From Isoetes taiwanensis (lineage: Eukaryota; Streptophyta; Lycopodiopsida; Isoetales; Isoetaceae): a stretch of 64,000 bases of DNA. Position numbers and translations under genes: made by a program. Positions 1 through 64,000 of the stretch are shown here, piece by piece. Within the stretch, counting starts at the first letter, position 1. Every line of letters begins with the position of its first letter. Below the pieces are notes generated by a model, which saw nothing but the letters and a program-made list of their open reading frames with translations, searched no databases and was not told where the DNA came from. Location: the NCBI GenBank assembly GCA_021234155.1, contig JAJEKV010000105.1:2705506-2769505 (forward strand). Reading direction: 5' to 3'.

Positions 1-105
1 ATCGCCTCCGTTGAAGTAGAATCAAAGAGGCGACCACGGTATTTGTTGTGCATAAACGGCCTTAAATTCCATAAATTCCCGAACTTAAACAAGCAAAATC
101 CCACT

Positions 106-113
106 TATAAATA
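106..113 (+). promoter_or_regulatory. TATA box of the glycine-rich protein gene
   Basis: TATAAATA lies 67 bases upstream of the ATG at 173, a normal plant TATA-to-start distance once a short 5' leader is allowed. The flanking 1-172 holds no other gene that I can see. Confidence 0.5.
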
Positions 114-172
114 CTCCCATCATTCTCGTCTTTGATTCGATCGGTTTGTATCGGTTGCGATTTTGGGATTCA

Positions 173-1198
173 ATGGCAGTTCCAAAGAGCCTCTTCTTGA
201 TGTGCATGTGCATGGTAGGGCTTCGATTTGTTGTAAGCTCGTGGATGATAAATTTGGTTCAAGTTCTTGTATGGAAAAGGGTCTCACGGCTATGGATATG
301 GAGGCTCTACTCCTTCATATGGCATTGAGGCGGTTATTCTACCCCACTGTTCCTAGTTATGGAACTGGAGCAGGGCGAGGTTCGGCTCGAGGTTATGGTT
401 CGGGTGGGGCTCGCTTTGGGTCGGGTTGGGTCGTGGTCCGGCTCGCTCGTGGTCGGTCCGCTCGCCGGAGGTGGTGGCTGGGGCTCGCTCGTGGTCAGTT
501 ATGGAAGTGGAAGTGGAAGTGGTGGATCCTACGGTAGCACCCCTCGTTATGGTAATGTCCCTTATGGAGGAACACCTAGCTATGGTACTCCTGCTCGGGC
601 CCGGGCCGGGCCCCGCCACGGCCCGGCCCCGGCCTGGGTTGGGTCCGCTTTTGGGGAACACCTAGCTATGGTACTCCTACCATTGGCTCGGCTATGGAAG
701 TGGAAGTGGAAAAGGAGGTGGAAGTGGTGGATCTTATGGTGGCACCCCTGGTTATGGCAATGTCCCTTATGGAGGAACACCTAGCTATGGTACTCCCGGC
801 TCGCTCGCTCGCTCGCGGCGCTCGCTCGCTCGGCTCGCACCGGGGCACCGCACCGCACCGCTGACCGCATCGGCTCGCTCGCTCGCTCGCTCGCTCGCTC
901 GCTCGCTCGCTCGGCTCAGCCCGCTCGGGCTCGCCTCGCTCGCACGTCGCTCGTGCCAGTGCTCTGGAAGTGGAAGAGTGGGAGTGGGAGGGGTGGGAGT
1001 GGGAGTGGGAGTGGGAGTGGCGAAGGAACTCCAAGCTATGGTACTCCCGCTTATGGTAGTGGCTCTGGTTCAGGATCAGGTTCTGGAAGTGGCAGTGGAA
1101 CTGCTTATGGAGGATCATCTCCAAGTTTTGCCACCCCATCCTCTCCTACATACGGCTCCACTCCAACCTATGGCACACCCCCTGCTGGTGGCTATTAG
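173..1198 (+). pseudogene. Secreted Gly/Ser/Tyr/Pro-rich cell-wall-type protein, frame-broken
   Basis: The ATG at 173 opens a good signal peptide (MAVPKSLFLMCMCMVGL, then RFVVSS). The next recognisable segments sit in other frames: DDKFGSS at about 244, then YGKGSHGYGYGGSTPSYG at about 271. After these come many copies of a S-Y-G-T-P / P-S-Y-G-G type repeat, G-S runs, and a clean C-terminus ending PTYGTPPAGGY and a TAG at 1196-1198. Low-complexity Gly/Ser/Tyr/Pro secreted proteins of this sort are usually cell-wall structural proteins; the exact family cannot be named. At least three frame changes and two GC-rich tracts (about 380-500 and 595-655) plus a GCTC repeat (798-950) interrupt the repeat region, so it is a pseudogene, a highly unstable allele or a mis-assembled repeat gene. 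The reading frame resumes at about 953 and is then open to the stop. Confidence 0.6.
798..950. repeat. (GCTC)n-type GC-rich simple repeat inside the glycine-rich gene
   Basis: Runs of GCTCGCTC separated by short GC-rich words lie between two good coding blocks of the glycine-rich gene. Composition differs sharply from the AT-rich flanks. Confidence 0.7.
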
Positions 1199-2052
1199 CA
1201 ATCTCCCAAATCTATAGTAGTTGTAACAATCAAATAACGTGAAACATTGAGCTCCCATCTCTAGATAATTACTTTCCCTTTTTGTCTTGAATGATGCACT
1301 ATATGGAGGGCATGATCCACCCGACTTGTTTCTAACTTCAAATGCATGATCTCTTAGATACCGATTCAAAACCTTGTACCGTTGTGTTGCACAACGTGAT
1401 CAAAATAAATAGTTATGATCAAAATAAACAATTATGTATCATTGTCAATCCATTTCTCCATCTTTCATGTGTATTTGTTAGTGCGAGTTGGCGCAATTGG
1501 TTGGTAATACACCAAGGTGTGAAGAGAAATTACATAGCGTGATTACCCTTTATAAGGAATCTCCTTATCTGCTAGACCAAGCATATCATATAGCCCCAAT
1601 AAACCTAGCATAAGCTATGATTCGCTTTATCAAATCTTTCTGAATAGAGCCGATCAAGAAAGTGGATGAAGCGACTTCTAGTGCCCAAACAGCAAACCTA
1701 AGAGGCATACTAACCACAATTTTTGGTCCATGGTTGTTTTTAAATGTTGTTTTATGCCAAAAACTACACCAAAATTGCATCAAATTTCAAGTGTCATTTT
1801 CTGAATATGCTAGAAGTTACAGTGGTTTTTTGGCAGAAAGATTCCAATGTTTTTTTGGCACTTTTTATTTTTTTTTGCTTGATCAACGTCTCCCTTTTTT
1901 TTACTATTGTTTTTAGCAAATTTTGTCAACCTGTGATATTTTTCTTGACTGCTGTTTTTGGAGGAGCTACACGTTGTTTGTCTTCTAAGTAACACTTGTA
2001 GGGTTGAATATTAGTAGACATGGAAGACTGAAAAAGACAATTCTTTTTCCAT
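1199..2052. other. Intergenic, no gene seen
   Basis: AT-rich sequence downstream of the glycine-rich gene. Short open frames have no recognisable family and no coding bias. T-rich tracts appear around 1850-1910. Confidence 0.5.
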
Positions 2053-2092
2053 TGTGTGTGTGTGTGTGCGCGCGTGCGTGCGTGCGTGCATG
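2053..2092. repeat. TG/CG dinucleotide microsatellite
   Basis: A (TG)n run passes into (CG)n and then (CGTG)n, a compound microsatellite. Confidence 0.85.
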
Positions 2093-2324
2093 TTTCTCTA
2101 CTTGTAGTTCTTTTAAGTTGACATTGTTTTCCCAAAAAAGGACATGTAATTTTCAAGAAATCCACATGAAAAATTAAACACTATAAATAAAAGCCTACAA
2201 GCCTATAAATAAAAGCCTACAACAAACACACGTAGAAAATAGAAATGGGGATGTTGAGAAGTGTTGATTTTATCAACAAAGGACATGTTCTTTCATCTGT
2301 TATTTTGCCCAAAAAAATAAAAAA

Positions 2325-3095
2325 CAAACCATCTATGGCTTTTTTTTTTTTCTATTCTTGCAACTTCAATATCATTGAATTTTTTTATTGCTCTTATTTA
2401 TTTTAAGAAAGCCTTTTGAAAATCGAACCCAAACGAGTCCATTAAAGCATTGTAAGATTGCAATCCTATTTTTAGATTCAAGTTTCACTTAAGCAAAACA
2501 TATAAGGTTCAAAACATTTCAAAAGATTAAATTCAAGGGAACCTAGGTTTCACTTAAGGTTCAAAACATCAACGTAATTTGATTTCAAAAGTTTAAAAAA
2601 CATTAAATCATGAAACATTTCATTTAACATAAAGTAATTTGAAATTGATTTCAATGGTTTGAAGTAGATAGGGTATTGACCCGGTTACTGTAGCACAAAA
2701 CAAACCATCTATGGCTTTTTTTTTTTTCAATTTACTAACAACTGTTGTTTCTCTTACAACTTCAATATCATTGAATTTTTTTATTGCTCTTATTTATTTT
2801 AAGAAAGCCTTTTGGAAATCCAACCCAAACGAGTCCATTAAAGCATTGTAATATTGCAATCCTATTTTTAGATTCAAGTTTCACTTAAGCAAAACATTTA
2901 AGGTTCAAAACATTTCAAAAGATTAAATTCAAGGGAACCTAGGTTTCACTTAAGGTTCAAAACATCAACGTAATTTGATTTCAAAAGTTTAAAAAACATT
3001 AAATCAAGTGAAACATTTCATTTAACATAAAGTAATTTGAAATTGATTTCAATGGTTTGAAGTAGATAGGGTATTGACCCGGTTACTGTAGCACA
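2325..3095. repeat. Tandem duplication of a 376-bp AT-rich unit
   Basis: Unit 1 (2325-2700) and unit 2 (2701-3095) both start CAAACCATCTATGGC plus a T-run and both end near GGTTACTGTAGCAC. They are nearly identical apart from a short extra block in unit 2 after the T-run and a few point changes. No coding content is seen. Confidence 0.85.
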
Positions 3096-3099
3096 GTTG

Positions 3100-3560
3100 A
3101 CTGTGCTAGTCAGCTTCCTTGAATGCTTGATCAGAAGCTATTCCTTCCACCAGAATGCTCTGTGTTATCCAGATATATGCAAGCCCTACCCGAATGCCCT
3201 GTGCTACCTGTGCAACCTCTAACCTGTCATAGCAGTGGAATCTTAATTCTCCAAGAAGATTTTGGTCTCAAACATTAGAAAAACAGTAGCATCGAAGACA
3301 AAACCAGAAGAACAAGCAAGAAAACAAGGAAGTGCAATAAAGAACAAGAAAACAAAAATAGTATTGCATGAGAATAATAGGTATGCAGCTGGTAAGGTTC
3401 CAGCCATGGGAATCTTGGCTCTGTATTTAAAACACGGATATGGATTCCATCTGTGAAGCACAGTATCTGCATTGAATTAATAAGGCTCTGCCTAGAACTA
3501 GCCCACCTTGTGACGATTAACTATCAGATCTGGAGCGTGTGATTTAGTTTCATCCAAATC
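3100..3560. other. Intergenic, no gene seen
   Basis: Unique-looking AT-rich sequence. Opposite-strand open frames at 3243-3472 mirror each other and match no family I know. Confidence 0.4.
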
Positions 3561-3564
3561 ATCG

Positions 3565-3755
3565 TGGCCTGTTCGGTTAGGATGCACAGCTACCACTCTA
3601 GAGGTAGTGGGTTCAAGTCCTGTCCAGTCCCTTAAATGTGACAGCATGATTTGGATAACTCATGCCCTAGTGGTGTGGGCAACTCGTAATAGGGTTGGGG
3701 GTCCAAATGGTTGTCGTCACACTCCTCGGTTTCCAGTCCCTTAAATGTGACACAC
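3565..3755 (+). repeat. tRNA-like (SINE-type) sequence
   Basis: GGTTAGGATGCACAG followed about 30 bases later by GGTTCAAGTCC resembles a pol III A box and B box in tRNA-like order. A 20-base segment containing CCAGTCCCTTAAATG recurs at 3624 and 3733. I do not see a complete functional tRNA cloverleaf, so a tRNA-derived SINE or relic is more likely than a tRNA gene. Confidence 0.4.
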
Positions 3756-3759
3756 TTAG

Positions 3760-5730
3760 CAACATGATCCTCTGTTGCAAGCACTTCCAATCAAGATGAA
3801 ATGGCAAAATACAACTTGGCAGAGACATTTTAGGCTAGATCTAAATGGCAAAACACAATCCATCAAAGCCACATTAGGCTGGACGCGACTTCATGAATCA
3901 CAGCCAAATCCATGAATCTGTTTAGCTTGTATCACCAGCAGTATGGTGTTTGTCTTTCTTACCAGGCAAAGGGGATATATGCATTTTTCCAAAGCTAGGT
4001 ATTGCAGAAACCTAAAAGCTCCAACAAGCAACTAAATCAGCATCATAATTGTTGCAAGGACGCTGCCGAATTTGCTGAGCAAATGGAAAAGATAGACATG
4101 GCGGCCATTGCCATAGCTGCCCATTGCATGGAAAAGAAAACACAGATTGGCTCGTTAATGGCAAACCAATAGGATGATATGGCCTAGATCGCAATTTAGG
4201 CACCCCATCATGGCCGTTGAATGGGATGCCTTCCTTCGTATTGATCTTGATGGACAATATACTATTGATATGCTTCTTATTTTTTGTAATCAAGCCAATG
4301 GAAGCCTTAAGTGTGCCTGGGCAAGTTTGCATGTAGCCTAGAATTGGCCATCTCTAAAGCTTATTTGGCTAATTTCTTGAGTCACATAATAATACACATG
4401 CAACACCCTTAATACTTTGAAATAATATTTGAATGTTGTTTTCAACTGGTACATTGACTGTCCAGCTTGTGGGATCCTAAATCCAAGACATAGCCTAATT
4501 TACTTGACTTTGCATTATTAATATCACATTTGTTCCTCTTACTAATTCACGTCACTTTACTTTCTATTGTAGCAAATGCTTCAATGTTCAATATTCTAAT
4601 TTGCCCCCACCTCCTCTAGATCCTTTAACTAACTTGCTGTGGGTTATTTGGTCAATTTTTTCTTATTTTAGCTCAAGGATTACTATGATTTGCGCCTATA
4701 ATATGTATTGGATATTTAAGTTGGTTAGAAAAAGAAATAAATAGGGAATAGTAAAGAAGTAGAATAAAACATTTTGTTCTCAAGCATCATCACTAAGCAT
4801 GATGCTTAGTCAATGTTGCAAGTAAATAATTAGACTTGCCTTCAATTTTCCCACACAAGTAAATAGTTCAAACTCATGCCCAACAACATTGGGCACATGC
4901 TTGCTAGAAAGTAGTATAGAGAGAGTGTTATTTTGAGATTCCTTAGCACTCGGAAGTGTTTTCCTGCATTTGCAGAGGGTGCGACATAGACCATATTCCA
5001 ATTGGGGAGTTGGTCTCTTGCATGCAAGAGGATTTCCAATAAACAATAGCAACTACTATGCGACAATGCTGGACACATGTTTTCTAGTAGTACCTAAATT
5101 AACAATTTCGTACATTACATGATTTCTCGCTGCTTCCTAAATTCCGTGGAAAGGATTCTAAACCATTGCATAAAAAGGATTTTAAATTTCAAGCGTATTA
5201 TGGTTAGGCGTAGGCTCCAAACCATACCTTATGCAAAGTCTCGTGCGTGTTTATCTCCATCTAGACACAAAAAACGTGGGGTCTACGACGTTATGAGCTG
5301 TTCCCTTTGCCACAAGTGGCCAGGATTTGGTACGGCGTGTATCGTTACCTTTGTTACATCAAAACAACATGGAAAAGATGGTATGGTCCTCCAACTGGTG
5401 GCATGGCATGTCAAGTAAGCAAGGTGAAGTTTTGACTAAGCCAAAAATTAATATTTACATCTTTGTATTTTCATGGAGTGATGTTGGCAAACTTTGGATG
5501 ACACGGCAAGATATTGGTGACATGGACATGATGAGTAGGATTATTTGCAAGAAATATGACAACCTTTAGAATTTTTGATAGACGAGTTTGGCAAGGGATA
5601 GAATAGAGGGAACTCCAATAACTCAAAGACCTGGCACTCTTCCTCGAGCCGAAGAAGGCCAGGACATTGCGCGGCTGCCTCACTAGAGGGGAGAGGCCAG
5701 ACCCCAGGAGATGGACCGCAGAATAGTTGT
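3760..5730. other. Intergenic, no gene seen
   Basis: No recognisable coding or RNA gene. Short open frames lack family similarity and compete on both strands. Confidence 0.4.
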
Positions 5731-5734
5731 CGAA

Positions 5735-8330
5735 GCAGCCTTTCCTTGCAACTGTTGAATCCTCTTCAAGGACCCTGTTTCGAGCAGGTTCTATAAAATC
5801 CAAGATCGGTCCAGGAGAACTTGTCAAACCGTGAAGCGTCATGCGGGTGACCATGTAGGAACCCAAGTGTTTTATCGTTTGGGCAGTATAGAGGTTCCGA
5901 AATGGCAATTCGATTCATCATATCGTCTAAAATAGCAAAATTACCTTAAAGACCAAGTCACACTGTCAGCTTTACGAAAAAAAAAAACAAAAACAAAAAC
6001 GCCCTACATGGCAATATTTCACAGCCACCTCCAGGGTCAATTAACTATAAGTGTGTTGGACATGAGCTAATTTGGCGCTTATTGGAGAAGGGGTGGTCCT
6101 CTGCCCATGAAACTTAGTCCCAAGGGTAATGTCAATATTTTCAGTCCATTGGCAGAGACAATTCATAGTTCTGGAGTGGGAAAGTTGCTCGGTTGTCCCC
6201 TTCAGGACAGGACTTTTGGGGCGAGTTGCTTTCGGGAGTTTGAATGGTCCTTCTTCTGGCATCAACACTCTCCCTCTACATGATGATACGGCACAAGGTC
6301 TTGGTCGAATCTGACTAGGATATAGCCTCAAAATGTAAACCTTATGTGTTGCTAGGTTATTGAAGGGTTTACATTACGGAGGTCGAGATTTAATCGCTTG
6401 CACTTGGGACATGGTCGAGAAGTTGTAGTTGAAAATACGAAGCAATAGGAACTGACGGAATGGATTTTGGATCTATTCTCCTCCTAATGAGGCAATTAAA
6501 AGTCAAGAGTGCCTTTTGCAGTAGCAAGTGTGCTTGGGATCATTCAGGATGGCCGATAGATCCAAACTCTGTTATTTCAGTTCTTGCATGCATGTAGCAT
6601 CATTATTCACCGTTTTGAAGACAAGCCAAGAAAGAGGGATTGGGAAACCCTATGTGTTGTTAGGTTATTGAAGGGTTTACGTTATGGAGGTCAAGTTTTG
6701 GTCATTTGCACTTGGCACATGGTCGAGAAGTAGCAGTTGCAAATGCGAAGCAATAGGAACTAACGGAATAGGATTTGGCTATTCTCCTCTCAATGGAGCA
6801 ATTAGAAATCAAGAGTTAACTGTATACGGATTATCTTTATAAGTGCCCAAAAGTGTCAGAATTATTATTATTATTTTTATTTTATTTTTATGAACGTGGA
6901 CCTTTATTACTCAAGAGAATACAAAAAAGTATCGGAATTATTGAGCAAACTGATTATATAGTTTGTCTTTCTCTCTCATGCCCACTGAATCATTTTGGTA
7001 TACAACTCATAGTTTTGCTTCCCCAGGTGAAAGCATACCCAACATCAGGCAACCAATCTTCATTCGTAATTTGCAAATAAGTATCATTTACTTTATGAAC
7101 CCTAAAGTAAAATGAGACAGTTGCACACAGATTTGAACATCTAAAAATGTATTGATCCTTTTCACGTCATTTTTAAAGAAGAAATTGGAAAATGACATGT
7201 GTGAAAACATTTGGCTCAATTTGGATCTGGGATGAATAGAAAAATCGAGTTCAAAGTGGACAGAAAATTTGCAGTGCACTTTTTTGTGACATAAAAAGGT
7301 ATGCACACTCAAATTATGATATCTCAGTTGTTGTTTAACATTTTTGGTTGATTTCTAAAATTTATATCAGGCAAACTCCTAAGAAGATGTGGACAAAAAT
7401 TTGGCTTAATTTGGAACTAAGATGATGGAGAAATATGTGTTCAAATTGGAAGGTTGTAATTTCCAATTTCAAATCAAACTAGCCAGGTTCATACGCTTAT
7501 TGTATTTTTGATGGCTAGATTTTTCCAAATGGCTCTTGAACTAGACAACTAGAAGTGCTAGTGCCCAAAAACCCAAGAGAAAAATCATCTGGGAGCTAGA
7601 AGAAATTGCATAATGAATTCAAGTCAAAAGAAGTCAATGCAATCAAAATATGACAGACGGGTTAGTACTTATTCACCTCAGAACTGTGAATTCGATTTGC
7701 CAGCAGACCAACACATAGGGTTTATGTTTTGGGGGCCATATCATAGTCAGATTCGACCAAGAACTTGAACCGTGTTATCACGTAGAGGAAGGGTGTTGAC
7801 ACTAGAAGATGAACCCTTAAAACCTTTCGAAAGCAACTTGTTCCAAATGTCCTCTCCCTATGGCTCTGGCAATGGACGAGCAACCCTCGCACTCTAAAAT
7901 TGTGAATTGGCTCTTCCAATGGACTTAGAATATCAGTATTACCCTAGAGACCAAGTTTCGTGAGCAGAAGACCACCCCTTCTTCAAGAAGCACCAAAGTA
8001 GCTCATGTCCAACATATTCGTAGTCAATTGGCCTAGGAGGTGGTTGCGAAATATTACCATGTAGAATGTTCGTATTTGTTTCATTGCAAATCTAACTATG
8101 TAACTTGATCCTTATGGTAATTTCACCCATTTTGGACATGATGGCAAAGTCAGATTGCCATTTTGGAGCCTCTATTAACTGCCCGAATGGCGAAACACTT
8201 GGATTTCTACATGATCGCCCGCAGGACGTTTTGTGGTTTGATAGATTCTCCCCAATCGATCTTTGATTTTTTTGAACCTGCTCGAAGCAGGGTCCTTGGA
8301 CGTAGGATTCAACGGTTGGATAGGGAAACT
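5735..8330. mobile_element. Element with ~615-bp diverged inverted arms
   Basis: The left arm (about 5735-6350) read as reverse complement matches the right arm (about 7715-8330) along its whole length. Matching blocks include the AACCTGCTCGAA(A/G)CAGGGTCCTTG segment, the ATTACC..AA.GA(C/T)CAAGT segment, TGTTGGACATGAGCTA, and TTGGTCGAATCTGACTA. Divergence is clear but alignment is collinear. Between the arms, 6339-6510 is repeated in direct orientation at 6648-6818 (shared words AGGTTATTGAAGGGTTTAC and ACATGGTCGAGAAGT). No transposase is seen. It could be a foldback-type transposon or two copies of one family inserted head to head. Confidence 0.7.
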
Positions 8331-8354
8331 GAGGTTTGGGAAGGGGGGCATTAG

Positions 8355-8549
8355 AGACCTATCTGGTCTATAGAACGAGAGAAGGAGAAGGAGAAGGAGA
8401 AGGAGAAGGAGAAGGAGAAGGAGAAGGAGAAGGAGAAGGAGAAGGAGAAGGAGAAGGAGAAGGAGAAGGAGAAGGAGAAGGAGAAGGAGAAGGAGAAGGA
8501 GAAAGTGTTTTATTACGTCCTGTAAAGACCTATCTGGTCTATAGAACGA
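8355..8549. repeat. (GAGAAG)n hexamer tract flanked by 24-bp direct repeats
   Basis: A pure GAGAAG/GGAGAA tract of about 125 bases (8379-8506) lies between two identical 24-base copies beginning AGACCTATCTGGTC (8355-8378 and 8526-8549). On the + strand it translates as a Gly-Glu run within an open frame, an artefact of the hexamer. Similar GAGAAG tracts occur in simple-repeat DNA in general. Confidence 0.85.
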
Positions 8550-9008
8550 ACAACATCTACATATTCCAATATATTATAAAACTTAGTCCAACTCCTCACT
8601 CTCTACATCATCTTCAAAATCATATCCAACACCGATATCTCTTTTTTGAGACACATCAAATATATAAGAACATATATATTTTGTATCTAAGCTAAATAGT
8701 TTCATGAGTGAATCGCTTTTGTCCTATACTGTGTTCTAATCTCTTCATACGCCTCATAAAATAGCAACGCACGTGCCTCGTCCTCCACCAAATTAGTTGC
8801 ACACAACTGACAAATCCGATCTTTTTCCATCTCCCGGTCTCAATTTTTAAACAATGCGAACTGAGTCGTACATGTGCAAGCAAATGCCTATAAGAGATAG
8901 TTATCTTCTCAAATAAATATTTTGCTTCCCTAAAGTGATGGATTAATACATTGTCGATAAAAAGTCATTTTCACTGCATGTGTTGAGTCCCACATCTTTG
9001 CATGAAAT

Positions 9009-9275
9009 TTAAGAGATACCATCTTTCAATCTTTTATTTTGGGTACCAAGAAGCTCTTCCATATGTATATTCCACCTATTCATCCAGTCTAGTATATCCC
9101 TATGCCAATTCTCATCGCCCATCCCTTTTACCCTAAGCAGATAAGTGAGAGTACGAATCATTGCTTCCGCTTCAAGGGAGAGCATATCTGCCTCAGTAAG
9201 CATCATAGCATAAGGAGTTTGCATCTTTACTCTTAGCTCAGCCCGCAAAAATTTCTTTTGCAATCTGTCCACCAC
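9009..9275 (-). CDS. Unrecognised coding-like fragment
   Basis: An 88-residue frame with balanced composition (start MVDRLQKKFLRAEL; contains MQTPYAMMLTEADMLSLEAE and WMNRWNIHMEELL). It looks more protein-like than surrounding frames. I recognise no domain, and no upstream exon or promoter is evident. It may be a fragment of a transposon or host gene. Confidence 0.25.
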   Translation of the reverse strand: MVDRLQKKFLRAELRVKMQTPYAMMLTEADMLSLEAEAMIRTLTYLLRVKGMGDENWHRDILDWMNRWNIHMEELLGTQNKRLKDGIS

Positions 9276-9509
9276 ATTCCATAGCTTCGCTAATAAACTT
9301 GGAGCCCGTGACTTGGCATTATACTTTCTTGAGGTACTAGATGCCCGTCTTCACTTGCTGAGCCAGTAGCAATTACCTTGACCTCCTTCGTACAAATTGT
9401 TTTATGATGACTGTCTAGTATCATCATTGCTGCAAAGATTCTTCTTTTGAGAACCCTTTGAGGCAGGGGTTTTTAATTGTAAAGGTTGTATTTGCCCGTT
9501 GTATGGGTC

Positions 9510-9646
9510 TGACAGCTTATTGGTCTTTGTGTTCTAGTGGTAGCACACTAGTGTTAGATCAGTTATGTCTTGAGTTCGAGATTGCTCAGGGTTGCACTAT
9601 GTATAGGTCCATCCAATGGCCGGTTGTGGCCTAGATGTTAAAGTAA

Positions 9647-9681
<35 letters not shown>
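9510..9681 (+). repeat. tRNA-like SINE candidate with (ATCT)n tail
   Basis: TGTTCTAGTGGTAGCACAC resembles an A box and GAGTTCGAGATTG a degenerate B box. The unit ends in a (TATC/ATCT)n tail at about 9647-9681, a common 3' end of plant SINEs. Confidence 0.4.
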
Positions 9682-10395
9682 TCTCCTCTTCTCTCCTCTC
9701 ATCTACTCTATTATATTCTCTGTACTTCTAACATTCACAAAATAGTCACTCATTTGAATAAGCAACATTTCCAAGAGTTCATATCAAGAAATGAAAGGTA
9801 TATGATACTTTTTGCGCAAATACAAAAGCATGCCTCTTGTCTTCACAAGTAGGCCTACGGCAACATGTACATCTAATTTGCTTCTATGTAGCTCCATTCA
9901 TCCTCCAGACTTCTACTTCAAGCTTGTGAGAAACCAATCCCCAATCCACTCATGTTTGGAATATATGCTTTCTCTTTCTTATTCCAACCCTAACATTCTT
10001 GCTCAGTGTATAATATCATGAATCAACTTCTTGCCTATAGAATTCCATCTCTATGTCAAGGTTAATTTGGAGCTTAGCTATGGCTTTCTCCACCACAATA
10101 CTCTTATGCCAATAGTAATTGGTTGCAGCTTACCTCAATTATCAACTTTGCCACCCTTTCCTTTAATTTCCTTTATCTGCTTGACCCATTGACTCAATAA
10201 GTAACTAATGAGAAAGTGTTTGTCCTCTGCTCAAAAACACAGGACTATTCTTGCTATACAAGGGCAAGTCCCATGGGAATAATCCTAAGCCCCATAGGAA
10301 GAACCCTAAAAAGAGCATGCCGAAGAAGAGACCAAGGGATCCCAAGGTGTGAGGTCACCACGGCCTTGGAGCATGAGTCTCCCACAATAAACAAA

Positions 10396-10419
10396 GTTTA
10401 AAATGAAACGCACTTATTT
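10396..10419 (+). repeat. Left terminal-inverted-repeat-like sequence
   Basis: A 24-base block beginning GTTTAAAATGAAACGC is present in perfect reverse complement at 29225-29248. Weaker similarity continues outward (AATAAACAAAG versus AATAACAAGG) and inward (AAAGATTCC). The two copies enclose all GGTATAAATTTATACC palindromes and the DUF7869 and methyltransferase genes, so they are candidate element ends. No clear target-site duplication was found. Confidence 0.45.
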
Positions 10420-10619
10420 GCTGCAAACGCACTTCAAAAGGAATCTTTGAAAGATTCCCTAAAATTCCCTTAAAAAGTCCATTTTTAAGATTTTTTTGTG
10501 ACAGGTGTGACAATTGAAGTAATTTAGGTACCATTTTTGAGGGGTTGATTGAACATAACTTTCATGCACAAATTTTAAATAGCAATTTTCATCCTCCTAA
10601 ACTAGAACCAATGTTGTCC

Positions 10620-10960
10620 CGTACGTGATACGTTCCGTACGTTTCGGACGTATTTTTTGAAAAAATACGTATTTTATACAATACGTTCTTAAAGTGCTTA
10701 AAATACGTTTTTTAAAAAAATTGAAAAAAAGCTTAAATATAACAAATTATGCAATATAAACACAAACAGACTGTTGGAAAGTTGGTTAGCATGTTTGTTT
10801 GCTATCTGGGAGGCCCAGGTTTGAATCCTACTGTGTGCAGATTGAGTCTGTTTTGAGAAAGGCGTAATACATTTTTTGAAAAAGCATTAAAGCGTATTTT
10901 TTAAAAATATTAATGCCATCTGACAGGAGAATGCGTATGCATTTTAGAACAAAAAAACTG
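10620..10960. repeat. TACGTATTTT-rich segment with tRNA-like boxes
   Basis: Repeated ATACGT/TACGTATTTT words at about 10625-10710 and 10870-10900 flank a segment with TGGTTAGCATG and GGTTTGAATCC at 10780-10835, which resemble pol III A and B boxes. Probably a SINE or an element end. Confidence 0.35.
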
Positions 10961-11499
10961 ACTAGAACAAAAAATAGTTACTTTTATAAAGTGTAGCAAA
11001 AAAGGGGCAATAAAAAATAGCAAGGGCAGTAGAGTTACAAAGAAGTGATATATTCAAGGTTGTGAAAATTGTACAAAATTATGAACAAAATTGTCAAAAA
11101 TATAGGACATTTTGACAAACACTCATCACCTGCACTTTCTGTTCTTTACATGTTCGAGTCATCGGACAAACTTACATTTTTGCGACAAGATCGGGGATGC
11201 ATCTCATCCTCAAACTCATTTAATCCACGATCACTTGAGCCTTCATCCTCGACTTCACTCTCAAACCTGGATGTACTTTCGAGCGATCTTCTTCCTCACT
11301 TTGTCTACAAGTGAGTCTTCATCATCATCTTTTTTGCCACCTTTCTAGGTTGTTTGTCTAATCCACATGCCGACCTTATTAAAGTTTGAGTGACCATACG
11401 TAACTTATTAGCGGCCGGTCAAGAACAAAGTCATATGCAAGAACCTTTACTTCAGCTAGATCTATGACAGCGGTGTGTTTGCTTTGGACTTTGCTCTCT

Positions 11500-13906
11500 T
11501 TCCCTCTGTTTTACCATCTCAAAGTATAACTCCCAATCGAAAGCATTGGCATTCGTTCTTTCTCGTCGATTGCACTTTTTAGTTGAGTGGGAATTCCATC
11601 CTCTCTTGTTACCTCCATTACTTTAGCTAGCGGAATGGCTTCCCGATTCATCATTATCGGTGGGACGACTATGAGCATTCCTTTACGAATCTCTCGGTGA
11701 ACCCGGATACTCGAGCAACTTGTTGTGCCGTGCGTCTGGGGCCAGTGTACATGACTCTGTCATCTTCATCTGAGCTAGCCAATATCTCTACATGTTCCTC
11801 TTGATTCTCAACTTGCACGAGGGAGAGTTTGCCTAGATGGCGAGTTGAATGTGCTGTTTCTTGACCTTGTAATGAAGCTTGCAACATGTCACGTTTGAAA
11901 AAAAGCGGGAGGCCACCATAAAAGCATCGCCTCCCCAAAGTGGTTAGAGCAGACTGAATACTTGTCTCAATATAATCCAATGATTTGTTTGAGTCAAATG
12001 CTCTTCCCTCCTTTTTACTCTTTGTGATTTCTTTCAAGCTTTTTAGAGGCATTTGCTCTGCAGAGAGCATGGAACTAGTATTGGGGATGGTGCGAACTCG
12101 CTGCTGGCCGCCTTTGCAAGGATATGGCATATTTCTTTCCTTGTAAGATGGCCTTGCCATCTTCAAGTGAAATTTTGATCGATGCTGAAATGTAATGTTT
12201 CTCAAGGGCTCAATAGCCGCGGTGACCCAGTTGATCTCTCCGAAAAATCCATTCTTTGAAATCATAAGTTTCTTCCAATAACTTCGATGTCGGGACGAGG
12301 ATTGTAAGAATCTTGGATAACCTCAATCATTCTTTGGTAGGTTGAGAGCTTTTTCGAGCAAGGCGTTTAGAGAACCTATTGAATATCGATCAATTTGATC
12401 GTGTGTATGACCAACAAGCGTGAAACCAATCTTCACCTTCTTGAAGATTTGTTTCTCTACTAGCATAGCACAGTAAGAAAACAATGCCTGATTCTTATTT
12501 TCCCTTGTCGTGTTGTCTAGCTGAAGATATAGAACCGGTGGTATATGTTCTAGATTGGAAAGAAGCTTATTCAATATTGTGATAGTGAGATTTGGATCAG
12601 CATGAATGTTTGGATAATTCAAAAATGCCTTGCGATAGTTTTCCATTAAATACCATAGCACCGACAACATGCGGATGTATGAAATCTTCTTTCAAGAAAC
12701 ATCCTTAGGCACATTGACAAAATGTGGTAGGGTGGTCTTCTTACGGTCCATTCCATCAATAACAACCGATATGTAGTTGAGTGGTTGTTCCAGTGCTTTC
12801 TTCCTATGTTTTGTCAATTTTCTCCTTTCCAAAGATTGTTGTTCTCTGTGCTTGTTTAGTTTCTCCTTCAACGATCCGAAATGAAAATATGTTTAGGAAA
12901 GAACCTACTTTTAAGTAGAACTAGGCAAGAACACGTCACGGAAGCTTACTTTTAGTGTGAAGTGTCCTTGCATTTTGTCTCGAGCTTTTAATTCAGAGCA
13001 TGTAGCACAAACAGGACATCGGTGCTTTCTAGGAATGGACACGCGAGAAAACTCTTTTTCTAGAGCCGCGATGAAGTAAGAGTAGCAGACATGGCGTTCT
13101 CGGCCTCAACACACATGTCCTTATAATTATCGTAGACTTCACGTTTCGTGAAGTTGTCACTCAAGTGGTACATGGGGCTGTTAGGGAGTTTTCATAAGAC
13201 TCCTTAAAGAAACCTTCCATCCGGGAAACACATTGAAGGGCGCAGTGCGGATATACCTCTGAATGGCGGTAGTCATTAATGCACGGATTCTTGTCAAAGC
13301 CTTTTCTTGAGGCGGTCAAATTCGTCTGCTTTGCCTAAAGCATGAATCAATTTGAAGGTCGTTTGGCGGGCGGTGTGGCCACCAGTTGTGTAAGTAAACT
13401 TCTCACCATAATCGGCCTAATATTGAAGGCTAAGTAGCCCCTTTGGTCTAGCGAGTCATTGAAGCGTAACTATCGCGAATCAGCCTCAATTCCTTTAGTC
13501 CAATCTTAAGCAAACAACGTTGAGAACAACGATTGCTTTGTATGTGTTGCCCTCAAGTGGGCCTCGTCCATGAGTTTCTTTCTTCTAACGGTTGTACATG
13601 CTTTCTTGTGTAAGTTAAGCTTAAGATTCTTACTTGCAGGGGGCTTTGAATTCAAACATGGAGTCTTGTGGCTTTGGTAGGTCCTCGTGAGAGAGATCAA
13701 CATGAGGTGTTTCTTAAATGCGAGAGATCAACATGAGGTGTACTTGTAGATCTTTGAGAGGTTTGGTGTGGGCAAGTCACGGGGGAGGTGCTTTCCCTCT
13801 CTCGGGGAAAAAGTGTCGAGGTTGGTGGCGTAGTTGGCCAGCTCTGAAGTGTCGTAGAACACGGGGGAGTTGCGTGTGTTGCTGCTCCCACTTGTTGTAG
13901 TACCAT
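11500..13906 (-). pseudogene. DUF7869-type transposon-associated protein, frame-broken
   Basis: Segments in order on the minus strand are collinear with DUF7869 proteins. They are: GEKFTYTTGGHTARQTTFK (~13400), REVYDNYKDMCVEAENAMSA (~13150), RKHRCPVCATCSELKA with a Cys-rich knuckle (~13010), an intron 12949-12866, YISVVIDGMDRKKTTLPHF (~12750), VLYLQLDNTTRENKNQALF (~12500), VGHTHDQIDRY (~12390), and WVTAAIEPLRNITFQHRSKF (~12220). The D..D and G-H-T-H..I-D motifs are the family signature. DUF7869 proteins are uncharacterised but occur in many copies in plant, algal and metazoan genomes in transposon-like loci; a transposase-like role is inference. Frame changes occur near 12690 and 12266-12322, and a stop follows 11669. 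The 5' end is uncertain; an ATG lies at 13906. It diverges from the methyltransferase gene. Confidence 0.7.
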
Positions 13907-14301
13907 TTAGCGAAATAGATTGAGTTGGCGTGATTTGCCTCAGGGGGGAGGGAGCCTACGGTGGACTATGGGCGGCGTACTAAAATGAAGCTGGAGGAGG
14001 TAGTCCAGGCTCTCTAGCTTTGTGGTGGAGTAAAAGCGCATTGGTGGGGGGCAAGCGGCGTTGGGAGGGCGGGGGTGTGGTGAAGTAAATTAGGCTGGTG
14101 GTGGAAGCCGAGGGTGGTGCGTCTTTGGAGTAAACTCAACAGAGCTGGGGGTTTGAATGCCGGGAGGTAGAATATTAAGTGGCTACTTCACGGTGTCTGT
14201 TGAGGAGGTGTGAAAGTCATTGCGGGAGGAAGCACTGCGAACATGAGTTGGAGGGAGGTTCTTTTTCTCGAGCCATACCGAGAAAGTTAAGCGTCACACT
14301 A

Positions 14302-14477
14302 TATATAAATTTATCGACGAGAAGAGCGAGCCGGTATAAATTTATACAGAGATGGTATAAATTTATCTGAGGAAGAACAACTTAAAGGCGGGAACCGTAT
14401 AAATTTATCTGAGAGATGGTTTAAATTTATCTGAGAGGAGGGCAACATAGAGCGTAAAGCGGTATAAATTTTATCTG
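14302..14477. repeat. Palindrome array P1 in the shared upstream region
   Basis: Six copies of the GGTATAAATTTATACC family start at 14302, 14333, 14354, 14396, 14418 and 14461, most with the variant right half TTTATCTGAG. Spacings are 31, 21, 42, 22 and 43 bases, all close to multiples of 10.5. The array lies between the divergent DUF7869 gene and the TATA box of the methyltransferase gene. Confidence 0.8.
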
Positions 14478-14614
14478 AAAACTCACGAGACACTTGTATT
14501 GAAAACTTTATGGGGCTATATTTGGCTTGGCACTTAGCGGAGAGGTACTTAAGCCCGGCGCCGGCCACCCTATTTTCTATATCGCGACTTGGAGTCGAAG
14601 CTCATTGGTGCGGC

Positions 14615-14621
14615 TTATATA
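14615..14621 (+). promoter_or_regulatory. TATA box before the predicted first exon
   Basis: TTATATA lies about 57 bases upstream of an ATG at 14672 that is followed at once by a GTAAGT donor. It is the best candidate promoter for the ParB-methyltransferase gene. Confidence 0.4.
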
Positions 14622-14671
14622 CCCCCCCCCTTATTTGCTCTCGAGGGCGTCTATCGCGAGTCCATACGATC

Positions 14672-14679
14672 ATGGCCAC
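14672..14679 (+). CDS. Predicted 8-nt coding first exon of the ParB-methyltransferase gene
   Basis: ATGGCCAC is followed by GTAAGT (donor at 14680). Joined to the acceptor ending GTGTCAG at 21176, it reads M-A-T-T-P-K-I-K-F in the frame of the next exon. The predicted intron (14680-21176) holds palindrome arrays at both ends and a 5.8-kb insertion in the middle. The alternative is that translation begins at the ATG at 21166 with no upstream exon. Direct transcript evidence would be needed; frame agreement alone has a one-in-three chance. Confidence 0.35.
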
Positions 14680-14747
14680 GTAAGTCTACTATCCGTCTTG
14701 TTCTAGTTTCTCTTTTGTTTTAATGCATTTAGAGTGTAAGCGCCCAC

Positions 14748-15048
14748 GGTATAAATTTATACCGAGTATGGCTCTGAGTGGGGTATAAATTTATACGCCC
14801 GAACGCGGCGGTATAAATTTATCTACGTTCGAACCACGGTCGGTATAAATTTATACATAAAGTGTTACTGGGTGGTATAAATTTATACCATTTCGAGTTG
14901 AACCACGGCGGTATAAATTTATACCGCTCCAGAGCCATATCGGTATAAATTTATACCGCTCGAGCACGAGCGGTATAAATTCATACCGTTCCAGAACACT
15001 TGCGGTATAAATTTATACCGAATGTCTTCTGGAACGGTATAAATTTAT
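14748..15048. repeat. Palindrome array P2, 32-bp period (left part of intron 1)
   Basis: Ten copies start at 14748, 14782, 14810, 14842, 14874, 14910, 14942, 14972, 15004 and 15036, with a mean spacing of exactly 32 bases. Most are the perfect palindrome GGTATAAATTTATACC. Spacers are GC-rich and several pair as reverse complements, for example GTTCCAGAACACTTGC with GAATGTCTTCTGGAAC. The last copy is cut after TTTAT at 15048. Confidence 0.85.
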
Positions 15049-15051
15049 GAC

Positions 15052-16960
15052 ATGTGATATGAGGGCCAATGAATGGCCCAATATTGGAGCGTTTTTGTGC
15101 TCACGCCCTAAGGGGCCCCCGTTTCCCTCTCCCTTATCATGTTTTTGTAAATATTTTTACGTATTTTAATAGATATTTAAGCTTGCACTCAAAAAAAAAA
15201 AAAACTAGCAAAAAGGCACGCCAGAGGCCATAGAAAGTAAAGGCGCAAGAGAGTTAGGGCAAGGTAATTGGATAAAAGATGATTGTGTTAGGGCAAAATT
15301 GTATTGATTTTTATTGTCCATGGTTGAAACAGCATATGTTGTTTATATGATGCCCCTTCTTTTAAGATACTAGTATTTCTTAGTTTTGGGAGGGCAGGAT
15401 ATGAGGTTGTTGTAGCCGTTTTTTGTTGTGTTGTAAAGGTTTACGTAATGTCTTTCATTTTCATTTGCCTTTTTCTTGCTTTTGGTTTCTTCTAAGAGGT
15501 CGATGTGGAAGTTTTTTTTTTTGTACAGTTTGTGCTTGTTTGTTGTTAAGTTTGTTTTTTATCCTACGTATTTCTTGTTGTTCTTATTTATCATTGTCAT
15601 TGTCAATCCAACTCATAAGTAGAGTTAGGCAAAAACAAATTGGATGTATGGTAGTAAGCAACGGTGGTCAAACTTACAAACACGAACACTTGGTTGATCA
15701 GTCAATACAACTGCAAGCAAAAGTTCCTGTTCAACCATGTCATCTTTGACTTAAAAATGTCAATACCTATTCTATATGCCTCAGATGTGCTGTCAGAGTT
15801 GTTCACTTGCATAGATAAAAGAAAACATGGATAAGGAAACAATTGGGAATCCAACATAGCATATTGCCATAAAATCCGCTATTTGAATGCAATCAAAGAT
15901 GGGAAGACTAGTGATGATGCACCAGTATGACACTATTTAGAGCATGTGCACCATCCAGGAGATGGACAAGACATATTAGTATGGCTGCAAATGCATATTA
16001 GTCAGGTGCACTGGCAATATTCCCTACAGTAACATTCATATGTTGTTTTTCATGGTTTTTTGTTGTACTTTTTAAACGGCAAAGCACACACTCAACCAGC
16101 AAGTGTTATTAGACCTTAGCTTCTATATTAGAATTTTCTTGGAAATTGTTGCATATATGTGCGATATTGTCTGCTGTCGTGTCAGATCATTTATGCGAGC
16201 CAAGGTTGGCACGGCTATCATAGGATAATTGGTTTGACATGCCAGATAAGCCTGCTTCTTGTATTCTGCTTCATCTATGAAGTTGACAACATATATAGCT
16301 GGCTGAATATTCTTATCTGAATGCATATTTATTGCAAAATTCTAGAATACAAAATATCTGGTCAAATGTGAACAACTATCAAGCTCTTGAGGAATATTGC
16401 TTGAAAGATTGTTTGAGCTCAGAAACGTTATTTCCAGAAACAAGCATTGCCAAACTTCCTCCCTTTGGCATCATATATTCTTGTCCATTGATTATTGTTG
16501 CATCACAATGTTGTCCTGAAAAAAGAATATAAATTGATGAGAACATAAAACACAAGTAGCAAATTTGCAATTCAGGGTTATGCTTAATTTAGCAATGCTT
16601 AATTTATCCCAACCATAGCGTAAACATGGCATTGTGGAACTCTGGCCAAGTTCGATATAAAGCTAAGCAAAGCCAGCCATATACCTAAAAACAGCAGATG
16701 CCTTAAGCACATGTGAGAAGCCTTATTTATGTCCATAAAACTAGGAGTTACTTGCAACAATACTTGCCAGCATGTAACAGTTATTAGAAGTGGAAAAATT
16801 CCTGATTCAAGCTGAACCATGAAATGGGTAGAGGAGAACACTATGGTAAGATAAATAAATAATAAGCAATATTTTATAATCGAGTAGAAAGCCATACTGG
16901 TCAATCTACTATCTACTGACCACTTATCTGCATGTAATCTTGATAAAGTTTTCCCAAACT
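15052..16960. other. Left part of the insertion, no gene seen
   Basis: AT-rich sequence with an internal A-run at 15191-15204. Open frames on both strands are short and unrecognisable. Confidence 0.4.
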
Positions 16961-16962
16961 TC

Positions 16963-18177
16963 ATCTGCACACTTTATGTCTATCAAAAAAATGAGTGCAA
17001 GAGTAATGAGACGGTATTTGAGGATCTGAGAGAGGCCTTAGAAGTTCTTCTGATGCTCTATTATCCTGCTGCAGGAAGAATACTGTACAATGACAAAACT
17101 GGCCATCCTGAGTTGGCTTGTTTTGCACAAGAAGCTATGATGGTGGAGGCTTCAACTCATTTTACAATAGAAGATTTGGGTAATTTTAGTGAAGGAAATC
17201 CTGCATTGAAGAAACTTGTTTGGCATTTACCTTTTGTTGAAGACAGCCCATGTCCCTTGACTTGCTATTCTTGTATTCAATATGTTACTTCTTTGTGAAA
17301 TAAAGAGTTTGAGTTATTTTGGTTCTTCAACCATTTAGGTCACCAAATTTGCATATGGAGGATTTTGTATTGGGCTTGGAGCAAGCCATGAGCTCTTTGA
17401 TGGTCCAAGTTGCTTTAAATTCCTTTCTGACTGGTCAAGGATAGTTAGAAAAGTATCAGTATCTGAAATAGAAGTGCCTACACATAATAGAGAGATCATG
17501 AAACCAAGACCATCAGAAATGACACCACACAAGTTGGAAGAATGTTTCATGAAGAGATTTGAAGGAATACCCATCCTTAGAAACAACAAGCATGAGAAGC
17601 AATGGGAAAAGACAGTTGCAGAGTCCGCAAATGCAAAACTGGCCCAAGTCTTTTGAGGTGAATAATCAAATGATTGAAGTTCTGAGGAAAAGGGCCATGG
17701 AAGGAGGGCGTTTAAAATTACGCTCTACATTTGATATTCTGACAGCTCATTCATGGCTTTCAAGGATCAAAGCACTAGAAATGAAACCTACAGAAAGAAT
17801 TTTGCTGCAGTTTCCAGTTAATGGCCGGCAACCCCCCAACAAATGCAAAGTTCATAGGTAATGCATCCATCACATGCTTTTATAACTCCACAGTTGAAGA
17901 AATATTAGAATCTCCATTTCATAGTATTGTAAAAATGGTCCAAATGGATAAAAACAGAGTTTCAGATTCATATATTTGGGACTTTGTCAATGCCATAAGT
18001 ATTATGGATAAGCAGGTCTGCCTTTCTTTGAGAGAAACCACTGTCGTGATAGGCTGGACCGGTTGGGGAGGTGCAATATTTGGTACCATTGTTTATTTGA
18101 CTTTGGATAAGATCTATCTACTTCCTGGTGGTCCAAAAGGCTGTGTTTGGGTGACAGTAGGGTTCTTGAGTGAGTGA
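16963..18177 (+). pseudogene. BAHD (HXXXD-type) acyltransferase pseudogene
   Basis: BAHD enzymes transfer acyl groups from acyl-CoA to alcohols or amines in cytosolic specialised metabolism. Visible blocks in order are: TLYVYQK and LMLYYPAAGRILYND (family YYPLAGR block, ~17050), VTKFAYGGFCIGLGASHELFDG with the catalytic H-E-L-F-D (His ~17386, Asp ~17398), FEVNNQMIEVLRKRAMEG (~17657), STFDILTAHSWLSRI (~17729), LLQFPVNGR (~17800) and GNASITCFYNSTVEEI (~17858). A short intron at about 17282-17338 fits. Frame breaks occur near 17650 and 17828. The structural DFGWG motif is decayed to GWTGWGG (~18046), and the N-terminal ~45 residues are missing. It lies wholly inside the 5.8-kb insertion, so it is probably a captured gene copy. 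Confidence 0.75.
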
Positions 18178-18179
18178 GG

Positions 18180-20840
18180 TCAAGGCGAATGACATAAATT
18201 CTGTAGGTCCGGAAGTTTGCATCCATTCAAAAACTAGATGTAAAGAAGAGTGACGGATTTAACGGACTAGGATATGATCTTCTTGCCATGAAAACATATT
18301 CCTTCAGTATAGAATATAGATTATTTTGAGCTTTAAGTCTTAGCACTTCCTTGCTAAGCTGTAGCTAAAGATGTCACATCAAATAAAGAATGCCAGCCAT
18401 TAGTGCAGTGGCACTGCAATTGTTGTCTGGTTTACAAGATCTTACGTTTCATCTCATGATTGAGTATGTCAATCTGAAAGTAATGCAAGCCATCACAGAG
18501 TCTTAACAGTATGCTGCTTAACCAGAATGTGTAGCAGCTTCTTATTGGAAGCTGTCTAGCATTTTTAACCAAATGTGAATGAGAATAAATAAGTTTGAAA
18601 AATAAGATGAAACGTAAGATCTTGTAAGATCTTTGAAAAATAAGATGGGGGTTAAGATTGTGCCTTAAAACTAGATGGATTACTATCCTAGGCGCATGTC
18701 AGAAGTGGAAGAATGGGTGGCAATGCTTATCTTTGATCATTTTGGTGTTAGATGAATTAGCTTGCAGATTATGTATCAATGGCAAATGTAACTGTCTAGG
18801 TGTTGCTGTAAGTTTGCCCGAAACATGGAGTTTCTCTCTGAATACCATGACATAAGCTCAGCATACTACAGCAGGTCCATACGCTGCCATAAACTACCAC
18901 TTTGCAACAATGGGTTAAATATGGTATCCAACTTCCACAAAATATTGCAACAAGTCCATTGCAATAAGAGATGTTTTTAACGCTAGGCATCTTTGATGAA
19001 CAAAAATATACAAATTTGAACGAGCAAAAAGAGATTACACAGAGTTCTTCAAAAAAAAAAAAAGAGAGATTACACATAACTTACTTTCCAAAATGTCTTA
19101 CTAAATGAAGTGAAGGTATCTTTCCTTAGTAAGATTAAGAAGCACAAGCCATCCCTTCTTTGATAAAATGTAAAATTTAACCCGCGTAAAGAACCAACTG
19201 ATATACTGTTCAATGTAAAAATTAATACTACGAGAATGCCAGGTTCCGAGAAAGAAAACTAGCATATATCTGAGGGTCTGTCAGTATGAGCAGATATTTT
19301 GTAAGTTAGCATTTTTCCCATCTCAGCTCCATCGTCTAAGTTGTTATCTGCACTACCTTTCAAATTTATGCAAACATTTCTGATATATCTGCTTCTTTTT
19401 CTACAGGTTAACAAAAAACCCAAGGCGAGTATGCATAGCCTTGGATTTGTAAGGAATGAGGATGCAAATCATGAAAGGAAAAGAAAAGTCAGGTCGTTTG
19501 GAGGATCCTTTGGAAATTTGCTTCATGAGTTGATGCCTTATGTAGAGGTCCAATTCCGAATACACCAAAATCTTGAAAAGTGTACTCTTACAAGAAGTGC
19601 TAGAAAGGATGCCTATTTGCACGAATATTTCTTGCACATGATTATACATGTTTATGGTGCAGAAACGAGAAAATAGAAAGGAAAAGATTACCTAGATGAA
19701 GAAATCCTTAGGAGAGATGGAGCTTGAAAAACTGTCAATGTGTTCCATTAGTATTGTTGCGCTTGAGCTGGAGAGTCCAATTAGAGCCTCTCCTCCAAAC
19801 TCAGCTTCTGCCAATGCATGACCTTCAAGACGCACAATCTTCCCCACGACTCAAATCTCTTGGTCTTTTTAGTCTAGATCGGAAGGCAAAGAAAATATGG
19901 CAAGGAAAGATCTACAGATTCCGCTATGGTACTGATTAGAGGAGGAAATGAGCAAATCCTGCAAGTATATGAGAATGTGAGAAAAGGCAATGCCATCACC
20001 TTATGACTTTCTGGCACTTCACATGCCAATAGGTATCTTCATGATCTCTTATTTACAACCTGTGCACTTGCAAAACCGTGTTAGGTGAATGTCGTTGCAG
20101 AATACCTTTCATTCAACAAGACCAAATCTAGACTTTAACATGCAAAATAATGTTTCTATGTTCTGTCTGAATGAAACTATGTTTCTATGTTCTATGTTTC
20201 TATGCAAGTACCTCATCCGAATTCATAAAGATGCTTGCACAACAAACCACGATGTGTAGAGAAGCCAATACCTTTTAAATAACGTCCTTCTTCTTGACCT
20301 ATCTAATCCCAGTCCATCTTCAACGGCACCAACAATATGCAAAGCCTAACTTCCTTGAAAGTGAAATTGCTTTTCTGAGAATCTATGTCCTGCAACACAT
20401 GAGCAATCTAGATGGCAATGCTCCATTTTTACCAAATCCTGGTTTCGCATTGGGCCAAACGTGATGGCTATGTAGTTTTGCATTAGGCCAGACGTGATGG
20501 CTATTTTATCCGCTAGGTTTGAAAGAGATTGAGATGAAGACACGAATGGTAAGTAAGGAACAATTACTATTGGTACGACAGCCGAGCAAATGATGCAAGC
20601 AAGTAAGTAAATAAATGGTAGTAGAAGCTTGTTGGGAGGCAGGCACGCGTGCTTTCCGACGTCTTTTAGCATCTCCGTGATCATTTTTGGCTCTTTCCTA
20701 ATTTCCCTGGCCCTAGATCTACAAAAATAAAGATCTAACGGAGAATATTAAGACACATCAGATTTTGCTGATGTGGAGATGCTACGTGGATAGCCTAGAA
20801 TTGCAAGGAGGGTTGCACGCTTGGTTAGGCTGGCGTGCTA
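18180..20840. other. Right part of the insertion, no firm gene
   Basis: Mostly non-coding. A frame at 19408-19676 follows a possible acceptor (TTCTACAG) and reads VNKKPKASMHSLGFVRNED and so on; I do not recognise it. TTCTATGTTTCTATG repeats occur at about 20150-20205, and a small stem CACATCAG...CTGATGTG at about 20755-20780. Confidence 0.35.
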
Positions 20841-20856
20841 AAAAAAAAAAAATTAT

Positions 20857-20951
20857 ACCGCTCGTGCTCGGGGCGTATAAATTTATACCGACTGTGTTCT
20901 GGAACGGTATAAATTTATACCGCTCGTGCTCGGGGCGTATAAATTTATACC
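20857..20951. repeat. Right part of palindrome array P2
   Basis: The remnant ACCG of a split copy is followed by copies starting at 20874, 20906 and 20936. Spacers GCTCGTGCTCGGGG and GACTGTGTTCTGGAAC are inverted relatives of spacers in 14958-15003, showing both halves come from one array. Confidence 0.75.
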
Positions 20952-21543
20952 GATTCAGAACCATTTCGGAATCTTGGTGTCTAGTGCTTAAAGAATGGTC
21001 CCGAACCTTAATATTTTAGTAATATTGTTGTGTTTTAAGCTTAAATGACACAAATAAAGTGTTAATTTAGTGTGGATTTTATGCCCTTTCAGCCTCTGTT
21101 TTTACTGTTTTTGTGTTTCAAAAAGTCGAAAAAGGTTCTGTTTCTTATGTAAAAATGGGTTTTTTATGCGTGTCAGAACCCCCAAGATCAAGTTTGTACA
21201 CAGAGGCCAATCATCAAAGGCTGCACCATTAGAGCCACAGACATACGAACTAAAAGATCAGACATGGTACGTCCACAGGGGCGCAAGAGAGAGCAAACCA
21301 ACTGAGGCGTACCTGTACTTGTGTAAAGAGACAGGGAAGGGCAAGTACAAGTCTGATGATTATTACCCTGCTGGCGAAGTTGTAAACCTTGTTGCTACAG
21401 AAAACGACGATGAAATTTTAATGAAGTGCATGCATGACAAAGGGGAAGTCTTCTATGTTCTTAGTAGTAAAATGCTTAGAATAAGCATGTGCAAACCCAA
21501 AGACGTGCATGACTACATATCTGAAAATTACAAGGGCGGCTAT

Positions 21544-21613
21544 GTAAGTTATTCTTAGTGCCTTTACGTATAAATTTATACCGTCATTCTCCTAACTTAA
21601 CCCTGGATTACAG
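21544..21613 (+). other. Intron 2 of the methyltransferase gene with one palindrome
   Basis: Donor GTAAGTTATT at 21544 and acceptor GGATTACAG ending 21613 give a 70-nt phase-0 intron joining frames exactly. It contains one palindrome copy (CGTATAAATTTATACC at 21567). Confidence 0.65.
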
Positions 21614-22148
21614 GATATAGTAGACATTTTGATGTCAGTAGTGCTTTGTGAACAAAAAGTGTTGGTCAAGGGTCTATGGTACCCCATTCCTAACGAAGAG
21701 GAAGAGAAAAACGAGGAAGTAGAAGAAGAAGAGGAAGAGGAAGAGAAAGAGGAGGAACCAGTGGTAACAAAGGGAAAGGGTAGGAAGCATTCCCTGGTAG
21801 TAGATACAAAGCCTCCTACCAAAAAAAAATCTAGAACAACAAAGTCCTTGACTATAGAGGAGTCAGCAGAAGCTCTTCAGAAGGCTCCTGGAGCAGCTAT
21901 TGTTGTGAAGCCCGTAGATAAGTCAAGTGCTATTCTCAAGCGGGTTAATGAAACTAAACTGCTCAAACAAACTATTTCTTTGACATTGAGCACTATAAAA
22001 AGGCCGCCTAAGAATGAAGATGGGGTCAGAGTGCTTGGTCAGGAAGTCAGTATGCGCGGCACATGTGGCTATCTTGAAGCAAAAGAATGAGAAGAAATCC
22101 TCATGCCCATGTGTCGCCACTAGTTGTAATGGTGGGATGAGAGTCGGT

Positions 22149-22587
22149 GCAAACCAACCGAAAAGATTACAAAAAGGCTGACTTCGAAGATTACACATAT
22201 TATGTACTTGGAGGCACACATAGTTACAAAGCATGGAAGGAACTTTCAAAAGAAGAAACCCGTAATGAAGTTTGGAAGACTGTGGAAGCACATATCTACG
22301 TGGGAGTCACAGACGAGGAAGCAAAGGTCATTGCCGTGAGTCATAATCTCGACAATGACTTCAGACTAAAAATGAGCCTGATAGACAAGATCCGCTTCAT
22401 GCACAGGGAATACGTAGAGTTCAAACAAATGCATGGGGAGGACTTCAAAAAACAAAAAAACAAACTCCAAGAACTTCGAGAAGCTTGTGTCACAGAGTGC
22501 TGCCTCAGCTATGATTCAGACAAGAAGCCCATAATGGCTGTGAAGCAGTACGACAATTACTTCCAGCTTGCCTTCAGAGATGGTCAA
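22149..22587 (+). CDS. ParB-like domain exon
   Basis: This exon gives the clearest ParB/Srx-type signature: a G-G-T-H-S box followed by A-W-K-E-L, then a V-x-V-G-V-T-D-E-E-A block and an S-H-N motif. In ParB-like domains the G-x-H-R/S box binds nucleotide or forms the active core; nuclease or CTPase activity cannot be inferred here. No helix-turn-helix of chromosomal ParB is evident. The exon ends at a GTAAGT donor (22588). No ATG is in frame at its start, so it is internal. Confidence 0.6.
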
Positions 22588-23043
22588 GTAAGTAAAAGCT
22601 TTAATTTAGTCCTCTGTAGTATGCTAAGCATAGCTTAATTTGTGTATTAACACCGAACATTGTAATAATTTATACCGTGCCACGGAAGACCAAGGAAGAC
22701 CAGCCACGGTATAAATTTATACCGTGCCTGGTCGCGGTGTACATTTATACCATGGCGAGTCACGGTTTGAATTTAAACCTTGCCTGGGCACAGTATAAAT
22801 TTATACCGTGCGGAGGTAGCGGTTTAAATTTATACCGTGCCCAGGCACGGTATAAATTTATACCGCGACCAGGCACGGTATAAATTTATACCGTGACTCG
22901 CCATGGTATAAATTTATACCGCGACCAGGCACGGTATAAATTTATACCGTGCCTGGTCTTGCGTGTGGAATTAGACAGTAGACTGTGCAACAAACACTTG
23001 TACGCCATTCAACATTAAATTACTTGTGTTCGATCATTCACAG
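22588..23043 (+). other. Intron 3 of the methyltransferase gene
   Basis: Donor GTAAGTAAAAGC at 22588 and acceptor CATTCACAG ending 23043 give a phase-0 intron that joins the ParB-like exon to VWDLQERIFCMFEDGE. It contains palindrome array P3. Confidence 0.65.
22661..22948. repeat. Palindrome array P3, exact 28-bp period, hairpin-forming
   Basis: Copies start at 22661 (degenerate), 22708, 22736, 22764, 22792, 22821, 22849, 22877, 22905 and 22933, so spacing is 28 bases with one 29 after the first step. The 12-13-nt spacers are related as reverse complements: GTGCCTGGTCGC with GCGACCAGGCAC, ATGGCGAGTCAC with GTGACTCGCCAT, and TTGCCTGGGCAC with GTGCCCAGGCAC. Because the repeat is self-complementary and the spacers pair across a centre near 22837-22848, the whole array can form one long hairpin in RNA or cruciform DNA. 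Confidence 0.85.
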
Positions 23044-23279
23044 GTGTGGGATCTTCAGGAAAGAATATTTTGCATGTTCGAAGATGGTGAGCTGAAAGAA
23101 CAATCTAGCTCTGCCGGAAAAAAACCAAAAAAAGGTGGTGAAGCAAAACAAAAAAACATGAGCATTGTACCATGGACGCAGCTACAGGGTTTAAAAAGCA
23201 AAGAAATTTTTGTAAGACTACTAGAAAAAGTTGTGGCCAAAGAATTCACTCTAGACGAAATGGCCAAAGAAGCTAAGAT

Positions 23280-23348
23280 GTAAGCCACATTTCCCATGTC
23301 GTGTTCTTTTTTCCCTGATTTTGTCTGACAACATTTTTTCCTCTGCAG
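23280..23348 (+). other. Intron 4 of the methyltransferase gene, without palindrome
   Basis: Donor GTAAGCCACA and acceptor CTCTGCAG bound a 69-nt intron. Joining gives AAG AT|T CAG (K-I-Q) in frame. It is the one predicted intron of this gene lacking the palindrome. Confidence 0.6.
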
Positions 23349-23657
23349 TCAGAAAGACATTGTCACCTGCCAGGCAGAGCTAATGAAGCAACTAAACATG
23401 GAGGACTGGGAGGAGTGCAAGGCTTTGTATCCAACTTCTACTTCAGATAGTATTATCAGAGAGCACGCTGTTAACTTCAGTGGCTGGGTTAAGTTTTTCA
23501 GAAAATACTCTTTGTTTTCGTGCCTTTGTCTCACAGTTTTCTTACAAAACAAGAAGAAAGGGCTACCGACAGGATTTTTAAACCTGGTTCGTAGGGCCAA
23601 GGAGGAGAGGCAGAGACTGAAGGCAGTTGAGCAGGGAAAAGAAGTCGGCACAAGCAG

Positions 23658-26600
23658 TTTTTTTTTTTTGAAGAACTGTGTCAGCAATATATTAAAAGAA
23701 TGGTAATGTTACAAAGCAAGTGAGGAGGAAGGAGAACTGCCCCAAAGAGACAGTGATACCTCGACACTCCACAACAACTGCAACTCTACTGCTGTACAAA
23801 CTGACCATCACCATCTACCACACCCAAGAAGTCCCGCCAAATGGAAAACTTCCGCTCTACTAATCCCGGGAACACCAAAAAGCTTTGAAATAGCTTGTAC
23901 CTGAGTCGAGGAATCAGAGAGGTCGCAGTTGCTTTGAATCCCCGAAAGATCCACAACCGCCGCTTCCAAATCAACCACACCAACCAAGCAGCGCCTGACA
24001 GATGCAAGGCTTGCTGCCCATCTGGCGGCCAAGCACCGGGATATACCACATGAAGCGGCAATTGTTGGCTATTCAATCTCACGAAGCGAGCCATGACCCA
24101 ATCCCGGGCAACCCGCAAGTGAGGGCATAAAACCGGAACAATGCTCCACGGTCTCACGATGAAGGCCACAACAAGGGCAAAGAGGGCTCACACCCGGCCT
24201 AAGCCCGACTCACAAGGACATTCACGATCTGATACGGTGCACCACCGCCACATAATAACCGAACCTTGATTGGGGAAGTGAGCTCCATGTCCACGTCAAA
24301 CCGAAGCCATCGAGAACCCGAAGCTGCGAGAGACCACTTGCACGAAGGGGCGAGTGTCATGAATAGCCAACACCCGGTAACAAGACCGCACAAAACAAGA
24401 AGATACAACATCCGGATGAACCTTCCAAACTGCACCACCACGGCACCACGAGGGACTATAGGTATGTGTAGCGGAATACTCCCCGCCACTTGTTCCCGGA
24501 TATAGGTCCACCGTCCTTCAGGAAAGCGAGCTCGAAAAGAACTCCCCACGAAGCTAGCTGATCATCCCAATACCAATCCTCCAAGGTGAGCACGACAGCT
24601 CGCCTCCAACGGGCCTGCGTCCGAAAGCATGCCTGATGGCAGCCAAAGGGCAAATCACGCGGGGAGGTAGAGGAACCCACAAGAAAGGAGAAGAGTGGTG
24701 ATAAACCGAGGCATAATCTAGCTGGAAGAGCACACGCACGTGATCCCAAGCCCGCAACACCCCCGGTGTGAGAAAAGGGGATGCATGTGGAAAGGCGGGA
24801 GACCATACAACAAAGTGATTGCCGGGGCAACTCTACATGCCTGGGGCGACTTTCCAAATGCCACACAATGGCGAAGAGATTGCCACAATAGTGCCGCACC
24901 AGGAGAAGATGCTCCATCTGCGAGAATGCTCCAAATAAACTTAGAGACCAACACCTTACTATGCGGTGCCAAATCCAGAATGGCCAAGCCCCCATCCTCC
25001 TGGGCGGAGACACTTCCACCAAGCCACTTTAACAACCGCCCTTCATCATCCCGCCCCCACAAAATTTCGAACAATCTTATCCAAAGCACGTATCTTACCC
25101 TCGGAGCTAACATCGCAGATCTTTGTATACACATGAGTGCTACAAAGCACCGACTTGGCAATAGTGATCCTACGCCGCCATGGACAACTTGCTACCCTTC
25201 CACCAATTGAGGTGTTTACGCAACCCCCGCAAAATCTCATCCCACACCCTCCCCATGGAAACATCCCTCCAAAGGGAATACCCAACGACTTAGTACACAC
25301 ATTACACGGAAGCACCTTCCAGGGAATAGAGCCAAACAAGGGGAGGCGGAGTCAAGCTGGGGCCCATAATGCGGAGCATTTACCCCAATTGGAGGAAGAA
25401 TGCACGAGGCCAAGGAGAAAGTATCCAGCAAACCCTTCACATTCCGCAAATTCCTCTCTTACGCCACCAAGAAGAGAAAAAGTGTCATCGGTGAACTGGT
25501 TAATAATCTTTGACTACCATCACGCATCCGAAGCCCATCCACCACCCCCTCCTCCCGCTGCAGCCAAAAACAAGCGGGGCGATTGCCTCCACAATCGTAA
25601 ACAAAAATGGTGCCAAAGGGCACCCCCGGCCTTACCCTCGCCTAAGGAGAAAAAGGCGGAGGGTTCACCACGCACACCACCGTAGCCGTGCTGACCTATG
25701 CGACTTCATGGATCTCTCGTAAAGCGTGGACCCAGCCCAACGCTAACATCATGGCAGACAAGAACTCCCAACGGACACTATCATAAGCTTTGGCAAAGTC
25801 AAGCTTAAGATAGGCAATGCCTTGACCTGTTCTCCTGGCCCAATAAAGGCCCTCATAAGCTGCGGCAACATTAGTCAAAATGTTCCTCCCAGGACAACCC
25901 AGACTGCACCTTACTAATGGAAGAAGTCAACACCGGCTTCAACTTCTCGGCCAGGGCTTTCACAATAATCTTGTACACAGAGGACAACAAGGATATAGGC
26001 CTCCAATCATTAATAGTAGAAGGCTGCTTAACCTTAGGAATCAAGGAAATGCATGCGGTATTCAAGATCCTATCCATGTGAGAAGACTGCAGCAACTCAA
26101 GATACACCTGGTACACAGACTCACCAGCCCACTCCCAATAAGTCTGAAAGAACTCCACAGGGATGCCATCCAGCCCAGGACATTTATCCTTGGCCATGCA
26201 CATACATGCCTCCGCTAAATCCTCTGGAGAGCTCACGCTCCAAGCTCTCACGTTGGTGAGGCAAAATAGATGGTTTAATGACCCCCAAAACAAGCTCCTG
26301 CATCTCTTGCTCATAGGGAAGAGTCGTTGCATAAAAACCCCGAGAAATGAGCATGCACATACCTCTGCAACTCGGCCGGGATCCTCCAAAGTCCGGCCAT
26401 CAAAGGCAAAGCAAGGGGCGCCATAGATCTTTGCATATCGCCACGCCTAGCTGCTCGAAGAACAACCGAACTTGTATCCCCCTCCTTCAACCAGGTAAGG
26501 GCTGTCTTCACACAGCGCCTCATGCACTTTAACCTGCTCCCAAAGCAACAATCTGTTGCAACATTTGCATTCTCCCTAATGCCATGGAAAGGCCGCTTTG

Positions 26601-27534
26601 CCCGAATCTTCTCAACTCGATAAAGACTATGCAACTCCTGCCGCTCGCCCGCACCGCAGCCGCCTACCAAAGACCTTAGCAAAGCGCTTCACCTCGCCAA
26701 CGGGTCACCATACCGGACATACCGCCGGAGATGAAAAGGTATCAAGCCACAACTCCTCGCGGCCTTCCGGGCCGAGAAAGCCCGATCGACCCGGTAGGGT
26801 GTTCAAAGCTAACACCGTCCGAGAAGGAGAGGCAACCGCACCACTATTTGGACAAAACACGAGGGTAATGATCGGAAATGGAGGTAGGCAGAATGTTACT
26901 CCGGGCGCAAAGAGGGCACACCATCCAATGCGCATGGGGAAGCATAGCACCCGGTCATGCCTAGCATACGCCCGGCCCGCACCAATCTGCCTATTACAAT
27001 AGGTGAAAGACAAGTCCCCCGGGGACCTCAACCAAGGCCAAATCACGCAACAAAGCGAGACCACCGGGTCCCTCTCAAATCCCTGCACAATTTGGGTGCG
27101 AGAACCAGGCGATCTTCTACTCGCTCTACCATATTGAAATCCCCTAAGAACAACCAAGCAACCACGCAACCCACCAAGGGCTCGCAGAACTTATTGGGTT
27201 GTGGCCCACAAAGCACCGAGAAGGCTGATTAGGGGCATAAACATTAACAATCCCCCACTCTTGCCCGCCCTCCAACCACTTAATTATTGCCCACCGACCA
27301 AACACATGCGGCGGTATGTGACTGCACATCCATCTTCCAAGCAATAAGAGTACCCCCACTAGTCCGCCCAGAAGAAGAAGCAATAAAGCCAAACTGCCTA
27401 CCAACCATATTCATGAGCTGGACATATCACCCCTCGGTGACACTTATGCTCTCGAATGCAAACAATATCGGGGACGCGAATCGCCGCCGGTGCCAAAAAG
27501 AAACCACGGGCCCTCTTACTACTAGAGGACCACA
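23658..27534 (-). mobile_element. L1-type non-LTR retrotransposon (LINE), degraded, antisense in a methylase exon
   Basis: Minus-strand order of parts: endonuclease (VPDIVCIREHKCHRG ~27470, WGIVNVYAPNQP ~27250, LGDFNMVE ~27130); reverse transcriptase (KDKCPGLDGIPVEFFQTYW ~26160, LIPKVKQP, DWRPISLL, LKLDFAKAYDSVRWEFL ~25790, QFTDDTF catalytic box ~25490); then a C-terminal region (GRDDEGRLLK, SKFIWSILADGA). A 12-base T-run at 23658-23669 is its poly(A) tail read on the + strand. Flanking TCGGCACAAGCAG (23645-23657) and TCGGCCAAGCGG (27535-27546) look like a diverged target-site duplication. Several frameshifts make it non-autonomous. It is much more GC-rich than its surroundings. Confidence 0.85.
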
Positions 27535-27544
27535 TCGGCCAAGC

Positions 27545-27878
27545 GGTTTTGACACCGATTATGAGCGATTTACAACATTCGGTCGGATTTGCTGTCAGTC
27601 TGTGGTTGTTCATGGGGATTGCACGAGGCTGGGAACTCTTTTGGACAAGCAAAATTATACATTGTGTATTGCAGACATTCCATACGGGTTCAAAATTAAG
27701 GATAGCACTTTCGACGAGGAGGCCTTCACGCACGTGCAAGTCCGTGCTTTTTTGGACGGCCTGAAGGAAATCACGACATCTGCAAACTGGAGGGTCATCA
27801 TTTTCATTCCGACCTGCGAGGCGATGTCGGTGCTTAAGCCAATGGGAGTTATGCATGAACGGGCCAAAACTGCGTATG
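27545..27878 (+). CDS. Methyltransferase motif IV exon (part after the LINE)
   Basis: The frame reads GFDTDYERFTTFGRICC, then VVVHGDCTRLGTLLDKQNYT, then LCIADIPYGFKI. The D-I-P-Y/F is the catalytic motif IV of amino-methyltransferases (D/N/S-P/I-P-Y/F), and the upstream H-G-D-C matches the conserved G-D segment before it. It continues in frame from the exon before the LINE (..KEVGTSS at 23657). It ends with a GTAAGC donor at 27879. Confidence 0.7.
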
Positions 27879-28196
27879 GTAAGCTTTGAATTTATTGCTT
27901 TTCTATTTACTGTAACACCACGGTATAAATTTATACCTCAGTCGCCTCGTGGTATAAATTTATACACCAAGGCAACTTCATTATAAATTTATACTGCAAG
28001 ACGACACGTGGTATAAGTTTTACAAACAAGGCAATGGTGGTATAAATTTATCTGACCACACCAGCTGAACTAACTTATTTTGTTCGTTTTCTTTCTACCA
28101 ATTTTTAATTGCTTTTTGTTTGGCGGGGCTAAAAACAAATGTCAAAGGACATGGTGGTGGTCGCGCTTAGTAAAACTTTTGAACATTTCCATATAG
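27879..28196 (+). other. Last intron of the methyltransferase gene
   Basis: Donor GTAAGCTTTG and acceptor TTCCATATAG define a phase-1 intron. Joining gives AYG followed by FYGSGHQKNHGSFQYSENE, the expected W/Y-x-K..G-F..E type segment after motif IV. It contains array P5. Confidence 0.6.
27922..28054. repeat. Palindrome array P5, 29-bp period
   Basis: Five copies start at 27922, 27951, 27980, 28010 and 28039 (spacing 29, 29, 30, 29). The first is perfect; later ones are decayed. Spacers differ from those in P2 and P3. One more degenerate copy lies at about 28793 downstream of the gene, with the TTTATCTGAG half found in P1. Confidence 0.75.
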
Positions 28197-28615
28197 GATT
28201 TTACGGTAGCGGACACCAAAAAAACCATGGTTCATTTCAATACAGCGAGAATGAGAAGAGTCCACCCCGCGCCTTTCGGTTTTAATTTGTTCTACAAAAA
28301 TTAAGAGACCCACAAATGACAAGGCGTTGTGGTATCTCATTACCGAAGCCACAGCGGCTAATTAATAACTTAATACGGTGGCTTTTTCGCCCGGCCCGGA
28401 TTCTAGATGCATTTTTCTGGCTCGGGCACCACAGTTTAGTTTTCGCCCTTAAGCGTGGGCGCAATGTTGTCTCCGTCGACAGACCCGGACAAAATAAGTT
28501 TCGCGGGACAAGGATAAGCTCTTGTGAATCCTTTCCGATGAAAAAGGCCCAGGAGCAAAAAGCGGTCTTTGGCGATGTTAAAGGCACATACACGCAATCC
28601 GGCCTCCACTACTAG

Positions 28616-28806
28616 CGGGAAGAAGAGATGAGGAGGTGGAGTTTGTCGACTGAGCTGTGGTGCTCGAGCGAGAAGCGGCACATGCACTGTACCATTGGAA
28701 TCGAAGCGGCGTCTACGCTATTGTACCCTCGCAAAGAGGCAGATCCTAAAGAGTGCGAGAGTCCTGTGGATTTGGGAAGAGCCACCTCTCATTATAAATT
28801 TATCTG
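28616..28806 (+). other. In-frame continuation after the methylase TAG
   Basis: After the TAG at 28613-28615 the same frame stays open for 63 codons (REEEMRRWSLSTELWCSSE and so on) to a TGA at 28804-28806 that lies inside a palindrome copy. It may be the original C-terminus, with the TAG a later nonsense change, or chance. Confidence 0.3.
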
Positions 28807-28809
28807 AGA

Positions 28810-29224
28810 CGATTATTATAAATTAACTTTCATTGTAAACTTTGTGCTAAGAATTTCAATATAATTTGATGAAGATTTTTAAACTGAAAGCTTTGTCTCT
28901 TCAACAATGCTTAATTAGAACAACTCTTTCTTGCTTTATGATTTCACACTCTTTCTCTTTCCTATGTTTGATTTTCTTAGTACTTATAATAAGCTTGCAA
29001 AAAGACAAACTATATTTCCTTCTATTTTCAACAGTAAATACTTATTGAGTTTTCAAATTTAATGTCTCTCTCCTCAAAACAACCATTTTTTTTCCCTCTT
29101 TTAAAAATGAAAAGTCTTCAAAAATGTTGCTTTTTTTGGGGTATTTCTAATGCTTTGCTCCTTATTTTGTCTGTTTTTTTCAAGTTTTCAATTTTTATAA
29201 AGGAATCTTTCAAACGCACTTCTT
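28810..29224. other. T-rich right end of the composite element, no gene
   Basis: AT-rich and T-biased sequence between the last palindrome copy and the right terminal-repeat-like sequence. No gene recognised. Confidence 0.4.
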
Positions 29225-29248
29225 AAATAAGTGCGTTTCATTTTAAAC
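29225..29248 (-). repeat. Right terminal-inverted-repeat-like sequence
   Basis: Perfect reverse complement of 10396-10419. Together with adjacent AAACGCACTT (29213-29222) it forms a local stem (AAACGCACTT...AAGTGCGTTT), while the left copy has AAACGCACTT twice in direct orientation. These subterminal repeats are typical of DNA-element ends. Confidence 0.45.
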
Positions 29249-29261
29249 CTTGTTATTAGGA

Positions 29262-30255
29262 ATCATGGCTTTTATGCGTTAATAGTCATCAGTTAAGGAG
29301 ATTTATTAAATGTCACTGGAGGATGAAGTATCCCTTATCCTTGGTCCAGCAAAGATGCAACACCAAATCGATGTATCCGAAGTCTAGATCAGGATCATCA
29401 GCGACCCCCAACAGCCACCCATCCATAGGGGTGCCTGGGTGAAAGCATGCTAGGGCCTACATGTTTTGGAAACTAGCTGGAAAATACTCTGGGTAGTCAA
29501 AGATGATGATATATTTGAGTTCTTAACATCTTCTTGACATCACAAGATACCTTACAACATGTATGTACTACTACTCTTGAACATAACACAATTTCTTTTA
29601 GTCAATCTTGTAGTCTAGGTACTTTAAAATACAATTATGTACTTGCACAGAAGTACACAGAAAAGTACCTTTTTGGTAATTTTTTATGTAGGCCCTAGCA
29701 TGCTTTCACCCGCCTTGGTTCTTCATCTTCCAGATTTTCAAGTGATTCATCTGGCAGGTAAGCCATTCGAGATATTGTGAAGGAATCGTGTTCTCTATCA
29801 TGCAGCTGCTATGTACTTTGACTCTGGGAGGCTCACCGCCTGGCATGCCTACAAAGATGGGTCATCGCGAATGAAATTTCATGCATGCAATCAGAATTGA
29901 ACTATTGATTTGCTCATTACGAAGAAATCTCTCAGAATTTCTGTACCATACCGCATATCTGGTTGCCCTCCATAGCTTCTCTTTGTTAATATCGACTGCT
30001 ACCCTACCTCATTATGACATTCGTCTTCTCGAGTTACCACACTTAATTATGCCAACAATTACCCTTCAATTACACGGCACAATCAAATCATACTTTGTAC
30101 TTGCAGATGTGTCCTACATCGAACTATTGACTCTGCATCAGCATCTCACACATTTAAGATGCCAATCTTATGGAGACTAGGCCAAATTCTGGTTCTTTCC
30201 TGGTTCTCTTAGGATTCGGCCACTTGTCATGTTTTACAGCTCTAATCTTTCTTCA
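29262..30255. other. Intergenic, no gene seen
   Basis: No recognisable coding region. The words TAGGGCCTACAT and TTTATGTAGGCCCTAGCATG at about 29450 and 29683 form a distant inverted pair, with GCATGCTAGGG and GGGTGAAAGCATGC at about 29436 against GCATGCTTTCACCC at 29698. A small repeat element of about 260 bp with terminal inverted repeats could lie at 29436-29712. Confidence 0.4.
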
Positions 30256-30270
30256 CTCAAGTGTCTATAA

Positions 30271-30633
30271 ATGCCTCTCAGTGCATCGAAGAGAACCCTA
30301 ACTCCCTTTGCGCCCTTTTGCACTTCTGTCCTCGCCACCATCAAACCTTATATCCTTCCGACATGGCTTCTTCTTCTCGCCCTTTTGCTCTCATGCTGCA
30401 TTTCCCATGCTGCTTTGTTTCAGCACGTCAAGTTCAGCATGCCAAATTCCTATGTAAGCGGGCCTACACCACCTTCCAAGTCTAACTACTGTGGAGGTGG
30501 TTACTTTGATTTGTTCCTCCATGCAATCAATATACCAGCACTAGAGCTTTCCACTGAAGCAATTCCAACATATTCGTTGCCTAGTATTTTCAACAACATA
30601 CCAGTTTCCTCTTCCTTATACTTTTGTTCCTGA
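30271..30633 (+). CDS. Possible small secreted peptide precursor
   Basis: A 120-residue frame with a strong hydrophobic segment (residues ~30-48, PTWLLLLALLLSCCISHAA) is followed by KFSMPNSY and VSGPTPPSKSN. The latter loosely resembles the Gly/Pro-Ser-Lys-Asn rich C-terminal peptides of plant signalling precursors such as IDA-like or CLE proteins, but the match is weak. A TATA-like TATAAATG overlaps the ATG, so the true transcript might start later. The sequence after TPPSKSN may be intron or untranslated. No homologue is recognised. Confidence 0.3.
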   Translation: MPLSASKRTLTPFAPFCTSVLATIKPYILPTWLLLLALLLSCCISHAALFQHVKFSMPNSYVSGPTPPSKSNYCGGGYFDLFLHAINIPALELSTEAIPTYSLPSIFNNIPVSSSLYFCS

Positions 30634-30639
30634 AGATAG

Positions 30640-31680
30640 ATAATATCTGAATTCAATCTCTTTAAAGCTATTGCAAACCTTTCATTTAAATTCTGAGAAT
30701 TTCACCTCTCTAATATTCCAACTTGTGATTTCATAATACATAGGTAGGAGCACAAGAATTGATGCTCTCTAGCCCAAGTCTAATTTTCTTTCAACTGCAG
30801 CTCAGTGTCATATGAGCTGCTAAGCGAAGGGATTGAAGCCTTTTTTACTTTTATTACATTCATGTTGTCTAAGTCCCCATTGATATCATCATGTCCTTTT
30901 TTCCTATTAAAGCAAAAGGATTCTCTAGCATCTCCATCTTTTCGGACATTTTCGAGTCTACCCACTTATTGTTGTTTCTATGAACTACTAAACTCATTTC
31001 TGGGTGTGCCTCTTTTATGGTACCTCTGTCAATCAATGTATTGTACCATCTTTCACTTGAAATCACCTTTTCTATGTAGACGGACAATACAGAGGTAGAT
31101 TGAGAGGCACATTCTGTATTATTTAGTGAGTGATTATTTCTAGTGCCTCTAACTTTCTTGGCAATATTTCTGGATCTTATTTTGCATTTTGATAACACCA
31201 TTTGCCAAGGGGTCTTTTGGTTTCTGGGAACTTCATTGGGAACTATTCCTGCCCATTGAACTATTTGTTGAACAAGTCTGAAAGGAGTAACAGTAAAAAG
31301 AGCTCTCTTCAGTGGAGCATTACACACTTACGCTTTTCTACATTGTTAGAGACAGATGCACCTACTACGATGTCTTTATTTGATAATGTAGTTTCCATTT
31401 GTACATTTTCTTTTGTAGCAGGAGCATCCTCTTTATCACTCTGTGTTGGTTTTTTTTTTTTTGGGGGTTGTGGGGTGTTGGTTAATCCTTTTACTTCTAG
31501 ATTAGGGAACATCCTTCTAATCTCCCACCTGGAGTTTATATGTGCATGATAATGACCAGTTTTAACTTGGACTAAGTCATGTGCATATCTTATCCTTCGA
31601 AAAAAATGGTCATCTAGATATTATTCCAAAAGCTTGAAGCCAGAACTGGGAAGCACGATGTATTGTTTCTGTTGCATACA
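30640..31680. other. Intergenic, no gene seen
   Basis: AT-rich. Opposite-strand frames overlap throughout with no recognised family. A T/G run occurs at about 31447-31470. Confidence 0.4.
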
Positions 31681-31685
31681 CTACA

Positions 31686-31830
31686 ATCCCATCGATCCGA
31701 GCCATCGGATCGCCATTCTGTGAAGGGACGAGCGCCTATATTAGGCCATTTTCATTTTGGCTCAGTTATCGGCGTTTTCTCACAGTAGCTCTTCTTCTCC
31801 TCTCGTGGCTTCCCTCCGTCTTTCCTTGTC
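31686..31830 (+). repeat. Left copy of a ~145-bp direct repeat
   Basis: Starts ATCCCATCGATC and contains TAGGCCATTTTCATTTTGGC; it is repeated at 37579-37722. The right copy reads GATCAGAGCCATC, close to the plant initiator-Met tRNA primer-binding sequence (ATCAGAGC). The pair may therefore be LTR/leader segments of a retroelement family. Confidence 0.6.
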
Positions 31831-34800
31831 CATTGCTTCCCATCTGTCTTATCATCTTTGCTTCCCTCTATTTTTCCATCACAGATTCTGAATTTTTCCT
31901 GCTCTTCAACCTGCATTTGTTTCACATTTCTTTTTGGCTCATCATCTTCTGGATTTGGCCATTTGATAGCTAGGCTGCTCTTGCTGTTTTGTTTCAACTT
32001 ATGATGTATACAAGTATCGCTTATGAGGTATGGATTTCTCTCCCTATGCCAAGGTTCTTCTACACACAGGCGGATTTGCCACACTCCCGATTGTTTTGGC
32101 AGATTTGTATGCTATGGTTTGGCTTCCGTGGCTTTGCTTGCTAGTTCTTTTATGCTCATGCATTTCTGTCTTTGCGTTGCCATTTATGTTATCAGGAGTC
32201 TATAGGAGGATTGCTCTACATGGAGATTCGTCATGCACTATCATGAATTATTGATGTACTTCCATGCGATTTAGGCCGTAGTTGGGCTCACGGTTGGATG
32301 ATTCCTTTTACGGTTGAGCTTTTCTTACATTTCTGACTATCTATCGCATGCATCCTCCGACGGATTGGTTTTATACTTCTCTCAATTTGATCTTTGGAAC
32401 ATGCAAAGGAGCATGCAACAGCTATTTTCTTTTATAGTATTGAGTGCAGGCAGAGCAGGGATCGGTTCTCTCCAGAGATCTGCCTCATCATTGATTCGTC
32501 GAGGGCGGATCTTTTCAAACAGTTGGATCGTCGGCACTGCGTGGGCGGTTGACCTTCTTCTTTTTGAGGCGTCCTTCCTCGGGCTTCACCTATGAAGCGC
32601 AACCCATCCCGGCCCAACCGTTGATCCTTGACTACGGACCCGGCCTTTCCTCTAGCATCTCCCGTTTTTTTCGTTCCTTATCGCCTTTTGCCATTTTGGC
32701 TTTTTGATTGCTTTACATGGGTCGCGATATCTTGGATCGGCCCATTACGCATCTTTGCTCTATTTTACGACAATCGCCTTCCTAGTCCGGTCGAATTTGC
32801 TCTGTCTTTGCTTGGTTTCCCTTGTGCTATACTTATGTTGCGATTCAACACACCGGCTTCTCGAATCTAGCTCGATGTACACGCACGCAACAGGCCCATG
32901 AATTTCGAAATTGGAGTTATCGCGGCCGATTGGAGCCGGTGGACAATTTCTTGAAAGCACTCTAAGCATCGCCATCGGTTCCTTTGCAAATCAATTATGG
33001 AGCTTCTCCAACGAATCCTCCTTCTTACATAATCGATTTCGGCCTATCCTCCTTTGCATTTGCTTCACAAGCATCTGATCCTCAAACTCTTTGCCATTCG
33101 TTTCCCCATTCGATTCCCCTTTCGATCAACTGTGCAACCCATGTCGGGGTTACCTTATCCTGGTATCCCCATATTTCTTTTATTTCCTACCCTATTACCT
33201 AAGCCAAGATTTTCCACCATTACAAGGTTACATTATCTCTGTATCCTCAGATTTTATTTAGACCTCCTTCGAAGCATTCAATGTTGGTTAAGGCCCGGGA
33301 TGATCTCTCAACTCCCTAGCATTCGGCTTTGGCGGATAATCTTCAGATAAGTTTTTCGAATTCCACATTTTCTTTGGGTTGTGCATTGAATCAGGTTAAG
33401 TTTAGTTGTGCATTTTTCTTTGTCAAGCTTATTGCGGAGTGGGCTCTACCATGTTACTTGGTTTTTGTGGCATAGGGTGAATTATGACATCCGAATATCC
33501 GCATTTTTTCCTCTGGGGTTTCTTACCATATTACTATCTAAGTTTGGGTTTTGCAAACACTCACATTGTGCATTGAATCAGGTTAAGTTTAGTTGTGCAT
33601 TTTTTTTCTCAGGCTTATTGCGGAGTTTATAGTTTAGAAGAGGCATGTTACCTGGTTTTTGTGGCATATATAGGTTATCTTATGCCCCCTTTACATATAC
33701 CCTCGGAGGGAATTACGAGTCACATTTACACTATATTTTCTATCATTTGGGTGTCCCTTTTCTTTTTCCTATGCGGGGTTTTCGATTGTTATGTTTTTCT
33801 CATGTCTTATTCATAATTGCATTAGAATATGAGGCATCTAGGGGCTTTTGTTTTAGGGGGTGGTTTTTCCCTCCCATGTTATCTCTTTCGTATGTTACCT
33901 TTTCCAAGTTGATGGACATCTAATTTTTCTACATGTAACATTATCCTTTGAATTTGAGGCTTTTTCATGGTTGTTTTCGGATTTTTCTTCTTTGCACTTG
34001 TGTTTTTATCGTGGATTCGATGCACCATACTATTTAAATGGGTCTATGCTCTCCTCATTTGTTTTTCTCTTGTTTATGTTACGGCTCACTTTTTACCTCG
34101 TTTTAGATCTTGTGGTGGATTTTACTTGGGATGTTGTCTTGTTTTTCATAATTCTAGCTGCAGTCTCTTGGTTTATTATCTTTTTATCGCCTATAGATTT
34201 GTGGCCACCATCTTCCGGGTTGCATTTGTCTTTTTTACATTGATGCATTCCATTTCCATGGTAGGTTGCAGTATGGCCTCCATTGCGTGTTATTTCTCCG
34301 ACATGTATCTCTTTTGTATGTTATTTTTTATATTGTGGTTCCCATGTGGTTATATGTGGCATTCTTTTTACGTGTTTAGGATTTTCCCCATGGTGGTTTG
34401 GGTTTTATCTTTTACCTTTGTGTTTGTATCTTATGGGTGATGCACTACACTTGGCTCGGGTGGTATCGTTATTGGTGGTATTATCTTCTACATTCTAGGT
34501 TTTCCCTAGTTGTTGGGTTTTATTTTTCTGCACTTGTGGTTTATCTTGTTTTTGATGCACCGCGACTCTTCAACTTGTTTATGCAGGTTATTCCAGGTTG
34601 ATTTTCTTGTTTATGTTCGGCCCATTTTTTACTTTAGTTTCTTTCAGTAGCCTATGTGTTGCTTCCTCGGGTTGTCTTTGTTGTTTTTCTATTTTATATC
34701 AAGGCATTCTCATGGTTTCATTCTTTTTGATTGCCCGAGATTTATTCACCACATTTGCCGGGTTGCACTTTGTCTTTTTATGTACATTTGCGGTTGTTTT

Positions 34801-37546
34801 AAATATTGTTACCGACTTCGTGTATGCCATCTTAGTTATTTTCAATATTGCTACATGGCTTGTGTTCCAAGTATTCCATATGTTGGGGTTTTTTGCGTAG
34901 GGTCATGTCGATGCTTGTTGTTCACATATTTACTATGGTAAGTTCCTTGTAGTATTCTTTTTACGATTATTGATTTTTGATGGTTCTTATGAGTACTATC
35001 ACAGGGTTCTCTTCTTGTTTTTCGCATCTAGAGTTGCCTTTGACATTGCTAGACATAATGGGACCTACTCTTTGGCCGGTTTCTTGTCTTGGAATACGAT
35101 CAATGGCAACATTTTTTTTGTATCATATGGTGGTTCCTTCATTTTGCTTAGATACATGCATTTTTTTTTCTATGTGCTAGATGATTTTTATTCTATTGAT
35201 TTTTTATGGGCTATGGCTCCTCCGTTTTGCTTAGATACATGCATTTTATGTGTTATTTGATTTTTCTTCTATTGGTTCTTTATGGGCTTTAGGTTGGTGG
35301 ACCGATATCTCTGTAGCTTTTTTTCATCACGTGGTGGCTTACTCAATTTTATCTAGATACATGAATGTGGGTATTTTCCATTTCTATAGGGGGATTGGTT
35401 ATTTATCATGAATCGACTCTTTTGGACTGTGTACATATGTCCCTGATAGAAACAATGTAGAGCCAATGTAGAGACAATGTAGAGATAATGTCGATGTCCC
35501 TTAGTGATCTTATGACCCTCGTTGCTGGGGGCTACCGAGTCCTATTTGGCACCTTGTCGTTTGGCGTTGTGTTCTTGCAATTGTTCTTTTCAGCTTTTTG
35601 GGTTTTCGGCCTTAGTATTACCGTCATTTGTATTTGTGCTATTTAGCTTTTTCTGGATACGTCGTATGTTGCGTTTGGCACTTCCTTATACTCATTCAAC
35701 CTTTCACATTCTTCTCTTTGCCATGTTTTTTGCACTTTGTCATGTTTTTGCATTTGCGAGCTCCTTTGCACCATATTTATCCTTTGAAGCCTATTCACCT
35801 CATTGGATTAAACTTCATGTCGTATTTTCATATTGTATATTCTTTCCTTGATTTTTTAGTTATGGGGAGATTCGTCCATTATTTTGCCATGCTCACTCGA
35901 TCATTTTTCGTATCCTGCTTTCTGTCGGTATGTAATCTGATGTGGTTTTGGGGATTATAGCATTGTTCATGTTGTTATTAAGGCGATCGTGTTTTACACT
36001 TTTTCTCGCCGTTGGGCTCTTGTCTGTGGTTATTTTCTTGTTGATTTGTTCATTGGCTTGCATTCCTCTTTTCTCGTATTTATCCTTGGGATTAAAACAT
36101 AACTTTATTGTCTTTTTTGGGGCTTCATTTGTAGCTCGCTATCATTATGCATTGTGCTACCCTTATACATCATATTTGCTATTTAGCTATATTTGGACAC
36201 AAATTTCTGTTTATCATGTGTTTTCTTCCACCCGCTGGGTGATGCTTTTCTCCACCCCCCAGGTGATGCTATCCCCTCTTTTTTCATGAATTTTTGATTT
36301 TTTCTCATTTCTAATCGCTCACATCAATTTGGGTGCTTGTAGTTTTGTAGTTTGCCGCTTCACCATTATGCACATTCTTGTTCTCCTTAATCGTTAATGG
36401 GTGCCTTCTACATGTTCCCATTCTTCTCGCGCTCTCGGTCGTTGGCACTCCTCTTCGTCTCACCCTCGCTACGTTCTTCGTCACCTGACTCGACACCTGG
36501 CGGTTTCGCGGTGGCTGGGCTTATAGTTTATGAAGTTACGCCTCATTTTTTCTTTTACGTTGTGCTCCGAATTACCTTTAGTTTCCTTCTTGGCCTTCCT
36601 TTTGCTCGGTGCTAGTATGTCTACATTCTCTTCTTCGCTCTCATCCCTCGTTTGCCAAAGTTTGTTTTCCTATTGGGGCCTTTATTCATGGCTTTTTGCA
36701 TATGGTATTTGTCTTCTGACATCACTCCCATTTCTCCTATGCTACCCTGAACCGGACCTTGGCATTTTCACTCTCCTCATTATAAACTTCTTTGCTTTAG
36801 ACTTCTTGTTGTCAACCTCTTTTTTCTTATTGACATTCCTCGGCTGGCTCATACGTTGGTGTTAGTCTGGTATTGGTAAGCTTTGAGACGTTGCTTTTTA
36901 GGTTCACCTTACCACTCTTGATATCCTTTATCTGGTTTATGGTTTGACCTCTTTTCCCGAATATTGACAGTCCGTGATCTGCATTCATATCATATGTGCA
37001 TTGTACGCGTTAACATGATTTGTTTTTTCATCGCCTTGTTGCCGGGCGCCGTCATCATGGCGGCGTGCTTTTCTTTTCATTGTTTTTCTCTAATGTCCTT
37101 TCCTTTTTCAGGTCATTGGGCTGATCACGATCCATAGCGGCGCTTCCGGCTCTTCTTCTTGACTTTATTTTCTCCCCCACGGCTCGCTCGGCTCTTTGGT
37201 TCTCGTCAGCGTGTAGCTTCGGACTTTTCCGGACCCTGGTTTCCTTTCCCCTCCTGCCACTCCCAAAGCGAGACCAATTTGCACTTTGTGGTCATCACGA
37301 TTTCTTTAGCTTCGCTTGCCTTCATTCGCATGCCCCATCACTATCCTTGAGGCCCTAATTTCCACGGTTCCTATCATCTCTTGATCCTCCGTCCGTGACC
37401 CCTCTTTTTCGCTCCTCTCCTTTCTCTGCGTCCTTTATCCTATCCATTTGCTTTCGAGGGTGGTGGCGGGAGTATCTTCTTGCTATCGGCTTCACGGAGG
37501 TTTATAGCGACTAGGCTTATAGTTGAGGAAGTCCTTTGGTAGTCGG

Positions 37547-37722
37547 CGGTTTTGTGTCTCTCGAGTCCCTTCCGAGGAATCCCATCGATCAGAGCCATCC
37601 GGATCGCCATTTGAAAGGGACGGCTTATATTAGGCCATTTTCATTTTGGCTCGGTTACGGCGTCTTCTCACGGCTGGCTCTTCTTCTCCTCCTCGTGGCT
37701 TCCCTCCCTTCCCTCTTTGTCG
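37547..37722 (+). repeat. Right copy of the direct repeat plus LTR-like end
   Basis: 37579-37722 matches 31686-31830. Just before it, CGGTTTTGTGTCTCTCGAG (from 37547) recurs at 38597-38626. The arrangement LTR-like end, then a primer-binding-like ATCAGAGC, then a leader suggests a truncated or miniature LTR retroelement spanning about 37.5-38.6 kb. LTR starts are not defined. Confidence 0.45.
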
Positions 37723-37868
37723 ATTGGCGCATGAGTCTTTTCATTTGTATTTTTGTTGTTCATGCCTCTTTGTTGTTCTCCTTTTGTGAGTGTTGCTATT
37801 CTTATGTTTTACGTTTCCATCATACCGCTATTCTTATGTTTCTGTTCCATTGCTCTCTTGTTGTGTTG

Positions 37869-38055
37869 TTCTCCACCTGCAGGTGATGCTATTTATTTCC
37901 ACCTCGAGGGTGATGCATATTTTTACATAATGGTTCTCCACATTTGGGTGATGCTTTATCTTTGTTTATTTCCACGCATGAGGGTGATGCATGTTTTTAC
38001 ATAATGGTTCTCCACCCTTTGGGTGATGCTTTTTCCACCCTATGGGTGATGCTAT
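37869..38055 (+). repeat. Imperfect TCCACC...GGGTGATGC tandem repeats
   Basis: Units of the form TCCACC-N(4-9)-GGTGATGC recur at about 37871, 37897, 37950, 37967, 38010 and 38034. Each unit is itself near-palindromic (TCCACC against GGGTGA). Two further units lie at 36228 and 36251. Confidence 0.6.
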
Positions 38056-38629
38056 CTTTTACGTTATGTTTTTTTTTTTTTCTCTGTTTTTCATTTTCGG
38101 ACCTTCTTGGTGCAGCTTGTGCTGTTTATTTTCTCTGACCATTTACGGGTGTTCTTTTTGGGAGTTTTTTGGTATTGCTTGCAGGATTCCGCCGTTTTCT
38201 GCCGTCTGCTGGGGTCCTGCTCTATTTCTGTTCACCATCACCCCTCTCCTTCGGTTCTCCATGGACACATTCGGGGGAGGCTTTCGCCGTTTGCTGGGGT
38301 CGTGCTCTATTTTGCGTTCGCCATCAACTCGTTTCTCTCCGTTCTCCGGGCAACACATTCAAGGTTGTTGGCGACCATTTCTCATTAGGGTTTTCCTCGA
38401 AAACCCGAAAGGGCGGGGTTTTTTATCCCGATGAGAAGTTGTCGCCATTACCCTTTTATTTTGCCTTGGCAAACTTCTTTTTAGGGGGTAGTCCGATATT
38501 GTTCCTATGGTCGGCTATCCCCTCTCTCTCTCCCTAGTTTTCCACACATTGTATACTGCTGCTGTGATGAATGACAAGCCTATCTATATCTATCGGCCGG
38601 TTTTGTGTCTCTCGCGAGTCCCTTCCCAG

Positions 38630-39105
38630 AATGCTCTCTCCAACACCTTTTCAAACACTGCAGAGATTCAGACATGACAAGCGCTAGAAAAGGGTACCCA
38701 TAATCGTCCACTTGTACTTTCTTTTATGTAGTGTATATGTCGCTTCATGGTATAATGTTGAAGAGGCCAGAAACCTACCTTTTGTAAAAGAATAGCATAT
38801 GACACCATAGTTTTTACTCCTAAGCTATAAGTGTGAAATTATTTTTGGACACGTTCCAAGCTCTCCCAAGCACTAGTACTAATGGTGGTTCCCTACAATT
38901 TGGAATGAATGAATGGGTTTCTATTATCTACGGAGACCAATAGGCCTATGGGACCCAATATAAAAGAACAGCAAACGTATTGCTATCAGGATTAAAAAAC
39001 CCCTGCCATGAAAGTTTTTCAAGGAAAAAACCTTGGCAGTGATAAACATGCTGATATACATTAGGATACAGTACAATGCCATGCCTGAGATCGTAGTTGG
39101 GTATA
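38630..39105. other. Intergenic, no gene seen
   Basis: AT-rich sequence between the T-rich domain and the LINE remnant, with no features recognised. Confidence 0.4.
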
Positions 39106-39110
39106 TATAT

Positions 39111-39472
39111 CTATGATCTCCTGAAGATATGAACCAATAACTCCACTAAGGCTGTGTCTAACAGCACATAGAGTGGCTGGCTACGAGGGACCAACTCAGC
39201 ATAGCGTGACAAGATTTGGTCAAGTGCCGGATAGTTTTGAAGAGCATGGCGTTCATTTTCAATGACTCCCAGTTGGCAACACTGACAGAGTCTGTCCTCA
39301 TGCATCTTCTGAATCCATCTCTGTATGTCTCAATGCAGAGGCGATGCACACCTATGTGAATTGAAGCTATCAATCTGTGCTTCTTCATGGGCAAATGTGC
39401 ATGCAGGTAGCACTTTGGATCTCCCCATCGTGTTTTCCCTCTAAACTTATCTATTTTTGTGTTTGATCCCAA
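39111..39472 (-). pseudogene. Cys-rich C-terminal remnant of a non-LTR retroelement protein
   Basis: Across one frame change the minus strand reads KKHRLIASIHIGVHRLCIET, then EDRLCQCCQLGVIENERHAL, then YPALDQILSRYAEL. The pattern R-x-C-x2-C-x2-G-x-I-E-x-E-x-H-x-L is typical of the zinc-binding region after the reverse transcriptase in non-LTR elements. No catalytic domain remains nearby. Confidence 0.5.
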
Positions 39473-39987
39473 AAATTCATATGATCAATACCTGGTAAAA
39501 TTTGTTTGAAGCACTTTCTCCTCACGGCACCTGGATAAAACATTGACATTACCCTTGGATAAAACATTGATGTCGCATCATATTCTTGAATTGCTTATCT
39601 ATTTTTATTCTTATCCACTTCCACGCATACAACAACTCTATCACTAGAGATTCCATATATAAGAATGGCAGTTTACTGTGCATTCTCGGGGAGGAATCCC
39701 TGCCGAAGCGCGGAGCGCAGAGGCAGGGATGACTCTTGGGAATGCGCAGTAATCGTATAACGTGGATGCAACTTGGATTACATTCTGCACCTTGGAGCTC
39801 TGGAATCAGGGGTAAAAACTTCAGAATCAAGGGTAGAAGCATAAGAATGAGAGGTGGATGATGAGAATGTAAGGTAAATTCTCTAGAATGCAAGGTAAGT
39901 TCAAAATATGCCGCCGCGTTGAGTTTGATGGAAGTTCAGGGAAAGAAACTGGGCCAAGTGGCACCGTGCCATTGGCGGATATCGCAG

Positions 39988-40047
39988 AATGCAACCGAAG
40001 TTGCATTTTATGTATATAGGAAAGCCCATTTAGTGGGCTTTCCTATA
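39988..40047. repeat. Two adjacent perfect hairpins
   Basis: ATGCAAC-CGAA-GTTGCAT (stem 7) is followed by a 14-bp perfect stem, TATAGGAAAGCCCA (40015-40028), loop TTTAG, TGGGCTTTCCTATA (40034-40047). It could be a MITE core or a structured RNA. No poly-T follows, and it is too short for a typical miRNA precursor. Confidence 0.7.
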
Positions 40048-40094
40048 ACGTGGAGGAGAGTTAGGTGATGTTCTGCACGCCACGTGTCAACAAT

Positions 40095-40137
40095 CTATTG
40101 GCTGGAGCAGAGAATTGCCAATAGATTCTCTGCTCCA
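40095..40137. repeat. Interleaved inverted repeats (pseudoknot-like)
   Basis: Four blocks in order A-B-A'-B': CTATTGGC (40095-40102), TGGAGCAGAGAAT (40103-40115), GCCAATAG (40117-40124), ATTCTCTGCTCCA (40125-40137). Both pairs are perfect complements, so the two stems cannot nest but could form a pseudoknot in RNA. Confidence 0.75.
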
Positions 40138-40221
40138 GATTGAACAAAAAGATTGAACATTTTGTCATTGTACTTTCTGGAAATGAAAGTGTGCTAAAAA
40201 TGGCCACGTGGCGGCATACGG

Positions 40222-41060
40222 TTGGACGAGGGGGCAGAACAGCACCTAACTGTTCTTTACGTAGTCTGCACGAGTTTTGCCTTCAAATTTCTCACCGTAA
40301 TAGGTTTTACTTCCTCTCCCTGTCACAATTATGAGTCCGAAGAATCAGAACGAGGTGCCCTCCTCATGGATTTTGATGACTCTGCTGAAGATTGGCTTTT
40401 GTATTTGTCAGATGATCCAGACTTTGATACCAAATTCGACTTCTCAAACGGTTGCAATTTAGTTCTTCCTTCGTAGACTTAACGGTTCTGTCTTTTTTCT
40501 CCCCTCTTCTTTTGATATTCTTGAAAATGGCATGTCTTCAGAAGATCCTACTTGTAGCCCTCAGTAGATCCCATTCTCCACTTTTGAATTAGGGTTTTCA
40601 TGTAATCCTTGTACATGATGCTATAACTACCATTATTGGAGAAAAACAGGATTCTCCAATTAGTGTCTTGACACAGGCAAGCAAGGAGTCAAATGACTCT
40701 GCCAGTCATGAAGGTAGTGTTGGCTATAACAAAAATTCTGCAGAACAATTCTGGTTCAGAATGTGAGACCTATACCTTAATTGTATTCAAGATTCCAGGC
40801 TTTGGATGCTAAGCAAGAAAATGTAAGGGACCATACTAAAGGTGATCTTTCTCTACAAATGCAGAGAGTTCTAGGAAGAAAATGAAAAAATATATATGAA
40901 GATGAGGGTGACAAGGACAATACTGGAGTAGCGGCAAAGAGCATAAGAGACAGGCTAGACAGAGAAGGAATAGAGAGAATGCACAGCTATCTAGGCAAAG
41001 GAAGAAAAGTTATAAAGGAAAGCTAGAAAACCAGCTGAAGGCATTGATTATCAGACTTTG
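40222..41060 (+). pseudogene. bZIP17/28-like transcription factor remnant
   Basis: The segment at about 40951-41050 reads RQARQRRNRENAQLSRQRKK, then SYKGKLENQLKAL. This is a bZIP basic region (N-x7-R spacing: N-R-E-N-A-Q-L-S-R-Q-R) closest in wording to the plant ER-stress bZIP17/28 group, where NRESAQLSRQRKK is typical. Upstream, an acidic frame (MDFDDSAEDWLLYLSDDPDF, ~40367-40430) and QASKESNDSASHEGSV (~40676) fit N-terminal parts of such proteins. The transmembrane and lumenal part is not seen. Stops and frame changes separate the pieces, so it is a pseudogene or exon remnants. Confidence 0.55.
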
Positions 41061-41069
41061 GTACAATTT

Positions 41070-42147
41070 TTTGCGGATTTGAGAGCTTGCGATGCTGCTC
41101 TAGTTCTTGGCAAGATAATGTGGCTAAGGGTGTGATGGCTAAGGGTTGTTGTCAACCTCTAATCTCAACAATGGACTTGGGCATTTGGGCCTGCAACAGA
41201 TTTGGAGTCCCCGCCTGAATCGGGAGCTCTTTCAAACATTATTTTTTGTCCCTAAAGTGTTTGATGCTCAACAGCATATTGTGGATCGAATTTGGCAAGA
41301 AAATCTTGTGCCAGATAGATGATAATTTACTCAAGGTTGCATCACAGGAGACGTCTGCAACATTGCTTAAACTATATTCGACAAGAAAATCGAGAAAGAA
41401 TAGTGAAGGAGATTTAGATTTTGAAGACGAGGCATCAGATCAGAGGTATTTATTTACTTACGATGGTCTATTTCCTTTTGGTTTTCCATTTATTCCATGT
41501 ATCTGAAGCAGATGTGAACATTGGAAGAGTTTTTGGTGAAATGCAAGGGTTCTCCAGAGGATGCAATGCAGCACGCCATCACCTTATCACCTTGGGCTTC
41601 ATTAAAACCCATTATTATTATTATTATTATTATTAATCACAGTCATAATGAAGATACAATAGAAGAGCAAGCAAATCAAGAATCATCATACTTGCTGAAG
41701 CATTATTTGAGGTAATTTTCTTTCTGCTAATTGATAGATTGTCCGTGAGATTAAGTCAACAACAATTCACATATATCAGAGGTATTAACACTGCAGGATA
41801 TGATGCAAATGAGTAAAGACTCCTAATTTTTATGAGATCTATTTTTTCTTTATAGGTTTTGAATGAGATTCATAAATAGCCAGCATCTCTGTCTAAATTT
41901 GCAAATGCTCATTTCTTGTGTGTCTCTGCATCCCAAGGTGTAGTGGATTCACTTTCAATCAGGATATATAGGAAATGTTATGAAATCAAATAAGATGGTT
42001 TTGATGATTCTCTGCAGTAAGAATTGCCATTTTTATAATATTATCTCATCACATAACTTTAAAGCTTTGGGCAGCCCGTATTTAGCTTTGATGGATTCAA
42101 GAAATGTTCTTTTGCTCTACCTTTCCATCATATAAGTGGTTGTGTAA
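41070..42147. other. No firm gene; (TTA)n microsatellite at 41612-41635
   Basis: A frame at 41246-41506 (LLKVASQETSATLLKLYSTR) is coding-like but unrecognised. It may be a further part of the bZIP-like remnant or another gene. Confidence 0.3.
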
Positions 42148-42441
42148 TTGCAGGAGAGTGGTGGAGTAATGATCCTAAAAACATTGGGACGTAGCTTCCA
42201 GAGGAGACATTACTTAAAGCAAGCATTTCTCAAAGGAGACAGTACTCCCACAACTTGTGTGCAGATCGTTGCATGCTCAAAGGAAATGAAGGGTGAAAAA
42301 AAAACGTACAATCTTTTGAAAAATAGATATGATATTTTGGGTGTTCGCTCCACCAAGTATTCACATTGTAAGATCCATTCTACAATGTTTGATGAAGATG
42401 GTTGCTTTAAGATGGTCAAACTTCAATTCAAATATAGATAA
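42148..42441 (+). CDS. Unrecognised coding-like exon
   Basis: A 97-residue frame preceded by a plausible acceptor (TTGTGTAATTGCAG). It reads GVMILKTLGRSFQRRHYLKQ, then VQIVACSKEMKGEKKTYNLL. No family recognised. It could be an exon of a decayed gene extending from 41.2 kb. Confidence 0.25.
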   Translation: MQESGGVMILKTLGRSFQRRHYLKQAFLKGDSTPTTCVQIVACSKEMKGEKKTYNLLKNRYDILGVRSTKYSHCKIHSTMFDEDGCFKMVKLQFKYR

Positions 42442-42449
42442 ATTCAACT

Positions 42450-45400
42450 ACATCCTGTCTTTTCCTCATTTTGAAGATAAACATCACATGAACAACATAG
42501 ACTAGGTATGGTTGAAAATTATATTTTCCATTTTGATGTGGATTCTTCTTCATTTGGCTTGCATTGCATGCAATGAGTGGCTCACCATTATAATTATTAC
42601 ATGCTCTGAAAAAAGCTTGAAAAGCTTTGTCCATTGTTTCTCTTTGCTATTTGACTGACATATTAATATGGGCCAAATTGGTCATTTCTATTTCAATTGT
42701 GCATGGAGAATTAACTCTTTGAGTTGTATTTAATTCTTCATTCCTTTGATATGCAACATGCAATACATACATCACAGCTTTTGTATAAATTGAAGGGAAG
42801 TTTTTCTCTATAGAGACTAAGCGGATCACCAGCAGATAAAATATATGTTCATTCTGTTAAGTGTTCAAGCATTAACATATACAAATTCAATTCAATTCCC
42901 ATCCCATATCCACCTACGTTTTGATTTGCATCACGTCATTCCCTTTGTTGAAAAAAACAAACGCTTGTTCATTTGATAAATAGTCCTTTCCGTATGGGCA
43001 TCGAACATAAGGAAAAGACTATCTTAGGGCTGCACAAAACCATTGGTCACTCGGATGTTGAGGAAGCTGAGCTCTTCTTCACAAACATGATGCATATACA
43101 AAGTACTGGGAGTGGGATCGTTACCCCCCGGGGTAGGGGCTCAACGGCCTGACTGACCTCGTCATCTGCTCCTTCATTTTCGTACAGGACAAGACAGATT
43201 GCATATTCTGCATCATGGGAGCTATCTTAGAGCTACTACTTATTATGTTCAAGAAGATCTCTCCCCAGTGCAATTATCTAGACAGCGAGCGGAGCTATGT
43301 AAAGTCAGGGAAGCATGAATACACCAAAAGTGGGCAGTTTATAGAGGCAGCACAGCTATTGTTTGAGACACTTGACCCCAGAACCCTTCATTGGGCTACC
43401 TTTAGTCATATACATGTATTTGTATAGGTGTGTTATATTATGCCTATGTTCTGTTATTCTTTTTTTTTTTTTTTATTGGGGCTTAAGGCCCTCATGGTGT
43501 TTAGTACTGAGCCATCACCCCTAACCTCTATTTCCTTCGCATGTACCCGTCCCATAACCCATTGGGTTCCCGTGGACGTAAAAAAATCTATCCATCTATC
43601 CGTCGCCGCACTCGCCGCTTGCGTAAATGCATGCATAAATGCATGCATGCGTGCATGCGTGCGTGCATGCATGCGTGCAAATGCGTGCGTACGCTCGGAC
43701 CAAGTATGAAACTAGGCAATCATTGCATTATCAAACATTGGACACTGCCACTTTTCTTCTAAACTAGACACTTACTGCTAAAGACGGGCTATTAACGACG
43801 TCGGTTTGTGACATGTAGCTAACGTCATTATCACAAAGTGACCACTACTTTTATTTCATTATCGACACAATATAATATTAGCTCAATAGTAGTCAATGAT
43901 CACAACATGGTCGATTGGAGTGTCGGACAGTGAGCCTCATCATCAATGGCTTCATCCTTTCACCAAGTAGCTAGATAATCGGATCATTGAGTTAGGGGAG
44001 AATCTAGCAGTCTTAGAGAATCTCTGGCCAAAATCTTGGGGGAATATGGGGAACTTTTTTAGGAAAAATTTGACGTAATTGCAACAATCTTAAATACAAT
44101 TCACTTAATGTCAAGTATATAATGAGTACATCTTAGAGAATTCTTAACAATCAAAAGAATCTTGATGATCTTAAAAAGATCTGGAACTGCATAATCGGTT
44201 CTCATTGACACCATTCCAACTTGACAAACCCCCAATGGCAAATTTTGTCGATGCTTTTGATGTTCTCCGCAATCCATATTTGAAACAAAAAGTTCTAAAT
44301 ACACCACTTCAAAAAAAAAAAAAAAAAGAAAAAGAAAAAAGAAAAAAAGTATTTGGTTCAAATGGCAATGAGGTTTTTTTTGTCATTGATCAAATAAAAT
44401 AGTGCCCTTCATGGAAGTTTATAGATGGGCATGAAACCTATCGAATACCAGCAGTAAGCTCATCTAAAGCAAAGTTGGAACCTTAAGTTGCATTGTTTAA
44501 GAGAGTGTGATAAGATGCAACTTAAATGAGCATAACACATACATTTTAACTCCAATTTAGATGAATTTGATCTTATTAGAAAGATCTTATTCTATGTATA
44601 ATGTTCATGAATAACGCCTTTAAATTTTAAGATTCGCAAAAACTATATTACCATATTTACAAAAATGCTCTTCATTTGGAATATTTGGAGACTTGAGGGG
44701 TATATTTAGAATGTTCCTTGTTTGAAATTGATATTGGATTTAACTTTTAGAAGTTTCAAATTGACGCCAAGCCAAGCCTCACGTTCACATAATTTTGAAG
44801 CTTACACAAAGTTAGACAAAGGGAAATGTTTATGGTGGCCTTGTTGCCACGGTAAACTTCTTACTTTAGTTTAGATTAATCAAGTCAATGCACCAAACGT
44901 GGAGCTTTTCCACAAAGCACACGCTATGCTCTCATGCTGAGGAGGCAAGGTTGAAAAGTCAATTAGCATTCATGGCCAAAGAGATGACACAAGTTCCAAC
45001 TAGCTTGGAATATTCAATTCAATGTCCTTAAAAGTATCATTCAAACAAAATTTTCCTTAGCCTAGAATATGAATAATAAAGACGGCTCAGATTCCATGGC
45101 CCAAAGTAAAAACCAAAAAGCCTGTCGAATTTACGTCTGTTCTGTCTGATGGCTGCTCTGTTACGTCCGTGCTTGGCTGCAATGCATCTTGCTGTGGTTA
45201 TAAACCAATGGAGTCGGACCCAAGTATTAGAATAAGACATAAATCTTTGTCCATCCGGTTTTGTGACCACAAATCCCTTATTTCTGCCCTATCCTGCATT
45301 CTTTACTGTCAGTTAGATAAAATGTAATTTTTACTTCGAATATTTTTAGTCTTTACTGCCCGTTGAATTTCCGCATCTGCTGGGTTGAACACTCAATATG

Positions 45401-45470
45401 AAATATAGAAATCTTGCAGTAATGACGCCTTTCCATCACTTGAGCAGTTCTTAATACCAACAATAATGCT
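42450..45470. other. Intergenic with simple repeats, no gene seen
   Basis: Holds a (CATG)n/(CGTG)n microsatellite at about 43625-43695, a T-run at 43460-43477 and an A-rich tract at 44312-44350. Otherwise non-coding AT-rich sequence. Confidence 0.5.
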
Positions 45471-45479
45471 CTTGCTGGT

Positions 45480-48338
45480 GATGAATATTTGGATTCAAGG
45501 CGAAAGAAACTTGCAGAACTTGGTTGCATAAGCAGGAGCTCAAACGTTACTTTCGTATGTGTACCATCTATTCTATACTCTTCTAATTGCAAATCTAGGC
45601 ATAAGGGAACTGGTCTCTTATTTAAGTAACTCAAATTGTAGCCATTGATTCAATCTTATATACGTTTTAAGCTTCATCTGTGTATAGATCTAACTTTAGC
45701 TATCATGTGTAAATTCTTTTGCTTCTCCTTATCCATGTCATTTTCGAATTTTACATCCTGCTCATATTATTGCGTGCCTTGTGCAGAAGCCTATCAAATT
45801 TTGCATTCTCTTTGCAGTAATCTCCATTCTTACTGTAGCATACAACTCTCTATAATACTGGATTAACATATGGAGGTCCAGTTTCCTTAATTATATGGTT
45901 GGCTCATTGCAGGGGCTCACTTTGTTTGTTGCTCTCTCCATGGCGAGATTTGTTCTGCATATCCCACATCACAGGTTTGTATTTCTGGAGCCTGGCTAGC
46001 AGGAACAGAATGGGAGGACCATTTGCATCCTATGGATAACTGGCTGGTAAGTTCTGGCTTTTTAGTGCGTAGTTTTGCTCTTGTCCTGTTTATTTTCTTT
46101 GCTCAGATGTTAGTATCCTCCTAGAAGAGCTGGGAATGAAAAAGGATATTTATAACCTTAGGAGTTAAGACCACAAAGCATATTTTTTCACCTAATATCC
46201 TTTCTGGGTGTTGTGGGAGCAACGTCATAACCTTGAATGTATTGAAAGGACTCAGACAATTGCAATATGTTTAGACAACAAAGTCTAGTAGAGTTGTTGA
46301 AAATCTAGGAAATAATTAATGGACATATAATTGTATCACCATCTTCCATCTGTCCCCTGACAAAGAAGGTTATTGCTGTAAAAGAAATGATAAAATACTT
46401 TAGATTTTGACATTAATCAGCTCTTTGCTGCTGCAGGTTTAACATATAGTTGGGCAGGTTGGTCTTTTACTTCAAAACATGTACCAAATACAATGTTGTG
46501 CGTTGGGAATAGCTGCGACTATATTTTCAAGTTAGCTGCACACAAATCAATCTACATTATTTTAACAGTCTCATGTTTCATGTGGTGGGCTGTGACAACC
46601 AGCATAGGTTCTCGCTCGCCCAGCTTTTACAAGTCATTATTCTCCTTAGCACTGGAGGTGCAAATGGAAGTGGATACTATGCATCTAAATATGTGGTGAT
46701 GCATGCATGCATGGGGGCTCCTGGTTCTAAGTGGAGTGATCAACAGCCTCCCAATCAACTGGTTATCTATTATGGGCACATTGCCGCTTTTTTGGAATAT
46801 TAGGTCTGTACGAAATTTTGGAATGACCAGAATATCATTTATTCCTTAAAGTGCTGGAATTTATTCTGCAACAGGCGTATTGTTGTCCTTATGATTGTTA
46901 TACCTGTCGTTGCACGTGAAAACACTGCAGAATACGTGTTTAAAAGTTTCAACAATAACAATGGTGAAGGCATTCATAGCAAACCGTACATATATTTTTA
47001 TTGGACTCTTGATGAGCCAATTATACGCTAAGTGGATGCTTATGATGCTTCAGCCCATATGGTAGTTACCACTCATACGTTGTGTTAGACTTTCTAATTT
47101 AATGTGAATGTATGCCCCGGAGTTGCCTACCAAGTTCATACATGCACTGCAGGTAAGTAGTTGCCATGCTGCTTTTGCTGGAGGAAATGCTTTTTGCTTG
47201 GGGCTGTAAGTGCAATAAATATCAAACTTGAGCATTCAGATGCCAAAACTTTGTACTTTTGAGCTCTAGAATAATAAGTCCGAATGCTGTGATGCATGAA
47301 TTTGTAAAATCAGTATCAGTAGAAATCTAACACTAGATTCATCTCTTACAATAAATGTTAACGCTTTGAATTTGCAGTCGAGAAGACGAATCTTCCGACA
47401 AAATGGTGCCCACAGTATATTGATGGCAGTTATTATATCCATCATTGCGGGATGGGGTTACTTGGTATCACATTTGCAGTCACTGATATTCCATATTTGC
47501 TGGATCCTGCAAACGATGCAAAAGGCTATGCTGTGGCTCAGATATTTTTATGATGCATTTAAAGTAGATATGGTAGTGGAACTGGCGGGATTGTTTGTTT
47601 GATGATTGTTGCTATAGCAATATTTCTCTGTGGCATGAGGCTCCATTACAGTAATTCAAGGTAAAAATGATGGTTCTTTAGTTGCTTGAATTTTATTGGC
47701 TGCGATGGAATTATTTCAAGTGGATGATGACATTCTCTTTCTTTATAGACCTCTTTCTGCTTACTATAATTATAATATTTGGGATGGCCTATGCATTTTT
47801 CAAAGAGATGGTGCTAGCGTTTTCCAACCTATGGCATAAGATTTGAACAAATGGGAAGTTCAACTTTGAATGCAGTGTGGCTGTCCGTTGTTATATCATT
47901 CTGCATGGCTCTTCCAGTAAGTCACCCTGAAACCTATTTGAATTACCGCCAACTTTTATAGATATAATTGCACTTCTGATTTTGCTACTGCTGGTAACTA
48001 CACGGTATCTGAAACCAGGTTGCATTCCAAGCAATGGTGTCAATTGCAACAATTGGTTTGTACATAGCATATGCATCTCCTATATTCTTTCGTATTACGC
48101 TTGGCCGCCAAAATTCTCCGCCAGGCCCTGTTAATCTTTGCTCCCTTTAGTCTATTCTAAATTTGGTTGGGTGGCTGTGCTTTGGGTGGCAACCATCACT
48201 GTGCTCTTCTGCTTACCAGTGGCATACCCAGTGACCAAAGATCTCTTTAACTATGCTCCTATTGCTGTTGGAGAGTTTGATACTGGTGATAGGAAGCTGG
48301 CTGTTAAAGTGCAAGAAGAGTGGTTTAAGGACCTGTAA
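45480..48338 (+). pseudogene. BAT1-like amino-acid permease (APC family), frame-broken
   Basis: Exon pieces follow the order of plant BAT1-type amino-acid/GABA permeases, multi-pass membrane transporters. They are: DSRRKKLAELG then HKQELKRYF (~45495-45560); a GLTLFVALSMA and WLAGTEW region (~45910-46050); AQLLQVIILLSTGGANGSGY then YASKYVV (~46620-46700); LVLMIVIPVVA and GEGIHSKPYIYF (~46890-47000); YDASAHM (~47040); ILMAVIISIIAGWGYL and FAVTDIPYLLDPANDAKGYA (~47400-47535); IVAIAIFLCGM (~47610); VAFQAMVSIATIGLYIAYA (~48020); VLWVATITVLFCLPVAYPVT (~48177-48236); and a C-terminus ending EEWFKDL with a stop at 48336-48338. Introns are GT-AG. Small indels change frame in most exons, so it is probably a pseudogene. 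Confidence 0.75.
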
Positions 48339-48339
48339 C

Positions 48340-50240
48340 AATATTGATGAAAAAACTTATTGAATGACTAATAATTTATCCTTAAAGCTTAAAATCTATG
48401 GAGAATGCTTTTTCCTCCAGAAACTTGCAGGATTAGCCAAACTTCCTGCCACTCCATGCCTTAATCCTCTTATACGTGATGCCGATCGAAACAACCTAAA
48501 GATGACTTTAATGCAACAAATGTCCGTCCAATCCAAATGAATATGGCCGTCAAGTTCAAATAAATAGACAAAAATAAGGCCATCCTACACATAAAGACCA
48601 AGCTCCAGGTAAACTTCATTGAAAACTCCATCTCCTACTTAACAGATTTGAGCGGATACAAATAGCAGCTGAAAGCATATGCCGATTTCAAGCTTCATAA
48701 AACAAAGCTATTCATTCGGGCATTGCTTCTCTCTTACTCTTGGCAGCAGATGGCAAGGGCAACTGAAGATCGCTCTTGGTCAGAGAGGAAGAAACTGTTG
48801 AGAGAAGATTCTATAACATGCAATAAGTGCAGTAACGACAGCATCCGTTATCAGCGACAGAGTACAACCGATAGTCCACCTTCAGAACCGACTTTAACCT
48901 CATGCCCTTGTAGGTTATGTCAATCGTAGCATGGTTATAATTTAGAACAACTCGAATTTTCTATTCAAAGAATGTTCCAGTGATTATTAATGATAATTCC
49001 CCAAATACGTCATAATGCTCCATCCTTATTGCACCATTTGGAAATATGCCATTATTATTCATTCCTTATGGGGTTTTTTTGTATCCTTGATTTCTGGCCA
49101 TTGGTATTTTGGAATATGCTCTATGCTAAATCAAGGGCCATTAATTTTTAGATACTTCATCCTTTTGCCCTTCCAATGGTCCAAAAGCAATACATGGTTA
49201 GAAGGAAAAAAACTTGAGGGCAGCACGTGCCCGACCCGGTACAGCAGGCACGCCTCCTGGCGGCGGCTCACGCCTTCTGGAAGCGCTGCCCGACTTTGCT
49301 CTGTCGCAAGCACGCCTTCCACACTCTCAATCTCCATCTGCTTGGCGGAATTTCGCCGAAACTCTCCCGATCTGAAACTCTCCATCTGTAGGTTGCTAAA
49401 GAACCCAATAATCATCACTCTCGATCTCCATCTGCTTGAGAGCTCTCAGTAAAGAATCCGAGAGGAATTCAATATCCGGCTTCTCCGGTTCTAGCGCATC
49501 CCTCCCCGTTTCCTCACACAATTCTTCTTAGTTTGCCCATAGACATATGAAGATGAGGAGGGTACACATCTCTTCAAATTACGAGATCAGATCAAGCAAT
49601 TCGGAGATCCATGCGCCAAAGCCACTCCATCCATGCCCATGCACGCTCGAAAAGAAACACGCATGCAGCTTCTATTCACCGAGACCATGTCTTGGCCCAG
49701 ATTTTGCAGTACTCAAGCCAACAAGCACCCCATCTTTGAATTCAGGTCAAACAAAGCGGCTCAAAATCGGCTAAAAATCCTCTAAGCTTTCCCTACGATT
49801 TTTCCATACAATACCAACCCCAATCTAGGCCCAATAATACGATTGACATACCTCCCCAAATTACCAAATGAAATAATAGAACATTTGATCCAAACATAGT
49901 TCATGAATATGCCAAATGAGAAGAGTAGTGGAATTTACACATTAGCCCCCGCGTACAAGTTCGCACCCATATGCTATCACATTACATACATACACATGGT
50001 ATACTTGAATCCACACTCATAAAAATGAATATACTACCATTGTGCATTCACAAAACCACCAGGATAAGAACAAATGAAAGTGAAGAGCAGGATAAGAAGA
50101 AATAGAAAGAAATGAGAGTGAAAGGGTGGCATTTGTGAAAATGTGACATAACTCAAACAAAACTGCATTCTCACCGGAGGAAAGTCTACCGAACCTAGAA
50201 CAACTGCGGCATTCCTCAAGTCGACCCTTGTTTCTAATGA
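48340..50240. other. Intergenic, no gene seen
   Basis: Frames at 48723, 49015 and 49131 match no family. There is a GC-richer patch at 49215-49340. No RNA gene recognised. Confidence 0.4.
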
Positions 50241-51120
50241 TTGACCTTAGTTTTTCTTTTTTTTGTTGTAAATGGATGCTGCAAAGCTGCTTCTGAAGTC
50301 TGCGGGAAAGAGGCACAAAACTTCGATGCACCTGACAAAAAAGCAAAAAGGGCTAGAGAGGCTATGGAGCGACAAAAAGAGCTTCAATCTCGACGAATAA
50401 TCCATAAAGTAAGGTTAGATCATGTTAAGAAGTGCCTCCAAGAATGCAAGGTGGGCTCGATCGAGAAAAATTCTTTAGCGATGTTTAAAAGATCTTGAAG
50501 CTTGGTGATCCACCTTTCCTAGACAAGGCCACCTTTGAGTTTCTAAAGTCATCGTCCAGCGGCATGCAGGGGATCGAGAGACAATTATGGCTTCTACATA
50601 CCGCCGGTCCACATGAATGAGAAGAATGTGGCAATGCTTGTCCAGAATGGGTTCTTACTTGAGGAAAACTAGGTGGTGGTTCATCATCACGATGCTATCT
50701 GGGGGAGGCAAAGAGGTAGCTAGATCTACTCCCGGATCAATTTTTTCATCTACATCACGACACTTTGCCTCTCACCAATTCTATATTTGAGCTCGTTGAT
50801 GAAGGAGCTAGATCGATGTATGATATCTTATATCACGCCCGGGTCATCGATAAGCGTGCCCACGACTACATTAATTTTGTCTACGCACATGCTGTTCGAA
50901 GGATGTGGGTAAGGCACTTTCTGACCTGGTAGCTTGCACTACTACGTTGATGCGTCAACATTCTCCCCATGGATGCAAAGTTCTATTCGGCCGACAACCC
51001 CTACCAACCACAACATTATTACTGCGACTAGGTTCACCATATGCTTTGTCTTTGCTTATTTTTGAATGAGAGGAAGCGGTCGACCATAGAATCTAATGAT
51101 GATGTAAGAGGACTTTCTTT
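50241..51120 (+). other. Coding-like remnants, unrecognised
   Basis: In-order protein-like pieces on the + strand: KKAKRAREAMERQKELQSRR (~50338), GDPPFLDKATFEFLKSS (~50503), ELVDEGARSMYDILYHARVI (~50791) then DKRAHDYINFVYAHAVRRMW, and DAKFYSADNPYQPQHYYCD (~50973). They sit in different frames. Their amino-acid usage looks genuinely coding, but I cannot name the family. It could be part of the retroelement just downstream. Confidence 0.3.
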
Positions 51121-51899
51121 GCTTGTCTGAAGTTAGGGGATTTCTATAATAGTGCGTTCGGATGACCACCAGATGAAGGCGGTTTCCTGATTTTCAAGGG
51201 GCGTATCTAGCGAGATCTGAAGAGGCACCACTAATGTAATGGGGTTATTAACCGAACAAGTGAAACTCTGCCATCTTTGCGGAAGATCCCTCGTTCACTC
51301 CGGCTGATGTGGTGCCCTTTGTTACGGATATAAAGAGTTCGCGATCTAGTCCGCGAAGTCCGAGCTGGTAGGAAAAGCGTTTTACATTATCAATGGTAAT
51401 CATTAGGTCTCTACTTTTCGGATTGTGCCGATAGAATGAGGGCCGAGAAGATGCGAGTTGAGCCAGGCGATCTATACCTTTAGATATCACGAGTTCTTTG
51501 TGGAAAAGTTAAGCGACACGGACCTTCTTATTTCAGAGTGTAGATGTGAATGATATTGTAGCCAAAAGCGGTCTTCAAAGGAACCTTATGTGGATGGATC
51601 CACCATCTGCGAAAACAATGAGTCTGAGAGAAGACCCATTTCACAGCTAGGAGCAATCATGAAGTGGCGAGTACAGGTATGTTCATGCATTAACTATACC
51701 ACATTTATGGGTAAATGGCGTGCGCCATTTTACCAGACAAATCAACGTATTTGCACCATTTCATTTACCATCTCGGCTTGCGGGTATCAATGCTTGACAC
51801 CGGATCATTGGCACAATCAATGTCCAAGGTTGAAGTTTCTCAGCGGAGGATGTTATACGATATGTAGCGACTAGTGGAAAAGTGAGAGGATATCTTCTG

Positions 51900-52430
51900 C
51901 TGACAAGGAGTGTCAATGAGAAGAGTGTAGCCCAAGCCGGGCCTCTGACCGCAAGAAGAGTTCAATTGGGGACAATGTTTGGCTCAAGATCAAGATCAAG
52001 CAATAGCTTAGCATTAGCAATTGTTAAACTTGCTTCTAGGTGAAATGAGACCCTTCAAGATGTTGGAGGCAGTAGGGAGCCAAACCTACAAGCTCGACTT
52101 GCACACACACCTTAAAGTCCTATAGAGTCTTCCATGTGAGCTTTGTTGGGCAAGGCACAACCGGGAGGGGGAGAATCTGGAAACTCCAACCTTCTTGCGG
52201 AGATGGCGAAAGGAACAAGTTGAAATAGTGCGAGAGTTAATCCTCGACAAGGCATTCAAAGAAAGACTAGAATTGCATAATTCCTCCAATATTTGGTCAA
52301 GTGGAAAAACATTTACTGTGGAAGATACAACAGGTATTAAAGCCGGAGATCGTAAGCGGTACCAGACTTTATGAAAGGTTGACGGCCGAGTCATCACCGA
52401 GCTGGATTGGCGCCGACTTGCAGTGCTTAG
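51900..52430 (+). pseudogene. Degraded Ty3/gypsy retrotransposon 3' end (integrase tail and chromodomain)
   Basis: RPFKMLEAVGSQTYKLDL then THLKVL (~52047-52120) is the G-P-F-x-I-L-E..A-Y-x-L-x-L-P segment at the end of plant gypsy integrases. LLGKAQPGGG follows in another frame. ILDKAFKERLEL (~52239) and FGQVEK/YLVKWKN-like (~52290), then EDTTGIKAGDRKRYQTL (~52322-52372), fit a chromodomain. Three or more frame changes. No protease or reverse transcriptase found upstream, and LTRs were not located. Confidence 0.5.
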
Positions 52431-55400
52431 CTAAGTTGTATGTCTTAGTAGCTTTAATAAGGCATATGCATTAATTTAGTAGAGTGCATATGCGAGAAAG
52501 TCTTGGAAGTGTATGTGGCTGATGATGACATGCAGCTCTAAAAGCATTCTCACTGAGCCCGACCTGCGCACCAAGAGTGCGCGCGACAAGAAAGAGAGGC
52601 ATGGTGGCGATGATGAGACCATCCTTAGGATGATCTCTATGCCGATCTTGAGGCACATGCACGACCATAGAGTCATGGTGAGGTATAGTGATCATGCAGT
52701 GATGGGATGGTGGAATGTTCCCTAGCTTAAACTCGGGGCATGAGGGGCACTTTGGTGTACTCCAATCAAAGGGGATGGGTATTTACAAGGTAGCACTGAT
52801 CATGAGGCTGATGATAGGATCATCTTAAATGGTCCTTAGCTCCAAATCCTTAGGGGCCATGATGAGGTGCAAGGTAGTAGGGGTAACCTTGAGCTAGCTA
52901 GTAGTTGACTCAAGGAGGTAGTGCCATAGGGGGTGGTCCCACGAAACCACAAACTTATTAACTAGACTAACGTGTGTGCTACTTGTGGAGGCAGGTGAAG
53001 GGGCATGGCGATGGGTATGTGGTACTTGTCAAGGCTATATAATTTTGTATAGGTACAAATACTTAACTTTATGATACATATTGATTGCTTAATAGGAAGT
53101 TGATCATTTCATTAAAAGTCCAAAAGTTGTATGTTCATGTGTGTTTCCGAGGTTGGTATAAGGTTAGATCACCTTGGCGTGTCTTGAGACGACATTATCC
53201 CAAAGGGAGGAAGAATTGATATTCGAGGAAAATATGCGTATGTATATTTCCAAAGTCGTCACTATACAAGTCTACACGCATGACCTTGTATACCATAGAG
53301 TAGTGGCATAGGTGCATGACTAAGTTATTCATATAACAGCCAACCTTAGAGTTAAGACCATTTTCCCACGTGGCCTTAACCTGTGGAGCTACATCAACCA
53401 TGAAAACCCTAACCCTAAGCGTTTTTACGGCTCCAGCGGTCACGGGAACTCTTTTGGCTCAAAGCTGCGTTTTGAAGCCGTCTGATAATGGCATAGCCCA
53501 CAGCCTGGCTGACCCCAGGCGTGTCTTGGCGTCAGCGAGGAAGTGGGAGCCGCCGACCACCGCCGAAGACTATGGAGGCGTCGAGGAGGTAGGAGGAGTT
53601 TCTCAAAAGGCGGTATTTGGATTAGAGTTCTTTGTATATCATGCGAGTTGAGCCTCGGATAGGTTAGCATTCGTGTCTTTAGTAGAGCCTTCACAGACAC
53701 CTCGGTATAGACCTTGAACCATATATGATTAGGTTTAGATGTTCTTCTCATTATTATCATGTTATGTGGATATGTGATGTTGGTTGATCATGTTTTGCTC
53801 CTTTTGTATTGGGAAGGGAGGTAGAGACCTAGTAGCCATTACTTAGTGATGCTCTAGTTTAGACCCTTAGTTCCCTATTATTATCGCGGCACGTGCATAT
53901 AGAATACGGGGGCTATGATATATGCATACCTTCCTATCCCGAGGAAAGTTTACTCTGATTCTCCTAGGGCTGCCCTCCAACATAGCCAAAGCGGCATGCT
54001 AGAAAATATAAGTTGGACATGTACATTACAATATAGTGGTAGATGTAGAAGCGAGGATCAACATCAGTTGTATATGAGCCTACTTGAGGAGTTAAATGCG
54101 ATTTGAATGGATTTTTCTTGGTGAGATATAAATTTCTATCTCCAAAGAGGCCCCGAGAGGTCCGGTTTGAAGATCAGTAAATAGGATACATCTGGAACTC
54201 TCACCGTATCAAATTTAAGATTCAAATCACATTTTGCTTTAAAATTGGCATTATTACCATTGCCCATAATTACCATCACCTTATGATCTTCCATGTTGAC
54301 TAAATTTGAGACTCAGGTAACATGTAGTAGCATGCGAATCCATCATGTAAGTTAAGGAGAGTATTGTGTTGATCGATATATATATTTGAGATGGAGAAGA
54401 AAAGATGGGTATTAATAGCCATGTTAAAGACAATCGTAGAGAGATGAAAATTATCTTTGCTCGAGGAAATAGCCACCTCACTTATCCTATTCTCTCATTC
54501 ACGCCTATGATCTTCCGGGGCCCTTGACTTTTCTAGCATGAATTCTAGTTTCATCGGCATCCCATATCCTTGATCTTTGGAAAGTTCTGCAATTCATTAG
54601 AAATTTACTTTGAGCCTAGCAGCCAAGAAATTGTCCAATTTTCTGGTCATGGCACAGCCAGGTGCAACCTCGGTGTTTACGCACTTCTTAGGATGCTGCT
54701 GATTAAAAGCTTCTACCACTAGCGCGGATAGACCAATCGAAAAATCCCCCTTCTCTGCATAGAGACACCTTAATAACAATTAGGAGATCTCTTGGGGAGC
54801 CCGCGACCATGGGAACCCATAAGGACAGGTGGCCTCAACAATTGTGGAGTGGGAGGAGGGGCGTTAATGTGCCTTCACCCGGCGGTGGGGATTGTTATGG
54901 AGGCATGAGACAGGTCACCATGACCCGGGAGTCCGCGACAGCGGTGACCGCACCCTGGGGTTATCTCGCATTGATAATATTTGCTCTCTATCTGAAACAC
55001 CTATAGCCCGCCGTCTCGCTTGGCATTTACGTGTGAGGTTGGGGCACCAGATAAAGTCTAGCCTAAATATTTTTGGTGTATCTTGAAGTGTAATATGAAA
55101 GGCAAAACAACCATTCATTATCTTTTGGTTGATACAACATAAGGGAGCATAGATCCCGGATAGTTCCTGACATCAAGCATGTAAGCAACTTTGTCTTCGT
55201 AAAGCGGTTTAATCGGCCTCCTGAAACACAATAAATAGAAAATATTCTCTAGTTCTGCACCTCTACATTTATCCTTCACATGTAATTGATCACATCCTAT
55301 TTACGTTGCGAATTTGTTCCTTCAAAATTATGATAGCATGACTGCGTTGGTAGGTAGCATTTATAGCGGTTCATGGCATTTTATGGCGAGGGCATGGTGC

Positions 55401-58140
55401 ATTTATGGCAATGTCGGGCCATTTTTGTTCTTATTCCTTCCTTAGGCGTCTATTCGCGGGCATCAATGGTAGGTATTAGCTGGCGTATTGCTTCTGGCTA
55501 GGTTAAAATTTACTATCGAGCCATGTCGATCTACAATGAAGAAGCGAATTGGATTCCTCTTGGGGCGCCAAGGGAACCATTGCTATGGATTATTACGCCC
55601 CACATTGGTCGAGGGTTGGAATAAGGAAAATGTATCCCGATTCCTACATTCTTCCCATTGTTTAGGGATGTTGAAGATTATTTGGATGTCAATTTGTTGT
55701 ATAAAATTATTATCGCTGTTAGGTTGCACATGAAACATTTGTTTTCTTTGCGGTATTAGATTACATCGTTGGCGGGAGCCATGAAGGACCGCCTGATGGA
55801 AGGAATGGTTTTGGCGGTGAACAAGGCGAGTTTGTTGCTCGAGACTAAAAGCAGGTATTCTACGATTGAATTGATTTGTTATTATAAAGTGCATGTGATT
55901 GCCAATGGCCTCAAGTTATAGTTAAGTCTTGACATTTTGTGACCTTACGCATCAAATTCTAGCGATCGATAACGCCATAATGAGTGAATTTGTTTTCGTA
56001 TGCTAAATGTTATTTCCACAAATCTAAATATTGCCAACCACCTAAAATTGTGTTGTCCATCACTTAAAGGTTAAGGACCATGTCGGTATTATTGTTCGAT
56101 TGGCCTTTGTAGATGCGATTTCAAAGGTGGTTTTCACGTATTTTTTTTCTTGACAATAGTTTTTCTTACTTTGCACGCCCATGCGAGTCACTTTAGTGAT
56201 TTCTTAATACATTTAGATTTATCTTTGGGCTTTTAGATGCTTCCACTCGTTTTAGAATAAATGTTAAACCAAGTTGAGGTATCACGATTCGCTTTACTTA
56301 AGCCGGGTTATCCTTCGCCCGAGATCCACTTTAGAGATTTGCATGTTTTATGGCGTTCTTCTACATACTAGAGGTAATATCTTGCATCCACGAGGGCTCA
56401 AAGTTGGTTAATGGTGATTGTTGTTCCAGCTGGTTTTGTTAGCGAAAGCAAAGAGGTAGAGCTAAAGCAATTTCCAGCCTTTCAATGCATTGGTTACAAT
56501 GCTATTGAACATAAATGAACATACCTTTAAAGGTGCTCATGTGCGGAATTATGATGTAGCAAGTTTATTTAGATCTTTGTTATCAAACCAAGTTGGCGGG
56601 GACAACAACCTAATGAAGATTATTAGGTTCATTTGGGTAAAGTATCTTGAGTTTATGTATGAACGCTACGTTTAGTAAACTCTTTTTGGTTGTTAAGGCT
56701 GGTCAATTTACAAATAAGGCGTCGATTAAGTGAAGTTGTATAGGGGCTTCTGTGTGAAGTGAAGTTGCTCTAAAGAAAGCTACATTTGAATTGGCTTTAC
56801 GTCTCTCTTTTTAATGGGCAATTTGCATGTTATTTGCCGGGTTCTTGGACCGGATGCTATCTGTTAGTTACGTCCCTCTGCGATTGTCTCACATTGGGTA
56901 AACTACGGTTTCCCACTTTTAGTGATCATGGGTACCATAAACAATTTGGATAAGATGAAGTACAATTTATCTTTTACGGGTTGTCCTAGGGCGGCTATCG
57001 ATTTCTGCGGTTTAATCGGTGCATTCCAATTTGCGATTTGAATTTTTGTTGCTATTAAAGAAAAATGGCTTATTTGAAATTCTTGTTAGATCCATAGCCA
57101 TCATGATTCGAGATACGTATGCATGGAAATTTGGAAACCTCAATCTTTTATGTTTTTTCTGTAGGCTATTTTTATGCATGCCAATCCGCGAAATTCAAGA
57201 GTGTGCATCCCGAGGAAGAGGCTTGCCAAGGTTTCTTAACATTGGCATTACAGCAGTGGAAGTGGTGAACTCATCTCCCTTGGCTTGATGAGGCAATGTC
57301 GAAGATGATGCGTTGGATACCGAGCATGTTTACTTCATTTTATCTGCATGCATAGGTGATAATAAGAGATTTGACAACACTTGGATAACTACGAATTTGA
57401 CAACACTTGGATGCTCAAATTATTCATGGAGTATAATCATCTCATAGATGTTATTTAATTGGAAATTTGTTAGCAATTTAGTGATAAAGCTCTGAACCGC
57501 GGTAGGAGGCAATGCGATAATGTTCACGAGGATGCCTTGATCGGGTTTAGAGAGGGGAAACAACCCTTGGATACATGCTGCGATGATGCAAAATCTTTGC
57601 AAGAAATTATTTGCATACCATGTTTATCGGCGGAGTTCGGTATTCTTTAAGGTGACAACTATTTTCTTGTTAATTGTTTAATTGGAAAAAATCTTGGTAC
57701 GTATGCAAGTATGCTTTCTTTAGAGAAATGTGAAACCCTAATGAAACTCTTTGGTAGTAGCCATCTAATAACAAAAATAAAGGCGGTATAAGTCACGAGC
57801 AATAAACTAATGAGAATAAGGCGATATGTTGATTCAAATATGTGCATGTGTCTTTAGGAGCCATGTGGTGTGATATGTCCTAGGAGCCATGGTGTGATAT
57901 GCTCACGACACACTTTATTTTATCTTTGTTGCATTATGACAAGGAATCATAAGCTCCCAGGATATGTGCATGTGTTTTATTTGGCTAAAATAAATGGTGG
58001 CTTGAATTGGTTATTCAAAGCGATGATACGATGTTATTAAGATATTGAACAAATATTTGCTTAGGATCTATGATTTACATATGCAATACCAAAACTCAAA
58101 ATGTAAGCAAAGGCAATGTTATTAAGATGAGTTATTATAG
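52430..58140. other. Long repeat-poor stretch without a recognised gene
   Basis: Frames here are short, on both strands, and unrecognised (for example 53370-53651, 54809-55006, 57019-57288). No RNA genes or clear terminal repeats seen. Base composition alternates between AT-rich and short GC-rich patches (~53500-53600, ~54790-54960). Confidence 0.4.
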
Positions 58141-58560
58141 AATGACTGCGTTAGATTTCATGGCGACACCGGCGATTTGTGCACTTTGCATTTATTGGCG
58201 ACCGTTAATACACTGCGTTTATTGTGGCTATTAATGCGGCTTTGAATTTATTCGCGAATTATCAGCCCGGGGACATGTGTGCACTGAATTTTATTGTGTC
58301 CATTAATACGCTTTTGCGCTTATTCGCGACCCATTAATGCGGCTTTGCATTTATTACTTGCGGTCATTAATACGGCTTTGCATTTGACTGGGGTGCTCGA
58401 AACACGACGTGTAATGCTTTGCATTTATTGCGGTATTAATACCGCTGCCGTTTGTGCGTTTAAGCCAGCTGGCACTGCGTTATTATGACCATTAATGTGA
58501 GTGTCAACTACGACATGTGTGCACTTTGCATTTATTAGGCATTGTATTTGTAAAATTTGT
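58140..58560. repeat. Diverged minisatellite, TTTGCATTTATT-type unit
   Basis: About ten degenerate units of the form (C/G)CTTTGCATTTATTGCG..CATTAATA(C/T) repeat at roughly 30-45 base spacing. Related words occur near 55365-55420 (GCATTTATAGCGG, GCATTTATGGCAATG). Confidence 0.65.
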
Positions 58561-60560
58561 TAGAAGATATCAATCCCCATGTATATAGAGATCTTAATGA
58601 TATCCCGTTTTGGGATAATTATGGATATGAAGTATATATCGAATGATATTAATGATTACATGCGAGTTGTATTATAGGCACTTGGCATAAATATAGCCTA
58701 GATTAGTCATGTGCGTCGATCATCAACAAAACTCCGTCTTATAAATAGAAGGCCTTCTTATTGTCTCTGGCCATTTGAAACGCTGAAGAGCTATTGGCAG
58801 CTTCTCTTACGCTTCATAATTGCAGTAGGGTAGATATTATTCTCCCATTTTGTTACATTGCTAAAGCTTGGATTGTTTAATATGAAACTAGCATTTTTTC
58901 TTTCATCCTTAATCTTGGCGTAATGGTATGTGGATTATCGTTGTGTGTGAAATTGTATGACGTTGAGTTGATTGCAATCATATTTGATTCTTGAGGAGAT
59001 GTACCGGATGAAAAGTACGTTATTGGTCCATCACAGATGATTTTTATGGATGGTGGATGGCGCTTTGGTAGCTCATAATTGCTGTGTCGAAGATAGCATT
59101 GGAGTTCACTTTTGGATTTTATTTCGTAATTTATATTATTAGCAAAGAAATATCATTCTAGTGATCAGGTTACGTAAATTGATAATTCCTAACGATGTTT
59201 GATGTCGTGAGCGGATGAGCGATATAGTATTGACTGACTTTTTAAAGGCTAAGCTAAAATATTGTGCTGTAATTTAATTAGAGTTAGAATGTAGATCTTT
59301 GAAGTTGCTTCACATCGATCTAGAATCCTTGGCGTTCTGTGAGAAGAATGTTGGGCGTTAAGCGGGGTCAAGCGCATAGTTTGAAAAAAAGAAATTTGCT
59401 CAGCGGCCAGCGGCATCCGCCCAGCGATTCACGAAGAGAATGTTGGGCGTTAATTGGGGTCAATGCCACGGTTTTGAAAAAAAAGAAATGTTAGCTGGCT
59501 GACCTTGGCGGCGCATCATTCTGTATCTTTATCAATTTCTTTCAGAATGAGCGCGCATGAGGTCAAATAAATGTTTTCTTCAAACCAAGAACTTATCGCT
59601 TTTGACCTTACAAATCGAGGAGCACTTGTCCTCCAAAGCGATCAATCCCGAAAGGCGCTTTTGAATGGGAATCTGCCGGAGCTTTTGAAGCGGAGACTAC
59701 GACAAGGAAAAGTTGGTTAACCAGGTTGCTCATGGCAAAATTTGATGCATACGCAACCAAGTCAATCTTTGCTTCCGTCGGAAAAGAAGGCCATCAACTA
59801 AGGGAGACGATCATTTGTACAGCTTATAAAATCCACTTATCTTGCTAAGACAAAAGCACAGGGCTCCAAACTTTTAAAGAGATACCTTTGAATAAATTAG
59901 ATCTTAGCAGTCATCCCTTGCGATTGTGAGTACAATGGCAGCAAATAGACAATGGCAACTTGGAATAATTGTTAGCCCGTATGTATTTTTAATTCGAATA
60001 TTCAGGCTTTTCCAACATGCAAGCATACTATTGTACGCTAAGAAAAACTTTGCTAAAAGTAAAGAAACCAAGCTCATTTGCACAAGTTGGGCAAGTCCTC
60101 AAACCTGTTAGATTACGTGATGAAGAAAGGTGCCGGGGCTCCAAATTTGATAATTTAACATCAAACGAGTGGAAACAATAGGCAATGTTGCTGGCGTTTA
60201 CTTTTGTTACGATCAGGATCAGGGTCCTCAATTGAGCATTGCACATTCCAATAACAAAGGTGTGCTATGTTGCATGCTTTCAGCCTGATTTAACTGTCCA
60301 GACCCAATGCTGGTTTAGCAGCTTCAACTGTTACCAAACAAACGAGGGGTGAAACTTTGACCTCAAATCACCAGAGCTGGTATGCCAAGAAGGCAAGCTT
60401 ACCAGAGAAGGTGACTTCGCTTCCTTCTCCAATATCCTTGGACCCCCAGTTCCAAGTTCGCATCATAACGTTCTTGACTGAGAATGGCGAAATTATCTTG
60501 AAAAGGATGAATTTAGGTCCTCCCATGGAAAACCATTCCTTATCCTTCTATTTGGGATTC
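58560..60560. other. Intergenic, with a ~94-bp tandem pair at 59345-59530
   Basis: AGAATGTTGGGCGTTAA followed by GGGGTCAA and a TTTGAAAAAAAGAAAT block occurs at about 59347 and again at about 59441. No gene recognised elsewhere in this stretch. Confidence 0.5.
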
Positions 60561-63500
60561 GATTACTACAAAGTTTGATGAGCATCTTCATGGCCGTCCA
60601 TGACTCACTTTTGTAAAAAAGTTTGATATGTATAAGCCTTCCAGCTGATATGCCAATTTCAATGACTCAACAGCTTTTTAGAAATTCAAATATTCTGCCA
60701 CAATTTCATGAAGTTCTGGTTCAAGGCTGTCTCTTTGTCCCAGCGTGTTTTTGCTGCCCTGTTTACATCAATCTATCAGCATCTGCAAATATGTTTGCCA
60801 TAAGGACATATGAGCAGAATTCTCTGGATTAACTTGGATGAGCTGCTGCGGCCGCTTTAATCCTTCTGTTTCACCATACATTTTACAAGCACTGATCACT
60901 GCCATTAGGGCTTCTTCCAAAGGTTAAGTGGTATATTTTTCTAATGCTTTTGTAGCACCATACAAGCCTGATCGTGCCAAAGTGTCATGTTAAGTGATCT
61001 CTCATTGGCATGTCACCATATTTCTGTCCCATTGCATTGGAAGTACCTTGCCCCTCGACCAAAGAGATTAGAGCGACTGCATGCAGTAAGAAGACAAGTA
61101 AATGTAACATCGGGTTTCAATCTCTCTTCCCTCCATCGGTATGCAATAGCCATGTCAGCCTCGCCAGTTTATACCATATCCTGCAATCGCTGGCGTTACA
61201 TGATCACAATATCTCCTTGAAATTCCAACATCATAAACCTCCCGTGCCTCTACAAAGGAAACCACATTTTTGCATACATGTCAATCAAAGCAGTACCAAC
61301 AAACATGTCATTTGCAAAGTCTCCCCGTAAAATCTCTTTGTGTATGGCCCTCCTGGTTTATGGCTCCCTATATCACCACAAGCTCTCAAGGTGCAGACAA
61401 AGTGATAGAATCTGGTGGCACATGTTGAAGCTGCATTTGTTCAAAACATGCCAGCTTGGAAATAGCTAGCATTCTCAATCAATATCCCTGGCCCGTTATT
61501 GTGTTATACCACAGTATTTTGATTCGGAAGCCTGTCCAAGACTTCGTGCCTCTATAAAAAAGAACCACATTTGCTTATACATATCAATCAAACTGCTACA
61601 GTATCAAAGGATCATTCTCAAACTCGCTTTTGGCAATCTGTGTGTGTAATTCTTTGCCCTATCAATATCTTTTAGACTACCACAAGCTTGTAAGATGCAG
61701 ACCGTGTGACAGCGTCTGGAGCTACACCAGCTAATTACATCTGTGCAAAGCAATTCATTGCTTCTTGCCACTTCCATATTTGGCATAGCCGCCAATCATT
61801 GCTGTCCAAGCAAGAACATCACGGGCTGGAAGTTCCTCCAAATTAAGCACCACTCTTGGCTTCCGCCAAGTGAACCACGTTTGGCCACATAATATCAACC
61901 AACACCTCCCAATGCGAGATCCTTGTCACAAGGCTGCTTGCTTTTAGTTTAACATGTAAATCCTAGTCCCTGTGTCTATGAAGCAATGCCTTGCCTTTCA
62001 AGCTAGAAAGAAATGTGACATCCATTTGGTGAAATCCCTTCTAATTGCATATCCTTAAGACATTCCAACGCTTTCCCTTGATCCATTATCAACATAGCCT
62101 GAAATTAGTGCATTCCATGACATAATATCTCGAACTACGCAGCTTTTCAAAGTTTCACATGCCTCTGAAAGGGAACCACATTTGACATATGTATCCAACC
62201 CTTGCGTGGGCAATAGATGGATCTGTTTCACATCTCTTCTGAATCTGCACGCTGTTCCTCTACACATAGCTATGTCTAACAATGGCACAAGCTTTCAAGC
62301 TACAAGCAAATGTGATGGGAGAATCTACAAATCGCCCTCCTGTCTCATCCTTTTTGAAACTTAAATAAGGGTACTTCCCAACCAAATCCATTTCAGCATA
62401 TCCTGCAATTAATGCATTCCATGTCACAACATTTCATGTGCCAACTTATCAAAGATCATTTTATTGCTCGACAGTGAACCACATTTTGCATACATGTTAA
62501 TCAGCGTGTTTCCAACAAAGATATCTACTTTTCAAAATGTTTTAATACAATCTCAGCATGCATTTCTAGGCCTTTAACGTAATGCTCTAATATTTCCACA
62601 AGCATTTAAGCCACAAACATATGTCATGGGATCGAGCATACCTTCAAGTTGCATCCGCTCCAGCAATTAACTACTTCCTGGTGAGACTCGATCTCAAGCG
62701 GTACAGTAGTAAGGGTGGTCCATGCAACAACATTTCGAACTGGCATTCTGTTAACGGTTTCCTTGCCTCAACAAAGAGAGCAACATTTGGCATACATGTG
62801 ACTCAAAGTACTAGCAACAAACATATCTTTTCAAATCCCATTTGTAAAATCTCACTATACATTTCTCTGCCTTTTCTAGAGCAACTACAATGCAGGCTTT
62901 CAAAGGCAAAAACGTAAGTGATAGCATCTGGGAGAAGCCCTGAAGTTGCATTTTTTAAATAATTAAGTGCACGGTCACCAAATCCATGTTCTACATACCC
63001 TGCAATTAGTGCTGTCAACACACAGTGTTTCGAACTGCAAGTTTGTCGAAGACTTCTTGTGCATCTGTTAGTGAACCACACTTTTTGCATACATATCAAC
63101 CAATGTGCTGCCTTACGAAAAGATCTTTCTCAAACCATTTTCTTATCTCGATATGGATCCTCGACCTTTAATTTCGGATATTTTTCCGTGCACAAGCTCT
63201 CAATAAAGGTAGTAATTGTATGAGTGCTAGGATACGTCGTCCTCTTTCATTTTCGCCGTACTAACATGCTGTGATTACCCCCGCCAATATAACCTAAAAT
63301 CAGAGAAGTCCAAGAATACTCACTTCTAATAATATCAATTCTTCAGCCTGCTGAGCATAAATAGACCACCACAGTCCATAAACATGGGCACGGTATAGTT
63401 ACCAGAAATCGCATGCACATCCTGTCCACTTCTAAAAATCTGAGCATGCATACGCTTGGCACACTCCAAATTCTTATTTTTCCTACACTTTTGAAAGAGG

Positions 63501-63817
63501 GAACCAATAATAGCAACAGACGGCTGCTCAGCCATAGATCACTATGCATAACCTGGTCCAACTGTGCATTTACAGCTTCGTGAAAAGATTTACTTGCACA
63601 GGTTACAATAAGCTTAGCAACAGAAAGACCAATCAATATAAGCAAAACCATGCTTTTTCTGTATAAGAATATCTTCTATACTTGCTTTATTGCAGTTATC
63701 TTGATCTGTTCTTGGCAGCTTATATGCTGCCATTGCCTCGACATTCTGTTTCCATGCCCATCTGCCAGCTCTGTCTTTCTTCTTCCTATTTACATCCTGA
63801 TTCTGGAATGATGCCAT
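60560..63817 (-). pseudogene. E-type PPR (pentatricopeptide repeat) protein, frame-broken
   Basis: PPR proteins bind organellar RNA for editing, splicing or stability. The ATG at 63817 opens MASFQNQDVNRKKKDRAG and so on. Then follow SLFQKCRKNKNLECAKRMHA (~63500) and SGNYTVPMFMDCGGLF; TALIAGYVEHGFGDRALNYL with LLPDAITYVFAFES (~62900-63030); CGSLSEACETLKSCVVRDIM then SWNALISGYVDNG (~62090-62180); several antisense-readable repeats at 61.2-62.0 kb (DMFVGTALIDMYAK, ~61280); LKPDVTFTCLLTACS (~61080-61130); and an E-domain-like QLIQVNPENSAHMSLW (~60800-60850). No DYW deaminase end is visible. Many frame changes and stops break it throughout, so it is a pseudogene. Repeat spacing is about 35 residues as expected of P/L/S motifs. 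Ferns have very large PPR families. Confidence 0.75.
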
Positions 63818-64000
63818 GGATATGGAGGTTCGTTGGTTCGGTGATGATCAATCTATGAATGCTTTAGCACTGAGAAGATTGTCTGTTTCTAATAAGGGTT
63901 GTCAATGAGTCCGAAGTTAAACAAGGTGCTGCGCACGGAGGGTTGCCCTTTATTGCCCGAGGGTGAACTGGCTTAAGTCATGGTTCAGCAATACGTAACT

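Follow-up and report, generated by a model that had tools for sequence, protein, structure and literature searches.

The 64-kb stretch of Isoetes taiwanensis DNA analysed here (hereafter the window) carries, at 10390-29254, one decayed member of a family of cut-and-paste DNA transposons resident in the host plant: an element of the 8.6-kb type that three later insertions have inflated to 18,865 bp. Our main reading, to which we assign a probability of roughly 60%, is that the ParB-like methylase encoded by this element reads and methylates palindrome arrays private to the family, with a DUF7869 protein as the transposase; that the enzyme binds and methylates these arrays is inferred. The main homologous stretch of DUF7869 is damaged here, and the methylase gene is split by a LINE.

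The element is delimited by terminal inverted repeats, one on the DUF7869 side (D end: 10390-10419, plus strand) and one on the ParB-methylase side (P end: 29225-29254, minus strand), both homologous to ends of other copies. An earlier note had described 24-nt inverted ends; their inverted arrangement holds, and their length is corrected to 30 bp, with 29 identical bases. The repeat common to both ends begins AACAA[A/G]GTTTAAAATG, and its 19-bp core (up to 3 mismatches) lies within the window only at the two ends. A TTAA duplication inside the repeat was considered and dropped, since other copies place the ends at AACAA. Terminal inverted repeats bound the unit in several copies, as is characteristic of TIR DNA transposons (the C4 copy was searched for a terminal repeat and none was found), and the target site duplication (TSD) has a fixed length of 4 bp and shows no mismatch in 9 of the 11 copies with both ends, the exceptions being C17, where it fails, and the window copy, where 3 of the 4 bases agree. 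Beyond the 30-bp repeat, the D and P ends of the two-ended copies examined differ from each other, and each such copy has one DUF7869-side and one ParB-side end, which argues against an independent MITE as their source. That ends, gene pair and arrays form a single mobile unit of about 9 kb, as originally proposed, is borne out by two uninterrupted full copies, C16 (8,601 bp, TSD ACCC) and C919 (8,579 bp, TSD TTAA), in which the DUF7869 and ParB-methylase genes stand head to head, with palindromes between them and in the methylase introns. Junction alignment also showed that both previously recognised insertions are real: a 5.8-kb one (15049-20848, aligned to C919), which holds fragments of a BAHD-type acyltransferase gene (PF02458 at 16888-17298, E 1.9e-15, and, below the cut-off, at 17785-18177) and is edged on the right by a run of poly-A, and a 3.9-kb LINE inside the methylase gene (23662-27559, minus strand; RVT_1 match at 25871-26446, E 1.4e-4, below the cut-off). 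A third insertion of 349 bp (10612-10960), absent from C919, had been missed.

The claimed divergent pair of DUF7869 and ParB/methyltransferase genes is present. The main homologous stretch of the former lies at 11675-12871 on the minus strand (tblastn with residues 1-399 of P0007, 42% identity), and a Pfam scan of window pieces placed the DUF7869 domain (PF25273) within 12323-12691 on the same strand (E 1.1e-30), whereas the MULE (MuDR) model gave no match at E ≤ 1. Structural models of DUF7869 resemble transposases and integrases, and DUF7869 is the putative transposase of the DDE/D class, which has an RNase H fold; the name DUF7869 was not found in a literature search. The ParB-methylase gene (21175-28537, plus strand) comprises exon stretches at approximately 21175-21546, 21613-22080, 22084-22590, 23044-23280, 23353-23655, 27560-27883 and 28166-28537 (boundaries placed by eye), the first two recognised through copies in the same genome and the remainder, from 22084 on, through Adiantum proteins (matches at 22084-23748, 27557-27838 and 28166-28537). 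The methylase family is large in Adiantum, and no DUF7869 partner was among the 17 matches (E ≤ 1e-10) in Adiantum proteins of up to about 648 aa. Pfam linked none of the window's own pieces to a methylase or to ParB; these pieces match relatives of which 16 of 47 contain PF01555 (N6_N4_Mtase) and 25 of 47 a D[AT]PYGF motif, so that a methylase of the N4/N6 type is predicted by way of these relatives.

The best family matches for the methylase part of the fern relatives are the phage methyltransferases phrog_498 and phrog_67 and CcrM-like adenine methylases, a likeness limited to this part and with NCBIfam scores far below the curated cut-offs; tblastn matches of the methylase occurred in 40 phage records (22-40% identity in the 20 listed out of these 40). 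The structural model of the methylase protein P0025 was poor (pLDDT 47), and the fold search with it was uninformative, its weak methylase matches including CcrM. A viral origin was rejected, as two scans of viral contigs by sequence pattern yielded no confirmed relative for either protein, and a tblastn search of plasmids with the ParB-like part of P0038 gave no match at E ≤ 1. The ParB-like part had no Pfam, PDB-profile or structural match; its GGTHS and LTDEEAK..A..HN motifs are reminiscent of ParB. The exon encoding it is under strong purifying constraint (median omega 0.03).

Copies of the palindrome (GGTATAAATTTATACC, 16 bp), for the most part spaced by 28-32 bp, occupy the interval between the two genes and three of the methylase introns recognised. 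With up to 2 mismatches the window has 24 sites (0.05 expected), which are confined to 14333-27966 and so all enclosed by the ends; allowing up to 4 mismatches gives 36, of which two are outside the element (53155, 4 mismatches; 54125, 3 mismatches) and another falls within the 5.8-kb insertion (19214, 4 mismatches). The inner 11-mer TATAAATTTAT is found 49 times in the window (0.2 expected), exclusively within 14304-28803. The left part of the intergenic array (14333-15051, plus strand) has one site at 14333, variants of the TATAAATTTATCTG type at 14354-14476 and its main array from 14748, and the right part (20874-20951, plus strand; 3 sites) forms an inverted repeat with 14939-15018. Within the methylase gene, a single palindrome occupies the first intron seen (21567-21582, plus strand), an array with a period of about 28 bp lies in a later intron (22708-22948, plus strand; part of a 121-nt inverted repeat), and another, from the window palindrome scan, lies in the intron interrupting the methylase domain (27922-28054, plus strand). 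An 11-mer core site downstream of the gene (28793-28803, plus strand; window scan) recurs 3' of the gene in 5 of the 6 copies sampled by their methylase.

In the host genome (1.66 Gb) we counted 7,218 exact palindromes, against 0 for a reversed control. Seven two-ended units held 100 palindromes, compared with 0 in 127,955 flanking bases (≤2 mismatches), so that window scans and flank comparison agree on motif arrays private to the element in its non-coding parts. As to the concern that the palindrome might occur genome-wide in unrelated places, it does occur genome-wide, but an element end or element coding sequence adjoins 9 of the first 10 palindrome clusters (taken from the listed genome matches in contig order; C14 is the exception). 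Neither viral nor prokaryotic contigs contained two exact palindromes separated by 8-22 bases; 34 viral stretches each contain one exact palindrome. None of 64 proteins contained translated palindromes, a result of little weight given that introns are absent from proteins.

The end sequences (≤1 mismatch) occur 2,050 times in the host genome, and the ParB-like exon has 150 scored matches among 2,647 candidates. The copies read were the 10 palindrome clusters, 6 methylase loci (6 of 10 picked at about every 15th row of the exon matches) and 4 short copies defined by their ends. The methylase gene is opposite in strand to DUF7869 in the window, C4, C16b, C919, C974 and C1051; an opposite-strand DUF7869 gene was not seen in C920, C1045 and C1028. 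As to whether the two genes are found apart in most loci, the six methylase loci give a partial answer: three have the divergent DUF7869 gene, in favour of pairing, and three do not (two without DUF7869 in the 6.5 kb upstream, one with a weak fragment in the other orientation), from which it follows that incomplete copies are common. Pairs of ends were picked by eye (24 pairs) among 100 listed end matches, all of them exact, and the sample therefore favours better-kept copies; it was read for 4 of 9 pairs shorter than 6 kb and 0 of 12 pairs of 8.36-8.86 kb. All four short copies read (2.2 kb) consist of ends and array with hardly any coding sequence, and keep 8-11 palindromes.

Under our main reading, the ParB-like part of the methylase would recognise the palindromes, and the enzyme would load on the arrays of all family members, where it would methylate either adenine (N6) or cytosine (N4). 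Such a mark may protect the element's promoters and introns from being closed by host silencing, or it may license transposition or set its timing, and the arrays would be the address label by which derivatives are served in trans and which they therefore have to retain. The fuller proposal, which we hold tentatively and put a little short of even, is that of a self-addressed transposon, whose methylase reads the private palindrome, loads on arrays including those of gene-less members, and writes 6mA or 4mC that sets the family apart from the DNA of the host, whether to evade silencing or to govern transposition in trans.

The strongest alternative, which we nevertheless regard as unlikely, is that the DUF7869 transposase itself binds the palindromes (for complex assembly or self-regulation), the ParB-methylase being an independent accessory. 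Internal binding repeats for their own proteins exist in other DNA transposons, and the retention of ends and array in the four short copies is what a cis requirement for transposition would demand; however, the sites do not lie near the ends and follow the methylase gene (intergenic, intronic and 3'), with no core site at 10390-14303, the region of the DUF7869 gene, and constraint peaks on the ParB-like exon and not on DUF7869, although the latter is broken in several copies. Less probable still is the binding of a host transcription factor, the arrays serving as promoters or enhancers of the divergent gene pair: the large array between the genes fits this, and intronic enhancers are common in plants, yet sites near host genes would be expected, and both the empty flanks and the family parts next to 9 of the first 10 clusters speak against it. 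That the arrays are neutral palindromic satellites spread by slippage inside the transposon seems to us very improbable, for while they are tandem and inverted repeats whose copy number varies between copies, their spacers have diverged and the core has not (a comparison that is partly circular because the sites were chosen by the core), and the non-tandem first-intron site is kept in five copies at 92.5% pairwise identity against 67% in its flanks (these sites, too, being recognised by the core, with ≤3 mismatches). A chance nesting of two unrelated elements, which a single locus could suggest at first sight and with which the two methylase loci that showed no DUF7869 over the part read would agree, is negligible in view of C16 and C919, complete with both genes, ends and TSD, and of the divergent pairs at C4, C974 and C1051.

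Among the known systems closest to this one is Sola1-1_Ec32, a 21.5-kb DNA transposon of Ectocarpus. It carries a ParB-like/DNA-methyltransferase gene, the product of which has been proposed to act on the sequence of its own transposon by binding and modifying it, and green and red algal cases of ParB-methylase transposons are cited in the same paper (PMC12477816). Both elements have, on the strand opposite to the transposase, an accessory gene that combines an N4/N6-type methylase with a ParB-like part, the latter a putative one in the Isoetes element; the Isoetes element differs in its land-plant host (with relatives in Adiantum), its DUF7869 transposase-side gene, its size (8.6 kb), its private palindrome arrays (palindromes being unmentioned in PMC12477816) and the retention of arrays by the four end-picked short derivatives. 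Its 4-bp target duplication agrees with the criterion of the Sola superfamily, 4-bp TSDs being a feature of Sola2 (PMC3627910). The family-private short-motif arrays in introns and intergenic parts recall Arabidopsis VANDAL21, whose anti-silencing protein VANC21 causes loss of DNA methylation and targets such arrays in its own family (rare in other TEs), which evolve by tandem repeat formation (PMC5735166); VANDAL, however, is MuDR-type, its motif YAGTATTAY is arrayed in one orientation where the Isoetes motif is a perfect palindrome, and the loss of methylation caused by VANC is a further difference. Fungal DNA transposons likewise encode a DNA base modification enzyme, in their case TET/JBP dioxygenases that oxidise methylated bases, with different transposases and with palindrome arrays unmentioned in the excerpts (PMC12730594).

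The suggestion of a new kind of selfish or self-marking system is accordingly weakened, as the report of ParB-methylase transposons in algae makes the kind already known (PMC12477816); what is new is the land-plant host, the DUF7869 partner and the private arrays as candidate targets. The literature found, as far as available in excerpt, states no target recognised by algal-type ParB-methylases, and 6mA in eukaryotes is described as controversial, both in its existence and in its function (PMC12695648). If the self-addressing is true, the arrays would be the first identified targets of a ParB-methylase transposon protein, as far as we found. The family supplies one 16-bp candidate target, thousands of sites within a single genome and short derivatives in which the target is retained, and so makes it testable whether transposons tag their own DNA with a bacterial-type base.

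The element (10390-29254) belongs to a transposon family that has defined ends, generates 4-bp target site duplications and carries a head-to-head gene pair. It also has conserved palindromes of its own, which the short derivatives read have kept. Its inverted ends (10390-10419 and 29225-29254) span 30 bp with one mismatch, and are thus longer than the 24 nt proposed in the earlier note; their core has no further occurrence in the window. The claim that gene pair, arrays and ends constitute one mobile unit is borne out by two complete copies found elsewhere in the host genome (G000; 1.66 Gb, 1,110 contigs), both flanked by target duplications: C16b (8,601 bp, head-to-head gene pair, 23 palindromes, duplication ACCC) and C919 (8,579 bp, duplication TTAA; reached via the ParB-like exon). 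The window copy itself is broken, and its alignment to C919 revealed three large insertions: 349 bp missing from C919 (10612-10960), a 5.8-kb segment (15049-20848) that bears fragments of a BAHD-type acyltransferase gene (PF02458), has a poly-A stretch on its right border and is possibly retrotransposed or captured host sequence, and a third at 23662-27559.

In all two-ended copies examined, a DUF-side end is paired with a ParB-side end; the two have 30 bp in common and differ beyond that. Perfect 4-bp duplications were observed at C2, C8, C16a, C16b, C919 and four 2.2-kb copies chosen by their ends (L065-L068), an imperfect one (AATA/ATTA) at the window copy, and none of this length at the two-ended C17; such duplications would fit the Sola superfamily (PMC3627910). 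Genome-wide, 2,050 end sequences were recovered at ≤1 mismatch (control 0), and the 100 sites listed from these, each an exact match, include 24 neighbouring pairs in facing orientation, at distances of 2.2 kb (n=4), 3.5-5.9 kb (n=5), 8.36-8.86 kb (n=12), 9.3-9.4 kb (n=2) and 16 kb (n=1).

In the window, all 24 sites of the palindrome GGTATAAATTTATACC at ≤2 mismatches (14333-27966; 0.05 expected) and all 49 matches to its 11-base core (14304-28803) lie within the element, as had been claimed; at ≤4 mismatches two weak matches occur outside it (53155 and 54125). The spacing is mostly 28-32 bp, and the window's arrays also form large inverted repeats. Another type of site, TATAAATTTATCTGA, with one palindrome half altered, is found near the DUF7869 gene start and at the 3' side (14304-14476, 28041, 28793). 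The host genome contains 7,218 exact palindromes (reversed control 0). Among the ten palindrome clusters that come first in contig order, each read over 20 kb, both ends were present in five (C2, C8, C16a, C16b, C17) and a single end in three (C5, C7, C13); C4 harbored methylase exons and a DUF7869 fragment with no recognisable end, and C14 had neither ends nor element coding sequence nearby (a DUF7869 fragment lies nearly 10 kb off). C4 (L041-L042) represents a diverged lineage with the same palindrome; since a fragment at this locus shares 87.5% identity with the metagenome protein P0007 over residues 1-72 of the latter, P0007 may originate from a related plant.

Seven two-ended units contain 100 palindromes, against 0 in 127,955 flanking bases, an inside count that is biased, as six of the seven were found via palindromes or are the window copy. 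The four end-chosen 2.2-kb copies, which are free of this bias, carry 9, 11, 8 and 10, having lost the genes except for remnants of the first methylase exons. Of 2,647 candidates for the ParB-like exon in the host genome, 150 are scored matches (window copy counted), and by our count roughly three quarters of these lack an internal stop. Six loci sampled through this exon all contain palindromes (23, 17, 10, 8, 15 and, at C1051, a single one), in mostly matching places (intergenic, first intron, array intron, methylase-domain intron and 3' side), and five have at least one family end. A divergent DUF7869 gene accompanies three of them and a weak opposite-orientation fragment another, none being found at two within the stretch read. 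The lone first-intron site is kept in 5/5 copies compared (pairwise identity 92.5% vs 67% in its flanks).

The DUF7869 domain predicted earlier was confirmed (E 1.1e-30). The methyltransferase assignment was supported through relatives: in Pfam the window pieces yielded neither a methylase nor a ParB match, but they match annotated proteins of Adiantum ferns. A two-row-alignment search recovered 47 proteins at E ≤ 0.1 (45 Adiantum, two metagenome), of which 16 matched PF01555 (N6_N4_Mtase) and 25 bear a D[AT]PYGF motif; DUF7869 is listed for none of the 47.

Nei-Gojobori omega between copies is used by rank alone, because stop codons were passed over, many pairs approach saturation and the same copy may enter several pairs; by this ranking, constraint among the pieces measured is strongest on the ParB-like part (median 0.03, 10/15 pairs usable), followed by the next exon (0.09), exons one and two together with the methylase exon (0.16-0.20), the linker exon (0.40) and DUF7869 (0.57, 10/19 pairs). 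The first methylase exon (21175-21546; omega 0.16) is a conserved stretch lacking a Pfam match, remnants of which persist in several short copies.

We consider that DUF7869 would act as transposase, the ParB-like part would bind the palindrome and the methylase would mark the arrays. That the methylase protein reads the palindromes is preferred (probability about 0.5-0.6), as the sites track its gene, are missing along the DUF7869 gene and near the termini, and as constraint is strongest on the ParB-like part; reading by the transposase is considered less likely. DNA transposons bearing ParB-methylase genes have already been described in algae, among them Sola1-1_Ec32 of Ectocarpus (PMC12477816). 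The closest working analogue of the arrays is VANC21 of Arabidopsis, whose family-specific motif arrays lie in introns and between genes (PMC5735166). In the literature searched, partly accessible and covering few subscription journals, we encountered neither a land-plant element of this sort nor a description of target arrays, nor any mention of DUF7869.

The named protein relatives of the element are fern, and dozens of ParB-methylase proteins are annotated in Adiantum nelumboides (P0001-P0006, P0024-P0064), some of whose gene models are fused with retroelement or host domains; these annotations probably represent unrecognised transposon genes.
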